A program made the translations under genes and the position numbers. A DNA stretch of 64,000 bases from Mesaphorura yosii (lineage: Eukaryota > Arthropoda > Collembola > Poduromorpha > Tullbergiidae), in assembly GCA_009869945.1 (NCBI GenBank), contig WIXG01000075.1, positions 186,001 through 250,000 on the forward strand, in the 5' to 3' direction. The notes beneath the pieces are model-generated. The model had not been told where the DNA came from. It did not search any database and saw nothing but the letters and a program-made list of their open reading frames with translations. Numbering within the stretch: the stretch's first letter is position 1; each line of letters starts with the position of its first letter. Of the stretch, positions 1 to 64,000 are shown one piece after another.

Positions 1-3000
1 AGCATGAACGTGATGTATGAGCTTTCACTTTAAGTTCAAGAGTTGGAAATGCCATTTTCTTTTATTGCGACTTAAGACACTTATGAATCTTGAAACTGCA
101 GTAAAGTTGAAGACAAAATTTTCAATCGTAAACTAGTAAAAATTATGAGCGTCTGTTCATTATGAATGATAATTCCTTCATAGACGGCAATGCAATGCAA
201 GTCAATGCGATCAATTAAAAGCAACCATCGGCCAATAAACCAGCAGATCTTTCCTCCAGGAATCTGTAGGTAATTCCAACAGCTTGCAAAATTTTGTGCT
301 TTAACTTTGTAGAGTCGTTGAGCAATTTATGCCTCGTTAAAGATGTGATGAAACAAGACAGATCTATATGTTCATCGTTATGATACGAGTGCCAGGCCAA
401 CTTTTTCAATTCCCTACACACGCATTTCCGAAACTTGCTCTCAGCTCAGCGCAGCAGAACGCATAACATGTGGATCAGGTCATCATTACTATTATTATTG
501 CCCCGAAGTTTTGTACATGTCTTGCACTTTTTTACGAGCGTGCGAGCATAAGGCTTATGACGAAAGTTTACTCTCTCACTCAATTCTTCATATTTTTTGT
601 TGCCGCTGCCGTGTCTCTCGACCTAGCTGTAGTGTGTAGTCTGCTGTGTAAGACTGCTTTCAGTTCCTGGACCTGGAATTATCAAGATTAATTGAAAGTC
701 ATGCTATGTCATTATTACTATTGCTGCAACTCCGAATGTCAGGCGATTCGGGCCAGCGAAGGATGAGGCTGTAATTTATCAATTACGGAGTCAAGTGTTA
801 GGCTAAGGCTAGAAAAGCAGTATGGCCTCGCAGTGGGCGTGCTGTGCTGTTTTATGAATGATTAAGTTGTACTCTGGGCAGGCATGATTCTTGCGAGAAA
901 AGATTAAGATCCTTGTTTACATAACGTGTATATCAATAATGAACATGGTAAACCATGAGCAAAATGAGCACATCTTACAACAGTAGAAGCAGTGAAGAAC
1001 AATTTAATAGCTGCAATGACCGCAAGCAATTTTCAAGCATTAATTAATACGCATCCAGGCCGGAGAATTCGAACTAAAGCATAAAACAAAGCCTATAAAA
1101 TATGATCCGCTGTGCAAGTCACCGTTGCCGCGATCAAACACATAGAGCACGAAGCCGCACGGTCAGTGTGTACCCCAAAATGGAATTCTATAAAATCTGT
1201 CCGATGAAAACTTGTAAGATCATTGCTTGTTTTACTTGACATTGTCCCATAGCTGTAGCTGGTTGACTTTTTGCTGAAAACCGCATTCAAATCTCTCTAG
1301 AATTCGCTGAGAAATTTCCCCTTAAACTTCGGAATTTTAATCTAATCGCCACTCAGTTTTGCGATTTTCCATGGTTGTTTGCTGCTCAGAACCTCCCATA
1401 ACACGGAGAACGCCGGTACCTTTCCATGCATTCAACTTCCATATCTAGTCTATCCATTGATAACAATTTCCGGCCCTTACGATTAATACAATCAGAGTTA
1501 TCTGGTTTTGAGAATGTGCACTTCTTCTGAATTGGCCCCCGTTTATCTGCTTCACTGATGGAAGCAAGTGTGTTGTTAAAGCTCTTGTGACAACATTGTC
1601 TCAGAAGATGTAGCCATTTCAAAGTGCCGCAACCTTGTCGCTTCTTCCGCTGCTAGCCATGCTCCCCGGATAAGAAAATCCAAAGTTACGAAGGGGCAGG
1701 TGCTGCAAATCTCTACGGGATCATATCTGGCGACCATAGAAATATCTCTTCTGAATTGCTGCAATCGCTGCCTCCTCTTCAATCTTTGCTTCCACCCGGT
1801 TCCACGGTGTCGTGACAATCCTACACTACCACCTCGACTTTGGCGTGTTTTTACGTGACTTCGTGTCAGCTGTCACCATTCCCTCAAATGACCACGAGAG
1901 GCTCGACACTCAACACATTTACATCTGAAATTATGCAGGAATTCCGAACTGCATTTAACAAAATACCTGTCTAACACACACACACAAATCTGCGAAGGCA
2001 TAAGCACATAATGAATATGTGCTAATAAACTCGCCAATTATCCATTTGCGGGTAGGAATTTAAACTGGAATCTGTGAATTAATGTCAGAGACAAATTGGT
2101 TCAAGAAAAATTAGCCCGGATGATTTGGTATTTTCTTCCAATCGCAAATGTTTGAATGCCAAATGAATTTCTTCATATTCATGTTTTACAAGTGTGCGTA
2201 CACGTGAGTTTTGACATGTAAACAAGACACTCGGCATGAATACATGATGCACTGGAAATATCATCAATAACCATCAACTGTCGACCTCAATCGAAGAATT
2301 CATATTTCCATCCCGCCACCGGTCGGCGCAGTCGGTAATATTGCGGTTAATGGGGTTCTCGACCGAAAATTATTAGAGCATAACCCGACACAAGCCAAGA
2401 CTAAGACCAAAAGTTGTGAGCTGAGCTGAGCTGAGCCGTACACACGGGAAAGATAAAGATGAAAATATGTTCCGAGATACTTAATGATTATGTTTACCAA
2501 GCAGGAGCAGCCAGGCAGTATTTTTTTTGCATTAGCATAAGCGAAAGCAGGCGCACAGGCCGTCAGATATGATGAATGATAAATGATGATAATAATAGAC
2601 TTGGAGTGTCAATTTATACATTCAATTTCATTTTTCATGTCGAGCATCTTCGTCGTCTTGTTCCTGTTCTTGTTCCCTGGCTTTCTTTACATGTGTTTAC
2701 GGCTGTGAATTTTTTCCCCTACACGGTTAGGCTCCTTATTTTTTTGGCGTTCGGCCTCAATAAAATTGGAAGCTAGTATAGAATTGGCTCGCTTTTTATC
2801 CGCGAGTTGATGCGCACTAAAAGCGCACTCATATTTTAAAGACCACCATTTAAACTATGAGTGCGATGTTTTAAGTTTTACGATTGCACTTGTGTCTGCC
2901 CTTCAGCCTGTTGGCGTCTGTGAATTTTGATTCGTCCCTCGTGGCCATCTCGCCTCCGAGTTTCTCTGAGCATTTCAACAATAATTTTTGCATATTTTTA

Positions 3001-3302
3001 CACGCATGCTTCAGAAGCCAGCCACACGCATGTAGTTTGTTGGTTTATCCACAATTTGTTGAGCTGCCGCATGCGACCATGTATTCCCATTACGATACAT
3101 GAAAAGTATTTTTCTCAAGTATTCCAACATCTGACTTTAATTTATTGCCAATGCCATGTTTCCCGTGCCGGTCTGAGTGAAATGAACTTGAAAATACAAC
3201 AGCCACAGTCACAATCCCGCAATGAATACACAAATAGCAATAAGAAGGTCGACAGTATTTTTAGCACCATTGCTGTTTACTAATGTGCTTCTTTCTTTTC
3301 AG
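1..3302. other. Non-coding stretch upstream of the first visible receptor exon
   Basis: I see no exon here with good splice sites and a recognisable product. The DNA ends in a pyrimidine-rich 3' splice site directly before the first receptor exon at 3303, so at least its right part is an intron of the discoidin-domain receptor. It contains short simple repeats: a GAGCT tandem near 2418-2440 and a CA run near 1976-1986. Short open frames at about 1386-1818 on the minus strand match no family I know. Confidence 0.5.
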
Positions 3303-6300
3303 GTCTTCAGTGAAGCCAAAGTGTACTTCAGCATCGGTGGCAAACTGTACTCGGAGCACCCAGTCAGCTTTGTCACAATGGAAGACTGCATATTTGAGGA
3401 CCCGAAGAATATTTCCATCAAACTCCTTCATCGCGTCGGTGCTTACGTAAAGATTGAACTTTATTGGGCGGCAAAATGGATTATGATCAGCGAAATTACG
3501 TTCGAATCGAGTAAGTTTCCATAAAATTCGATCCAGCCATCTTTTTCAAGGGTTAATTCTATCTCAATGCTTGCAGGACCCATTGTCGGTAATTTCACGG
3601 ATGAATCCATCGCAACTTCCGGTGTTGGAGCAGAACCAGTGACCACAGCAGCAGCGCCTTCTCCAATTGCAGAAGACAATGCGAACCCGAATCCAAATAT
3701 CCTGCAAGCTCAGAGCGATGCATCGGAAGGGTTTGTCAATGGCGGCAAACGGGCAGCAGCGGCCGCTGCAGGTCACAGCCACAACCATCACGATGGCAGT
3801 TCAAGTAAGTAAAAGTCAAATCCAAGACTAGAAATAATACGCCAATTAGGAACAGGAACGAATTTGAGTCGAGTCTCAAATTGCTCGTGCCGTGCAATTT
3901 GAGTACTTTATTTACATTAGACGACTTTCTCTGCTCGTACCCATTTGCCATATTCTGTATTCAGAGTTATCCTTTAAAATATGACAGAATCGATTTTATC
4001 ATTATTGGCATTACATTTTTACGACTATTTTTCTTGAAGGAGGCTCCTAACTGTGAAAGGTAACGGTAACTTGATAAAGTATTTCTGAACTAGCTTCAAG
4101 GAACAAGGTTTTCGTTTCAAGAAAGTACACTCCACAATTTGCTCACGCATTATTCAACCGAAGCGTAGAGAGACTTGACTCCGCTGCTCGCTCATCGCGG
4201 CTTCAGGAAATGCAGAATGATACGTGCATGCAAGTCATGTGTGTATGCACGCGCAGTGAAATGTTTTCCTTTCTGTTGCTCATTTCCAGAGCGTAAAATA
4301 AATATTAGATTAGACATAATACAGATAGACAGCCCACAGCAGCAGCCGGTTGTACACGGAAATGGGATGGCAGGCGCAGACATTTTCAAGAAAGAAATTG
4401 ACAATTCGTGTTTTCCTTCAATGCCTCCAACAATGGAGCGTCTGACGGTTCTAGAACGACGATATTAACTTAATTTCGGTACAATGACTCCAGACATTCG
4501 TGTTCGCATTGAATAGGCGATGCTGATGTCCCTTAAATATTCTATTGTCATTACCACAACGCTGTGCTGCGCTGCAGCAATGGATTTCAATAGTTCCCGT
4601 TTTTTTATCTTTACGCATTTTGTACTTTACAGATTCGATTGGCCACCATCATCAGCCCACAGCCACCACAACGGCGCAAGCTCATGAATGGTCCACGGCA
4701 ACCATTGTTATGACCAGCCTGGTACGTAGCACGCATTAAACGAAATGCTATTGGCCATTGCTTGATTCTTTGTCTGATCAGTTTTTGATGAACTTTATTT
4801 TTCTATTTTTAGATTAGCTCATTTGTGGCCATACTGATGGTCCTCCTATTCATTTTGACTGCGCTCGTTCTCCGCAATAAACTGAATCCAAATGGGCTCA
4901 AAATGGGACCATCTTCATTATCGTCATCGTCAAACAATACGACACCTCATCACCAGCACCACCTCATGAATTCCGGGACATTAGCGTACGACTCGCATTG
5001 CACTCAAGTGATTGGAAGCGGCGGTGAATTTGGAAATGGGTCAGGCTGCTACGCGGTTGTCACCCCAGGCGAGCTGAGGAAATCCAAATTGGGCAACGGA
5101 AACGGGAGCACGGGAAGTAATCGTCCGGAGTATCAAGAACCATTTCTCAGCCCCAAACTTGGCAACCAAAAGACGATGAACACGGGTGCAGGTGTGGGCA
5201 CGATGTCGGCGGCGTTCCCCGGTGCTAACCAAACCATTGTCGCCGCGACTATGAAGGGCAAAATGGTCGAGTACTACAGCTGTACGCTGGTGCCCAACAA
5301 TAACATTATGGGACAGCAGCCCGGCATGGGCAATAATATTGGTAAGTTTATATTTCACAAAATTGGCAATTGCTCCTCGATTTTTCAAGTGAATGGGCAC
5401 AGCACGACCGTCCATATTTCAATTTCAAAAGCAAACAGCAAACCCAATCATAGGATAATGATACTCATATGGAATCGCTGGAGTAAATGGGGCTCACTTT
5501 ATGTGAGCACTCTGGACAACGTGCATGGCTAGCTGATTCATTTCTATGCAGATACACGTATGCGTAGGCACTGGTGAAATAAATTGAGTACTTCGAGTAT
5601 ACTGCGTTCTCAATTCCCGAAAAGTGGGCACCGAAATTGGAATATGAAATATGGAGATGGCGAATCTAAAAATAAATGCATAAATAAATAATTTAACGTA
5701 TGGTTATCATATTGGACATTGATCCATTCTTACAGCAGCGTGGAATGACGGTGGGAAAGAGCCAAGTACGCGTACGCACTGGACGGAAAGTAAACACACT
5801 TGAGTTGCGATACAAAATTCAATTTTTGCGTAAGCTGCACAAAAATCTTTTAAAAGAAAAGCATGCCCGAAAATGGCTTGAAAATGATTCGCCATAAATT
5901 CCCAGTGCCGTACTCGCGTTTTTCAAGCACGGTCTACTGATCTCATTCCTAGAAATATTATTCAAACTGCCTGTTGTTGTGTTTACAATTTACAAGTGCA
6001 CAATACAATACAAATTCAATCCCGAATATTATGTGATAAGAATGCTCCATTTCATACACACAATACAGGCAAGAATCAATTTTGATGCGTAAATGCGTTC
6101 AACACAGTCGAAAGCGAGTCGAATTCAAGTGGCAAGCTATCGATAAAGCATTGTGCTTTTGCACTGCACTACGACTGCGGCCAAAGTCCCAGTTTCAGTT
6201 TCGGAGAAAGTCAACATTCATCAATGACTTTCTTCACAATGCCTGCCACGCAGTGCGATCATGACGTGATGATGTGAGAACGAGGACGGGAACGAGAACG

Positions 6301-8917
6301 AATGAGGCGACCAACAATTGAAAAATAGTCGGGCCGGATATTTTACTCTATGCTTTCGTTTTCTTATTCATGCATGCATGCATGAAAGGGAATACTGAAT
6401 AGTGAATGAATGACATGCCTTTTTGTTGTGTGCATGTGAAGAAAGTTAGCGTGGATGTGGAATTTGTGCCACCTCGTCACACATTCGTCGTCGCCGTCTC
6501 GTCCCTGCTGCTTTCTTATCTTACAGACTACTGTAAACAAGTAAAAGCGCCCACCATGCCTTGATGTGTGTCTATGTAGCAGTGAGATCCGTGTTTCATA
6601 TTCGCTTGGCTTGGCATTATTATCTGTACAGCACCAAGACTGATGTGATGGTACGGTGACGACGACGCGACAATAGTATTCAATTCAATTTCGTACGTGC
6701 GCGTGTAGTTGCATTCTGCAGTCAAGTAAACTTTATGGAGAAAGTTAGTTTAGTCTGGTCGTGGCGAATTGCATGACACTGCAAACTTTCTCTGTGCCAG
6801 ACACAATATCGAAACTCAATTTAAGAAGAATCAGTCTTCTTGTACTCGCATATTGTATTGTGAGGCACGACACGGTTTTATGATCCTGTTTGCCATTGCC
6901 TTGCGTTGAATTTTCATATGTCTGATACTTTCGCATTGGGCGTGGTGAGAATACGACGAGGACAATGTCGTTTCTAGACGGCAAGCCACGGCAATCGATC
7001 GCTCATGAAACATGAACTGTTAAATCTATGCATAAATGCAAAGTACATGATGAAATAAGTCGTAATCAATGTTCACGTCCAGACAATTGATATGCAATTT
7101 TGTATATTGTAACTACAGATTCAACAAACGAGTACGAGTACGCAGTCCCGAATGAGCTTGGCAAACTTCTCCCCAATCAGCAACCACAACAATTGAGTCC
7201 TCACAAAATGATTCCGAGCTCACCCGCCTTTGCCACGAGAAACCGAGCGATTCAGCAAAAGTTTAGAGAACTAGGAATCGGTGAGATACCAAAACATCGA
7301 CTGAGGATGCTGAGGAAATTGGGCGATGGCGCTTTTGGAACTGTAAGTCAAATGTTGAAATTGTGCAACGTAAAAATGTCACACCGTAAATAATCTTTAC
7401 AGGTTTTTATTGGCGAAATTGAGAATAATCAAAATGAAAAGAGTTTGGTTGCAGTTAAGCATCTGTTGAGAAATGCCACAGAAAAAGACAAGTGAGTGCT
7501 TCTTTATAGTCTAAGCAATACAGTTTAGTCTTGAAGGCACAGAGCTGAGTGTGAACTATACGTTTAATTTTAGATCCGACTTCCTCGAAGAAATTCGACT
7601 TCTGGCGTCACTGAATGATCCGAATGTTGCACAAGTGCTTGGCGTCTGCACGGAAGATGAGCCCTATTCAGTAATTTTAGAATTTCTCGAGCTTGGTGAC
7701 CTCTGCCAATTCCTACGACAAAATGACACACTTTTACCGACTCCCAGTAACAAGAAGCTGAGGTGAGGTTTCTTTGCCCAGCTTTCGTCGCGTCCATGTG
7801 ATTACTTAGATAAGCCGAGGTTAGACACATGAGGTCAGACGCATGAAGGCGAATGAACAGATTATTACAACAATGAACACAGACATGCACAACAGACTGT
7901 TGTGTAAACTCAAGCTTGTCTAATAATCTGTTCATCCGCCTTCACGCGTCTGACTTCAAGGGTCTAAACTGGTGGTGTCTAACCTCGGTTTGCCTAAGTA
8001 ATCACTTTCTACGACTTTCTTCAGCACGGAACTAATATTTGATTTCATGGCTTGCAGTTCCTCTGGATTAGTTTACCTGGCTAGTCAAATTGCAAGTGGA
8101 ATGAAATTTCTGGAAGGACGAAATATAGTTCACCGTGATTTGGCGACGAGGTAAGAGAACCGAGACAACTGGAACACACTAATGTCGAGGTTTTGTACAA
8201 CTGACCTGTCATTTTTCAGGAATTGCGTTGTTGGTCACGGCCTTCTTGTCAAAATATCTCACTTTGCAACAGATACCGATTTGTATGCGTCAGACTATTA
8301 TCGGCTGGACGGCAAAATGCCACTGCCGATTCGCTGGATGGCTTGGGAATCTTTGTTCTTGGTAAGTCAGCTCTCTGTTTCGTTAAATTCCTTGTGCTCG
8401 AATTGCAGTCTTAACCGGTGTATTCTGGAATTCACAGGGGAAGTACTCTACAAAGAGTGATGTGTGGTCCTTCGGCATTACGCTCTGGGAAATTTTGTCA
8501 TACGCACGCCACTCGCCGTACCCAACAATGACGAATCAAGAAGTACTTAACAATTTAAGAAAACTGTCAATCTGCAACGAGAATGATCCATTCGAGGCGT
8601 TACCGAAACCGGTGGGATGTCCGCGCGACATTTACCAACTTATTTGTGATACATGGAGGCGGAATGACGATGATCGACCGACATTCTGGGAGATTCATTC
8701 TTTCTTAACCAGGAAAAGCATGACTTTTCCCCCCAGCACCGGCATGTCCACGCAGAAAAGTAGCAACAGCAATGGTGCAAAGGCATTTGCGTCGATGACT
8801 GGTGGTGCCTCATTCAATTGTTCTCAGCAGCAGCGGCCATTATTTCCCAATTCCCTACCTTCAAGTACTTCAACCTCAACCACAAATACAACTGCCTCTG
8901 AACAATATGTGATCTAA
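3303..8917 (+). CDS. Ddr: Discoidin-domain receptor, 3' part, with degenerate DFG motif
   Basis: Partial gene; the N-terminal discoidin exons lie upstream of the window. Predicted exons: 3303-3510, 3577-3804, 4633-4721, 4813-5341, 7119-7342, 7403-7491, 7574-7762, 8058-8150, 8220-8361, 8438-8917; phases agree at all joins. The first exon encodes the end of the extracellular DS-like region ([25 protein letters not shown]). A Ser/His-rich stalk follows, then one membrane span ([19 protein letters not shown], exon at 4813), a long juxtamembrane region and a tyrosine kinase domain. Glycine loop [14 protein letters not shown] lysine, HRDLATRN catalytic loop, YASDYY activation tyrosines, PIRWMAWES and SDVWSFG are all present. 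The DFG triplet is His-Phe-Ala (codons 8260-8268), so the Mg-binding Asp is missing. By family it is a collagen-binding receptor at the plasma membrane; probably a pseudokinase. An extra exon between 3805 and 4632 cannot be excluded. Confidence 0.9.
7798..8005. mobile_element. MITE-like inverted-repeat element in a receptor intron
   Basis: A 208-base segment inside the intron between receptor exons 7574-7762 and 8058-8150 has long imperfect terminal inverted repeats. The left end starts GTGATTACTTAGATAAGCCG. The right end, reverse complemented, starts GTGATTACTTAGGCAAACCG, and pairing continues through GAGGTTAGACAC and on to TGAACAGATTATTA. It encodes nothing. The size and structure fit a non-autonomous DNA transposon (MITE), although I cannot see a clear target-site duplication. 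It could instead be a hairpin-forming intronic inverted duplication. Confidence 0.7.
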
Positions 8918-9908
8918 CTCGGACCGCCAAAGTCGCACCACAGTCCACACCACTGCCTATTTTTCACGAATTTTGTGACTACTTCTTTCTGTAATTAATA
9001 ATTACTGCCTTTGGCATTTGGCTTTCTTCTTTCACAAACCTTTTCTAATGGAGTGGAAAGACTGAAGAGTGTGTCAGAAGAATGGAGTCTGGGATGAGTT
9101 GTGAGTGAAGTGTTGGATAAAGATTTTGGATAAGATTTTATGTAAGTTTTAACTAAAAGTCTTGTTGAAATTGTGCTATAATTCGATTTAACATATCCCG
9201 ATATGTCCCGACCGCTCGAGTTAAGATTTATGCTACTTGGATTGAGAATTAGTAGTTACCTGTGTAAATTCGCAACGCCAGCTTTAGATTAAGGACCTGA
9301 CCTCCCCTTGTCAGCTTTAAAAGGAAGCAAAAAATAAGAAGCTAAATATTAGTTAAGTGCTGCGCGGTCTCATGAATTTGCATTTTCGATCGATAAAGAT
9401 AATGATGAACAATCTTGACACTATACGTTACCTCGTAGGTATGTCTTAAACGTTAAATCGCAATCACGGGACTCGAAACTCATGAAAGCGGATAAATAAA
9501 TTACTCATTAATTAGAATAAAAAGTATTCAATTTGATTGAAGCTGAGTTATCAAAAGATTGTTTGCATGCATGGAGCAACGCCATTTACTTCGATTAAGG
9601 GAAGCTCTCCTTAATACGAGAAGAGTTGCAAGTTGCTATCAGTTGGCTGTGTCGTATAGTCTGTCGCAACAGACATGAACCAATAGAATCCGAAGAAACT
9701 TATCCGGCAACCGGATCATCCGGTGCCCATTCTGTAAATGCTGTTGGAGTTCTATTGTGCAAGTTATACAGTTGTTGCTAGGAGCTGTAGCTTGTACAAA
9801 CGTTATTTGGCTTGGTTTCACTGTCATTGCCATTTCTTATAAAGACGCCATTGCTTACAAGTTTATTTGCTGGCCCTTGAGCTTCACCTCCCAGAATTAC
9901 CTCGGAGC
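8918..9908. other. Receptor 3' UTR and intergenic DNA
   Basis: This stretch follows the receptor stop codon and is AT-rich. A likely polyadenylation hexamer lies within GATAAATAAATTAC near 9490-9503. I see no further gene before the MsrA-like start at 9909. Confidence 0.4.
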
Positions 9909-10710
9909 ATGGGGCTATGCTGTGTCAAGGATAGGAGGGACTTGGAAGACACACTCACTAATCGGCTAATTTCTGGAGGAAACAGTAAGTGGCCGACCTC
10001 ATTGTATGAACGGCTAGAATTAATTAGGTGTTTACACGGGCGAAATTGGCTAATACCCGTCAGAAAGTCGTGAGGCTCTCGCAACATTTGGAGGTGGGCG
10101 ATTCTGGACTCCTGAAGCCGCATTTAAGTTAGTCAATGGCGTCTCCAAAGTGGTGTCCGATTACATGGGCGGAATAATCAACGATCCGACGTACAAAAAA
10201 GTCATGACCGGAAGAACGAGCTTCGCCTTCGTCGTGCAAATTACTTTTGACGAAAATGTCGTGCATTATCCCGAGCTGGTTCACTTTTTCATGAGGCTAC
10301 ACGACCCCACGCAGCTGAACGGCCAGGGCGAGGACGTTGGCAATCAGTTTCGTTCCGTAATTTTTTACCACGACGAAGACCAAGACCGAGTTGCGTCGCT
10401 CATCAAAATATCACTCAACCAGCAGCGCGCGTTCCCATCGCCGATAGTCACGCAAATTTTTCCCGCCATAACATTCTACGAAGCCGAGCCAGGTCAACAA
10501 AATTATTACGAGACCCATCTCCTGGATCCGTACTGCATGCGAATCATTGCGCCAAAATTGACCAAATTCAGGAGGATGTGGAAGAAGAATATAAAAGCGA
10601 AGGAGAAGAACAGTATCAGGAACTCTAAGGACGTGGGCGCAGGCGCAGGCCAAACTAAGGATCACGTCACACGGCAGGAAGCAGAAGTCGATTGGAAGAG
10701 TATTCAGTAG
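9909..10710 (+). CDS. MsrA-family protein lacking the catalytic cysteine
   Basis: Two exons, 9909-9984 and 10064-10710, joined in phase with a 79-base intron, give about 240 aa. The second exon reads as peptide-methionine (S)-S-oxide reductase: ATFGGGRFWTPEAAF, then a DYMGG segment, RLHDPTQLNGQGEDVG, FRSVIFYHDEDQ and a C-terminal PAITFYEAEPGQQNYYETH block. In MsrA the catalytic cysteine sits in GCFW. Here that codon is CGA, giving Arg38 (10099-10101). The usual GTQYRS is NQFRS and the TGHAE motif is TSFAF, so other active-site positions have changed too. I chose the start at MGLCC because it places Gly2 and tandem Cys where N-myristoylation and palmitoylation could anchor the protein; this is inference. 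An in-frame Met lies 14 codons upstream. Full family length and no stops argue against a decayed copy. Reductase activity is unlikely. Confidence 0.85.
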
Positions 10711-13005
10711 CAGGGACACGTTGCTGTCAATTGACCCGAACTTAATTAAATCAGTGGCTCAAGAATCAAAATAAGGCTAATTCACTTTCTTCAACTGCAA
10801 TGCGCTGAAATAAACTACCAATTCAATTATCGTCGGCGTCTATGTTTCGTAATCAGCACGCGCAGTTGTAGTTTGCAAGTTTGCATTTTTCTTAATGAAG
10901 TGTTAAATACCAGCAAATGTGCGGTAATTAGCACAGGCCAGGACAAAGAATCATCAAAACTAAGCAATTCCGCAAGAACGTGCTGAATGCTTACAGATTT
11001 GGGTAATAATGTTGAAATGAAAGGTTACCACATTCTTTAACGGGTTACTTACGTGACTAATTATAATTACGAATTACCCAGTGAGCTTTCTTCGTGGTGA
11101 GTTCTTCACTTCACTTCGTGATAATTAGCAGTTACATAAACTGCGGAACTGCTTACAATGTAATTACCTTAAACATCTGTGATTGTCTCGAGCCACTCGA
11201 GTTGGAAGTTGCTCACCGTGTGCCACAAAGCCACCGTGCCACAACCGGCAAATAAGGCAAGTAGCAATAGCAAGTGTCGATGTCAGTGGGTCATCGTGAT
11301 AAACATTGTATAACGTCTTTAATTGCTAATTTAATTCCTCATAACTCGTGTTCGTGCCCTCATGTGATGCTCACCGGCTTGCACAGGGCACAGGCGCACG
11401 ACGCTCGTCGACACTTTCCTTCCTTTTCTATTTCTATCTGTCAGAGTTGGCGAATTTGTGTCGTCGTGTCTTTTTATAATTGCAGGCCTTCCTGCATCAA
11501 AATCATTTCAGCAGCCGCTTTTGACCAAGCCTAGAAACAAATCTTTGAGGTTCGATTGGTTTCTGATCCATCTTACAAGTAATTCATTAGCGCCGTAGTC
11601 GGCCAAAGATTTTCGGGTCTTGAATCATCCAAGATTTGGGATAAAAATATACTTAACTTTCATTTCCAACATTGATCGCTCGGAAATTTTGCCCAAAAGT
11701 CAAAATTAGTCAATTTTTCCGAGATTATAAGACAAGAGATCTCATTTCTTGAGCAATCTGAAATGCAATGCAATGACAGACGATGCCTTTCACATTGTCA
11801 GTTCAACTCGACATTCCTCATCTTTTGGCGCTGCATTCTGCTGTCGAAAGTTCACAAAGGTGACACCGGAATACAAAGACGAGTCAATAAACAGTTTACA
11901 TACAATTTTTATTCTGTAAGCAATTCTCCATCTTAAACTAACTTATAATTCGCATTCGCATCTTTACCGTTGTAACTTGTAAACCGTAAACCCGCCGAGC
12001 CGCAATGAGAGAATGAGCATCATGTCGCACGTAAATTGTCAAGATTGTCTGAATTACGTAATAAAGCGTGAAAAGACACCAAAATATCAGAAACGAGAGA
12101 AACTTCAGCACGACAATGCAATAATTTTAAAATAAGTGGAAAAAGAGGTTCATTGAATTATTCATGACTGACTAACCACGACAAAGTGCACACGGCACGG
12201 GAAGAAGATGAAGACACATCCGTATTATTTTATCTTACATTATTATTAATTTCATAGCTCGTCAATGATGTTCCTTCTCATTTTCCTTTACATTAGCACA
12301 ACACGCATAACATTTAATCTTCTACAGATGCCAAATCAAGTGGAAGTCGAACGGTGCAGCTCACGTCAGAGTCACCCAGTCAAATCGGTCAGATGCAGTT
12401 CAGTTTAGTAGCACAGTCAGTCAGTTAGTCAGTCGAGGAGGCAAACGAGTTTTTGTGGGTGGAATTTGTGGAATCGCAATCACAATCGCATTGCATATCG
12501 CAACAATCACTTGCATTGGCATTTCGCACATGTGCAGCGACAACGACACGATCATTGTTGTAAAACATGTCAAAAGTCATGCCGAAGAAGCTGAAAAGCC
12601 CAAAGCCTCAAAAAGAGTCAGTCGTCAGTAAAAATGGTTAATAAATTATTCAAATTCCTACTTTTTATTGAGTGAACGTGAAGACTCGGCGAGAAGACTC
12701 TGAACACTTGACTTTTACAATTCGGCAACACAATTAGAAGGTATCTTATTCAGTATTCAGCATCATGACGCTTGGGTTGCAGTAACTTTGTAATTAAATT
12801 TAATGTGTACAAGCTACAAACTACAAACTGCAGGCGGTGACCAAGATGGAAGATGAATCGACACATTTCTTACGTGCAGGCCTGTATTATTGGGAAGTAG
12901 GAAGCAAAAAGTTATATAATACTCTACCGCTTCGTCGGGCCGTGGGCTCAGTTGTCAATTGACATCGGTATCGTCTGTACACCTCAGTTATTTATCGGTG
13001 GAATC
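10711..13005. other. Intergenic DNA with promoter region of the next gene
   Basis: No supported gene. Short open frames at 11274-11534 lack family resemblance and splice context. CAGT-rich sequence lies at 12362-12435, and the right end carries a candidate core promoter for the secreted protein gene. Confidence 0.4.
12913..12952 (+). promoter_or_regulatory. Candidate TATA box and initiator
   Basis: TATATAAT at 12913-12920 is followed by an arthropod-type initiator TCAGT at 12948-12952. The next ATG in a good frame is at 13006. Spacing from the first T of the TATA box to the initiator A is 37 bases, slightly longer than usual, so the pairing is tentative. If correct, the ATG at 12952 cannot be the start codon. 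Confidence 0.35.
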
Positions 13006-15300
13006 ATGGGGTCAATAAGTTCAAATGTGAAGTGCTGCTTTATGCTGCTTGGGCTGCTAGCATTGTGGTCTGGAAATTGTGAAGCAGGCGGATTTGATCC
13101 ACTCGGACCTCTGGTTCGGCTCCTCAAGCCTCATCCACATCCACCACCGCCACCTCCGCCGCCTCTTCGGACCTACTTTTACCCACAGCCTGGACCGATA
13201 ACCAGCATCCTGCCGCCATACATTCATGCATACGGGGCGCCGGTTTATGCGGCCACGAAATTCGGTAAGCGTCACTCCATTTCCAGAATTTCCATTACTC
13301 AACGGAGCAAGGCAGTAGACGACGTTTTAAGTTTGGCAAAGACGAATACGGATACTTAAAAGACAAATTCGGGACCGATATATTCAATTCGAGAAAGCGG
13401 AAGTAAATACAGCATGGGTATTTACTGACTGTATTTTTCATTCGCACTGCAGCCGTTCGAAATGCATCCTGCATTGGGATTGTCAAAACTGTGTGAGCGT
13501 GAGCGGAACAAACTTGTTTGTCGGAGAAACTTGACTTGAATATTCATTGCCTCATTAATTAGCCAGTAAAGTGCGTAGCATCACATAACCGTAAGATGAT
13601 ATAATACATTTCGAATCAGCCAGCAGCATGAGAGCGATGGCAGGTGTCATAATCTCTTTGTTACTCCGCAATTCACCTATATGAATTTGTTCCTTTCAGT
13701 GGTTGCCCGAAATCACCATCATGGCCTGCCACCACTTCATCTTCAAGACCCAGATTTGGTGAGATTCTTCTACCAGCAAGCACCTGCATTCTTTAACGTC
13801 CCTTCACTTTCTTCGTTGTACGCACTTCCACATGGGCCCCCAACATTCTTTGACTACCCTGGCGGTTTCGGGTCTTTCGAGAAATACACTGGTCCTTCGA
13901 CTACGTTTTCCCATGAAGAGGCAGCTCCTGGTCCAGTGAGTAGTGATGGCGGATACGGACCGCCTAGCACTGTGGCGGTTGCCAGCGACGAATACGAATC
14001 ACCCAGCTCAGGAGGGTATTCATCACCTGTTTCATCAGGAGGATACGGGGCACCAAGTTTGGTCGGCTACGAATCAAGTTCTGGTGGCTACGGATCTTCA
14101 TCAATCGTCGGTGCCGGTGGATATGGGTCAGGTTCTTCAAGTTCAGCTGCAGGCGGTGGATACGATCCCAGCTCTGGTGGATTTGGTGGACCATCCGGCG
14201 ACGGTGGCGGCAATGCAAATGCTGGCAGTGGCGATGGAGCCGCTAACGCTGGACCCAACCCCAATTCCAATCCAACTGGCTTCAACCAAAATCAAGCTCC
14301 TTACGACGGCAGCAATCCTCAAGAAACCGGACCAAGCGGTCGGGCCTCAAGCGACAGGCAAGAAGATGCACGCCCGCGACCAGCAGGCGCCGCCGCCGAT
14401 GGTGGAAATGAAAGCAGCCAAAGGCTGACGAATGGCGAATCAGACTTCCAAGATGAGCCCGAGGCCGACATCGGTTTCCGTTCTTTGACCAGTGGCAGCT
14501 TCCAGAAACCCGAACGCAAAGAGAAGGGAAGGAAGACGACTTCCTCCACGAACGACGAATTTGACGAACCCAAGCCAACAAAAGACCCTTTCAAGTCTTC
14601 TCCATTCTTGAGCCAGTATATTGATTCCAGCCAGTATCAGAAGAAGCATTCAAGTAAAGACACCGCAACCGCTGACGAACCAATCCAGTTCAGGAGTCCA
14701 TTGAGCGATGCCGACCTGTTCGACTACGGCGATGAACTGATTGACACTGCAGCTGGCGGAGAAAAGACTAACTTCAGGCCAAAGCAGCAGAAGAAGAACG
14801 AAGTTGTTGCGAACAAAGGCGGAAGTGCGAAGCAAAACAACAAGAAAAAGATTACAAACGTCCCAAATCAAGATCAAGTCTTCTTCGATGAAGTGGACGA
14901 CAGAAGGAATGCAGGCAGCTCTTCGAAGGAAGAGTCGGATCCCAAACCCACTGTCGATTATGAGCAGCCCGGGACGACTGGTGCCAGTTTCACCAACTCA
15001 GGAGAGCAAAAGTCCGGACCTGTAAAGCCAACACCGACGTCTGGCGGGTATTCGAGCAGCACCACTAGCCGAGGATCTTCATCGTCGACTACTACAGAAG
15101 GCGGATACGACGACGTGAAGCCGACGGACGGAGTTTATGAAGACAGCACGAGCACAGCCAAGAATGGAAACTTCGGAGCGAAGATCAGATCAACGTCTCC
15201 GACTTCAAGTTCCTCAAGCGCCGGCTCTGGACCGAATAACAACAGGCAAAAGAAGGCGGCACAGGCCAGACAAACGCAGAACCAACGATCTAGACATTAA
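13006..15300 (+). CDS. Secreted Gly/Ser/Tyr/Pro-rich disordered protein (resilin- or cuticle-like)
   Basis: Exons 13006-13264 and 13700-15300 join in phase 1 to give about 619 aa. The N-terminus is a signal peptide (CCFMLLGLLALWSGNCEAGG) followed by a His-Pro/poly-Pro stretch. Exon 2 has imperfect repeats of the type SSGGYGAPS, SSGGYGSSS and GAGGYGSGS, then a long hydrophilic tail rich in Lys, Asp, Ser and Asn with poly-Ser blocks. No globular domain, cysteine pattern or chitin-binding R&R motif is visible. The GGYGAPS-like repeats resemble pro-resilin and other extracellular-matrix or silk-like proteins, but composition alone does not prove function. A start at 12952 is also in frame but would precede the signal peptide and sits at the candidate initiator. 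Expected location is extracellular matrix or cuticle. Confidence 0.75.
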
Positions 15301-15678
15301 GGCGCAGAAACCATGCACGCTTTCGTCGTTCCTGCAGTTACCCACATGCCCTTTCCTCTCTTCTCTTCGAATGTGCTAAGTGGTGATCAACATTCGACAT
15401 TCGAGTAATTTATGTGTCGTCCCCAAATCGTGCCGCGCGGGAGTCCTTCAAACCTCCCGTCCGTGGTCCAAGCATCATGGTTTTGGTCTTATCTTCCTAT
15501 CACTGTCGTTGACGCTAAGATTCAAATATGGTCACAGAAATTCTACCCAACTATTTTTGTATGCTTGTAAAGAGTTCTTTGCTGCTGCCACTTTAATTAA
15601 GCACTCGTTATATTATAGCGTGTAAGTCTAGTCTACTTTGTTACTATTTTTGGTTGTATTCTTGTAGGAATTGGTGCA

Positions 15679-15684
15679 AATAAA
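15679..15684 (+). terminator. Polyadenylation signal AATAAA
   Basis: Canonical hexamer about 380 bases after the stop of the secreted Gly/Ser-rich protein gene and just before the convergent TIMMDC1-like gene. Confidence 0.55.
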
Positions 15685-15745
15685 GAATACCGTGGTTGAT
15701 AAAGTGAAAAACAGCGGTTGAGTGTTTCATTAGCGTTCAGCAGTA

Positions 15746-16901
15746 TTAATCAAAACTCTTTCTCTTCTGGTCCCTTTCTAATTTTGGCAATTTTTTAGGC
15801 TTTGTATTGCTCGTATTTTTCTCATCTCCAGGATTGTTGACGAAAAAGTAGCCGCCAAGTGCTCCGATGATCGCAAAACTGACAGCACTGTGCAACGGGC
15901 CGTAAAATCCACCTGCAAACAATGAAAGCACGTCATCGCATGTTTGCGTCCGTGCTTTGGCGTCGAGCCCGCAGCGAATTGGGATGAGAATCAAAATTTT
16001 ACCACGAAGTCCATAGAAACTCCCACAAACTCCTCCAGCAATGGCAGTATTCTTCCAGTCTCGTCGATTTCGGTACTGAATATGGCAAAGGACCGCATAA
16101 GGAATGTGAATACCTGCATAAGTTCAGACATAATGGCAGAAACCTCTTCAACTTTTCTGTCCACATTGTCAAACAGGAGCCCGGCAATTAGTCCACGTTT
16201 ATACATCCGCCAAATAAGAGAACCACTCTTGATGTACAGTTCGGCGATCTTGCGCGTTTGAGGTAGATTCCAGTTGGCGGGGATCAGAGTGTTTGGCGTA
16301 AGAAAACGGCTCGAGGACAGGAATCTGGTTTGAAATCCGACAAATATTCCACCTTGACGAGAGACCAGAATTAAAAAGTAAACATTAAGCCGGAGCCACG
16401 AGCAGAGAAGACCAAATACTGACCTATTGCGCCTAGCAAGCACTGCTTCAGCAGAATAGAGATGACAAAGTACCTTTCGAGCTCGGGATCGTCTCGGCGC
16501 TTCATTGGCACAATGTACGTTATGTTTTGATCTCTTCCCTCGATACGTTTACTAGTTTCCATGAGCAGTAACTGCAGATTCGTGGTGTTGTCCAGCTTCC
16601 GCCGGTACTCCTGCTCCTTCTTCTCAAGCGAGGACACGGGTTTGTTGTTGGGTCTAATCTTAATCGGATCCTCCGCAGATTTCGAGCTCTTTGTGGATGA
16701 CGATGGCGATGACTCATTTCTGGAAGCAGCATCACCGGCGCCATTTTTGGCAGACTCGTTTGTCTTTTCACTTTTCCGCCTTTCGATGTACTTCGCCCAG
16801 AAGTCGGATTGATACGGTTTATTTGGCGGTGAAGGCGAGTCTTTCGCGCTCTTCTTCTTGCTCCGACTGTCATTTTTGTCCTGGGTAGGCTTATCAGGCA
16901 T
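15746..16901 (-). CDS. TIMMDC1: TIMMDC1-like Tim17-family complex I assembly factor
   Basis: Minus-strand exons 16901-16424, 16352-16144, 16075-16003 and 15912-15746 give about 308 aa. A 130-residue polar Lys/Ser-rich N-terminus precedes four hydrophobic segments rich in small residues: KQCLLGAIGGIFVGF, MYKRGLIAGLLFDNV, TAIAGGVCGSFYGLRGG and SFAIIGALGGYFF. This is the Tim17/22/23 fold. The stretch across the 68-base intron, LFDNVDRKVEE then YRNRRDW and IAGGVCGS, lines up without gaps with the corresponding part of vertebrate TIMMDC1 (YRNKD, IAGAVTGS). TIMMDC1 is an inner mitochondrial membrane factor needed to assemble the membrane arm of respiratory complex I. The N-terminal extension looks unlike a classical presequence and is not seen in the vertebrate protein as I know it. 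The gene converges with the secreted protein gene. Confidence 0.65.
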
Positions 16902-17643
16902 TTAAGCAGGAGAATTCTACTCAGGATTTTGTTACATTGATACTTTTGACTGGATCGTCGATTTTGAGTGAGACTGCCGTCTCTGCTTATGCATATGTAA
17001 TTTAGAACCTGGTGCGCCGTCGTCCACAGGCAGTTCTTGGCCAAGCTGCACAAAATTGGTTTAATTACTGGCCATAATTCAGCAATAGATTAGCTGGGGT
17101 GACTGTCACGCCAACAAAATGGCAGCAACCCTATTAGTATCAGGGCGGCCATGACGGGCGTGTGCAATAAAACAAAGATTTCCTTACACAACTTTAAGTT
17201 CGTTACGTGCATTTGTTCCTTTCTCCTGCTAAAAAATAACGCCTTCAAGCCTTCGCATTACGGCACAAGAGTTTGAAGTAAATCTGCCCTGACGAGGTCG
17301 AGGTTGTTGTTGGTGGGTTCGTAATTACCTTTGGCCTAGCCTCTGATAATTGAATTCAAATCGTTTCTTGCACCAATCGTAATTTCGTACTTAATGTAAT
17401 CAATAGTACATTGTGTCACGGAACGTCAAATTAATAATTTATTGCTTTTCAGCATCGACGAAGATGCAGTAGCGGCCTGTGAGGCGCCGCGGTCAAGAGA
17501 GTCTACATTTTGTCCAGGCACCGAGTAAGCTGATTTAACAGTTTGAGTTCGCTGCTTACTCTTTGGCTATTCATACTCAATCATCTAATTGCTGCGTTGC
17601 CTAACTGGACACTTGTAAATTCAGTTAAGTACCATTGGCGTTA
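16902..17643. other. Short divergent intergenic region with a candidate 5' UTR exon
   Basis: This stretch separates the TIMMDC1-like gene (minus) from the USP7-like gene (plus) and probably holds both promoters. A segment at 17453-17524 is flanked by a good acceptor (TTGCTTTTCAG) and donor (GTAAGC). A second acceptor ends at 17624. The exon after it has an in-frame TAA before the ATG, so these look like 5' UTR exons. I see no MATH-domain coding sequence here. Confidence 0.4.
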
Positions 17644-20600
17644 ATGATGGCGTGTGGACATGGAGCATCTGCAAATCCCTACAAAGGATTGGGGCGCAAC
17701 GTAAGTGTTACCAAAATATACTTTATGGGTGTCACAGCACAGCATAGCATTGGTCATTAATTCTTCCATTGTCAAAATTACAGGAGTCATTTCAATCACG
17801 CGTGAACGCCGCGATTCGTATACTCTTCAATCTCAGTCCGATCAGAAAGGCTTTGTTGGCAATACCAGCCTTCACAGACATTCCGGACATAAGCGAGCTA
17901 GACCTAGATAAACTGGTTGGAAGCCCTCCACCTGGTACTGCTGTCGGGAAAGGTTCAAAACAAATTCATCTGGCGGGTCTAGCATTGCGATACGGTGTTC
18001 TGATGGCTCTTCGAACCTTCTACTCTCCGCATGACTCAACTCGACATCTGGGACCGTTGGGTGGTTTATACTCCATGGAGGCATTTGTCGAAGATTTAGA
18101 GGATATTCTACAATATCTTCTGATGATTGTTGCTGAATCTGTAAGTGTCGCTTGTTGACTTCTATTTACTGATTAAGTCGGAAGTCAGTGCTCAATGTTT
18201 TAATCTAGTTTGAGGGAATAAAAAAACTTGCCGGCGAGTACGAGTCTATTGAAAACTTGGCCAAGATTCGCGAAAAATCTATATTCTACACTAGTGAAGA
18301 AAGTCCCGTTTCCTATATTAAGGATTCTTCGCACTACTTTTTCCGGTTTCGGGTGGGCACGCCCGACGTTAAAAACATTTACGAATCCTTCGCCGACAGG
18401 TGTTGCGAAAGAAGTATAATGTACAACGAATACTTCGATGTAAGACAATTTTGGCTAGTTGATTGCTGGAATGCTAATAAGTATTTCTCGTCTAATATAC
18501 TACTATTAACAGGGAACGCAAGACTGTGAAGTTAGGAACAAGATATCCTTTTCCCTCCCTGAAGTTCTGCTAATCCGACTTCACCGAGATGAAGTCGATG
18601 AAGACAACGTCACTTCTAACGTTATCCCGTATGAGTTTTATGAGGAAATAGACTTGACTAAATTTTCTGGAGATAAGTCCAAGTATGACTCAATAAAAAA
18701 GGATGTTGTGCGTCAACTGTACACTCTATTCGCGGTATGACACAATTCCTGCAGTAAAAACTGAATTAACTAAACATATGACTATACTTTGAGTTTGTCT
18801 TCTGTTTACAGGTGGTAGGTGAACGGAAGGACACTGTCAGGGGCAAGTGTTCGTATCCTGTCTTCATCTGTTTCGGTCAAAAGTGGTCCAAGTATGAAGA
18901 TGACGAAGTTAATATAACCACGAAGGACGAGGCAATTAAGGGAAATTATGGGACAAAAGTAATGAAATACATTTATGAGCGGGGTCCCTTGAACCTCTCC
19001 GTTGGCAGTCGAAGTGGAAATTGAAAACGGATGTGCTCTGTAATTCCAGGCAAACGGCTCCCTTGCACACGTACTGGTGTACATTAAGAGCAGTTCAATA
19101 GACAAGATTTTTCAAGCCCTGGATGTGGAGGATATTCCTCGTCACGTCCAGAAACAGCTGAAAGTTTTGGCACGAGTAATATGATAGCAAAAAGCTATGA
19201 ACTATGGACTAATATTCTAAATTCGCTCATTTGATTTTCAGAAGGAAAAAGCTGAAAGACGAGTGCCGACGTACAAATCGGTGACTCTATTGACAGAAGA
19301 TACGTTTCGTGAAAATGAGGGATTGAATTTGTTCCAGGAGCCTGGACCTCTTCCATCACTTCACGTCCCAATTCCTCACTCGAAATTGGTTGAGGTTCGA
19401 GTCGGAGTTGGGCTATCAAGGTTTTATGAAATCGTTGCGTATGTTTTGGTATGCAATTAGATAATCAGCACGAATTTTTACACTGGTCAAATGAGAGCAG
19501 TGGTTGAAATATTTGACTCATTTATTGATTCCTCAGAACTGGGAAGTTAACCGCTTACGAATTTGGGTGTTACACAAGTGCAACACTCGAGAAAACGTTT
19601 TTCGACCAATGTTACTCTCCAAACAATTTTTGTCGTCTGATACATTCAAGAATCGCATTCAAGACGAGGAATTCATGTTTGTCGAGCACTACTCCTACGA
19701 CCCGATTCCAAAGTTTAATGTTCACAATGACTCTCTGATCTTTCTGAAAGAATTCGACGGGAAAAGTCTACTCTATATGGGATGCCTTTATGTTCCGTGG
19801 GAAATGACATTGGGTAAGGGAAAGGAATTCACGAATAAACGTGCAAATTAGTCCACATCAATTTTGCAATTTTTTTCCAGAAAATTTATTTCGTGAAATT
19901 CTTGGTCCAAACGGGCTACAGAAGAGAGGTCACAAAGTTCGAGTTTATCACGAAATTGGCGGAAAGGATGATATAAATGACTTGGTAAAGCAGATTGAAG
20001 ATTGGTCTCAGACAGTGGTGGAGGCTCTAGCAGCTGACGAAAGCAGCGGGGAAATTCTTATTATTGACTGGACAAATTCGAACGAGGACGTAGACGGCAC
20101 AAATTCTGAAGCTGAAAAACTTTGCGCCTGTTGTTGTACTGACAAACACGTTGATGCAGCTAACCACGTCCGATTCCTCAAATACAGGTGAGCGGTGAGC
20201 GTGCTCTGTTTATTAGCTTGCACTAATAAAGTTATTTTCGTTCTAAAACATGGAATTTGTGTAGGAGGACCGTAGAGTTTGTAAATTACGACCAGCCGAA
20301 AGAACGTAATGCCCTTGACATCAATACCAGGATTTGCTGCGGGAGTATCCCAACCTTGCTTGAAGAACGCTTGGGCCTAGACACAAAAGGCATTCGATTC
20401 TTCGCATGTTCAGCCGGGTAAGAGAGGAGAAAATATAAAATAGCATGAACAGAAATAAATACGCTATCATTGTCAGAGCATTCTGACTGAATTCTCCAGT
20501 ATTTTTTCTTTGCAGCGGAGACCCAGAGCGGGTGATTCATCACGAAGGCAGTCATGAGTGCGAGAAGCTCTCGAAATTTTTGCCAAGCGACAAAGATTAC

Positions 20601-20711
20601 ACATACGGAACAGATTTTAAAATACTCTACCGTCTGAAACCCAAAGTCATCCCTAACAATGGCCCGATCTGTAATGGGAATGGTGAAGAGGCTTCCACTT
20701 CATCGTGTTAG
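17644..20711 (+). CDS. USP7-like ubiquitin hydrolase homologue, catalytic residues lost
   Basis: Eleven exons: 17644-17700, 17784-18140, 18209-18439, 18513-18734, 18812-18958, 19050-19175, 19242-19448, 19537-19813, 19881-20187, 20265-20417, 20516-20711; about 759 aa, all phases consistent. It aligns along the catalytic core and C-terminal ubiquitin-like domains of USP7: NIYESF, the DDEVNITTKDEAIKGNYG block, AHVLVYIKSSS, DIPRHVQKQLK, then NWEVNRLRIWVLHK and SLLYMGCLYVP. The Cys box GATCYMN is SFQSRVN, placing Ser24 at the nucleophile. The HGGHY box is replaced by KCSYPVFICF, so the catalytic His is gone too; an acidic EDDEV remains. There is no N-terminal MATH domain: an in-frame stop lies directly upstream of the start. 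The C-terminus extends beyond USP7 with a CACCC segment. Probably a catalytically dead ubiquitin-binding or adaptor paralogue. Confidence 0.85.
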
Positions 20712-21073
20712 AAAAGTTAGAAGGCTAAATTCGTTGAATTGAATGAGACTTCAATTAATTGGCATTAGATTAATGTTAAGTTCGTTAGCTACCTTTAAGT
20801 ATGACTCAATTCTTTCAAACGATACTTTGCTTCAATTAATTTACTTTACTTAATTTGGCTTCAAGTTAATTTGTCTAGTACAAGTACAAGTAACGCGTGC
20901 TGATTTCGGACCAATTGCCAATTGGGGGAATTAAAGGATGATTGGTTTGCTTGAGCCATGACTAATAACTGATGGCTTTAATAACCTAATGCATTTTTAT
21001 TTCAATTTGCGTCGCCTCATTTGGAACAGTCTGAACTTGGAACCAAACAAACTTGAACTTAGCAAACGCGAAA
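20712..21073. other. Short AT-rich intergenic stretch
   Basis: It holds imperfect direct copies of CTTCAATTAATT (about 20750, 20830 and 20862) and no gene. It separates the USP7-like gene from the DM9 remnant. Confidence 0.4.
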
Positions 21074-21782
21074 ATGATGTCGTTTTTATGTGGCGCTCGT
21101 GTGCTCTTGAGTTTTCTGGCAATGTCTGCATTTGGAAATTGTCAAATGCTGTACGGCGAAGAGGAGACAAGTGGAGGTAAGCGATTTGCTTTTTGTATGG
21201 AGTACGAGTTACTAGTGGCTTGTTGGTTCGTGTAATTTTAGGCTGTGGGATCCTCATCTATTGGGTAAGAGGTGGTTTTTTCCTTCCGGACAATCTCCTT
21301 GTCGAAAGCGGACGTGAGCTTGCTTCCGGCAACAGAGGCGATCGATTTTACATTTGCAGAGCTCGGCTAAATGAGAAGCTTCACATTGGCAAGTTCATCA
21401 AGAGTGAATCGCCGTAAACTACAAGCGAATGCTGGGTGACTGATGTAGAGCAGGAACACGTCTTCATTGGATCAAACGAGTACGAAGTGCTTGCTGACTA
21501 CGACAAAGGGGCAAGGAACTTGGTCTGGGACGATCCGACAAATTCTGGAGAGCCGCTACTGAACGCATTTTGGGCTGGCAGTCGACACAAGGGAGATCAA
21601 TTTACGTCGGGCAATGCAGCATCAAAAGTTTCGACAAAAAGAAAATAATCCCGGGCGGAGTGGTCGGCGCCTCGCCGAATGCAATGATGAACGTCGCATT
21701 TAACAGGGAATCGCCAGCATGCATGCCAGAGAATATCTCACTTGCAATAGTGAATAAAAGTCGATATGGAGTTGAATATTGA
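21074..21782 (+). pseudogene. DM9-repeat secreted protein gene with in-frame stop and frameshift
   Basis: Exon 1 (21074-21176) encodes a signal peptide (LLSFLAMSAFGNCQM) and joins in phase to an exon starting at 21242. That exon encodes a DM9 repeat (DUF3421): IYWVRGGFFLPDNLL, FYICRARLNEKLHIGKFI, then SNEYEVLAD. An in-frame TAA (21415-21417) interrupts it after KSESP, although the same frame continues as SECWVTDVEQEH with DM9 similarity. The second repeat begins GEPLLNAFWAGSR and then needs a one-base frame change near 21580-21600 to continue as RSIYVGQCSIKSFDKKKIIP. DM9 proteins bind mannose and act in invertebrate immunity in some species. Two independent lesions in one short gene suggest a pseudogene; an assembly error or a small unseen intron is the alternative. 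Confidence 0.6.
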
Positions 21783-21801
21783 ATTGGCATTCATTTCAGG
21801 A

Positions 21802-21807
21802 TTTATT
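21802..21807 (-). terminator. Polyadenylation signal (minus strand)
   Basis: TTTATT on the plus strand reads AATAAA on the minus strand, 25 bases past the stop of the minus-strand membrane protein gene. Confidence 0.5.
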
Positions 21808-21831
21808 CAGCAATACCAGGTTCCTCATGAT

Positions 21832-23232
21832 TTACACTAACACAGGCAATGGCTTGACATAAAGTGCCGAGAGACTCGTGTGAGAGTGCGACGGGTGAAT
21901 TAAGTGTTCATGAAGTTGTTCAGCTTTCACGAATCGGTTGACCAGAAACAGTTGAGGAATACATCGCAGGACGTCGAGCAGGTACGATAAGGGAACGATA
22001 GGATGAACAGCGTACGTCTCGTTGTGTGCCCTCATTATGTAGTGGACAGTCTTTCGCCCTTTCTTGGCCTTCGCTTCTGCTGTGGATACCTTTTCATTGC
22101 TGTTGATGCACACGCCTGCTGGGCTTGACAAGAAAGAGACGTTATCGTCACTGCTGTTGCCATTGCCGTTTTTCAGGACTTCACGGGAAATCGACGGAAT
22201 TGCCACGATGTCGTCGTCGCTGATTTTCTCGTAGCTTTCGAGGTTGTTGGTGTTGGCTCTGGTGCCAATATTCTTTGACCTGAGGGATCTTCTGTTTCGA
22301 ATCCAAGTCGTCGTGGTCGCATTCTTGTCACCGTCCATGGATTTTACGCAGGTACCATTTTTCAGGGTGCATTCGTCTTCCAAATCAACGGGCTCCGTGC
22401 TTGTGCTCGTGCTGCTGCTGACGCCTTCCTCCATCATGTAATCGTACGAATCTTCTGACAACGTTATTACAGGACGGTTAGCTTTTGTTGTTTCATTCTT
22501 AGATAAGCCACCAAACCTTCCTGCCGTGCCATTGATGCCGACGCCATTTGTAACTGTATCATTCAGGTCTGGGGACGCCGGACGCTCAGGAGCTTGCGAC
22601 TTGAGCACGTCGAGTTGTGCATTGTGATCGATCGGGCGTATGATGTACAATGTGCTTGTGATGACAAATGCAAGTGAGGCAATCAGGAATATAAGGAAGG
22701 TACACATAAACCACGGCTGAATCTTCTTAATATTGTTCTGAGAAATGCAAGACAAGCTTATGAGATTGGCGGGCATCTGAGAATTTTGCAACGTCGCATC
22801 GTAATCTATCTACCTTATGGATTGCAAAGAGTAGAAGGCTTTCGAGACCAAGGCTGACAAATCCAAGAAGAATCGACAGGAAACAAAACGCGATTGTCTC
22901 TGATTCTGCAATGTTAATTAAATGTTCATCGAATGCAATTAATATGATCACAAACCCAAGAAGCTTACGTGGATATTCCGTGTTTATGAATTTCCATTCG
23001 TACGCCACAAAACAAATGCGAATTACTTGCAGAATCTGAAATTCATATTCAAGATAATGCAATCCCTTCTCGTGCTAAGAATTTGGTGATCGTGTCATCG
23101 TGTCTGTCAACTCACCACAACGAGCACGGTCAGAACCCTTGCACCATTCTTGTACTGCCCAACGACCAGCCACAGTCTCGGGTAGTTTTCGCCCAGGTGG
23201 ATGCCGATGCTTTCCAGACTGCACCAGCACAT
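21832..23232 (-). CDS. Multi-span membrane protein with long polar C-terminal region
   Basis: Minus-strand exons 23232-23116, 23035-22969, 22905-22814 and 22737-21832 give about 393 aa with consistent phases. The start MCWCSLESIG precedes three clear membrane segments: VLTVLVVILQVIRICFVAY, AFCFLSILLGFVSLGLESLL and FMCTFLIFLIASLAFVITS. About 200 polar residues follow, rich in Ser, Thr, Asn and Asp with several N-glycosylation-type sites. Near the end is a weaker hydrophobic stretch (PIVPLSYLLDVLRCIPQLF) that may be a fourth span. The cysteine-rich start and compact span arrangement recall LAPTM/tetraspan-type arthropod proteins, but I cannot assign a family. The gene lies tail-to-tail with the DM9 remnant. 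Confidence 0.65.
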
Positions 23233-24395
23233 TCTGTTTTCAGCACCTACTTCGATACTGCAAGTTGAATTACTTCCCTCTTCCTTAAGTTGTACAATTA
23301 AAATGGCACCAGTGAATCACAAGAACTGTAGATACGTAGATAATCTCAATCACAAAATCACATTTTGAATTAAAAGGTGGTTACTGCAGGTTTTGCACTT
23401 GAACTGCTAATTGCAATTGCGGTTGTAACTCTTTCGTCAGGCTACAGCGCCAATTCACGTCACAATTTTTGCTCTTATGGCCAAGATTTGTCAAGATGGG
23501 TTTGTGCAGCAGCGCATCGCGACGAGTTACGAAGCGTGTTCGGGGTCGACTGGTATATATCGCCAGTGCTTCTTGCTATTGCTTTTTCAGTGAAAGCCCG
23601 AATTGGCAGGGCGCATGTGCTCGTGCGTGTGAGAGCCGCATACCCGTTTCCTGTTTCCCTATTCAGTTTTATACTCCTAACCAGTCACACTGCACTAAGC
23701 ACTTGGTGTGAGGCTTCATAGCTAGCGTGACAGCCGCTTGCGTTTGACGTCTCGTGCGTGAATGCAAGTTGAAATTGAGGCTTTCGGTTTACCTGCTGGC
23801 TGGCCAGTGTCACTGGAGAACTGATTGACTTGGTTCCATCATTCCATGTTCCAATTGCACAAATTGAGTTGTGCTGTGCTTTCTTTGCCAAATTTATTAT
23901 TGATTTCTGAATGCCATGTTCAGTGTTCTTTAGAAATTGTTGGCCCATCCTGTTTACAGGGGAAGGCCAACGCGTGTGTGCGGTTTTACTGGCACACGGT
24001 TCCAGGAAAAGTTGTGCAACTTGGCTTCGAGTATCGGCTTGGGAATTAATCATCAGATTCGTCTTTATTCAATTTTTATACTGGCATTACGATTACACGT
24101 ATCGCGTATTACAACATTTGTGTTTTATTTACTATAAATAATGCGAACAATAACTTACAATGAAACAGCGTACAAGATGTTTTTCTTTAGCTTTAGGGTG
24201 TCACTTACGATCTTCAGTCCGATAATTTGTGGCGTGGCGTGGGGCGAAGGTAAATGAAAACGTCAGCACCCGGGATAGCAAAGGAGGATGGTCTTAAGTC
24301 TTTTTAATAAACCAAACGAAACCGAGAAAAATAAAAAGAAACCAAAATCATAAAATTAGTAATATAAAGCTACCAGGATAAGCACGGTATGAAAA
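23233..24395. other. Intergenic DNA
   Basis: No supported gene. Its right part includes the 3' UTR of the MKK7 gene. Open frames at 23377-24141 overlap on both strands and match nothing I recognise. Confidence 0.4.
24124..24129 (-). terminator. Polyadenylation signal for MKK7 (minus strand)
   Basis: Plus-strand TTTATT, AATAAA on the minus strand, about 270 bases past the MKK7 stop. A second copy lies at 24064-24069. Confidence 0.45.
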
Positions 24396-26991
24396 TTAAC
24401 GAGGGAAGGGCTGATAATTCATGTAACTGGAGGAATTGAAAGAGAAAAATCTTTTCCTTGTCGGTTCGGGTGTGAAAAATAATTTCGAACAAAAGTACCT
24501 TCTTAATGACTGGGATGACGGTGTTGGAATATCATTCGGAGGTGGTGAATTGCTCGCCCCGGCGGCGACAGTGCTTCCACCATTGCTGGTTCCTGGAATT
24601 GGTATTGGAGTATTTGAAGCTTTTGCGTAGAGTATGTCGTTTGGTGTCATCGGACTTGAATTTTTACTATTGTAGCCATCAGAGGAGCCAATCCTATTCA
24701 TCCTGCAAGAGAAATTCTTCCTGTTAACCCAAATACTAAAACCAAGCTCATGTCGAAGGCGAACCATCTCAAACAAGTAATAGTACACTAAATCTGCAAT
24801 CTACTCGAGGGGACAGAAATAAAGGCAATACGTATTCAAGCAAAGCTGATGTGTGAACGCCAACCAAGCAACTATTACCTTGGCGGTGGATCTGGGGGTT
24901 GTACTGTGTAACTGGGAATTGGGCTGTGCGGTGTTTGAGGCGATCTTACATTGGGTAATGGCTCAGAGTTCAGTCTGTCAAAAGCCGTTCGGTGCGGATG
25001 AGGATAGTGTTGAGGTTGATAGTGCTGAGTACTGCTCGCCCTTCCGCTGCTGCTCCCAGTCGGTGGCAGTGCAAATTCTTCGTAGCGACTTGGTTTAACA
25101 CTCAAGGGGCTTGGTGTGGTGCGAATCGGAGTTCTTGGGCTTATCATTGACGACGTGTGGTACCCTGATGAAGACGATGTGCTGCTTCCAGCGCTGCCTA
25201 GTCGATGCTGATGATTTGAGGGATGTGGAACATTCGGAGTTACGATGGACATGAGTGACGACGTGGAACTTGGGCTTGGACTACTTCGCAAACGACTCGA
25301 GTGTCTTCCCACAGAACTGCTTCCAGAACTTGGCAGATAATAATTATTAAGTGATGCCGCCGATGGTGACTGCAGTTGTTGTTGTCTGTTAGCTGATGAA
25401 CCACAAACAATGTTGTACCAAGTTCGTATATCAAATGGCTTTGCTTCACTCTTCTTGACAAACGGTTGCTCCAAAAGTTTGGTGTACTTTGGTCGTCGTT
25501 TGTAATCCTTCACCAAGCAGAGTTTCACAAAAGAATGAAATTCTTCGGAATAAGGACCGGATGCTGGGAGTTCCGGTGGGTCATCGTCTAATATACGCGT
25601 CATGACTTCAAATTCAGTTGCACAATCACCGTACGGAAACTTCCCTGTCGCGAGTTCAACTAATGTTATTCCGAGACTCCAGACATCAGCACGAATGTCA
25701 TAATTTGGCCTTGAAGGATCAGGAGGATCAATTCGCTCTGGTGCCATGTAGGCAGTGCAACCTGTAGCGGATGTTGAAGAAACATGTTAAAACCCCAATA
25801 AACAGAAGGCTCTGGTAATTAATTTTAATTCACAAACCTGCAGTTCTAGTTTTAGCTTTGGAATCCACTAGACGCCCAGAAATACCGAAATCACATAATT
25901 TCACATTCCCTTTATCATCAAGAAGTATGTTTGAAGGCTTCCTGAAATACGAAGCACAACGAACAACATAAAACGGTGATCTCGCATGAAAGTCGGCTAT
26001 CATATACTCAACGGAGATGGATCATCTGATACGAAACAGGATTAATTGCATCTTTCACTATGAACATGTAATAAACGCTTTGCTACTGTGGAAAGTGGAA
26101 AAAGGACTCACACATCACGATGAATTACTCCATGGTTTTCTTTGAGGTAGTGCAATGCTTTGACAGTCGCCACTGCGACTTTTCCAACAATGTACTCGGG
26201 CAATGGCTGTTTCAAGTTCTTGAGTAACTTATCCATGCATGTCGTCATCAATTCCATGCAAATCCACACATCAGAGTCTGTCACAAAACATCCCAGACAC
26301 TGGACAATGTACGGACAGTCGTGTGACTTGAGAACAACTTCCAAATCCATTATGATGCGCTTGTTTTCATCCCTGTTTCCACTTCGCCTCATTTGCTGAA
26401 GGGAAACGATTATTTAACGCATATTATCTCCGAAAACAATGATCTCTCACTTTCTGATTGCATACCTTCACCGCTATCACCTCTCCCGTAAGTTTATGCA
26501 TCATTTTGACTACGTGACCACATGTTCCATTGCCAAGTTCACCCAAGTCCTGCATTTCCTCAATGGCAGTCTTGTAAATCTGTTGGAAATAGTTCAAAAG
26601 CAGCTTAGAACACAGAATGAGTGTTGTCTGGATCTTATGCATATTTAATTAGCCACTTACGCGTCCGTTGATGTTAATCTTTCCCGTGCAGTTCATGATT
26701 TCGTGGAACTTTGAATCAGTCTCGGCATGAAGGTTATGGAACTCAGTTTCTGAGTTTGGCGTGGTAGGAAACACGAAGGGAGCAGGCGACCTTGGTCTGG
26801 TAGAACCTGACGGTGATGACGTGCCACCAATGTTAAGAGTTAAAGACTTCTTTGGCGGTTGTGACCCGTTGAAGTTGATAGGTATGTTAACTGTGAAAAT
26901 ATAATGTCAATATCCATTAGTTACGTACACTACCACTACTACTAAGAAGTATCAGATGCTTACGTTGGGGGCGCGCCGGAGGTTTCGCCAT
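24396..26991 (-). CDS. hep: MAP kinase kinase 7 (hemipterous)
   Basis: Minus-strand exons 26991-26964, 26890-26661, 26579-26466, 26395-26112, 25941-25838, 25761-24879 and 24702-24396 give about 649 aa. The N-terminus carries a MAPK docking-type motif ([10 protein letters not shown]). The kinase domain has [16 protein letters not shown], an HRD loop continuing as [36 protein letters not shown] and [20 protein letters not shown]. The activation segment [13 protein letters not shown] fits MKK7, with Thr where mammals have Ser. A Ser/Pro-rich tail of about 250 residues follows and has no recognised domain. MKK7 phosphorylates JNK on Thr and Tyr downstream of stress and developmental signals in the cytoplasm. 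The last donor/acceptor pair and C-terminal exon are the least certain part. Confidence 0.92.
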
Positions 26992-28522
26992 GACTATTTA
27001 TGATTGCGAGTTGAGTCAAAGAGTAAATCCAAATGTGAAGTTAAAAGATGAAGTCCTTTATCAATTAAAAAGACCACTGACTGGAGCTGCTGACTGAGGA
27101 AATTAATTTAAAACAGCGATGATCGGATCTGGTCTCCTATCTATGTGAACGGAAAGAAAGGTATAAATCACCAATATTACCTCAATATTTTGCAATGAAA
27201 GTCAGTTATTGATATATTGAAATACTTGCCTGATTTCAATGAATGAGGAGTCAATTCCAATTAAAAGGTGTAGTATGTTGGGTGAAGTGAGGTTACATAA
27301 TTACATCACGAATGACACTCGATACTTATACTTATCAGCACAAACGCCAGAACCGACTGTCACTTTCTGATAAATTGTTAAGCAACCGACCGTACATATT
27401 CAATCGTCAATCGAGTTCAGCGTGTATCTCAGACGTCAGTCACAATTTAACATTGTACACACGGTAATTCAAGGGAAATTTTCACAATTGGAACAGGATA
27501 CGACAGCTTAAGCTGTTAATGCTGGCTGGTACTGCAGTTCTTTGCTTTTACTGCCTATCTATTGAAATAAATATTACACGCTAATGAATTGGGCCTACAA
27601 GTACAAATGAACAATTTCAATTAAATAAACTGTCGATAGTTACCTGCAGCTACAGCCTGCAGTGTCAGTCTTCAAATTAACAAACTGACTGACGTGACGT
27701 GATTTTACCTACCAACTTCACTTTCGACCTGCGTACCTGTGCCGTGCTTGCTTCCGCTGCGTGTGGCCTGTGCCAAAGTACAATAATGAATCGCAGACAA
27801 GTCCTCTGGCATCTGCACTGGTTTTGGCCTGTCCTGTCCGTGCACTATCACAAAGTGAAAGGAGCCCGAACCCGACTCGACTGCGACTGGGTCGAATCTC
27901 TCTCCTCTCTTCTCTTTTGTGTTGTTCCGTATTTCGTATTCGCTATCCCAATTGGCACAACTTGACTTCTGCAATGACGTTTGTGCTACGTATTTGCGAC
28001 TGAACAGGTTTCTTGTTTCTTCTTTCTACTACTGCTGCTCATACTGCATTTATGCAGTGTTTTCAGCTAAGCTAATTGCATTTAGGTTTACTGCTGCAGC
28101 GGCAGTGGCAGTGAGAGAATTCAGAAGATAGGATCTAAACGAGGATGTCCCAAGCGAAGGCTGTTGGCTGTTGCGGGTTGAACGAACCCAGACGAAGAAA
28201 ACGTTTTGCATTGTTGCACTGATCGGCCTGACCACTGATAATTGTTGTCGCTGATGAAATTGATGAATTACACTCGCAAAATATGCTCAATTGAATTTAA
28301 GAATTTTGAATCAAGTTAAGAGAGCAAAACCGCTCTATTTTATTTTCAGCTCATCGCATTGGAATAGAAAATGGTTGAGATCGGAACTTGCAGCGCGGAT
28401 AAATTACGAAACTGGTATAAAAGAACCTTAAAATACGATACAAATTGATGCTAAGTTTCAGAGCGATTGCGAAAACTCAGAATCATGGACAGTTATTGAG
28501 CAAGCTGAATAGGAAGATTAAA
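26992..28522. other. MKK7 5' region and intergenic DNA
   Basis: It contains the MKK7 5' UTR and promoter and the 3' UTR of the next minus-strand gene. No supported coding exon. Short overlapping frames at 27699-28235 on both strands look random. Confidence 0.4.
28339..28344 (-). terminator. Polyadenylation signal (minus strand)
   Basis: Plus-strand TTTATT, AATAAA on the minus strand, about 180 bases past the stop of the charged nuclear-type protein gene. Confidence 0.4.
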
Positions 28523-30775
28523 TTACAACAGCATTGCGCTGATTTCTTCGATGCTTGAATTTGAGGCGTCTTCATCAATATTCATCTCCGAAACCTCGTC
28601 GTTAATTGATTCTTCGCTGTCGCTGCCATTGCCATTGCCATTTCTGCTGCTGCCACTAGCACTGGCTCTGCTTTCTTGGGACTCCGCGAGGTCCATCAGT
28701 TGCTTTTCCCTTGCGTTTCGTTGTTTCTTGCGCAAATGCGTATGCACAGGACCTTCATATTCTTCTGCGTACAGGAGTTCCTTTTCAGCACTTTCATTGT
28801 CAATATGGTTTACATATGCGTAAATTCTTATGAAAGTTTCAGGTACGAGAACATCATTCACGTAGTTTGACCACTGAAATGCAAAGAAAGATACAGTGCT
28901 TGAAAAATTATAAATTAGCACTACTATCCTCTTTGGACTTACGTTATGACGCCGTGATTTGTCTTGGAAGAAGGATTGGTAGATTAAATCGATCACAGTT
29001 CCGCTCTGCACTTGATTAAAAGGATAGGTAACGTGGAGTTCTTTCAATCTTTTATCTTCCGAGCGACCCAGCTTGAATTTCTAGAGTAGAAACGAAAAAT
29101 TAGAAACCACTATCAACACGTGACAAAAGACGTCGACTTTTGCGATTTTACCTCATGGCGAATTGAAGGATGTGAGCCCTCATAAATCGCAGCAACTTCG
29201 CTAAGAACTTTAGCAAACACTTCCTTCAGCCTTAGTGGAGTCAGCTTTTGAATGACTCTAAATAAAGCAAATGGTATAGCATTCTCACATTAATCTCAAT
29301 CCACAATTATTCTTATTCCTGATGGTCAAACTTACTTCGTGTGAATAAGGACCAATTTCTTCTTGGCATCAATATTTCCAAATAACGCTCCAGCTAAACC
29401 TTCGTTTAAGTCGCCTAAAAATTGCCACAATGAAGTTAAGGGAAACTTCATGCGTCGTGCTCTCAAGTCAGGAGCCAATAAGACCTTAACTTACCATCTT
29501 CATCCACAGGGTCAGTCATAGAGACCGCAGAACGCTTTATGAGTTCACGCAAAACGGCCAACCCCTCGTCATTGGCTTCGTCTCCAGAGTTTGGATCCTC
29601 GTGTTCTGGGTCAGGATCCCGACTTTTGTGTTTCCTGGCCTTGGACGTCTTAGGTTTGGATTCACTGCTTCCAACACTTGTGCTCGTGCTTGCTTTTGTT
29701 TTATTCTGACTGATACCATCATCACTTCTGAGTCGTGGACCCTTTCTGAGTCCAATTGCCTTGCCAACTTCCTCTGCAGTCATTTTATTTGTTTTGAGAT
29801 TTTGTAAAAGCACGCATCCAGCACTGAGGAGACCAGGATGATTTAACAACTGATGAGTAGTTCGTGATGATAGGTCTGAGTTTTCTTTCTTTTTGGGCTT
29901 CAGCTCCGTCGTTTCAGCCTGTGTCGCCACGTGTTCCTAAATTTAGATGGGCACGTCTACTCTATTCTATTCTATTTTCAGAAAGTACCTTCCGAGTACA
30001 CTAGCCCAGTTCAAGATGTGACTTATTTGACTTAGGTGTCTTTTCCAAAAGTCACTTTTTGTCGTGAGCCAAAAGCAAAACCGACAGGAAAGTCAACAAG
30101 TGCGTCGGGTGTCACTTTTGTTCCTGCGAAGCAGCAACAGGAGTAGAAGTGATTCACTCAACTTCGAAATCACCTGTAACGCAATTTCCTTTGAAAAGTT
30201 ACTTCTTAAACAGGCAAATAAGCCGTGGATGTCACATTTTGAGCTGGGCTAATGTAATAATGGTTTGATTTATTTTTCGTTACCTGATTTTGAACTTCAA
30301 AATTAACACTATCTTGGGATGGTTCTTTCCTGGACTTCTTTTTCTTTGCCTTCTCTTTGGTCTTTGCAACCTTCGCTTCATGATAAATTGTTTGTTCGGG
30401 TTCGGCATTTCCGGTAGGAGCATCTTCGACTCTAGTATCGGCTTTTGATTTAGGTGTGACAGGGTAGTAGTCGGGCATCTTGAGGTTCTTCGGTACATCA
30501 TCTTTCGCCTTTTTGCTTTTACTCTTCTTTAGTATATTTTCTGGTGAGCGTTTGTCTTTTGAGACGTCAGTAGTACCTTTCGGATTCGGGCTGTGACTGT
30601 GATGCCTTTCCTTTTTTTCTTTCCTTTTCTTCACCTTTTCCTTTTCCTCAACCTGATTTACAAAAAAATCCAGTACTTGCACATGACAACAATCCAAATT
30701 CTGACTTGCCTTCGGTAGTTCTGTGTCCAGGTCTGAGCTGGTCAACCGGTATGGGTCAGAATCTCCAGCTTCCAT
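28523..30775 (-). CDS. Unrecognised Lys/Glu-rich, probably nuclear protein
   Basis: Minus-strand exons 30775-30710, 30652-30284, 29936-29495, 29414-29336, 29257-29152, 29080-28943 and 28873-28523 give about 516 aa. The first intron (30709-30653) uses a GC donor in the context AAG/GCAAGT; it is 57 bases and in frame, so retention is possible. The N-terminal half is basic, low-complexity and Lys-rich (KVKKRKEKKERHH, KKSKSKKAK), like a nuclear protein. The middle has KLTPLRLKEVFAKVLSEVAA. The C-terminal part has the block VNDVLVPETFIRIYAYVNHI followed by an acidic Ser-rich tail. That block faintly resembles the C-terminal helical region of PWWP3/MUM1 proteins (LPEAxI), but no PWWP domain is visible. 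I do not assign a function. A frame upstream of 30775 is rejected because an acceptor precedes it. Confidence 0.65.
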
Positions 30776-33700
30776 GACTAAAATGGCAGGAACTGATGGC
30801 TGCCAGTCGTTTGTAGCTGTAATTAAATTAAGAAGAGCGATCAAAGCGAAACCGAAACAAAGGTGTCCAAAGTGTCCATCCTGAATCACACGTGAAATTG
30901 GCAATCAATTTTCCAACTTACAGCAGCAAGTATTGTACGATTGCGCCTTGCTTGCTAATTGCTAGAGCTCCTCCAAGATTTACGACGCGAGTGGTTTACA
31001 ACACACCACCATCTGATGTCAGCTGTTTAAAATTTAATTGAAACTTTTAATTATCAGCAACCTTCAAATGATAAAAAGGAAGAATGAAGCCGTGCGTTAA
31101 CGTGGACCTTCAACTGTCACGAACACAATCTCACATTTTATCCCGCCTCGACATGCATCTTGAAACAGAAACTTGAGATTCTTGAACCTGAACAAAGAGA
31201 GGGAGTATTTAGCTTGAGGATTCTAGATTTTATTACAATTCTCGTTCAAGTAATCTTCAACAAAAATAAAACCATTGTTAGTTGATGACCTCCATTATCA
31301 TTATCATCCTTGTAGTACTACTCAAGTCGCCAATTTCTCTGAAATCGATATACACGTTCTGACACCAATAATCGAGTATGGAAAGCGTGAAGCTGAATTC
31401 CATCAATATTTACGGTTGCACAACTCTTACGTTCGGGTAATCTTGTCAGGTATTCCTGCAAGGGTTTTCGCCTTTCGATGTAACATTCCGGCACGCGCGT
31501 GCCCGACCTTGAATGAGTCCCTACTAAGCACTAATCTTACTAATCTGCCGTGTAATCAGTATCACTTTAACGAAAATTAATTCTCTGGTCGTCACTGGGT
31601 ACAACAACGAAGCGCACCGCACCGGTTTGGTGGTCTGGGCGAGATTTTTTACAGATGAGTGACCCTGACATATTAACCCTTGTCGCAGCTCATTAAATAT
31701 TGAGATATTTATTTTAATATTAGTTATATTAGTCGATTAGTCCCACGAGGGACTTGCAGAACTTGTTATCTCCTCGAGCCAGTCTATCTTAATTGCAGAT
31801 GCGACACCACGCGTCGCATGAAATCGTCTGATTCAGTCAACTAATCTAGACGGTTGATGTAGTTGTCAAAAGTCGGCAAAAGAAGCTTAAAGTTTTTGAC
31901 TATTTAGGTGGCTAACTATCATGTAATGACTGTGCCTTTTCAAATTAAGAATCCTTTTTTCAGTTTCCAGTGCTAGTACAGTAAATGCTGGATTCCTTAA
32001 AACTGCAAGTTCGCCTATCAATTTTTAGAATCTCACTTTCTGTTTGTCATCATTTCATATGTTCGCGTTCGCCAAAATTACATCCACAAAACAAAAGCGC
32101 GTTTTCCCTGCACTTCCGGTAAATCAAGGCCGTCCCAGTCGTTTTTCATTTCAGAATGCAATTTCCCTTTTGCCCGTACTCTGCCACGCTTGTCCATCCG
32201 TAACTTTCCTGCTTCATTAAGTTCATTACCTTTAATCTCTGCTCTTTGCCAATCCTGCTCAAATCAAATCAACAACGGTACGCGTTCGAAGCTGTAGTTT
32301 GTACAAATGAACAGCAAGCTCAGCTGTTTTACTGTCCATCTACTATCTCCAGTGGAAAATTATGGGTTACTAAATAAATGGTTGTGACCCCAATAGCTGC
32401 TGGAATGTTTCACATGTACATTCCACAATTCCATTCGCATTGCACTGGTTTCATTGTAAATATGAACAAAATAGTTCAACTTTGAATTATCAATGCTCAA
32501 TGGAAATTTTATGGAACACAGGTCATGTGCCGAACCATTCGCATTCAATGCAGATGACATGATCAACTGATGTGACCTGGTATCAAAACAAAAAGAAATC
32601 GAAACCGTGAACCTTATCCATTGATTTCAATTTTTATTTAGTACATCACTCCAAGCCACGCATGTGTATTTGTGTACAAGAATAATAAAAGCTGAAGCTG
32701 TTCTTCGATTATGGAAGGTTTTTGTGATAAATATATATTAACAGAATGTGGAATTAAGGAAATTATGCACGTTCCATAAGATTTGGACAAAATAGACACA
32801 ACGAGCCATGAACTTTGCTTGCTCCAACCATCCAACCGCTAATTCGCCTATTTTTACCCATTTTTGTTCTTTATTTAGCAACTCACCGTTTCTTAGCAGT
32901 GTATTACAGAATTACAGTGAGTGTAAGTACTGAACTTTGAACGAACTTTGTCAAAACTGTTCTAAGGGTCGTAAGCCATATCGGCCATATCGAAAAGGTC
33001 CTTTAAGTTAGCTAATCACTGCTTATGTGGCATACTGCGCCTAAATTCAGGCACTGTAATTATGGCTTTGGCACATGGTCATTATGCAATGGTCACTATG
33101 AGGTACATGAAACAAGAATTAAAAATGTAGACTAATGAATCAAGCACATGCACTGGCCATCAACAACAATTTTGATTAATGCAGCAACAGACGATACAAC
33201 ACGCAATAGCGTAGCACACTTAACATAATAAACGTGAATGGCAGTAGGAATCAATTGAGATTATTAATCGTGAATCGCAGTCGCGCATCGCGCACAGCAC
33301 AAAGTATAAAGATGCACGAGCATTGTCTGCTTTGATTTTAGTACGAATCTTAGACCGACTTCAGTCATCATTAAACGCAGTCGAATTAAGTCTCAAGCGC
33401 AAAAGTCAAAAGTGTATCAACTAGTTTTGCGTTTCGCCTTGCCCGCCTTGCAAATATTGTCGCGTCGCTGCTGAAGATGACCAACTTATCTCAATCTCGT
33501 TAATTTAGCACAGCACAGCAGCTGCTGCAAGTGGAAAAGTGAGCTTGATTTCAGCTTGGCTTCACGCTTCAGCTTTGAACCTGTTGTCTCAAATTGGTGT
33601 TTGCATTAACATTTAACATTACGTGCACCAGCCTTTCGAGAAAAAAAAACTCACTTTTGTGCACAGGCATTACAAAAGACATTATTGTCGCTGCCGTAAT

Positions 33701-33958
33701 TTTCATTGTTGTGCTTCACCCATTCAATTCACACGTAACACTGATCCAGATATTACATAAACGAGCCGCACGAGCACCGACCGAGCTTTGAGAATTGAGA
33801 CTGACTGACCATTGCGAGTGCGACTTTACTTGTGACACCTTTTCGGTGATGGTAATGGTGATTGAACTTTCTTATTCGTACTGTAAGTTGTGATTAGTTT
33901 TTTAAACCTGTGCTGCGTCATAAATGACACTTCCTCCCAAGTACCTTTGATATTTGAA
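30776..33958. other. Large intergenic region
   Basis: No supported gene between the divergent charged-protein gene (minus) and the hexosaminidase gene (plus). A TATAAAG motif at about 33305 could belong to a hexosaminidase promoter. A short hairpin with AGTCCC/GGGACT arms lies near 31739-31755. Open frames here, the longest about 100 codons at 31275-31580, show no family resemblance. Confidence 0.4.
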
Positions 33959-36900
33959 ATGGTGTCAAGCAGCCAAACAGACGCTGCTCGATTTGAGCCA
34001 GAACGTATCAGCATCAGTGGTGGTAGCGTGCGTGGAGATGCGACCAACCTACGAAATCAGAAACAGAATTCTCGTGAGCATGGGCACCAGCACGGGCAAA
34101 GAAAGTCGTGCAGCTCCTCCACGAGTTCTCGCCCATTTCTCGTGTTCCTAATTTATTCCTTCGTATTGTCATTGAACGCTTTTCTCGTTCCTCACGCGAA
34201 TTGTGAAGTGCTGAACAGCGCAAGCGCAGCAGGTACAGGTGAACGTGATAGCTTCGTAATTAATTCAGATTCTCAGTCGTCAAACCAATACCCGAGTCCA
34301 GGCGCCGCCGGTGCCAGTGGTTCGTTAGGAGCAGCGACCAATAACATTGTAAGCAGTAATTCTAATCAGAATGGAACATCGACACATACGCACAATGGAC
34401 GCACCCGAACTCACAACCACAACCACAGGCCACTTTTCCAAAACAATCGCATTAGCAGCACGTTATTTTTGCCGTCGTACTTTGAAAATGGGAGCAATAA
34501 GCAGACAACAACATTGGAAACTCAGCCGGCGAAGAATTCTAAAACGTCCTCACCGTCATCGTCTCAAACTGGGTCGACTTCTAGCTCGACAACTGGCAAG
34601 TACAGAAACCAGCTGGGGATTTTAAGAACGCCGGACAGAATTAACTAGTAAGAAGAGATAAGAATCACACAATTTTGCAGTCATAATTGTTGAACTCGAT
34701 AGATAACACATAATTCGCATTTAGCCAGTCACCATACACTTGGACGTGCAAGGACGGCATATCGTGTGTGCGTCAACTTCGAAACAGCACCAGCAGTGGC
34801 AGTGACACTTCGGATTCCAGTGCCACCGACGACGAACAAGTCTCGCTGAACGTGTGCTGGCTGACATGCGGTGCGTACGGCGCGCTCTGGCCTCTGCCCA
34901 CAGTTAAGGCAAGTGACCACTCCTGAGGCGTTGATAACTTCGCAAGTATGAGCACGACCAAGTTTCTTTATCGTTTTAGACAGTATTGACGAAAACAGTC
35001 ACGCCTTTCTACCCGCAAAATGTCGAGGTTACGAATATCTACGCTCCAAGTGCTGTGGTCAAGTCAATGCTTGGGTTCGCTGGAAATGGGTTGCTGGATA
35101 CATTATTCAGGGTGAGACGCGCGTCCTTTGCATGGATTTTGGAGTTCAATCTTACAATTTTGCAAACATCTTGCAGATGCATCCAAGCTCCGAAGGCAAT
35201 TCCATGTTTCCCAGCAGTTCGGATGGGAAAAAGATTGAATTTAACATTGTGACCATCAGCTTAACGACACAGAATGCCGATTCGAAGCTGGGGTTGAGCA
35301 CTGATGAGAGTTACACGTTGACCATCGCGCCCTATTACGAAGTAAGAGCCTTCATAATAAATCTAAACTGCTGCAACTTAATGGACAGTAACGATTGACG
35401 CCTGACTGAATACTCGCTGATTTTAGGGCCAAGGTCAGAGGCTTCATGTTGAAATTAATGGAGCATCGTATTACGGAGTGCGACACGGTCTGGAAACGCT
35501 GAGCCAACTCATCGCGTACGACGATGTAAACGACTGTCTGCAAATTGTGTCGCAAGCCATCATCCACGATCAGCCCGTCTTTCCATACCGTGGGCTCATG
35601 ATTGACACGGCACGAAACTTTATACCAATTAAGCACTTGAAGAGGATGGTGGACGCGATGAGCCAGAACAAGCTTAATGTCCTTCATTGGCACATTACAG
35701 ACACAAATTCTTTCCCATTTTACTCCAAGAGCGTGCCTCAGGTAAAGATTGCATATGCATCCCGTATATCGAAATTTGTTTGTCCCCACTGAAGTAACGA
35801 TTTAATTTACAGATGACAAAATACGGCGCTTACTCAAGGTCCCAGATTTACACTCCATCAGAGATTAAGGAATTTGTCCTTTACTCCCGGCTAAAAGGTG
35901 TGAAGGTTCTGCCCGAGCTTGACGCGCCAGCGCATGCAGGTTAAAATGGGTTGCATTGAAGTTCGCCATTCTGATTTTGAGCGTTGATTCCATTAAATTC
36001 GAACATTGAACATCGCAGGAAATGGCTGGCAGTGGGGTCCGCTGGAAGGTCTCGGAGATTTGGCAATGTGCATCAATGCTGAGCCGTGGCGCAGTTGGTG
36101 TGGTCAGCCTCCTTGTGGTCAACTGAATCCGCTCAACCGATTCACGTACATAATTCTCGGTGCGTACGACCTGCAATGCTTTACGCCAATTTTTAGATTG
36201 ATAATTCGTAATGTTTATCGCATCTCGTCTCGGCTCATACAGGTGAAATTTACAAGGACATGCTCGAAGTATTTGACAACGACCTGTTCCATATGGGCGG
36301 CGACGAGATTTATTTCCAGTGCTGGTCAACTGATCCTACAGTTCAAGCTTGGCAGCGAAACCACTCCACATATGATTTGATGCAGCTGTGGGGATTCTTT
36401 CAAGATTCAGGTCAGTAATAAATACATTGTAATTGTAATTCAGGTCACCCTTAATGCATGCGTGCTATTGTTATTCGTTGGCGCAGCCTTTGACAAACTG
36501 AAGGAGGCCAACAATGGTAACCCAATCACACCGGTTGTTTGGACATCCGACATGACCACACGCGGGCGTCAGTTTCTCAACCCACAAGACTACGTCATAC
36601 AAGTCTGGTCCACATGTAAGTTGCTTGGGTTTTGAATCTATTGAAGCTGCTTCTTTGAAAGGGAAATCTGAGAACTTGAATATCTCGTTGCTTCTTGATT
36701 ATAGCAACCAGCTACGACATAAAAGAGTTGCTCAATGAAAAGTATCGACTCATTTTCTCGAATCTGGAATCCGTGTACTTGGATCACGGTTTTGGAACGT
36801 GGCTGGGGAAAGAACACTTCTACCAATTTAAGACTTGGCAGGTTCGGCTAAAAATATGCTATGAATGAACGCATCTGTCGTTGACTGACATATGGGCATT

Positions 36901-37335
36901 AATATTTTATTTGATGCTTTCTGGCTTTAGGAGTTGTACGATAATGATCTCAAGAGTATTGTCGATTATCACGTCGGGGCAAATAATTCCCGTGAAATCT
37001 TCCGATCTGGCCAAATTCTTGGCGGAGAAGCGACGCTTTGGGCCGAAAAGGTATCAAAATACTTCAATTCACAATGCAGACGAGAAGTTTATACTTTAGG
37101 CCGAATTTGATCGCAGGTCGACGAATTCAACATGGAAATGAAATTGTGGCCACGAAGCAGCGCCTTCGCTGAGCGGCTGTGGTCACACCCGGCAAAGAGA
37201 TCGGATTCCGTATACCCCAGACTTCTCCATCACCGACAGCGGATGGCAAAACGCGGAGTGCACGCAGATCGTCTGCAGCCCGAGTCTTGCCATCAGATTA
37301 GCGGCTACTGTGATGATCCATACAGCAGAATTTGA
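33959..37335 (+). CDS. fdl: GH20 beta-N-acetylhexosaminidase, fused-lobes/chitooligosaccharidolytic type
   Basis: Twelve exons: 33959-34647, 34725-34908, 34980-35111, 35177-35341, 35427-35741, 35813-35939, 36019-36159, 36243-36410, 36487-36615, 36705-36841, 36931-37050, 37117-37335; about 841 aa. The N-terminus has some 60 polar residues and then a hydrophobic segment (FLVFLIYSFVLSLNAFLV) that fits a signal anchor, as in Fused lobes. A Ser/Asn/His-rich linker follows, then the GH20 N domain (LTCGAYGALWPLPT) and the catalytic barrel: MIDTARNFIPI, HWHITDTNSFP, PELDAPAHAG, the catalytic pair in HMGGDEIYF and GGEATLWAEK. All are intact. The intron after 34908 uses a GC donor (AAG/GCAAGT), which preserves alignment length with related enzymes. 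Family members trim terminal GlcNAc from N-glycans or chitin oligomers. The fdl versus NAG1 assignment is uncertain. Confidence 0.9.
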
Positions 37336-38245
37336 CTATCCAATTCCAATTCTTCTGGTTTCAACCGTTGTACCAAGTCTCAGATTAACGATGTACACCA
37401 AATCCTAACCATTTCCATCTCCATACTCGTGTCATGCCATAATGTATTGTATCATTTGTTAGTTTTATGTTAGTTTTAGATTAAAATCACACTACAGCAC
37501 TACATCGTTTGTAACTAATAAAAACGTCCGACTTGCATCTGGCATAATTTATGTCTGACTCCTAATGAACATCTTTTACAGCCACACTACACAAATAACT
37601 TCAGCACATTAAATCTCTTTTTGCAATAACTTATTCGCACAGAAAAGAGAAGCAAGCAACAGGAAGTAGGATGAGAGGTTCGCACTTGTGCCAAAAACAT
37701 TAACCTCGCATCGTGATACTAATGGGATGGGATTTTTACCACCAATTACATTTTTACGGCATATTACGCATATTTATAGAGTTCCATTCCAAAAGCCGTG
37801 TCTGCAATAAGAAGTGAGAATTTGTTCAGATTCCAGGATACACGGAATCACGGAATCGAATGTGAGTATTGAAATGTTTAGACAAGGCTAGAATTTGACT
37901 TCAGACAGACATGGATTTGGAAAAATAAACAAATGAGCAATATTTTTCTGTTTTTCTATCGAAAACGATTCTCGTATCGTGTATCACCCTCTGTAGACGC
38001 AACGACGCAAGGTGGGTTTTGAAAATCTGAATCACGGAAAATTTTAGAAGTAAATGCCAAGTCAGTGTGTTGGGAATCCGTCCAAGTAGTGCGAATGGTT
38101 CGATTACTCAAATCGATCAATCAAGATTAGAACGTCAGGAAAACTCGGAGTTGTTCTTCAAAATCCACGTAGCAGTGGTTTCAGATTAGTAACCACAGCT
38201 GTTAATCGTGTTATACGTAAAAATTGAGTATCGATTAAGAAAAAT
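37336..38245. other. Hexosaminidase 3' UTR and intergenic DNA
   Basis: An AATAAA polyadenylation signal lies at 37517-37522, about 180 bases after the stop. No gene is visible in the rest before the F-box-like gene start. Confidence 0.5.
37517..37522 (+). terminator. Polyadenylation signal AATAAA
   Basis: Canonical hexamer downstream of the hexosaminidase stop codon. Confidence 0.55.
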
Positions 38246-40649
38246 ATGACTAGCAAAAGAAAACCTTTCTCCAGAAGACTCTCGTCCTTCTTCTCTAGTG
38301 GAAGTCAAAGCCTGGATGAAGATTCGACGAAGAAGTCTCAGAATCAGGTAAGAAGCCAATCAGTTGCTTCTCAATTCAGGATGCCCACACCATCCTTTTT
38401 GTTAATTAATGTGTCGCCAATCGCCTAATTTCCAACAGAGCGTGACCGAGCTCGAACGCAAAGTCGAAGAGTTGACCTCAAAATGCGTGACTTTAGAAAC
38501 GAAGCTCAAGAAGGAGCAAAGCAAATGCTCGGAATGGAAGAAGCAAATGGTGCAACTTGTCCTGCAGGTACTTTCCTTATCAGTTACAATTAAAAAAGCC
38601 AATTAAACTTTTTGTCGCTTTCCTACTTCTTAGAAACATGAATCCAGTGGCCTGATAAATACGAGGAAGTCTACGAACAGTCTGCTTAGCCATCGAAAGT
38701 ACGTGTCGCACGATAATCTCCTGGAGCCAGTTCCTTCCACATCGAACTTTTACATGGATAACAATCACCCACTTCAAAACGAGAAAATTGCTCGCCGCCT
38801 GCTGCAGTACCCGAAAAAGGAAGATCTCTACCGTGCGCGTTTGGTCTGCACTACCTGGAATGGGCTCGGAAAACGGGAGATTGCACGACGCGTTGATGCG
38901 CACATCCATCTTGACAATGTCAACAACCTGCGCAAATTCCAGCAAGTTCAGCACCTTCGTGCCGATGGCGATGCATTCTACCAAAATTTCTATTTTCATT
39001 ACATGCCACAGGCGCATACCCAAAATTTTGGCGGTGGCGGTGACCATCGAAGAAGTTCGGTCCTCCCACTTGAAATTTGTCCAAGCGAGAATCGTACGGA
39101 ATTCAAGAAGACGATGCAAATCATCGGAGATTACGCCAAGAAGTTGACGCTGGCGTACACCGACAGCGAAATACTGGAGACAGTGCTAGACTCTTGTCAG
39201 GAACTTGAAACGCTGAATTTAACCGTGGGAATTCCGCTTCTGAACTCGTGTCATAGTCTCAAAAATGTGAAGCCACTTCGAGCGTTGAAAGTGCTGTCCT
39301 TCACGTTACACTCGACACGAGATCATCGACTCACGGACAAGCACGAAGAGAATTTTCTTAACGTTTTCAAGCTGCTGCTGAGCTTGTCTCAGGCGACGTT
39401 GTCCAAACTCACCGTAACTATTGTCGGCTCCTTCGCAGAAGAAGGAAGCCATTTTGGAAATACTCTGGCTCAATGTTTACTCAAAATGAAGCCTGCACGG
39501 CTCAACGAGTTGCATATCAATTCGTTCCCCATCGAAAAGAAGCTTATCGCCGAAATCTTCAATGCACGCTTCGAACTCAAGGCGCTGGGCGTCGGACTCG
39601 TGGATTGGAAATCAGCCTATGAAATTCTTCCTCTGCTTTACCGAACAAAGCCAACTGCGTCCAAATTGCAAAGACTTTCCGTCCACGTTCATTGCAGATG
39701 CGACACCACAAGCGAATGGCTAAATAGCGGGCTTGATGACCTCGTCACAAACGGATTTAGTTACATGAAGTTGCTGACGACATTCGATGTGATTCCGTCG
39801 AAGCTCCTGGTCGAGGGAAAGTACCGATTCGAGCGTCTGCACCCGACCCAATCGCATTACTTAGTAAATCCGATTGTTGGAGTGCCCGTGCTCAAATCAA
39901 TTGAGATTGAGCCTCATCACGTGTTTAAAGACATAAAAGTTGATGGATCACCGTCGTCCACACCGGAAGTCCAGCACAAAGTGAACCGATTCAGATTCGT
40001 ACACACTTTGGTTCTGAAGCGTGAACCTGCGACGTGTGACATGCTGAGGAAATGTGGCAGACTCCTGTCCATCTCATTAACGAAGCTAGAATTCGTTCCG
40101 CACGACTCCAGCGCGCTAGTCGCCGTCTGGAATGGACTCCCGAATCTGGAAGAACTGAAAATTCATCCCACGGACGCGATTCCGGATTTAGAGTCTGTGA
40201 TTATCGGAATGAGTGCGTCGGATTGCAAGAAACTTCGCGAGGATCCAACCGTCGCAATTTTAATCGGGATGACCGAAGGAAAGACGCTGAAGCATCTGCA
40301 GAACCTGCCTTCCATTAGATTATTGAGAAGTAAGAAATATTACGCTCCCCATACAAAAAGGTGGACTCCATTTATCTGTTTGCGCAGAGCTCCGAAGTCT
40401 CGATGTTGGCAACGAGAAGTATTTAACTGATTTGAGTGTGCTCCTGGCTTTTGTCAAGATGAAGACGCTTACGGCTTTGAGATTTAGATACAAAGTAAGT
40501 TACTATTACTGGCTTGGCTGCTGAATTCATTCAATTTTAGTGCGTGCTGCATTATTTTCTTCACTCGCATTTGCTTTCAGGGCAGTTCTTCAAGTATCCG
40601 TCTTCTGCGGTCAGAAATGCCAGGAATTTACGTGGACACTTGGAAATAA
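38246..40649 (+). CDS. F-box-like protein with coiled coil and LRR-like region
   Basis: Exons 38246-38347, 38439-38567, 38634-40329, 40388-40494 and 40581-40649 give about 700 aa, all phases consistent. A basic Ser-rich start (RKPFSRRLSSFFSSGSQS) is followed by a heptad-type coiled coil in exon 2 (ELERKVEELTSKCVTLETKL). Exon 3 opens with an F-box-like segment: IARRLLQYPKKEDLYRARLV then CTTWNG. The remainder has irregular leucine-rich stretches (LETLNLTV, LRALKVLSF, LTALRFRY) consistent with a degenerate LRR solenoid. By family it would be a substrate-recognition subunit of an SCF ubiquitin ligase. The combination of coiled coil and F-box is not one I can name. Its 3' end converges with mRpL30, about 110 bases stop to stop. 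Confidence 0.7.
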
Positions 40650-40708
40650 GTGAAAGAAGGCAATGCAAACGGCAGGATAATGGCCTAAATTGTTTGTTCA
40701 ATTATTGG

Positions 40709-40714
40709 TTTATT
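40709..40714 (-). terminator. Polyadenylation signal for mRpL30 (minus strand)
   Basis: Plus-strand TTTATT, AATAAA on the minus strand, 44 bases past the mRpL30 stop. Confidence 0.5.
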
Positions 40715-40757
40715 AAAATTATTCCCTTCCACAAATAATACATAAATCTAACTGGAA

Positions 40758-42373
40758 CTAGAAATTGACATCCCATCTGTCGAACCATCTTCTATGAAGT
40801 CTTTCTTTAACAGTGGTGCGGGCCAGCTCTTTCTGTCTAGCAGTTTCAAAAGTCTTGGTTTCTTCCTCCAAATTTTTTGCTCTGGCGTGTCCAATCTCTG
40901 AGTACGCTTCGTATTCACCGTTTTCCTTTAGAAATCCACTGTGAGCGTCTTTTGGGAGGCCATTTGGAAAAGTGATTGGAGTGATTTCAACCAAGTGCTT
41001 GACTCTATACAACTTCAAGCAGATGTCTGGTGTATTCTTCAAAATGACCACTTTCGATAATTGCTATAACAGTGACATGCTATGATTATTTTAAAATTGA
41101 AACATTTGATAAGCGCATAGCAGTGCGCACGGAACGCCGCCAATGTTACCTTATCTGCTAAGCCTAGTTGGTACATGGTCTTCTTGTCCCAATGTGGCTT
41201 TCCTGCGAGTGCATACAGACGTTTCACCCTGAATAGTTTGGCGGGTTGGTACGGAGGATCCACTTCACCAGGTCTAAATTGATAGAGTAATAGCACTTAG
41301 TAATTAATTCCCCTCAAAATGAAGTCCCGCACACGGACAATCATCGGCTCAAGCAATGAATACTCAATCCAAGATGGAGATGATCGGAATGTCCATAACA
41401 ATGTACCAAACAAGCAGGAAACATATAACACTGGTCGATCTCAATCCTACTTATGTGAACTGGTTAATCTAATTACAGAACAGTCTGCTCGTGTTATCGC
41501 TTGGTGAGTATTATTTCATTTGAGCTGCATTCCTTAGATAGCCGACAAAATGGGACGAAAGAAGGTTAAAAGTTTACTGATTACAGGGGTGACAACCTCA
41601 ACCACTGTCGGGGTGCAGGATCCACTCGTTTTCCTACTAGGGCGTGCGCAGCAAGTCAGACACTTCCAACAGGGTCATCGAAAGAAGAAAATCAACACTT
41701 ATGCACGAGTGGGGCTGCTTACGAACGAATCAATAGTTCGGTCGGTTTTCGAGAGTCCGAGAGACGTAGCACAAAAAGTTCAACGATAATATTCTGGTTC
41801 GAGAATATACTTCAGGAATTTACAGCAAGAGAAGCCTCTAGTCTTGCCCAACTTCTCCACTATTTCTACATATTCTACAAACTGGTCTTTACCCTGCTCT
41901 GTATCTGGGGGTTAATCCTGCTGCTAAATGTGTTTCTAGTGATAATTTACGAAAGATGTTCCGAAATTCCTATATGTTTGCCCTACTATACCGACCTGTT
42001 TATCAGAAGCGTAGCAAATGATTCGACAAATCACGGATATGTATTTATGTAGCATTGTAAGAAAACGTTAGCCCAAAATTGGTAGTAAAGTAAACAGTTG
42101 ATGTTAATCTCACCTTGGAAAGTATGTGAACCCGAAGTAAGGGACTCCACCGGGTTGTCTTTTAGCAAATTTATTGCCAATTCTTGTTATCTTCGTTCGA
42201 ACTCGACCGAGAGAGTTCGTGAGGTTGAGTGAACCGAGATCCTCGTTGAGAAAGGGAGTCGCAGTGGGTGATAACATTGGTAGGAAGCCGTTCCAAGTAC
42301 GCCTACATCGATAATAAGATCTGCTCGCAATTAAACTAGCTGGTCGGCTTATTGCTCTTCTGAATAACTCCAT
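40758..42373 (-). CDS. mRpL30: Mitochondrial large ribosomal subunit protein L30 (uL30m)
   Basis: Minus-strand exons 42373-42114, 41273-41150 and 41063-40758 give about 229 aa. The N-terminus is Arg-rich and lacks acidic residues (MELFRRAISRPASLIASRSY), as expected for a mitochondrial targeting presequence. The L30 core follows: FRVKRLYALAGKPHWDKKTM, GLADK, LSKVVILKNTPDICLKLYRV and VEITPITFPNGLP. The protein is a structural component of the mitoribosome large subunit in the matrix. An in-frame Met ten codons upstream (42403) is an alternative start. The first intron, 840 bases, is far longer than most others in this window and holds a complete gene on the opposite strand. Confidence 0.88.
41319..42052 (+). 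CDS. Unrecognised single-span protein gene nested in the mRpL30 intron
   Basis: Exons 41319-41503 and 41587-42052 join in phase (TG + G) across an 83-base intron with GTGAGT donor and TTACAG acceptor, giving about 216 aa. The second exon is open for about 154 codons before its TAG. It encodes a polar, Ser/Thr-rich region, an amphipathic stretch (FENILQEFTAREASSLAQLL) and one strong membrane segment (LVFTLLCIWGLILLLNVFLV), then a short tail with YERCSEIPICLPYYTD. No family is recognised. The gene lies wholly inside the first intron of mRpL30 on the opposite strand, which explains that intron's unusual length. The open frame, correct splice phase and membrane span make chance unlikely but do not exclude it. 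Confidence 0.55.
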
Positions 42374-42978
42374 TTTTGGCAATGAACAAAGCGGGCACAG
42401 CACAGTGAATCTAACTTGTTGCTAAAGGAGTCGGCCAGTTGGCGCAACGTCGATCACGATCGGTGTTGATCACGCCTCCTCGGGGCTCCTTTCGGCTTGG
42501 CGGAACAGCGGAGCCTGTAGCAGTCACTTGCTTTAGTTTAAATTTTTAAAGCTTATGTCATGAGTAATCGCAGAGGGAAACTTACCTTAAATCCACGCAC
42601 CCATATACTCAGTTCCAATTTCCTCAAGAATGATCCTCTATTCACAGCAATTAATTAATTGTCAAGTTCAAAGGTAAATTACACAGATTCGGCACAACAA
42701 CCATTTCAAATTGAAGCAACACCGACAGATCATGTGAGTCTCAACCAGCACGTGTCCACTTTCGCACATTCCTGTAACCAAATTCAGTATCTCTATTTTT
42801 AGAAAGTCGTCGACAGCGCAGCGTATTGAAGCAGAAAATCTGGTGCGCCGTGATTCGTTTTTATAAAAAGAGTAATTAATTTGTACGTTTTGTATTAAAA
42901 TCGGTGATAGTAGCACAGTGCCCGGTTCTTCATCGCACTTAATTTTGCGACTGTTGATAGTTATTTTATACGGATGAA
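42374..42978. other. Divergent promoter region between mRpL30 and ABCF1
   Basis: About 600 bases separate the two divergent housekeeping-type genes. It holds their 5' UTRs and probably a bidirectional promoter. No coding sequence is supported. I see no TATA box at either end. Confidence 0.45.
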
Positions 42979-45900
42979 ATGGAAAAGGGCAAAGGCAAGA
43001 ACAAGAAGGGTGGAAAGAAGAGCAAGAAGGAAGACAGTGACGATGAGTTCCAGCCTGTTGTTGAAGTGGCAGAGAAACCCGAGGAGTATTCGTCCGAAAT
43101 CCTGGATAAAGCAAGTAAGAAGGCAGCCTTGAAAGCAGCTAAAGCTGGCAAGAAGCAAGATGACGATGATGCCGGGTCAGTTCAGTCGGGGAATGTGCCA
43201 GAAACGACACCAGAAGATAAGCCCGCTGAGAAGGGCGACAAAAAGCAAGCCCCTAAGAAAGGAAAGAAGGGAGGCAAGAAAGGAGGTGGCGACAGTGACG
43301 ATGAGGATGTGGCTTCAGTCGGGACGTCTGTCACAGCTGACAAAGACGATAGTAAAGGTGGTAAGAAGACGACCGCCAAGAAAGGAAAGGGTAAAGGCGG
43401 AAAGAAAACTGGTGGAGGTGGCGATAGCGATGATGACGAAGCCAAATCTGTAGGAACAGTGGACAAGGAAGATGATAAGAAGAAACCCACGAAAAAGGAT
43501 AGGCGGAAAAAAGGAAAGCAGAACGACGATTTTGATGATGAAGATGAGGCGTCAGAAAATGAAAAAGTCGAGCCAGTTAGCAAGAATGTTAAAAAGCAGG
43601 CAAAGAAGGGCAAGAAGAGTAAGATCGCTGATTTCAGTGACGATGAAGATGAGAAAGCGCCAACCATTCAGCCCGTGTCGGATGATGAAGATGAGCCGGT
43701 AGTACGACAGCCCATGTCCAAGAAAGGAAAAAAGAAGAAGGGCCCTGCGAACAGATTCGATCATTTTGAAGATGACGACGAAGATGATAATGAAATTCTG
43801 AAGCCCGTGTCCGATGAAGACGACGAGCCCGTGATACCTGCTGGCAGGCCACAAGCTAAGGGAAAACAAGGATTTGCGTTCCTTCAAGAAGATAACGATG
43901 ACGATGATGATGAAGAGGCTGAAGCGGTGGCCGAGGAAGAAAAGCCACAGATAGCAAAAGAACCCGAAAAAAAAGAGAAGATCAAGTCCAAGCCAAAGGA
44001 GGTGGAGGAAGAGACTAACTTGGTGGCCGCACAAATTGAGCAACTGACCCTTGACCAGGACCAAAGTAAGCCTTCCGAGGTCCAAAAGCCAGCGGAAGAG
44101 GCTCCTTCGAAACCTGCTGATAAGCCGAAACCGACAGGTGGTACAAATGTCAAACAATCCAAGCGGAAAGGGGAGAAGAAAATTAAGGAACCAAAAGGTA
44201 TTGCCATTAATCGGGGATTAATTGTGACCTGTGGCACTTGTGACATGGCCCCTTCAAAACTTTTTTGCTAATTTTTTTGTTCTTTGTATCAACTTTAGCG
44301 GATGAACCGGCTCCTGCCCCTGTCCAGGAAGTTCATGACGAAGAGCCGATGTATGAAGATGCCGGTGACAAAGAGGAAGAGCAAACTGCCGATAAGAAAG
44401 TGTCACACAAGGAGAAGAAGAAACTGAAAAAAGAGGTAAGGATTATCTGTTCTTGTGGATAGTCTTGTGTAAAAGAAGCGAGTAGAAATTCCTAATTGTT
44501 ATTTTCGTTTGTAGCAAGAATACCAAAAACAAATGGAAATGATGCTGAAGAAAGGAGGCGCCGGACATTCGGAGCTGGATGCCAATTTTACGGTTTCACA
44601 GGTTGAAAAGCAGGTGGATGATGCCGCAGTTGACATAAAAATTGAGAGATTTAGCATTGCTGCAAAGGGGAAGGATTTGTTTGTCAATGCGGATTTACTG
44701 ATAGCTGCAGGACGACATTACGGCCTTGTCGGACCCAACGGGCATGCAAAAACTGATCTAATCATTATTGGAATTGGCCGATAACTAGAGAATAATTCTA
44801 TTCATTACCTTATAGACATGGCAAGACCACCCTACTTCGGCATTTGGCATCAGGAGCCCTGAAAGTTCCTGGTTCGATTGATATTCTCTACTGTGAGCAA
44901 GAGGTTGTACCTGAAGAGATTACACCGGTCGAAGTCGTCCTGAATGCCGACGTGAAAAGAACAGCACTTTTGAAGGAGGTCAAAGAATTGGAGAATATAT
45001 CAAATTCTGGAAAGAGTACGAAAGCGCAAGATGAGAGACTGAAAGAAGTTTATGAAGAGCTGAGAATAATCAAGGCAGATGCAGCCGAACCTAAAGCAAG
45101 AAGAATTCTTTCCGGTCTGGGATTTACGAAAGAAATGTTGGGCAAACCTACGAAGAGCTTGTCTGGTGGTTGGAGGATGAGAGTTTCTTTAGCGCGTGCC
45201 TTATTTGTTGAACCAACGTTGTTACTTCTTGATGAACCTACAAATCATTTAGATCTTAATGCTGTAATTTGGTTAGACAAGTAAGCGCTATCTTTAATTT
45301 ATCTAATTTAAAATGCCACTAGGTTTAATCCGCATTATTGGCATTTTCCTCTTTAGTTACCTCCAAGGCTGGAAGAAGACTTTGTTAATCGTGTCTCACG
45401 ACCAAGGATTCTTGGACAACGTTTGCACGGACGTCATCCATCTTGACCAATTCAAATTATACTATTATCGTGGTAATTATTCACAATTTCGCAAGATGAA
45501 CGTTCAAAAGCGGGTCGAGCAGTTGAAGGAATACGAAAAGCAAGAAAAGAGAATCAGGGAGTTGAAGAAGGCTGGAAAGTCCGGGAAGCAAGCTGAGACT
45601 AAGCAGAAAACTTTAATGCAACAAAAGAAGCACAAGAAGGGTGGACGAGCAGATGAGGATGATGAAGAGACTTCCGTTGCAACAACTAATTTGTTGGCAA
45701 AGCCAAAAGAATACCTTGTCAAATTCAGCTTTCCTGAACCACCACCACTCCAACCTCCAGTTTTGGGACTACATAACGTATCATTCAAGTATCCAACAGC
45801 CAAGAGTTTCATTTTCGAAAATTTAGAATTTGGTATCGACATGGAGTCTCGTATAGCCATAGTTGGACCAAATGGAGTGGGCAAGTCCACATTTCTCAAT

Positions 45901-46711
45901 CTTCTGACTGGAGTACTAGAACCTACGAAGGGAGAATTCCGGAAAAACCACAGATTGGTAAGCAGAGCTCAATTTATCCTCATTAATTCATCCGTCACTA
46001 ATTTTTTAATTTTATGTTAATTCGACTTGTGCAGAGAATAGGAAAATTCGACCAACATTCAGGAGAACATTTAACTGCAGAAGAAACGCCAACCGAATAT
46101 TTGATAAGATTATTTAATCTTCCTTATGAAAAGGTTCGGAGGCTTTCATAATCATGTTCTAACGTATTTGAATTTAAGTCTGCTATGGTCTAAATTGCAA
46201 ATGTGTTTTAATTTCAGGCCAGGAAGGAGCTCGGTTCATTCGGTCTTCCTGGTTATGCCCACACGATAAAAATGAAGGATTTGTCTGGTGGACAAAAAGC
46301 ACGTGTAGCAATGGCAGAATTGAAGTTGAATGCTCCCGATGTTCTAATTCTTGTAAGTACACCGTTAAAAGATGATTAACAGTGAAGCATGTTGTAATAT
46401 CAATCGACACTACGCTTTTGCAGGATGAACCTACAAATAACCTCGACATGGAATCGATCGAAGCTCTACAGGAAGCGATACAAGAATTTAAGGGCGGTGT
46501 GGTAATTGTATCACACGACGAGCGACTGATACGAGAAACAGAGTGTCAGTTGTGGGTTGTGGAGGATAAGCAAATATCTGAGATTGATGGAGATTTCGAT
46601 GATTATCGTACTGAGCTACTGGAATCGCTGGGTGAACAAATTAATGTTAACCCAAGTGCGGCTGCAAATTTGGCCATCGGTGAATCCACTGGCACGGCCG
46701 GGAAAAAGTAG
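42979..46711 (+). CDS. Abcf1: ABC transporter-family F member 1 (ABC50)
   Basis: Eight exons: 42979-44197, 44299-44435, 44515-44741, 44816-45280, 45357-45957, 46035-46133, 46218-46352, 46424-46711; about 1056 aa. Roughly 500 N-terminal residues are Lys/Glu/Asp-rich low complexity ([20 protein letters not shown]) with repeated acidic Ser-Asp-Asp-Glu sites typical of CK2 targets. Two ABC domains follow without membrane spans. NBD1 has [31 protein letters not shown] and [17 protein letters not shown]2 has [30 protein letters not shown] and [15 protein letters not shown]1 binds eIF2 and ribosomes and promotes translation initiation. The intron at 44742-44815 splits NBD1 Walker A and needs a GC donor to keep the motif whole. 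Both ATP sites look intact. Confidence 0.95.
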
Positions 46712-46794
46712 ATAGCTCGATAATTATTTTTATGAGGAAGCTTTCTTACGTAAATTCAAATTTTCTGCTGCATGCAACACAGATTTATGTCTTT

Positions 46795-46800
46795 AATAAA
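46795..46800 (+). terminator. Polyadenylation signal for ABCF1
   Basis: AATAAA 84 bases past the ABCF1 stop, close to the convergent gene's own signal at 46812-46817. Confidence 0.6.
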
Positions 46801-46811
46801 AATTATTAGAA

Positions 46812-46817
46812 TTTATT
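46812..46817 (-). terminator. Polyadenylation signal (minus strand)
   Basis: Plus-strand TTTATT, AATAAA on the minus strand, about 30 bases past the stop of the small secreted protein gene. The two convergent transcripts therefore end within about 20 bases of each other. Confidence 0.55.
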
Positions 46818-46848
46818 GCATTTAGTGTTTAAATTATTACACTGGATA

Positions 46849-47373
46849 TCATCCTACAAAGCTAACCGTACGAGACCTCCCACATTTTCTGAAAAGCTTG
46901 TTGTACGTGTGGCCGGCCGGACACCTTCGAAATGCGGGTGGAGTCAGTGCAAAACTGGCGTTTCCGTCTCCATAGTTAGTCGATGATTTCTCTTCAGGCA
47001 CCGGTTTGGTCTGCTGCGGGATGGAGTTACTTTGGGAAGGCCTGCTTCGGTTTGGACCTTGATTGGGATCAGTCGACCACGTGCTTGGACGTCTCAACGG
47101 TCTCTCCGCGGTCTGGAACAGATCCTCCCACCCAAAGTCAGCGCCTCCCGTAGCTGGAGGCTTCAGTAAGACTCGTCTGCCTTGTGCTGGCGCGCCCCCA
47201 AAACCAAAGCCGTCCACACCTGAAAATTGATACTGGGTCGGTGTGTTCCAAAAAGCAGGAAAGTGGGAACGCAACCACTGACCATACGCTACTGAATTGC
47301 TGAAGGACAATAGTAAAATTAAGCCGAGAACGATGGATGCTGGCAGCCGGAGCTCTGAAGAGTTGATCTGCAT
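46849..47373 (-). CDS. Small secreted protein with C-terminal two-cysteine motif
   Basis: Single open frame of about 174 aa from the Met at 47373. The frame stays open 30 codons further up, but this Met leads directly into a signal peptide (LPASIVLGLILLLSFSNSVA). The mature part is Pro/Ser/Gln-rich and basic, with WLRSHFPAFW near the start and GVDGFGFGG in the middle. It ends in RRCPAGHTYNKLFRKCGRS, a C-P-x-G-x-x-(x)n-C pattern seen at the ends of many small insect secreted proteins. No known domain is otherwise visible. An AG at the FSG junction could be an acceptor, but the frame is open across it. Convergent with ABCF1. Confidence 0.6.
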   Translation of the reverse strand: MQINSSELRLPASIVLGLILLLSFSNSVAYGQWLRSHFPAFWNTPTQYQFSGVDGFGFGGAPAQGRRVLLKPPATGGADFGWEDLFQTAERPLRRPSTWSTDPNQGPNRSRPSQSNSIPQQTKPVPEEKSSTNYGDGNASFALTPPAFRRCPAGHTYNKLFRKCGRSRTVSFVG

Positions 47374-49207
47374 CGCGACTGCACGGATTTCGCAAAAATC
47401 GACACGATGGACCGAAATGAACAGTAATTCAGTGTCAACTGGATATAAGACGAATGAAATCACGCGTTGCTCATTGCCGTTGTTTTGTGGTCACACGTGG
47501 AATCGACCCGACCGCGACCACCGTCATCTTGGTTTCCAGTGTTTGGTTTTCTCACCTTCCGTGCGAATTTTCCTCATTCTTGTGGAGTGGAGTCTCCTTC
47601 TATGTAGTAACTAAGCAAATCAAATGAAGCTGTGAAGAAGTGCAACGGCATAACACGACAAGAATGTCCAGGCGCCAATTTTGGAAGATTTAGCCCGACT
47701 CGAGTCATTTGACATTTAACGAAGAGAAACTCAAATGTTCGTCAGTTCGCACATCATTAAGCTCTTGGTCCAACAACAACTTCGCCATCATTACTGCCTA
47801 CGCAGTTTCCCAATACTCCTGCATTAAGTCATCTTCCAACGCGCCGTCGCAGCCCACAATTAGGATTTCATTTTTCGTAGAATTAGAACTAAATCTCACA
47901 TCGCCTGCCTGTCTTTCCATAAACTCATTACGAAAATGATGACAAAATGATCGCGTACCTGCTTTTACTGTTGTACTCATTCATTTGGCGCTGGCGTGGA
48001 CAAAGAATAGCGAGCAAATTACCTTAATTAGAGCAAAGCTAGCAATTGTGAAATCATCTTCTATTCACATCCATCCATCATTAATCCTGCTTCCTCTCGC
48101 TGTACTGCTATCTGAATCTCGAGTTCGCGTGAAACGTGAAACAAGAATCCATGCAAGTGCAATTTAGCAATTTTCATTTGCTCTGCTCCGGTTACGATAA
48201 TTATTACTGTTGAATTCGTGGTGCAGTGTGGAGAAAGTCGAAGCTAGAAATAAAGGTGTAATTACGACTGAGCTGATGTTAAAGCAAAATATGAGAGATT
48301 GAATTCTCGATCTGACGCTTCTCTCTAGTGCGAGCGATTCACTGCAAGCCGACGATGGCGGCCATGCTCACGTACGTCGTACTGGCGATGGCGAAAACAT
48401 CTGTCATTTCGTTCTGACGCACTTTCATCACACCAGAACAGTTCCAGAAAGCTAGAAATTGGTCTCCATCCCATTTTATGTCCTATATTTTATTGTGTCT
48501 TTTATGATGATGGAATTTTCTCTTCGGTAGACCTGTTTTCTTCACGCTTCACTGATTATGAAGCAAATAACGCTGCACAGCCTCGCGTCGGCATGATCCA
48601 TACAACAAATTGTGAAGGACAGTGCATCGTCATGACTTTCTGCTGTCATTTATTGTTCCATCTTCCAGGCACGGAATTCTGGTCGTCCTGCTGGCTGGTG
48701 CCTCAACGGTGCTTTTAGGCTTTGGCATTAGTTCGCATGAATGATTTCCACACCGCACCTCTGTTCGTTTCCATACAATTCCGACGACCACTCCGACATG
48801 ATGATGAATTCGCCATGTCAGGCTCAGGATCGCTAATGTGTTGCGGTGTCACAGCGTCCAGTCCCAGTCCCACAACCAACGGCTGGCTTATTAGAACCAC
48901 GAAGATAGATGCACATTAAAGTCAAAGAGAACGTGGACTCGTGGACAGCAGCTCCCATTCCGACCATTTCCATTCCAATGTCCATGTGGAAATGACAAAT
49001 TACTCGCGCGTGCATCTGCTCTGCATTCGGACACTGCTCGGAGACGCGGTTTCGGACCAGGGACTGATGTAAGTTCACATCTGGCGGTCAGAAAGAAAGA
49101 TATGGCTGACGTTGATCTTCGATGGTCATTAGTCAATTACATAGGGCAAGGCAAACAGTAACAGCATGATGGTACCGAGTACAGTGTAAAGCGAGATTAG
49201 AACTTAC

Positions 49208-49366
49208 GTTCGGGCCAACGAAAAGGAACATGCTTTCACACATTTTTGTGACGGTTCTAGAACGAAAGCCGAATTTCCTTCGAACTGCGTCGTAGTAGTC
49301 GCTGTCGCGTGGTCCGTCTCTTGAGTTCCTTTGCGTTTGCATTTTGCTTTGCCACCTGAATCGCCT
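49208..49366 (-). CDS. Possible isolated coding exon
   Basis: On the minus strand, a pyrimidine-rich acceptor (TTTACTTTCAG) precedes 49366 and a GTAAGT donor follows 49208. The segment is open in the frame starting MQTQRNSRDGPRDSDYYDAV and ending MCESMFLFVGPN. I recognise no family and found no partner exons, so this could be a first coding exon of an unseen gene or chance. Confidence 0.22.
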
Positions 49367-52300
49367 GAAAGTAATTTACTTTTAAGGTCTTATTCTATGA
49401 AAAATCGGGATTTGGGGATTTGGCTTTAAGCTGTCCCTGCATAGAAGTTGAGAAAGAGTTCTAATTGATTTCTTTCTCTGCCTCGTATCGAAAACACAGA
49501 AGGTGGGATTCTGGCACGGTTACAGTGAGAGCAAGGTCCCTGTGTACACAAACCTCAAGTAATTAATTCTTTACCTTCCCAATGTAATACGTCGAAAGGC
49601 AGGCACATTCTAGGGCCTGACATTCTTGAAATTATAACTTTAGTGCAGCTTCACTTCACCTGCTTTCCTGGCGTCTTTGCTCCACTCTTCTGGTTTTGTT
49701 TTTCAAATTAAAAAGTTGAACTCTGCTGCAGTGCATCACGGGCTTCTTTACACTCCTCTCCGCCAAGGCGTTCTCCTGGAAAAGTAATGTGCAACTTTGA
49801 GCTTCAGATATTCAGGCACTTCAGGTGTAAGGTTTATCAATCAAAGAAAGTTTCGAGTTTCGAGTAGCCGAACAGCACCAAAATCCAATCCAAAACTTTC
49901 TCCAACTCAATTTCAATTCAAACCGCAACTTAATACACTTGCATGGCTTTCCAAACTGAATTAGCCGGAGCATCTCCATTTCAATTCAAAGTCATCCATC
50001 ATGCTCACTTTTCGTCCACTCATGCCTTCTTAGCCAGTACCTTATCGCCTGAAATCTATTTCGAGGCCCTCATGGTGTTCGAGCTGGCGTTTGAAATTCT
50101 GTCACTGTGCCACGTCGCCTCTGTCGTCATCTCGTATTTTATTGCATCGAGCTTAATTGGATTTCATTTAGAAATTCCTTCGAATCGAGTTGAGTACTCA
50201 GTGCTCGTGGGCTGTTTTTCAAGTAGGCTCGAGAAGGCAATTAGACATTCATCTCAGGCACTTCGCACTTATTAGGCTGCCTCCTGACCTTGGAATTGTT
50301 GACGCTTTCCTTTCCAGCAGTTCCAGCGTACTTGTGCTGATGTCTTTTGCTATTTATGCCATCATCTGGAACTGCCTTTGACACTGACGCAAGAATCGCG
50401 TGTGAATCCACTTCAGCCGTCCGTTCGCAGCATTCGCATCTCGTGTAAAATGGAAATGTAAACGTAGGCAAGTATATCATCAAAAACCACATCCTTAGCT
50501 AATCTTGCCTTGCTGCTACTCTTCTATTCACCTACTTCAGTCAAGCGAAGCGTATCATTATCCATCATGGACACGATCTCATTAGTAACCCGAGATCTTA
50601 TTGTTATTCCTGTCCTGCCCTGCCTTAGGATACGTTTCGTCAAGCAAATAGCGAGAAAAGTGACAGCCAAGCGAGTAAACAAGTCAAGCCTTAAGTCAGG
50701 CTAGACAAACAGCAAATAGCAAAATTATGTACAATAGACGTACAACGTGGAGCGTGGATGTCAAAAAGAATATTATTGATTGTGGCAGAGCTGAGTAGCG
50801 TGGGATTGTTTTCCTTGCATGGCCTGCGTACTCTCATCATTCATCTTTATTCTAGTTTTCATTCTGGACGTTCTAGAGTTTGGAACTTGAAACCTGGATT
50901 CCCCATCTGCATGACGAAGTGGCAACGGCAGTGGCGATGGCATGCATGGGATTCCCTTCGTTCGCAAGGCGCAAGTAACACGATCCTAATAATATCAGTA
51001 TTTGTTACGGAATCATCAAACCACTCGCACTCGCACTTCGCTTCGAAGCGGCCCGGAAAGTCTCAGTTTGTGAAGTATGTAAGAATAATTCTAAATTCTG
51101 AATAAAGTAACTAAACTTTGGTAATGCAGTTTTCTGGTACGCGCCAACGCCAACGTTCCGCTATGCGTCTTTTTATCCCACTGATGGCGATCATTTGCGC
51201 CACAGCGCAGTGCCATGCAACTCGGAACAGCTCCCAGAGATGCCTGCCTGCCTGCCATGATGATGTACAAATGTAACAAATTTATTTCCACTCCATTTTC
51301 CATTACGTGTAATTTTCATTCTCACAGACACCATCACCCATCACATCTCCACATCCAGCCAGAAGCTCTTCTTCTCTTCTCTGGCCTGGCCTGGTTTTCA
51401 TTGTGCACATAAGTAAATATTCGTTTTATGCTTTCTCCTCTGTTCCTCTACTTCTCTGCGTTTTTTGCTCTTTTCCATCATTCTGTCACTTTCACTCAAA
51501 AATATGGTTTGGCGTGGCGTGGCATGGGCTCTCGGTGCATGCTGGAGGAAGAGTCAAATCAACCGTGAGGAATCACGCACAACTGAACGGAAGTACGCGA
51601 ACATCATGGCAGAAGATGTGCCATGCGTTGCAGAATTAATAGAAGCCTTGCCATGCCATGCCATTTTTTGCAGTCAAAGCCAAAAATGGAATTCGAATTT
51701 TCAATGGGCATGGAAAGCACGTACAGACGAGGAAGTCAGTCAAACCAAACCAAACCATCCATTTACTTTGTACCGCTGCAATGAACTGTAAAACGAACTT
51801 GTGTATTGTTGACTCAGTTGCCGAAGCTGAATTGTGGCAGGCCCATTCCATTCGCCATTTGCCATTTGCTATTTGCTGGTTCTTGTCGCACAATGCAAAC
51901 TGCGCTGCAAATACAAAGTCAAAGTCTACCATTCCAAACTTTATCCATTCCATTTGCTTTTACTTCCCAGTCACTGTCGTTGGCACTGTCGCTGCCATGA
52001 AGAAGAATAATCGTAATAAAAGAATAACCATTAAACTACCGCCGTAAACGCAAACTGAAACGAACGGGCACTATCAAATAGTCGGAGTCAGACCAGGACC
52101 AGGACAATTTCATTTCAGGCAGGGCAGAGCAAAGCACAATAAAAAGTTGAGTTTGCTTTTGTTGTTGCTCGCAGGCTTCTATCAAAATCAGAGATCTACT
52201 CGCCCTCGCCTTGCTACTGGTAATGCAGTGAAAGTAAACAGGAGATGAGTTAACTTTTGGGTAAATGCAAAATGAAAATGTGAGATAATCGTAATTTAAT

Positions 52301-52913
52301 AGCGTAAAACTTTTACTGCCAACACTAACGCCAGTTATTACAATGTTCTTTTGTTCTCAGCCGCCTGCTCTCTCGTCTAGGCAGGGCTGAATACAATGAC
52401 AGGCACCAGGAGGCGGCCGCAGGTCACAGAATTCAGATTGCATTACAAATTATGAGGCTTTTCACCCTCCCGGCTGATCCCACGCGGGACAACCTCTGCT
52501 CCTCCGCTCACATTCTGTTTTCACTATTTCGATCTAACAGGAATGCTTGCACGGTGGAATGGAATTAGATACGAAATTTTGCCAGTGCAGTGCATGCGGC
52601 TCTGACTGGCTGCATTTATAATGTTTGATGTATTTATAATTCCCGCGGTCTTCTCTAGATGCAAGAAGATCAAATCTTTCGTGTTTATGATCGCGACAGC
52701 ACAGCGCACGGATCCAGAATTTCCAATCTGTGGTGACATTCAGCGTCTATTCCAACTGGACTCGCTCAAGGCCGGTAAGGCTCTCACCAGGACCGTGAGC
52801 GGTGATATTTCGCATTGGAACTGAGGTTCTTCATAATTCTGAATTCACCATGCAACAGCAACATCCACGTGCACGCGAAATCTGAGCCTTGCGCCTGAAT
52901 TTGAATGAACCAG

Positions 52914-53293
52914 CTAGTGCTCGCACGAGTCCGAGCCGAGCCGAGTCTAGGCTGGACTCGACTCGGACTCGGCTCGAGCCTGACTCGATTGTGTCAGTTT
53001 CGTCAATAAAGTATGTTGGGTGGGTTCCGCGGGGTAGTTAACATAGTTAATCATGAGCAGTAACGCTGTCATTGCTTGCTTTCATTAGTAATTTGTTCGA
53101 ATGAAACCAAACCCGTTTTTTATCACTCCTCGACGTAAAAATCCAGAAATTTTAGAAAATTTAGACTTTCAGCCGACTCGAGTCTATCGAGTCGAGTCCG
53201 AACCGAGTCTACCCAGGGGCTCGTGGCTCGACTTTGACTCGATTCGAACTTTCGAGTCTCAAAAATCAGGCGCTCGACTCGTGCGAGTACTAG
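52914..53293. mobile_element. Short inverted-repeat element with GAGTC-rich arms and 5-base flanking duplication
   Basis: The 380-base segment starts CTAGTGCTCGCACGAGTC. Its right end, reverse complemented, starts CTAGTACTCGCACGAGTC, a near-perfect terminal inverted repeat. Both sides are flanked by ACCAG, a possible 5-base target-site duplication. The arms are built of many GAGTC/GACTC and CGAGCC units in both orientations, giving strong secondary-structure potential. No transposase is encoded. This fits a non-autonomous DNA transposon (MITE). Confidence 0.7.
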
Positions 53294-56200
53294 ACCAGCA
53301 AAGAATGGCAGCGACATTCCTTCGCAAGGCCGTTCCTGACATTTCCATTTCAATTTGCGACCCGTTTCGTCCTCGCGTTTCTATTTGGAACTTCTCTTCC
53401 ATATTCATAAAGACAAAACACTGCGGGCAAGCCTGGGCAGCAAACACAAAGGGCATTAGTAATAAGGGTGAAAACTCAACAAAACTCGCTTCAACTCGAG
53501 TTGGGCTCAAAACTTGTGCCGTACCACTCAAAAAAGTTTTTCAGCTGTCAGGGCATGGTATTTGGTATGGCATGAGAAAGCACTTCAATTGCTATAAGAG
53601 GTTTAAAAGCTTGCGTGACGCGGAATTCGCTTTAAATATGAAGCCATTCTACTGCGAGGCCCAGCGTAGCATCGCCCTCGAGAAGCGAACGAGAATAAAT
53701 AGCGAATAAATTCTCAGTTCTCGGAAAAATGAAATTATGAGAGCCAAAAACACTCAATTCAGTACAATTCACAATTCAACACAAAACACTTGTCGGTTTG
53801 AGTTGCCGGGTGCGACTGCGACCTTTTGTTGAAAGCAGCCTGGCCCTGGCCTGGATGCCATTGTCTAGTGTCCAAAGTACTCTCTCATTTCCATTACCAC
53901 TTCTCCAACCACTAAGAAGGACTTTAATTTGCTCTTGTGCCATTCTTTACGGACATCAGCATCAAATAGATTTAATCCACATTCCTGGTACTTTGCATTG
54001 ATACAAGCATTGAACGCTTTGAACATTTGAGCCGATTGCAGATTCGTTCTTCTTGATCTTGAATTACAATTCTTGATCCATACACAAGAGATTCAGTCAA
54101 TATTGCCCTTGTCGTCGTTCCGCCCGCCGCCGCCCGCTAGCTCAGCGCAATAGTTCAACGTGGCACTGAAATTGGAATTGAAATTGATGTCCCACATTAT
54201 TGCATTCGATCGCATTGTAAATTGACACGATTACCTCAAATGGCAAAGGCAGCGGAAAAAATGAGATTGAAGGAGTTCGTGAAGGAGGTTGCGAGGTTGG
54301 GCTGCCAGGTCTCGAATTATATCGCGAGGTAGACAGTGTCAGCGTCAGCCGTCAGCACATTTACTTTACAGGCAGGAGGCAGGGCTCGACTTCGACACAA
54401 ATTCCGTGTAATCCAATAAACCTAAACTCGCCCAGATTCACCATTCACGAAACTTGCTACTTGCCGCTGCTGCTGCTCTCAGGTATCCATCCACGTGAAG
54501 ATGAAAAAGTGAATATAGATCGAATCGATTCTGGTCGTCTTTTTGGTAGTAGAAGTAATCAAGTGAAGCGAATTATGTCAAGTCAATTTAAAATTCCAAT
54601 ACCGCACATGAATACATAATAATGCGAGCGTAAAAGGTTTCTTCGATCCAGGCCAGCAGTAGCAGTGGAAAAGTTCCGTTCAGAGATATTTTTAGAACCC
54701 GTCATCGCCATCGCCTTTGCCTTGCCAACACCGTCGCCATTGCCATTACCTCCACACACGCTGGCGTTTGCATACGTGATGTGCTGCAGAAGATTAGAGT
54801 TTTAAAGTCTCTTAAGACCTCAGCACTAATAATTCCAAAGACAAAGTGTGCCGAGAGTTGCATTACAAAGAAAGGTTACCGGGCGCGCCGGGCTGGGCCT
54901 GAGAGACTTATAAACTCTGATTATTCTTTCCAGCAGCAGCAACGAGAGAAAGAAAGGCGAGGGGAATTGAGGATGAAAAGATGGAAAGGAATGGAGAAAG
55001 TTCGTCAGCTTCCGAGAAAGTAAAAAATCTGATAATGCTTTGGTCCTGAGTCTTTTGTGCCTCGCAACGCACACGGTGTGGCGACCTTTTTCTTCTTTGG
55101 CTAGCTGCTGGCTTGCTGCTACCTTCCAACCAACTTTAATAATAAGCTCCAACAACTTGGTCTCTTGATCGTAGACCGCTTCGTGGGTCTTTCTTGAGTC
55201 TCGGTCGCCAACAACACATTTCGGTGTCATGTACACTTGTGCTTTGTGCACTTGTACGTTGCTGTTTCTTCTCACTCTCACGTACGCGATCTTGTTGAGG
55301 AAAGTGGATGAAGATGATGAACAATGCGGTGCCAAGAAGTAAGAAATTCAAAAGGTAGGTACAGCAGCAGCAACAGAAGCAGTCTCGGAGTGTAGTGTTT
55401 ACTTGTATACAGAAGAAAATTGAGAATCTCTCCAAGGAGCAACGTGCGAGGAGTATTTTTATTTTTATTAAGAGATGTGGACCAGGAGGACCAAGTACCA
55501 AGACAGAATATCTTGCCGTGCCATTGCCATGTCGAGACGAGAGAAAGTCGAATCAAGCTTCATGAGTTTCGTTTTCGGAAACTGAGAGAAAGGTGAAATG
55601 AAATGGCAGGCAGGGCAGCGCAATGAAGGAGTTTCTTATTTCTCTTTACTTTTGGTATTACTCGTTTAACTTGAGAGACTCTTCTGCTTTTTGCTCGTCT
55701 AGTTGCTCTGAGACCTAAGACTGTGGTCGCCCCACTCAGCACCAGCATCAAGAGGAGAGTCGACCTGACAAAAATTCGTAACGCAGCGCAACTTAAATTC
55801 CGGATGCTCTCGTCTGGCGGCCTGGACAGCCTGCCTGCCTGCTTCCTTTTTCCTGTCCCAGCTTATGTTTTCACTTGCAGCGTAATTGTGGTCTGAATCT
55901 AAAATATATGGCAGCTTGCAGACAGGAAAGGCAAAGCACACAAAGCGAACGAGTGCGATGTACATGCACGTTAATTGTGAGTCGTGGTGCGAATTAAGAT
56001 GAGATTTATGAGAATCGAAGTGGTTCGGCCGACACAACATGGCACTTTGACATAAAACACAATAAAACCGTGACAAATTTGAACTTCTTTGGATCGTGAG
56101 TCTTGAATTCCAATTTCACGTAAAAGGCCCAGACCCAACTCAAGTTACTCTTCAGTTACGGATTTCACGTGGCGAGGTTACGCGTATAGAATTTTGTGGG

Positions 56201-57071
56201 CGCAAACTGCGTCTCAAGGGCCGTAAACGCTATTAGGCAATATACAATTAACAAACAAAGCGGATTTTACGGTCCTTGCTGCGTCTTGAATATGCGAGAG
56301 CGAATCGCTAAACTTTAGAATATACGAGCAGCCTTGTCGCGGATGCGGAGCATCGTGGTGGAAAGCATTTGTTTTGTTTGAGCAATTCTGGGAACATTTC
56401 TCTAGTGACGTGCCAACTATATTATCTAAACTGAACCGAAGCTCTAAATCTTGTTCGGGTTGATTTTGTGTGAAAGGAACTTGTTTATGATTAACGGGTC
56501 CTCAATGAGCGATTTGGCAACATTTTCCTCAAAGATAACACATAACTCGTGATCATGCACTCAAATGTAAACGAGGGTTGTAATATACTATGCTGCTGGC
56601 TAGAGACGCGACAATGACAGTGACAACTTACTGTTGATGGGGTGTGTAGAAGTAGCTCAGGTATGATAATTAAGAAATGCTGGACACGGGAACTGGTCGT
56701 TTAACTGACAACCCCTTACGGACTTCATTGACGAGAACTTAGACTGTTGACGAATGACAACTGGACAATTGACTTGACACTAGACTGACTCTGAACTGCA
56801 CGCTGCTGCTTCTGCTGCCCGAATGACGCTTATTTCCTCTCTTTGCCCCTTCCCTTCTCTTTCTCAATTCGGCTTGGCTTTACTCGACTTGGCTTGGCTA
56901 GGTTTCACCTCAACCCAAAAGCAGACATAACTAATTTAAATAATCGCTCAGGTTCGTTGCATTTTTGCAACACAAATGTGAGTGAGTGAATTGCTAGTTG
57001 AACTTGTGGTCAGACGTCCGTTGTCCGTATTCGCTGATTATCACACTTTCTAAGTCGAAATTGACGTGATA

Positions 57072-57319
57072 ATGGTCAAGAAGTGTGCCGTGATGGACAG
57101 CAGCTCAGACGGGTCGTGCTAAAGCTCTCACAGGTGAGTTCCAGCTACCTTGTGATCTGTCATGAGGAATAATTTACAAGCTACGATTTGCTTCTGCAGA
57201 CTCCGAAGGGCCAGATTCAACGTGAAAAATGGATGGTATTGATTTCAAAAGTTAATGGAATCGTCGAGTATCCAAACGACGTGACAATCTGCTCAAACCA
57301 CTTCAAATCTTGCTGCTAA
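57072..57319 (+). pseudogene. THAP zinc-finger remnant
   Basis: A segment starting MVKKCAVMDSSSDGSC hits a stop, then has a donor (57133/34). After an acceptor at 57199 it continues with REKWMVLISKV and CSNHFKSC before another stop at 57317-57319. The start, the invariant Trp and the C-x2-H-F end fit the THAP C2CH finger, known from P-element-type transposases and cellular regulators. The in-frame stops and a frame mismatch at the junction show that it is not functional as it stands. No transposase catalytic domain follows. Confidence 0.5.
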
Positions 57320-57444
57320 GTGCCAATGAACTTAAGAACCGAAGGATACTTCCTGGTCACGTCAAAACTACTTGCCGCATGCAGACACGTCGCTGCATTT
57401 CTGTGGAACAGTTGTCTTGGAAAATTTCTCAGGAAACATTTTTC

Positions 57445-57464
57445 CGAGACAATTTATTGTCTCG
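57445..57464. repeat. Perfect 9-base inverted repeat
   Basis: CGAGACAAT TT ATTGTCTCG is a near-palindrome next to the THAP remnant, in a stretch with several ACAATT words and two copies of TTGTCTTGG (about 57408 and 57500). Confidence 0.6.
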
Positions 57465-57594
57465 AAACAATTTACATGGGAACAATTCTATGTAACAATT
57501 GTCTTGGGACATTTTGTCATTCTGTCTATTTACCACTACACGCTCCATACGTGGGTACGAAACTGTGCGAGGCGATACTCAAAGAGTTTTCAGT

Positions 57595-57627
57595 TTCGAA
57601 GGTGATTGATTACTAATCACCTTCGAA
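57595..57627. repeat. Perfect 13-base hairpin
   Basis: Arms TTCGAAGGTGATT (57595-57607) and AATCACCTTCGAA (57615-57627) flank a 7-base loop. The direct repeat GGCGATACT lies on each side (about 57571 and 57642). It could be a transposon end or a structured RNA element. Confidence 0.65.
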
Positions 57628-59893
57628 CGTGAAACGTCTTTGGCGATACTTTTCATGAAATTCTGGTGTTTTCAAGGCTCAAATCTTGATTTTTATGCAA
57701 AATTTTCTCACAGATCGAAAATGGCCATGTGTCGGGTAAATTGGACAAAGAGCACGCTGGGGGCTTCGTTAAAATAAAACTCCCTTCTATCTTATCAAAA
57801 TGGAAGTGCCACAAAAGACCAACCAAGTAAACCTGCTACTTTGTGTTAACTTTCGCTTTGTTACGAAATGAGATTACAAATTCCAATTTCAACTACAATT
57901 ACCGCACCTGAATATGTGATTAGCCCATGGAAGACGGAACAAGGCGTCTGCTATATCTGCGTAGCAAAGCAGACGAGGGCAGGAATAGCAAGCAAGAATC
58001 AGGTGCGAGACAACGAAGTTGATAAAAATTCGCAATTTATTATTATAATAGCGCTCTGCTTCGCTGCTTGATGCTGACTTTGGTCCTGTGCCTCCTGGAA
58101 ATTGGGTTTTCCCAGTCGAGTCCCGAATCCTGAGAGTCCTGGCGTTCCGAGATGAATATTTTGAATATTTGATTATTAAAGTGACATAAATTTTCTTCTT
58201 CGTTTCACTTCACAAGACAAGCCCGCTTCCTTCGCTAGGCCAAAGGCAGTTTTCTTGTTTTTGTTCCGCTATCTGCTGTCTGCTTCAGTATTCAGTTTCA
58301 GTATTCAGTGCTCGTTTACTTCATTTATCTGAGACTTGATTTGGCGTGGTTCAATCAAGTTAACCTGTGACAGTGCTAGAGGCCGACAGCATTTGCGGAT
58401 TGTGTTAGGAATTTGCCATACCTTAATGCAGCGCAGTACCGTTTGTCTCCTGGTTTTCCTTGTCGGGGCTGTTTTGCATAATTCTGCAAACTGACTATTG
58501 GATCTTTGAATCAGAAGGCGAAACAGGACACTGCAGGCAGGCGACTTTCGCTAGTTGCCATTCTACGCATCGCGTCCCGTGGATGTCTGCAAGCTACTGA
58601 TTTTGCATATTCACGTGCTCCCAGTGAATTTTTGGCATTCTGTGACTGAACCCTGAATTCTGAATCGTGCATGCGATGCGGTACGACGCTTTTGTTTTTG
58701 TTATCTAGACTCCTGTCCTGCCGTGAGGCCCGCCGCCGGAGAGAAAGCGCAAATGGCAAATGCGAAGTGACAGCACATTACGATTACGCCAGGCATTACA
58801 ATGTGGTGTACGCATACAATATGCAGAGTTCCTGGAGCAGTGTCAGAATTCACCGTTCACCGAATTCAACTGAGAAAGGCTTGTAGTCTGTTCCTCTGTC
58901 TTGACTTGCATTGCCCAATTCCGTGTTCTGGATCTCGATGAAACCTGTACCCGACCCGTGCCGCGTGCACTCATCATTCCACCCCATGACAAAGATTTTC
59001 CATCAAAGCAAAGACACAGGCACATGCATAGCAGGACACGGTGCCGTGCCACGGAATGCAGACGCGGAATGCGTACACGTACAGGCAAAAATTGGAATTG
59101 GATCGACTCTCCGGATATTCGTGATTCTTTCCCTTGTGCTCGTCTCGTCGGCATCAGCTCTCTGCCACTGTGGTGCGGGCAGAGGAACAGAAACGAGGAG
59201 CCAGCCAGCCAGCAGCATCCCAACATAATACTATTTACTAGTCAGCAGAAAGAGAAAGCAGCAGCAGAAGCGGGAGGAAAAGTTTCACTCACTATCAAAC
59301 TCACGACTCGTCGTCGTCAGATCCTTTGAACCAACGTAACGCAAGGCATGGCGCTGTTACTTTCACCAAATAGAGAGAAAGCTTTGGCAAGGAAGCCAGT
59401 AACAGCTAGCAAAAGCAACTGCAGAGGACCGAAACGACAGCAGCAGCAGGGTACTTACCGCGCACTTGCACGGAGAAGAGGAGAGAAGAGCCAAGAAGAA
59501 GCGAACGTGAACGAGCCAAAGTGGAAGAGACGAGTAAGAAGAATCTAATCTCTACTTTTCCCCAACTTCAACTTTTTGCTCTCTCGTAAGCGAATCCGAA
59601 ATCTGCTGCAGCAGTTTCACTTTACATGTCATTGCGAGTAGAACTGCACGAGAGAGAGGGAAATTAGGCTCGAGTTTCAGCTCGGCTTTGTTTTTGCCCA
59701 TAAATCATTTATCGTGCAGTGTGCGTGTAGCGTGTTTCAGAAACTACGCTCCGCTGCGATACGCGATACATCAACGCAAGTTTACCCTACACTACTCCGG
59801 CTCCTGTGGCTCCTGGATAATTGTGTGGATTTGTGCTGCTGTGCCCTGCTTCTTCGCCATTTGGACGAACGACAAAGATAATCAACTGTTACA

Positions 59894-61243
59894 ATGGGAG
59901 TAACATTCTTCTCGCGGATGACACTCACCTCCTTCCCGGGTGCCTTCTTCCTGGTGTCAGCAGCCATCACCGTCCCGGTCCTCCTCATTTTTGCGTAAGT
60001 GTAAACCATTTCCATGCCTCTTCGTTCAATGATCTCGTAAGCTTCGAGTACATTTGCAGTTGCATGCAGACGGCAGATATTTCGCATCTCATATCGCATG
60101 TGAACCAAATTCGCCATACCCTAAATGGCAGAAGCTCAGCCTGTGGGCCATTTTGCCCGCATTAGATAAATCGAGCCCCGTCGCATTTGCGGAGAGAAAT
60201 TCATTTATAACATGCATAATAAAGTTTGGAGCATGCAAGAGACCAATTTTTTATATTTTTACGGCGTGGCTTGAATTACAAATACCAACATGAATTTTTT
60301 ATTATGTGCACGCCCGAACGAACGATGCTCGATGCTCGAAGTTGTGCTGTGCTTGTACTGGGCTCGATGCTAGAATAGAATCTAGAATAGAAAACGACAG
60401 TGATGGGATGGGATGAACAACCGCTCGAACTCGAATCGTAATCGTGCTGGAGCTCGAAGCTCGATGCTTGTCTCTGTTTCTGCCGTCTCGTACAATGGCT
60501 CATCTTGATCTTCGTGATGAATACTTTCATTTTATATTGATGACACATTTTATGTTACTGCTGCTTCTGCTTTTGCGTTGGTTCTCCACCGAACCATAGC
60601 TCTTTGCTAACTTCGGTTCAGTTTGCAGCATTGTCATCTCGTTATTTTTATATCAAAAATATTGATTTTTCCCATATCTGTTTGTCTTCCCCTTTCATCT
60701 TTCATCTTTCACACTTCCTCCAAGCTTTCCCGATTCCACATCCCGTCTTTTATTTTTCTCCTTCGCGTTCCCCGTCACCTTTGCAGCTCAACGCACGCAC
60801 TCCAACTTCCTCTTTGCCACTTGCCTAATTTCTTGTTAAAAGAGTCATTCATGCATGCTCGCATAATTGCGTTATTGCCTTTGATCTCTTTATTTATTTA
60901 TTCATGAACGCTAACTCGTCAATAATTGGGCCAGCGCCACGCCTGCCTGCATTCCATTATCGCTGGCGCCTTCTTTGACCCAGCAATCCAGCGTTTATTT
61001 CCTTTATTTTCCAGTTGGTTTTACTGGCAAGTTCGAAAGGAGCAGAACGAAGAACTCAAGTCCTCGCTTTCCACGGCGAGCAGCACAGCTGTGCTTGGCG
61101 GTGTCGGCGATGATGGCGGTGAAGACGGACGTGGAGGCATGGATGATTTAGAGCTGGAGGACGGCGGCGATTCTGAGTCCGACTCGGAGTCTTCTACGGA
61201 GTCAGTTTCAAGCAGTCGCCCACAAGATGTGGAACGGTATTAA
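59894..61243 (+). CDS. C-terminal exons of a probable multi-span transporter
   Basis: Two exons, about 59894/59901-59994 and 61015-61243, join in phase (GC + T) across a 1020-base intron. They encode a hydrophobic span (FPGAFFLVSAAITVPVLLIF) that runs directly into AWFYWQVRKEQNEELKSS, then an acidic Ser/Asp/Glu-rich cytosolic tail ending at a TAA. One last membrane span followed by a charged tail is typical of the C-terminus of MFS transporters, and the FPGAFFL stretch recalls insect PCFT/HCP1-like proteins; that is inference. The left boundary is unclear because an in-frame stop lies just upstream and the possible acceptor is weak. I could not find the earlier exons in the window. Confidence 0.45.
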
Positions 61244-64000
61244 GAAGACGGCGGTAGCGGTATCTTCAATCTTGGTACTCGCACTCGTCTTCGTCTCGCC
61301 ATTCGGCGGCTTCTGCTTCCACTTGAGATAGCGATGATAGAAACTTCTATTCCAACTTCCGTATTTGCATTTTTATTCCAAGAAAGAAGAAAGTACGAGC
61401 CGCTACCGCTCGCGTTCCGACAAAGAAATCTAAAATCTTTTACATGAAAGCCAAAAAATAAATTACTTTTCTTAGCGTAGTTTAGTCAGTCAGCCGACCG
61501 ACTGCTCAGAAGCAGGCGAAGGCTGAGGCCCAGATGCCAAGCACATTAGAATTTTAGTAGGCGCTGGCGAGGAGACGAGTCAGGCTGTCGCTGTTTTTTT
61601 TCTACGACTACGACTACGAGCACGACTAGCCTATTTAATGTTGATGTTGATACTTACATTGTTAACTGCTATGCTCCGCCAGCCGCTGCTGCTGCTGCTG
61701 CACCACAACCGCCATCCACAAATGATGGTGATGCTAATAATGTATAATGCAATGTTAATGTGCTAATGGAATGAATGTTCGAGCAGCCACCACCACCAGC
61801 CAACAATCTTGCCACTTGCCAGAATAATACGAAAGTTTTGCTCGTTCTTCTCGTTGCATTTTCTCGCCTTGTCCTGCCTTGCCAAGACAAGTTAGAGAAG
61901 AGGACTAGACAATGCATTAGACTCGACTCAGGCACTCAAGAATTTGTCTCTGCCTCGGCATGGCATGTTGTGGAATGCCCAATGCCAAGTAGATTAAATA
62001 AGCTGCACAAAAGAAAAGCCCCTGCCTAAAAGGCCAGCCAGGTCAGACCGCTTGTGCAGTCGTTTTGTGTTTGATACAAAGAAAAGATAATTGATTATGA
62101 AAAAGAGATCTCGAGAATCCGAGAAACTTGTTTTCTCTGGCGGGGCTGGCATTTGCGCGCCGAGCCATCATCATCAGGCAGACGACGATCACGAGGGACC
62201 GGAGAAACGAGAAAGAGAAAGGAGCCGAAAACTGACAAAAAGAGATTCATTCCGGAGATATTCTTTTTCCTCTCGCTTTCTCGCAGTACTTTGGTAAACT
62301 GCCAAGAAAAAAGTTCTTAATCCTTCTGCGTATGTAGACATGACCCCAAAGCACCAAAGCGTCAGCGTCAGCCAAGTACGCCAACGCCAAGTAGCCGTGA
62401 CCAGAAAACATGCCCGAATGCAGGCAGACAAGGCAGCAGCCGGATCATATCCAGGCCAGTCATTCATTTCCAGCTCTCAACAACTCCTCGTCGCTTCGGC
62501 TTTGGCGTCGCAGTTCCAAAAGAAAGTTTAATTTCCATGTTCCTTATACATGAGTGAGTTTGTATCCGATCTTGTAATGGAATTCTGCTACCAAAGCCAA
62601 AGCCGATGTTGTTGCTAATGCGAGCAGAAGATATGGGGAAAGCTTCTATTTCTATTGACCGTGTACGTGTTTACTTATTCGATCTTGGAGAAAGTCAGCA
62701 GCAGCTAGCAGCGGTGGCAATGAAGCGTTGCGTTGCGAATGCACGTACACAAGAGATTAACTCGAATTAGAATCTTAATTTTCGATTCATCAAATTCATT
62801 ATGCACTACGCAGCATTCGTGTTCTGCCTCTGCCGTACGGATCTTTTGATTGCATTATGATGGGATTACCAGAAAGCTGAAGCTAAAGCGTAAAGCCAAC
62901 TTTCGCTAGACGAGGAATTTGCTACTTGCTTTCTCCAGCGCGCCCGGGCAGCTTGCCTGCAAGGTTCGTTTTAATTTTAGCACTTTCACTCACAGTCGCC
63001 GTGCTCAGTCACTGTCTGCGTCTCAGCTTTCAAGTGAATTCTTAAACTGATGGTATTTCTGCCAGCCAGCCAGCCGAGTCGCGAGTCACAGTCAAAGAAG
63101 ACTTTAATTTTCCGACCCGGAGTTGAGAGTCACGACAGTTTAAAAACTGTAAATAATTAATCATCTCTCTAAGTTGTAAAAGTTCATCTTTCCCTTCTCC
63201 GGCCACGCTTTGGCTGTGCTTGGCTTGGCGGATCGTCGGCTGTCATGCTACTTGCTGCTTTGATAATTCGTTGCGTTTCATACTTAATTTATTCTGGCAT
63301 AACTTAGAAGGAAATTGTCGGAGTCTGAAACTGGAAACTGGCTTTTGACTTTTTGATAGGCTACGATTACGAATCTAAATTTAAAATGTGTTAATATTCA
63401 TGGGCGAGTCAAACGAAAGAATGTAAATAGTCCGGCTACGTTCTACGTCGTGTATTTACTCTCTAGTGAAAAATGTTCGTCCAACACGTGCGTGCGTGCG
63501 TGTGCTATAGATCTTGATTAGTCGTTAATTGCCAAAAAAAACTGTAACTGTAACTGCAACCACACTGTACTGTACTGTAATCTACATAATTTAAACTACA
63601 CTCCATACACTTGAGCAATATTTCTATTACCTTTCTGTATACTGAATACACATACGGATGGTGGATAATGGATACTTTACTAAACCTTTTCTGTCCAAAA
63701 TTAAGTAGCAAAGGGAATTAGCGCATAGCGAAAATGCGATGGAGATGATCTTGATCTGAGTACTAGTGATCTGAAATTTCTTATTAATTACTTGTGAACT
63801 GTTGTATTATATTCTAAATTATTAAATTCTATTTTGTAGACGAAATCGTACGTCAAGAGCCGGCCGAGCAAGGTAATGATAATTGATAATTTATCGCAGA
63901 TTAGCAGCCGTCGCTGGTGTAGATTGAAGATTCTGGAGCTCATCTTGAATGAATCTCATTTTGTGAACCACAACCACGCTGTTAGCCGTGAGCCGTATTC
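61244..64000. other. Gene-poor right end
   Basis: No supported gene apart from a possible 33-base exon at 63840-63872. It contains simple repeats, including a GTGCGTGC run near 63487-63502 and CCAGCCAGCCAG near 63062. Poly-Ala/CAG-type short frames near 61680 are random-looking. Confidence 0.4.
63840..63872 (+). other. Possible 33-base microexon at the window edge
   Basis: An AT-rich tract ending in TTTTGTAG precedes it and a GTAATG donor follows. The 33 bases are open in two frames. It may belong to a gene continuing beyond the window. Confidence 0.2.

Follow-up and report, generated by a model that had tools for sequence, protein, structure and literature searches.

A putative catalytically dead USP7 paralogue retaining the USP core and UBL1–3 in Mesaphorura yosii

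USP39, USP52, USP53, and USP54 belong to separate USP subfamilies, and USP39 is a pseudo-deubiquitinase whose catalytic set is incomplete or has been classed as such. USP52, USP53, and USP54, once classed as inactive, resemble the gene described here in having a USP fold and a catalytic set that is incomplete or was so classed. Later work reported activity of USP52 (PMC5876348) and of USP53 and USP54 (PMC12037411), and caution is therefore needed in calling any USP dead from sequence. In the present gene, all three triad residues are replaced. Inactive paralogues that regulate an active partner have been described for the AdoMetDC prozyme (PMC5201418) and for trypanosomatid deoxyhypusine synthase (PMC3663545). 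These systems share with the present case an inactive duplicate beside an active enzyme, whereas the enzymes are unrelated. Among the matches listed in a literature search covering mainly open-access papers, no title or abstract opening named a catalytically dead USP7 paralogue.

The closest described system is USP7 (HAUSP) itself. The gene is like USP7 of human and of the same genome in its USP fold, UBL1–3, and USP7_ICP0_bdg domain, and all ten of its introns agree in position and phase with those of the latter. It differs in its identity of only 28% to that USP7, in its replaced triad, in the MATH domain, UBL4–5, and C-terminal tail, none of which was found, in a second exon longer by 28 codons, and in a Cys-rich insertion after UBL2. 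The predicted protein would be a pseudo-deubiquitinase, a known kind with a USP fold and missing catalytic residues. In mouse embryonic stem cells, USP7 has been reported to act partly without catalysis, through RYBP retention on chromatin (PMC10919355). A natural copy lacking catalysis and the activation module but keeping UBL1–3 would separate the two roles of USP7 and reveal which one can be maintained by evolution without the other. Provided that it is expressed, the copy would further be a test case for regulation of an active USP by its dead paralogue, as known from other enzyme families. We give a probability of roughly 60% to the reading that a catalytically dead USP7 core with UBL1–3 has been retained for non-catalytic binding.

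Gene model and relationship to USP7

The window is a stretch of 64,000 nucleotides of contig WIXG01000075.1. Splicing of the exon model at 17644–20711 on the forward strand joined 11 exons into 2280 nt encoding 759 amino acid residues and a stop codon. All ten introns, of 66–98 nt each, have GT-AG borders; seven are in phase 0, one in phase 1, and two in phase 2. The eleven in-phase exons of the original prediction therefore hold in number and in frame, but the introns are not uniformly of phase 0. The spliced frame contains the terminal stop only, against 28–54 stops in each of the five alternative frames of the spliced sequence. GC contents at codon positions 1, 2, and 3 were 0.518, 0.354, and 0.458, respectively, similar to the values of 0.509, 0.331, and 0.431 in the canonical USP7 gene of the same genome (see below), and that of the pooled introns was 0.349. 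The predicted features are as follows.

17644..17700, +: exon 1 (aa 1–19), predicted 5′ end; remnant of the USP7 exon closing the MATH–catalytic linker
17784..18140, +: exon 2 (aa 20–138), Cys-box/thumb plus switching-loop exon, exceeding its canonical counterpart by 28 codons
17793..17798, +: Gln23-Ser24 at the catalytic Cys223 position, the aligned residue varying with the placement of gaps
18209..18439, +: exon 3 (aa 139–215), 231 nt, equal in length to the canonical exon; presumably fingers/palm
18513..18734, +: exon 4 (aa 216–289), by exon-wise alignment; presumably palm
18812..18958, +: exon 5 (aa 290–338), His box and Asp region, with the KW.K..DD...TK.EAI motif retained
18845..18847, +: Lys301 replacing catalytic His464, by exon-wise alignment
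18896..18898, +: Glu318 replacing catalytic Asp481 (Asp319 keeps D482), by exon-wise alignment
19050..19175, +: exon 6 (aa 339–380), last part of the USP fold (LVYI), then connector
19242..19448, +: exon 7 (aa 381–449), UBL1
19537..19813, +: exon 8 (aa 450–541), UBL1/UBL2, by alignment and Pfam
19881..20187, +: exon 9 (aa 542–643), UBL2, then a Cys-rich insertion (CACCC) ahead of UBL3
20036..20053, +: UBL2 pocket equivalents Asp594 (D758), Glu595 (E759), Ser597 (D762), and Glu599 (D764), by gapped local alignment
20265..20417, +: exon 10 (aa 644–694), UBL3
20516..20711, +: exon 11 (aa 695–759 and stop), closing part of UBL3 followed by a non-homologous tail

The UBL borders follow human numbering. 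In exon 1, HG...GLGRN aligns with PHG...GLKNQ of USP7. The Cys-rich insertion LCACCCTDKHVD lies at 20120–20158 (+), at the UBL2/UBL3 junction, and is absent from the canonical and human USP7 in the alignment.

The USP7 relationship proposed from the letters alone was borne out by several comparisons. In a phmmer search against PDB chains, which covers proteins with solved structures only, USP7 accounted for 36 of the 38 sequences returned at E ≤ 1 (best E 1.1e-24, query residues 96–604); the other two were aspartyl-tRNA synthetase (E 0.18 and 0.25). In Pfam, USP7_ICP0_bdg (PF12436) matched with E 1.7e-18 and 67.3 bits (cut-off 27) over profile positions 2–234 of 241, and UCH matched with E 5.3e-8 and 33.2 bits (cut-off 23.9); no further domain was found in the protein at E ≤ 1. 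USP47 and USP40 form a MATH-less, UBL-bearing USP group, and a fast-diverged member of that group, rather than a USP7 duplicate, would also lack MATH while carrying C-terminal UBLs. This origin is very improbable given the USP7_ICP0_bdg match, the ten introns common with the local USP7, and PDB matches at E ≤ 1 that include USP7 at 1e-24 and no USP47, the structures of which (PMC10516900) may lie outside the searched set.

A search for the canonical USP7 gene, suggested as a check in the original prediction, located an apparently intact gene on contig C119 (G000:C119, L022) of this genome, which comprises 93 Mb in 1127 contigs. Its model comprises 17 exons and 1085 residues with a partial 5′ end and no internal stop, and it carries MATH, NQGATCYMN, HGGHY, UBL1–5, and the C-terminal tail. 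Its core is 58% identical to human USP7 (398/681), and the window copy is 28% identical to the canonical protein (179/641) and 27% identical to human USP7 (172/648). Exon-by-exon searches of the genome with USP7_C2 and USP7_ICP0_bdg gave matches on C119 only, and the protein of the window copy matched only itself. These searches miss known sites (UCH and PF12436 miss the window gene, MATH misses the C119 exons, and the window protein misses C119), and they are therefore no proof that further USP7 copies are absent. An exon resembling, by eye, a nuclear-receptor zinc finger lies 3′ of the canonical gene at L022:8620-8760.

In an alignment built without regard to introns, the ten introns of the window copy paired in order and phase with ten consecutive canonical introns. 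Five fell in the same column, four were offset by 1–3 columns, and one, in a gapped linker, by 10 columns. Because both genes are rich in phase-0 introns, phases in the random control either followed the mix seen in the gene itself or were disregarded; in neither form did any of 20,000 sets place nine introns within 3, 8, or 10 columns, the maximum being eight. The common introns thus indicate that the locus is a genomic duplicate of USP7; a retrocopy is ruled out by the introns retained in canonical positions and phases. At the 272 sites where canonical and human USP7 differ, the window copy matched the canonical residue at 46, the human residue at 46, and neither at 180, in a comparison of three sequences. 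A recent duplicate, which should lean toward the canonical sequence, is not favoured. The equal match suggests that the duplication is old or that the branch evolved very fast, alternatives that three sequences cannot tell apart.

Catalytic residues and lost ends

The roles of the human USP7 triad residues have been described (PMC10867860). In the exon-by-exon alignment, C223, H464, and D481 are replaced by Ser24, Lys301, and Glu318, respectively, and D482 is kept as Asp319. Counted without gaps from the shared intron, Gln23 rather than Ser24 stands opposite C223; whichever residue aligns there, exon 2 contains no Cys. The loss of the Cys and His boxes claimed earlier was thereby confirmed and extended by the replacement of D481, which had escaped that reading. 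Its assignment of the nucleophile position to Ser24 fared less well: the Cys is gone, but the residue in its place depends on the alignment.

The absence of MATH, also claimed earlier, was upheld in the window. No significant MATH match was obtained there by tblastn, whether the query was the N-terminal part of the canonical protein (best E 0.58) or human USP7 (four rows, none in MATH), or with an unfiltered HMM built from the MATH domains of both proteins (best E 1.3). A missed 5′ MATH exon was rejected on the tblastn and HMM results, and a tblastn row at 16055–16216 (E 2.2), about 1.4 kb upstream and opposite the frame of the neighbouring gene, was taken as chance. That neighbour is divergently oriented, with a putative ATG-led frame starting at 16901, 742 nt from the ATG of the window copy at 17644. 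Between them, at 17453–17524 (+), lies a small frame bounded by AG...GT, IDEDAVAACEAPRSRESTF, which by eye resembles the residues preceding the canonical MATH, EDEDGCARSEATF. Joined by hand from its donor into exon 1, it gave no in-frame connection without a stop. It may be 5′ UTR or a chance resemblance.

At the other end, UBL1–3 are present, whereas searches of the window for UBL4–5 and the activating tail gave no significant match (best E 3.1 by tblastn and 5.9 by unfiltered HMM), so that the C-terminal ubiquitin-like region originally described holds for its first three domains. The stop codon follows closely on UBL3, at a point that corresponds to the inside of an internal exon in the canonical gene, and homology to human USP7 ends at about 880–886, at the UBL3 boundary; the Ubl123 construct used for the human protein ends at 889 (PMC4457826). 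According to a review, UBL4–5 are needed for full activity of USP7 and the other UBLs mediate interactions (PMC10919355). The copy would thus be without triad, activation module, and MATH arm, and would keep UBL1–3 and the USP fold, the latter judged by sequence.

Ser and Lys at or beside the nucleophile and base positions could suggest an enzyme with altered chemistry, for instance with a Ser24 nucleophile and a Lys301 base. We give this almost no credence, because Ser24 is perhaps one residue off the Cys position, D481 is Glu, most of the channel residues differ, and the UBL4–5 activation module was not found in the window. The copy is very probably dead as a USP.

Probable selection on the reading frame

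In a simulation of neutral drift over 692 canonical codons, sequences that had drifted to 36% identity carried 25.9 stops, and those that had reached 24% carried 29.6. Each of eight steps comprised 200 runs; a single run was still stop-free at 89% identity, and below that value every run had acquired a stop. The window copy, at 28% identity, has no internal stop against about 26–30 under neutral drift. Hydrophobic residues matched hydrophobic residues in 199 of 649 columns, where shuffling gave 109.9 (sd 6.2). Among the 473 columns without identity, there were 114 such matches versus 69.9 (sd 5.1). The aligner favours hydrophobic matches, and this excess is therefore inflated and supportive only. 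A synonymous-codon test (z 3.6) was given little weight because its training set included frames that lack a Pfam match. Synonymous sites are expected to be saturated at the divergence of the two genes. Taken together, the open frame set against the simulated stops and the hydrophobic excess argue that the copy was, with good probability, under coding selection during most of its history. Conserved hydrophobic positions stayed hydrophobic in 41 of 52 cases in UBL1–3 and in 78 of 97 cases in the catalytic domain. UBL1–3 are thus not visibly better kept, and the UBL arm is not singled out as the selected part.

An open frame argues for selection in the past and is compatible with recent loss. 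A gene that was silenced or unexpressed only recently and is now drifting, with too little time since the loss for its frame to break, could account for the changes in the triad and in other conserved residues, and a variant hexamer, ATTAAA at 20930, is the first polyadenylation-like signal downstream on the same strand. Such silencing is unlikely in view of a frame that is open across 760 codons at 28% identity and of ten GT-AG introns in canonical phases.

Downstream, at 21035–21760 (+), lies a short gene-like stretch with a start that by eye resembles a signal peptide. Its frame runs across a TAA at 21415–21417 (ORFs 21181–21417 and 21418–21648), so that it is possibly a broken gene; 21418–21645 gave no Pfam match at E ≤ 0.01.

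Ubiquitin channel and UBL2 pocket

The list of channel and switching-loop residues of human USP7 comprised 21 from PMC6188144, F283 and W285, which are among the mutants of PMC10516900, and Q293, 24 in all. One of them, Q417, was omitted since the canonical protein has a different residue there, leaving 23. The residues from PMC6188144 line drug pockets along the path of the ubiquitin tail (D349 in a neighbouring pocket) and are not measured contacts. Five of the 23 (D295, L406, R408, D459, and Y465) are identical in the window copy, compared with 78 of 237 other catalytic-domain positions conserved between canonical and human USP7 (Fisher p 0.35). Charge is reversed or added by D349R, Q351R, Y411R, and H456E. 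The channel thus shows neither special conservation (5/23 vs 78/237) nor any sign of special loss.

Deubiquitinases with the active-site residue changed to alanine can reportedly be high-affinity ubiquitin binders. A dead copy whose USP fold still binds ubiquitin, protecting or reading ubiquitin marks, would agree with this, with the recognition of the fold by Pfam UCH, and with the five retained residues, among them D295, R408, and Y465. We consider this use of the fold rather improbable, since 18 of the 23 conserved channel residues differ, with the four charge changes among them, and the retention rate is not above that of the rest of the domain. The suggestion that the protein might bind ubiquitin accordingly found no support. 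The original description of a dead USP7-like module was supported as far as a MATH-less USP7 paralogue with a lost triad is concerned, which exists beside an apparently intact USP7 on C119.

E759, D762, and D764 of human USP7 have each been reported as needed for ICP0 peptide binding, and GMPS and UHRF1 peptides bind via the same UBL2 pocket (PMC4457826). In a gapped stretch of the alignment, three of the four pocket positions of the window copy are acidic (Asp594, Glu595, and Glu599) and D762 is replaced by Ser597. The copy may compete with active USP7 for partners of the ubiquitin-like domains, as first proposed: UBL1–3 are present and the pocket is matched in part, but the Ser at D762 does not fit.

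The active site and both ends are gone and the middle domains are kept, and the probable function, if any, is therefore partner binding rather than ubiquitin cutting. For retention as a non-catalytic binding module, the preferred reading, we propose that the USP7 gene was duplicated genomically long ago, that the copy was cut down to the USP fold and UBL1–3, and that its catalysis was lost with replacement of the triad. The dead protein would dock KxxxK-type or other partners via UBL1–3 without deubiquitinating them, acting as a scaffold or as a competitor of active USP7. We infer that the protein is made and kept in this capacity; the odds that it works through UBL-mediated docking are put at a little less than even. 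More tentatively, and with only a modest chance of being right, the copy may be an ancient pseudo-USP7, dating from at or near the split of the lineage from vertebrates, which serves as a dedicated antagonist or scaffold. Such a protein would dock the UBL1–3 clients of USP7 and keep them either apart from the active enzyme or next to it, in a dominant-negative manner, both of its ends having been trimmed at domain borders.

Elsewhere in the window, at 38634–40430 (+), an unbroken frame of 598 amino acid residues, without a Pfam match at E ≤ 0.01, has by eye an F-box/LRR-like appearance.
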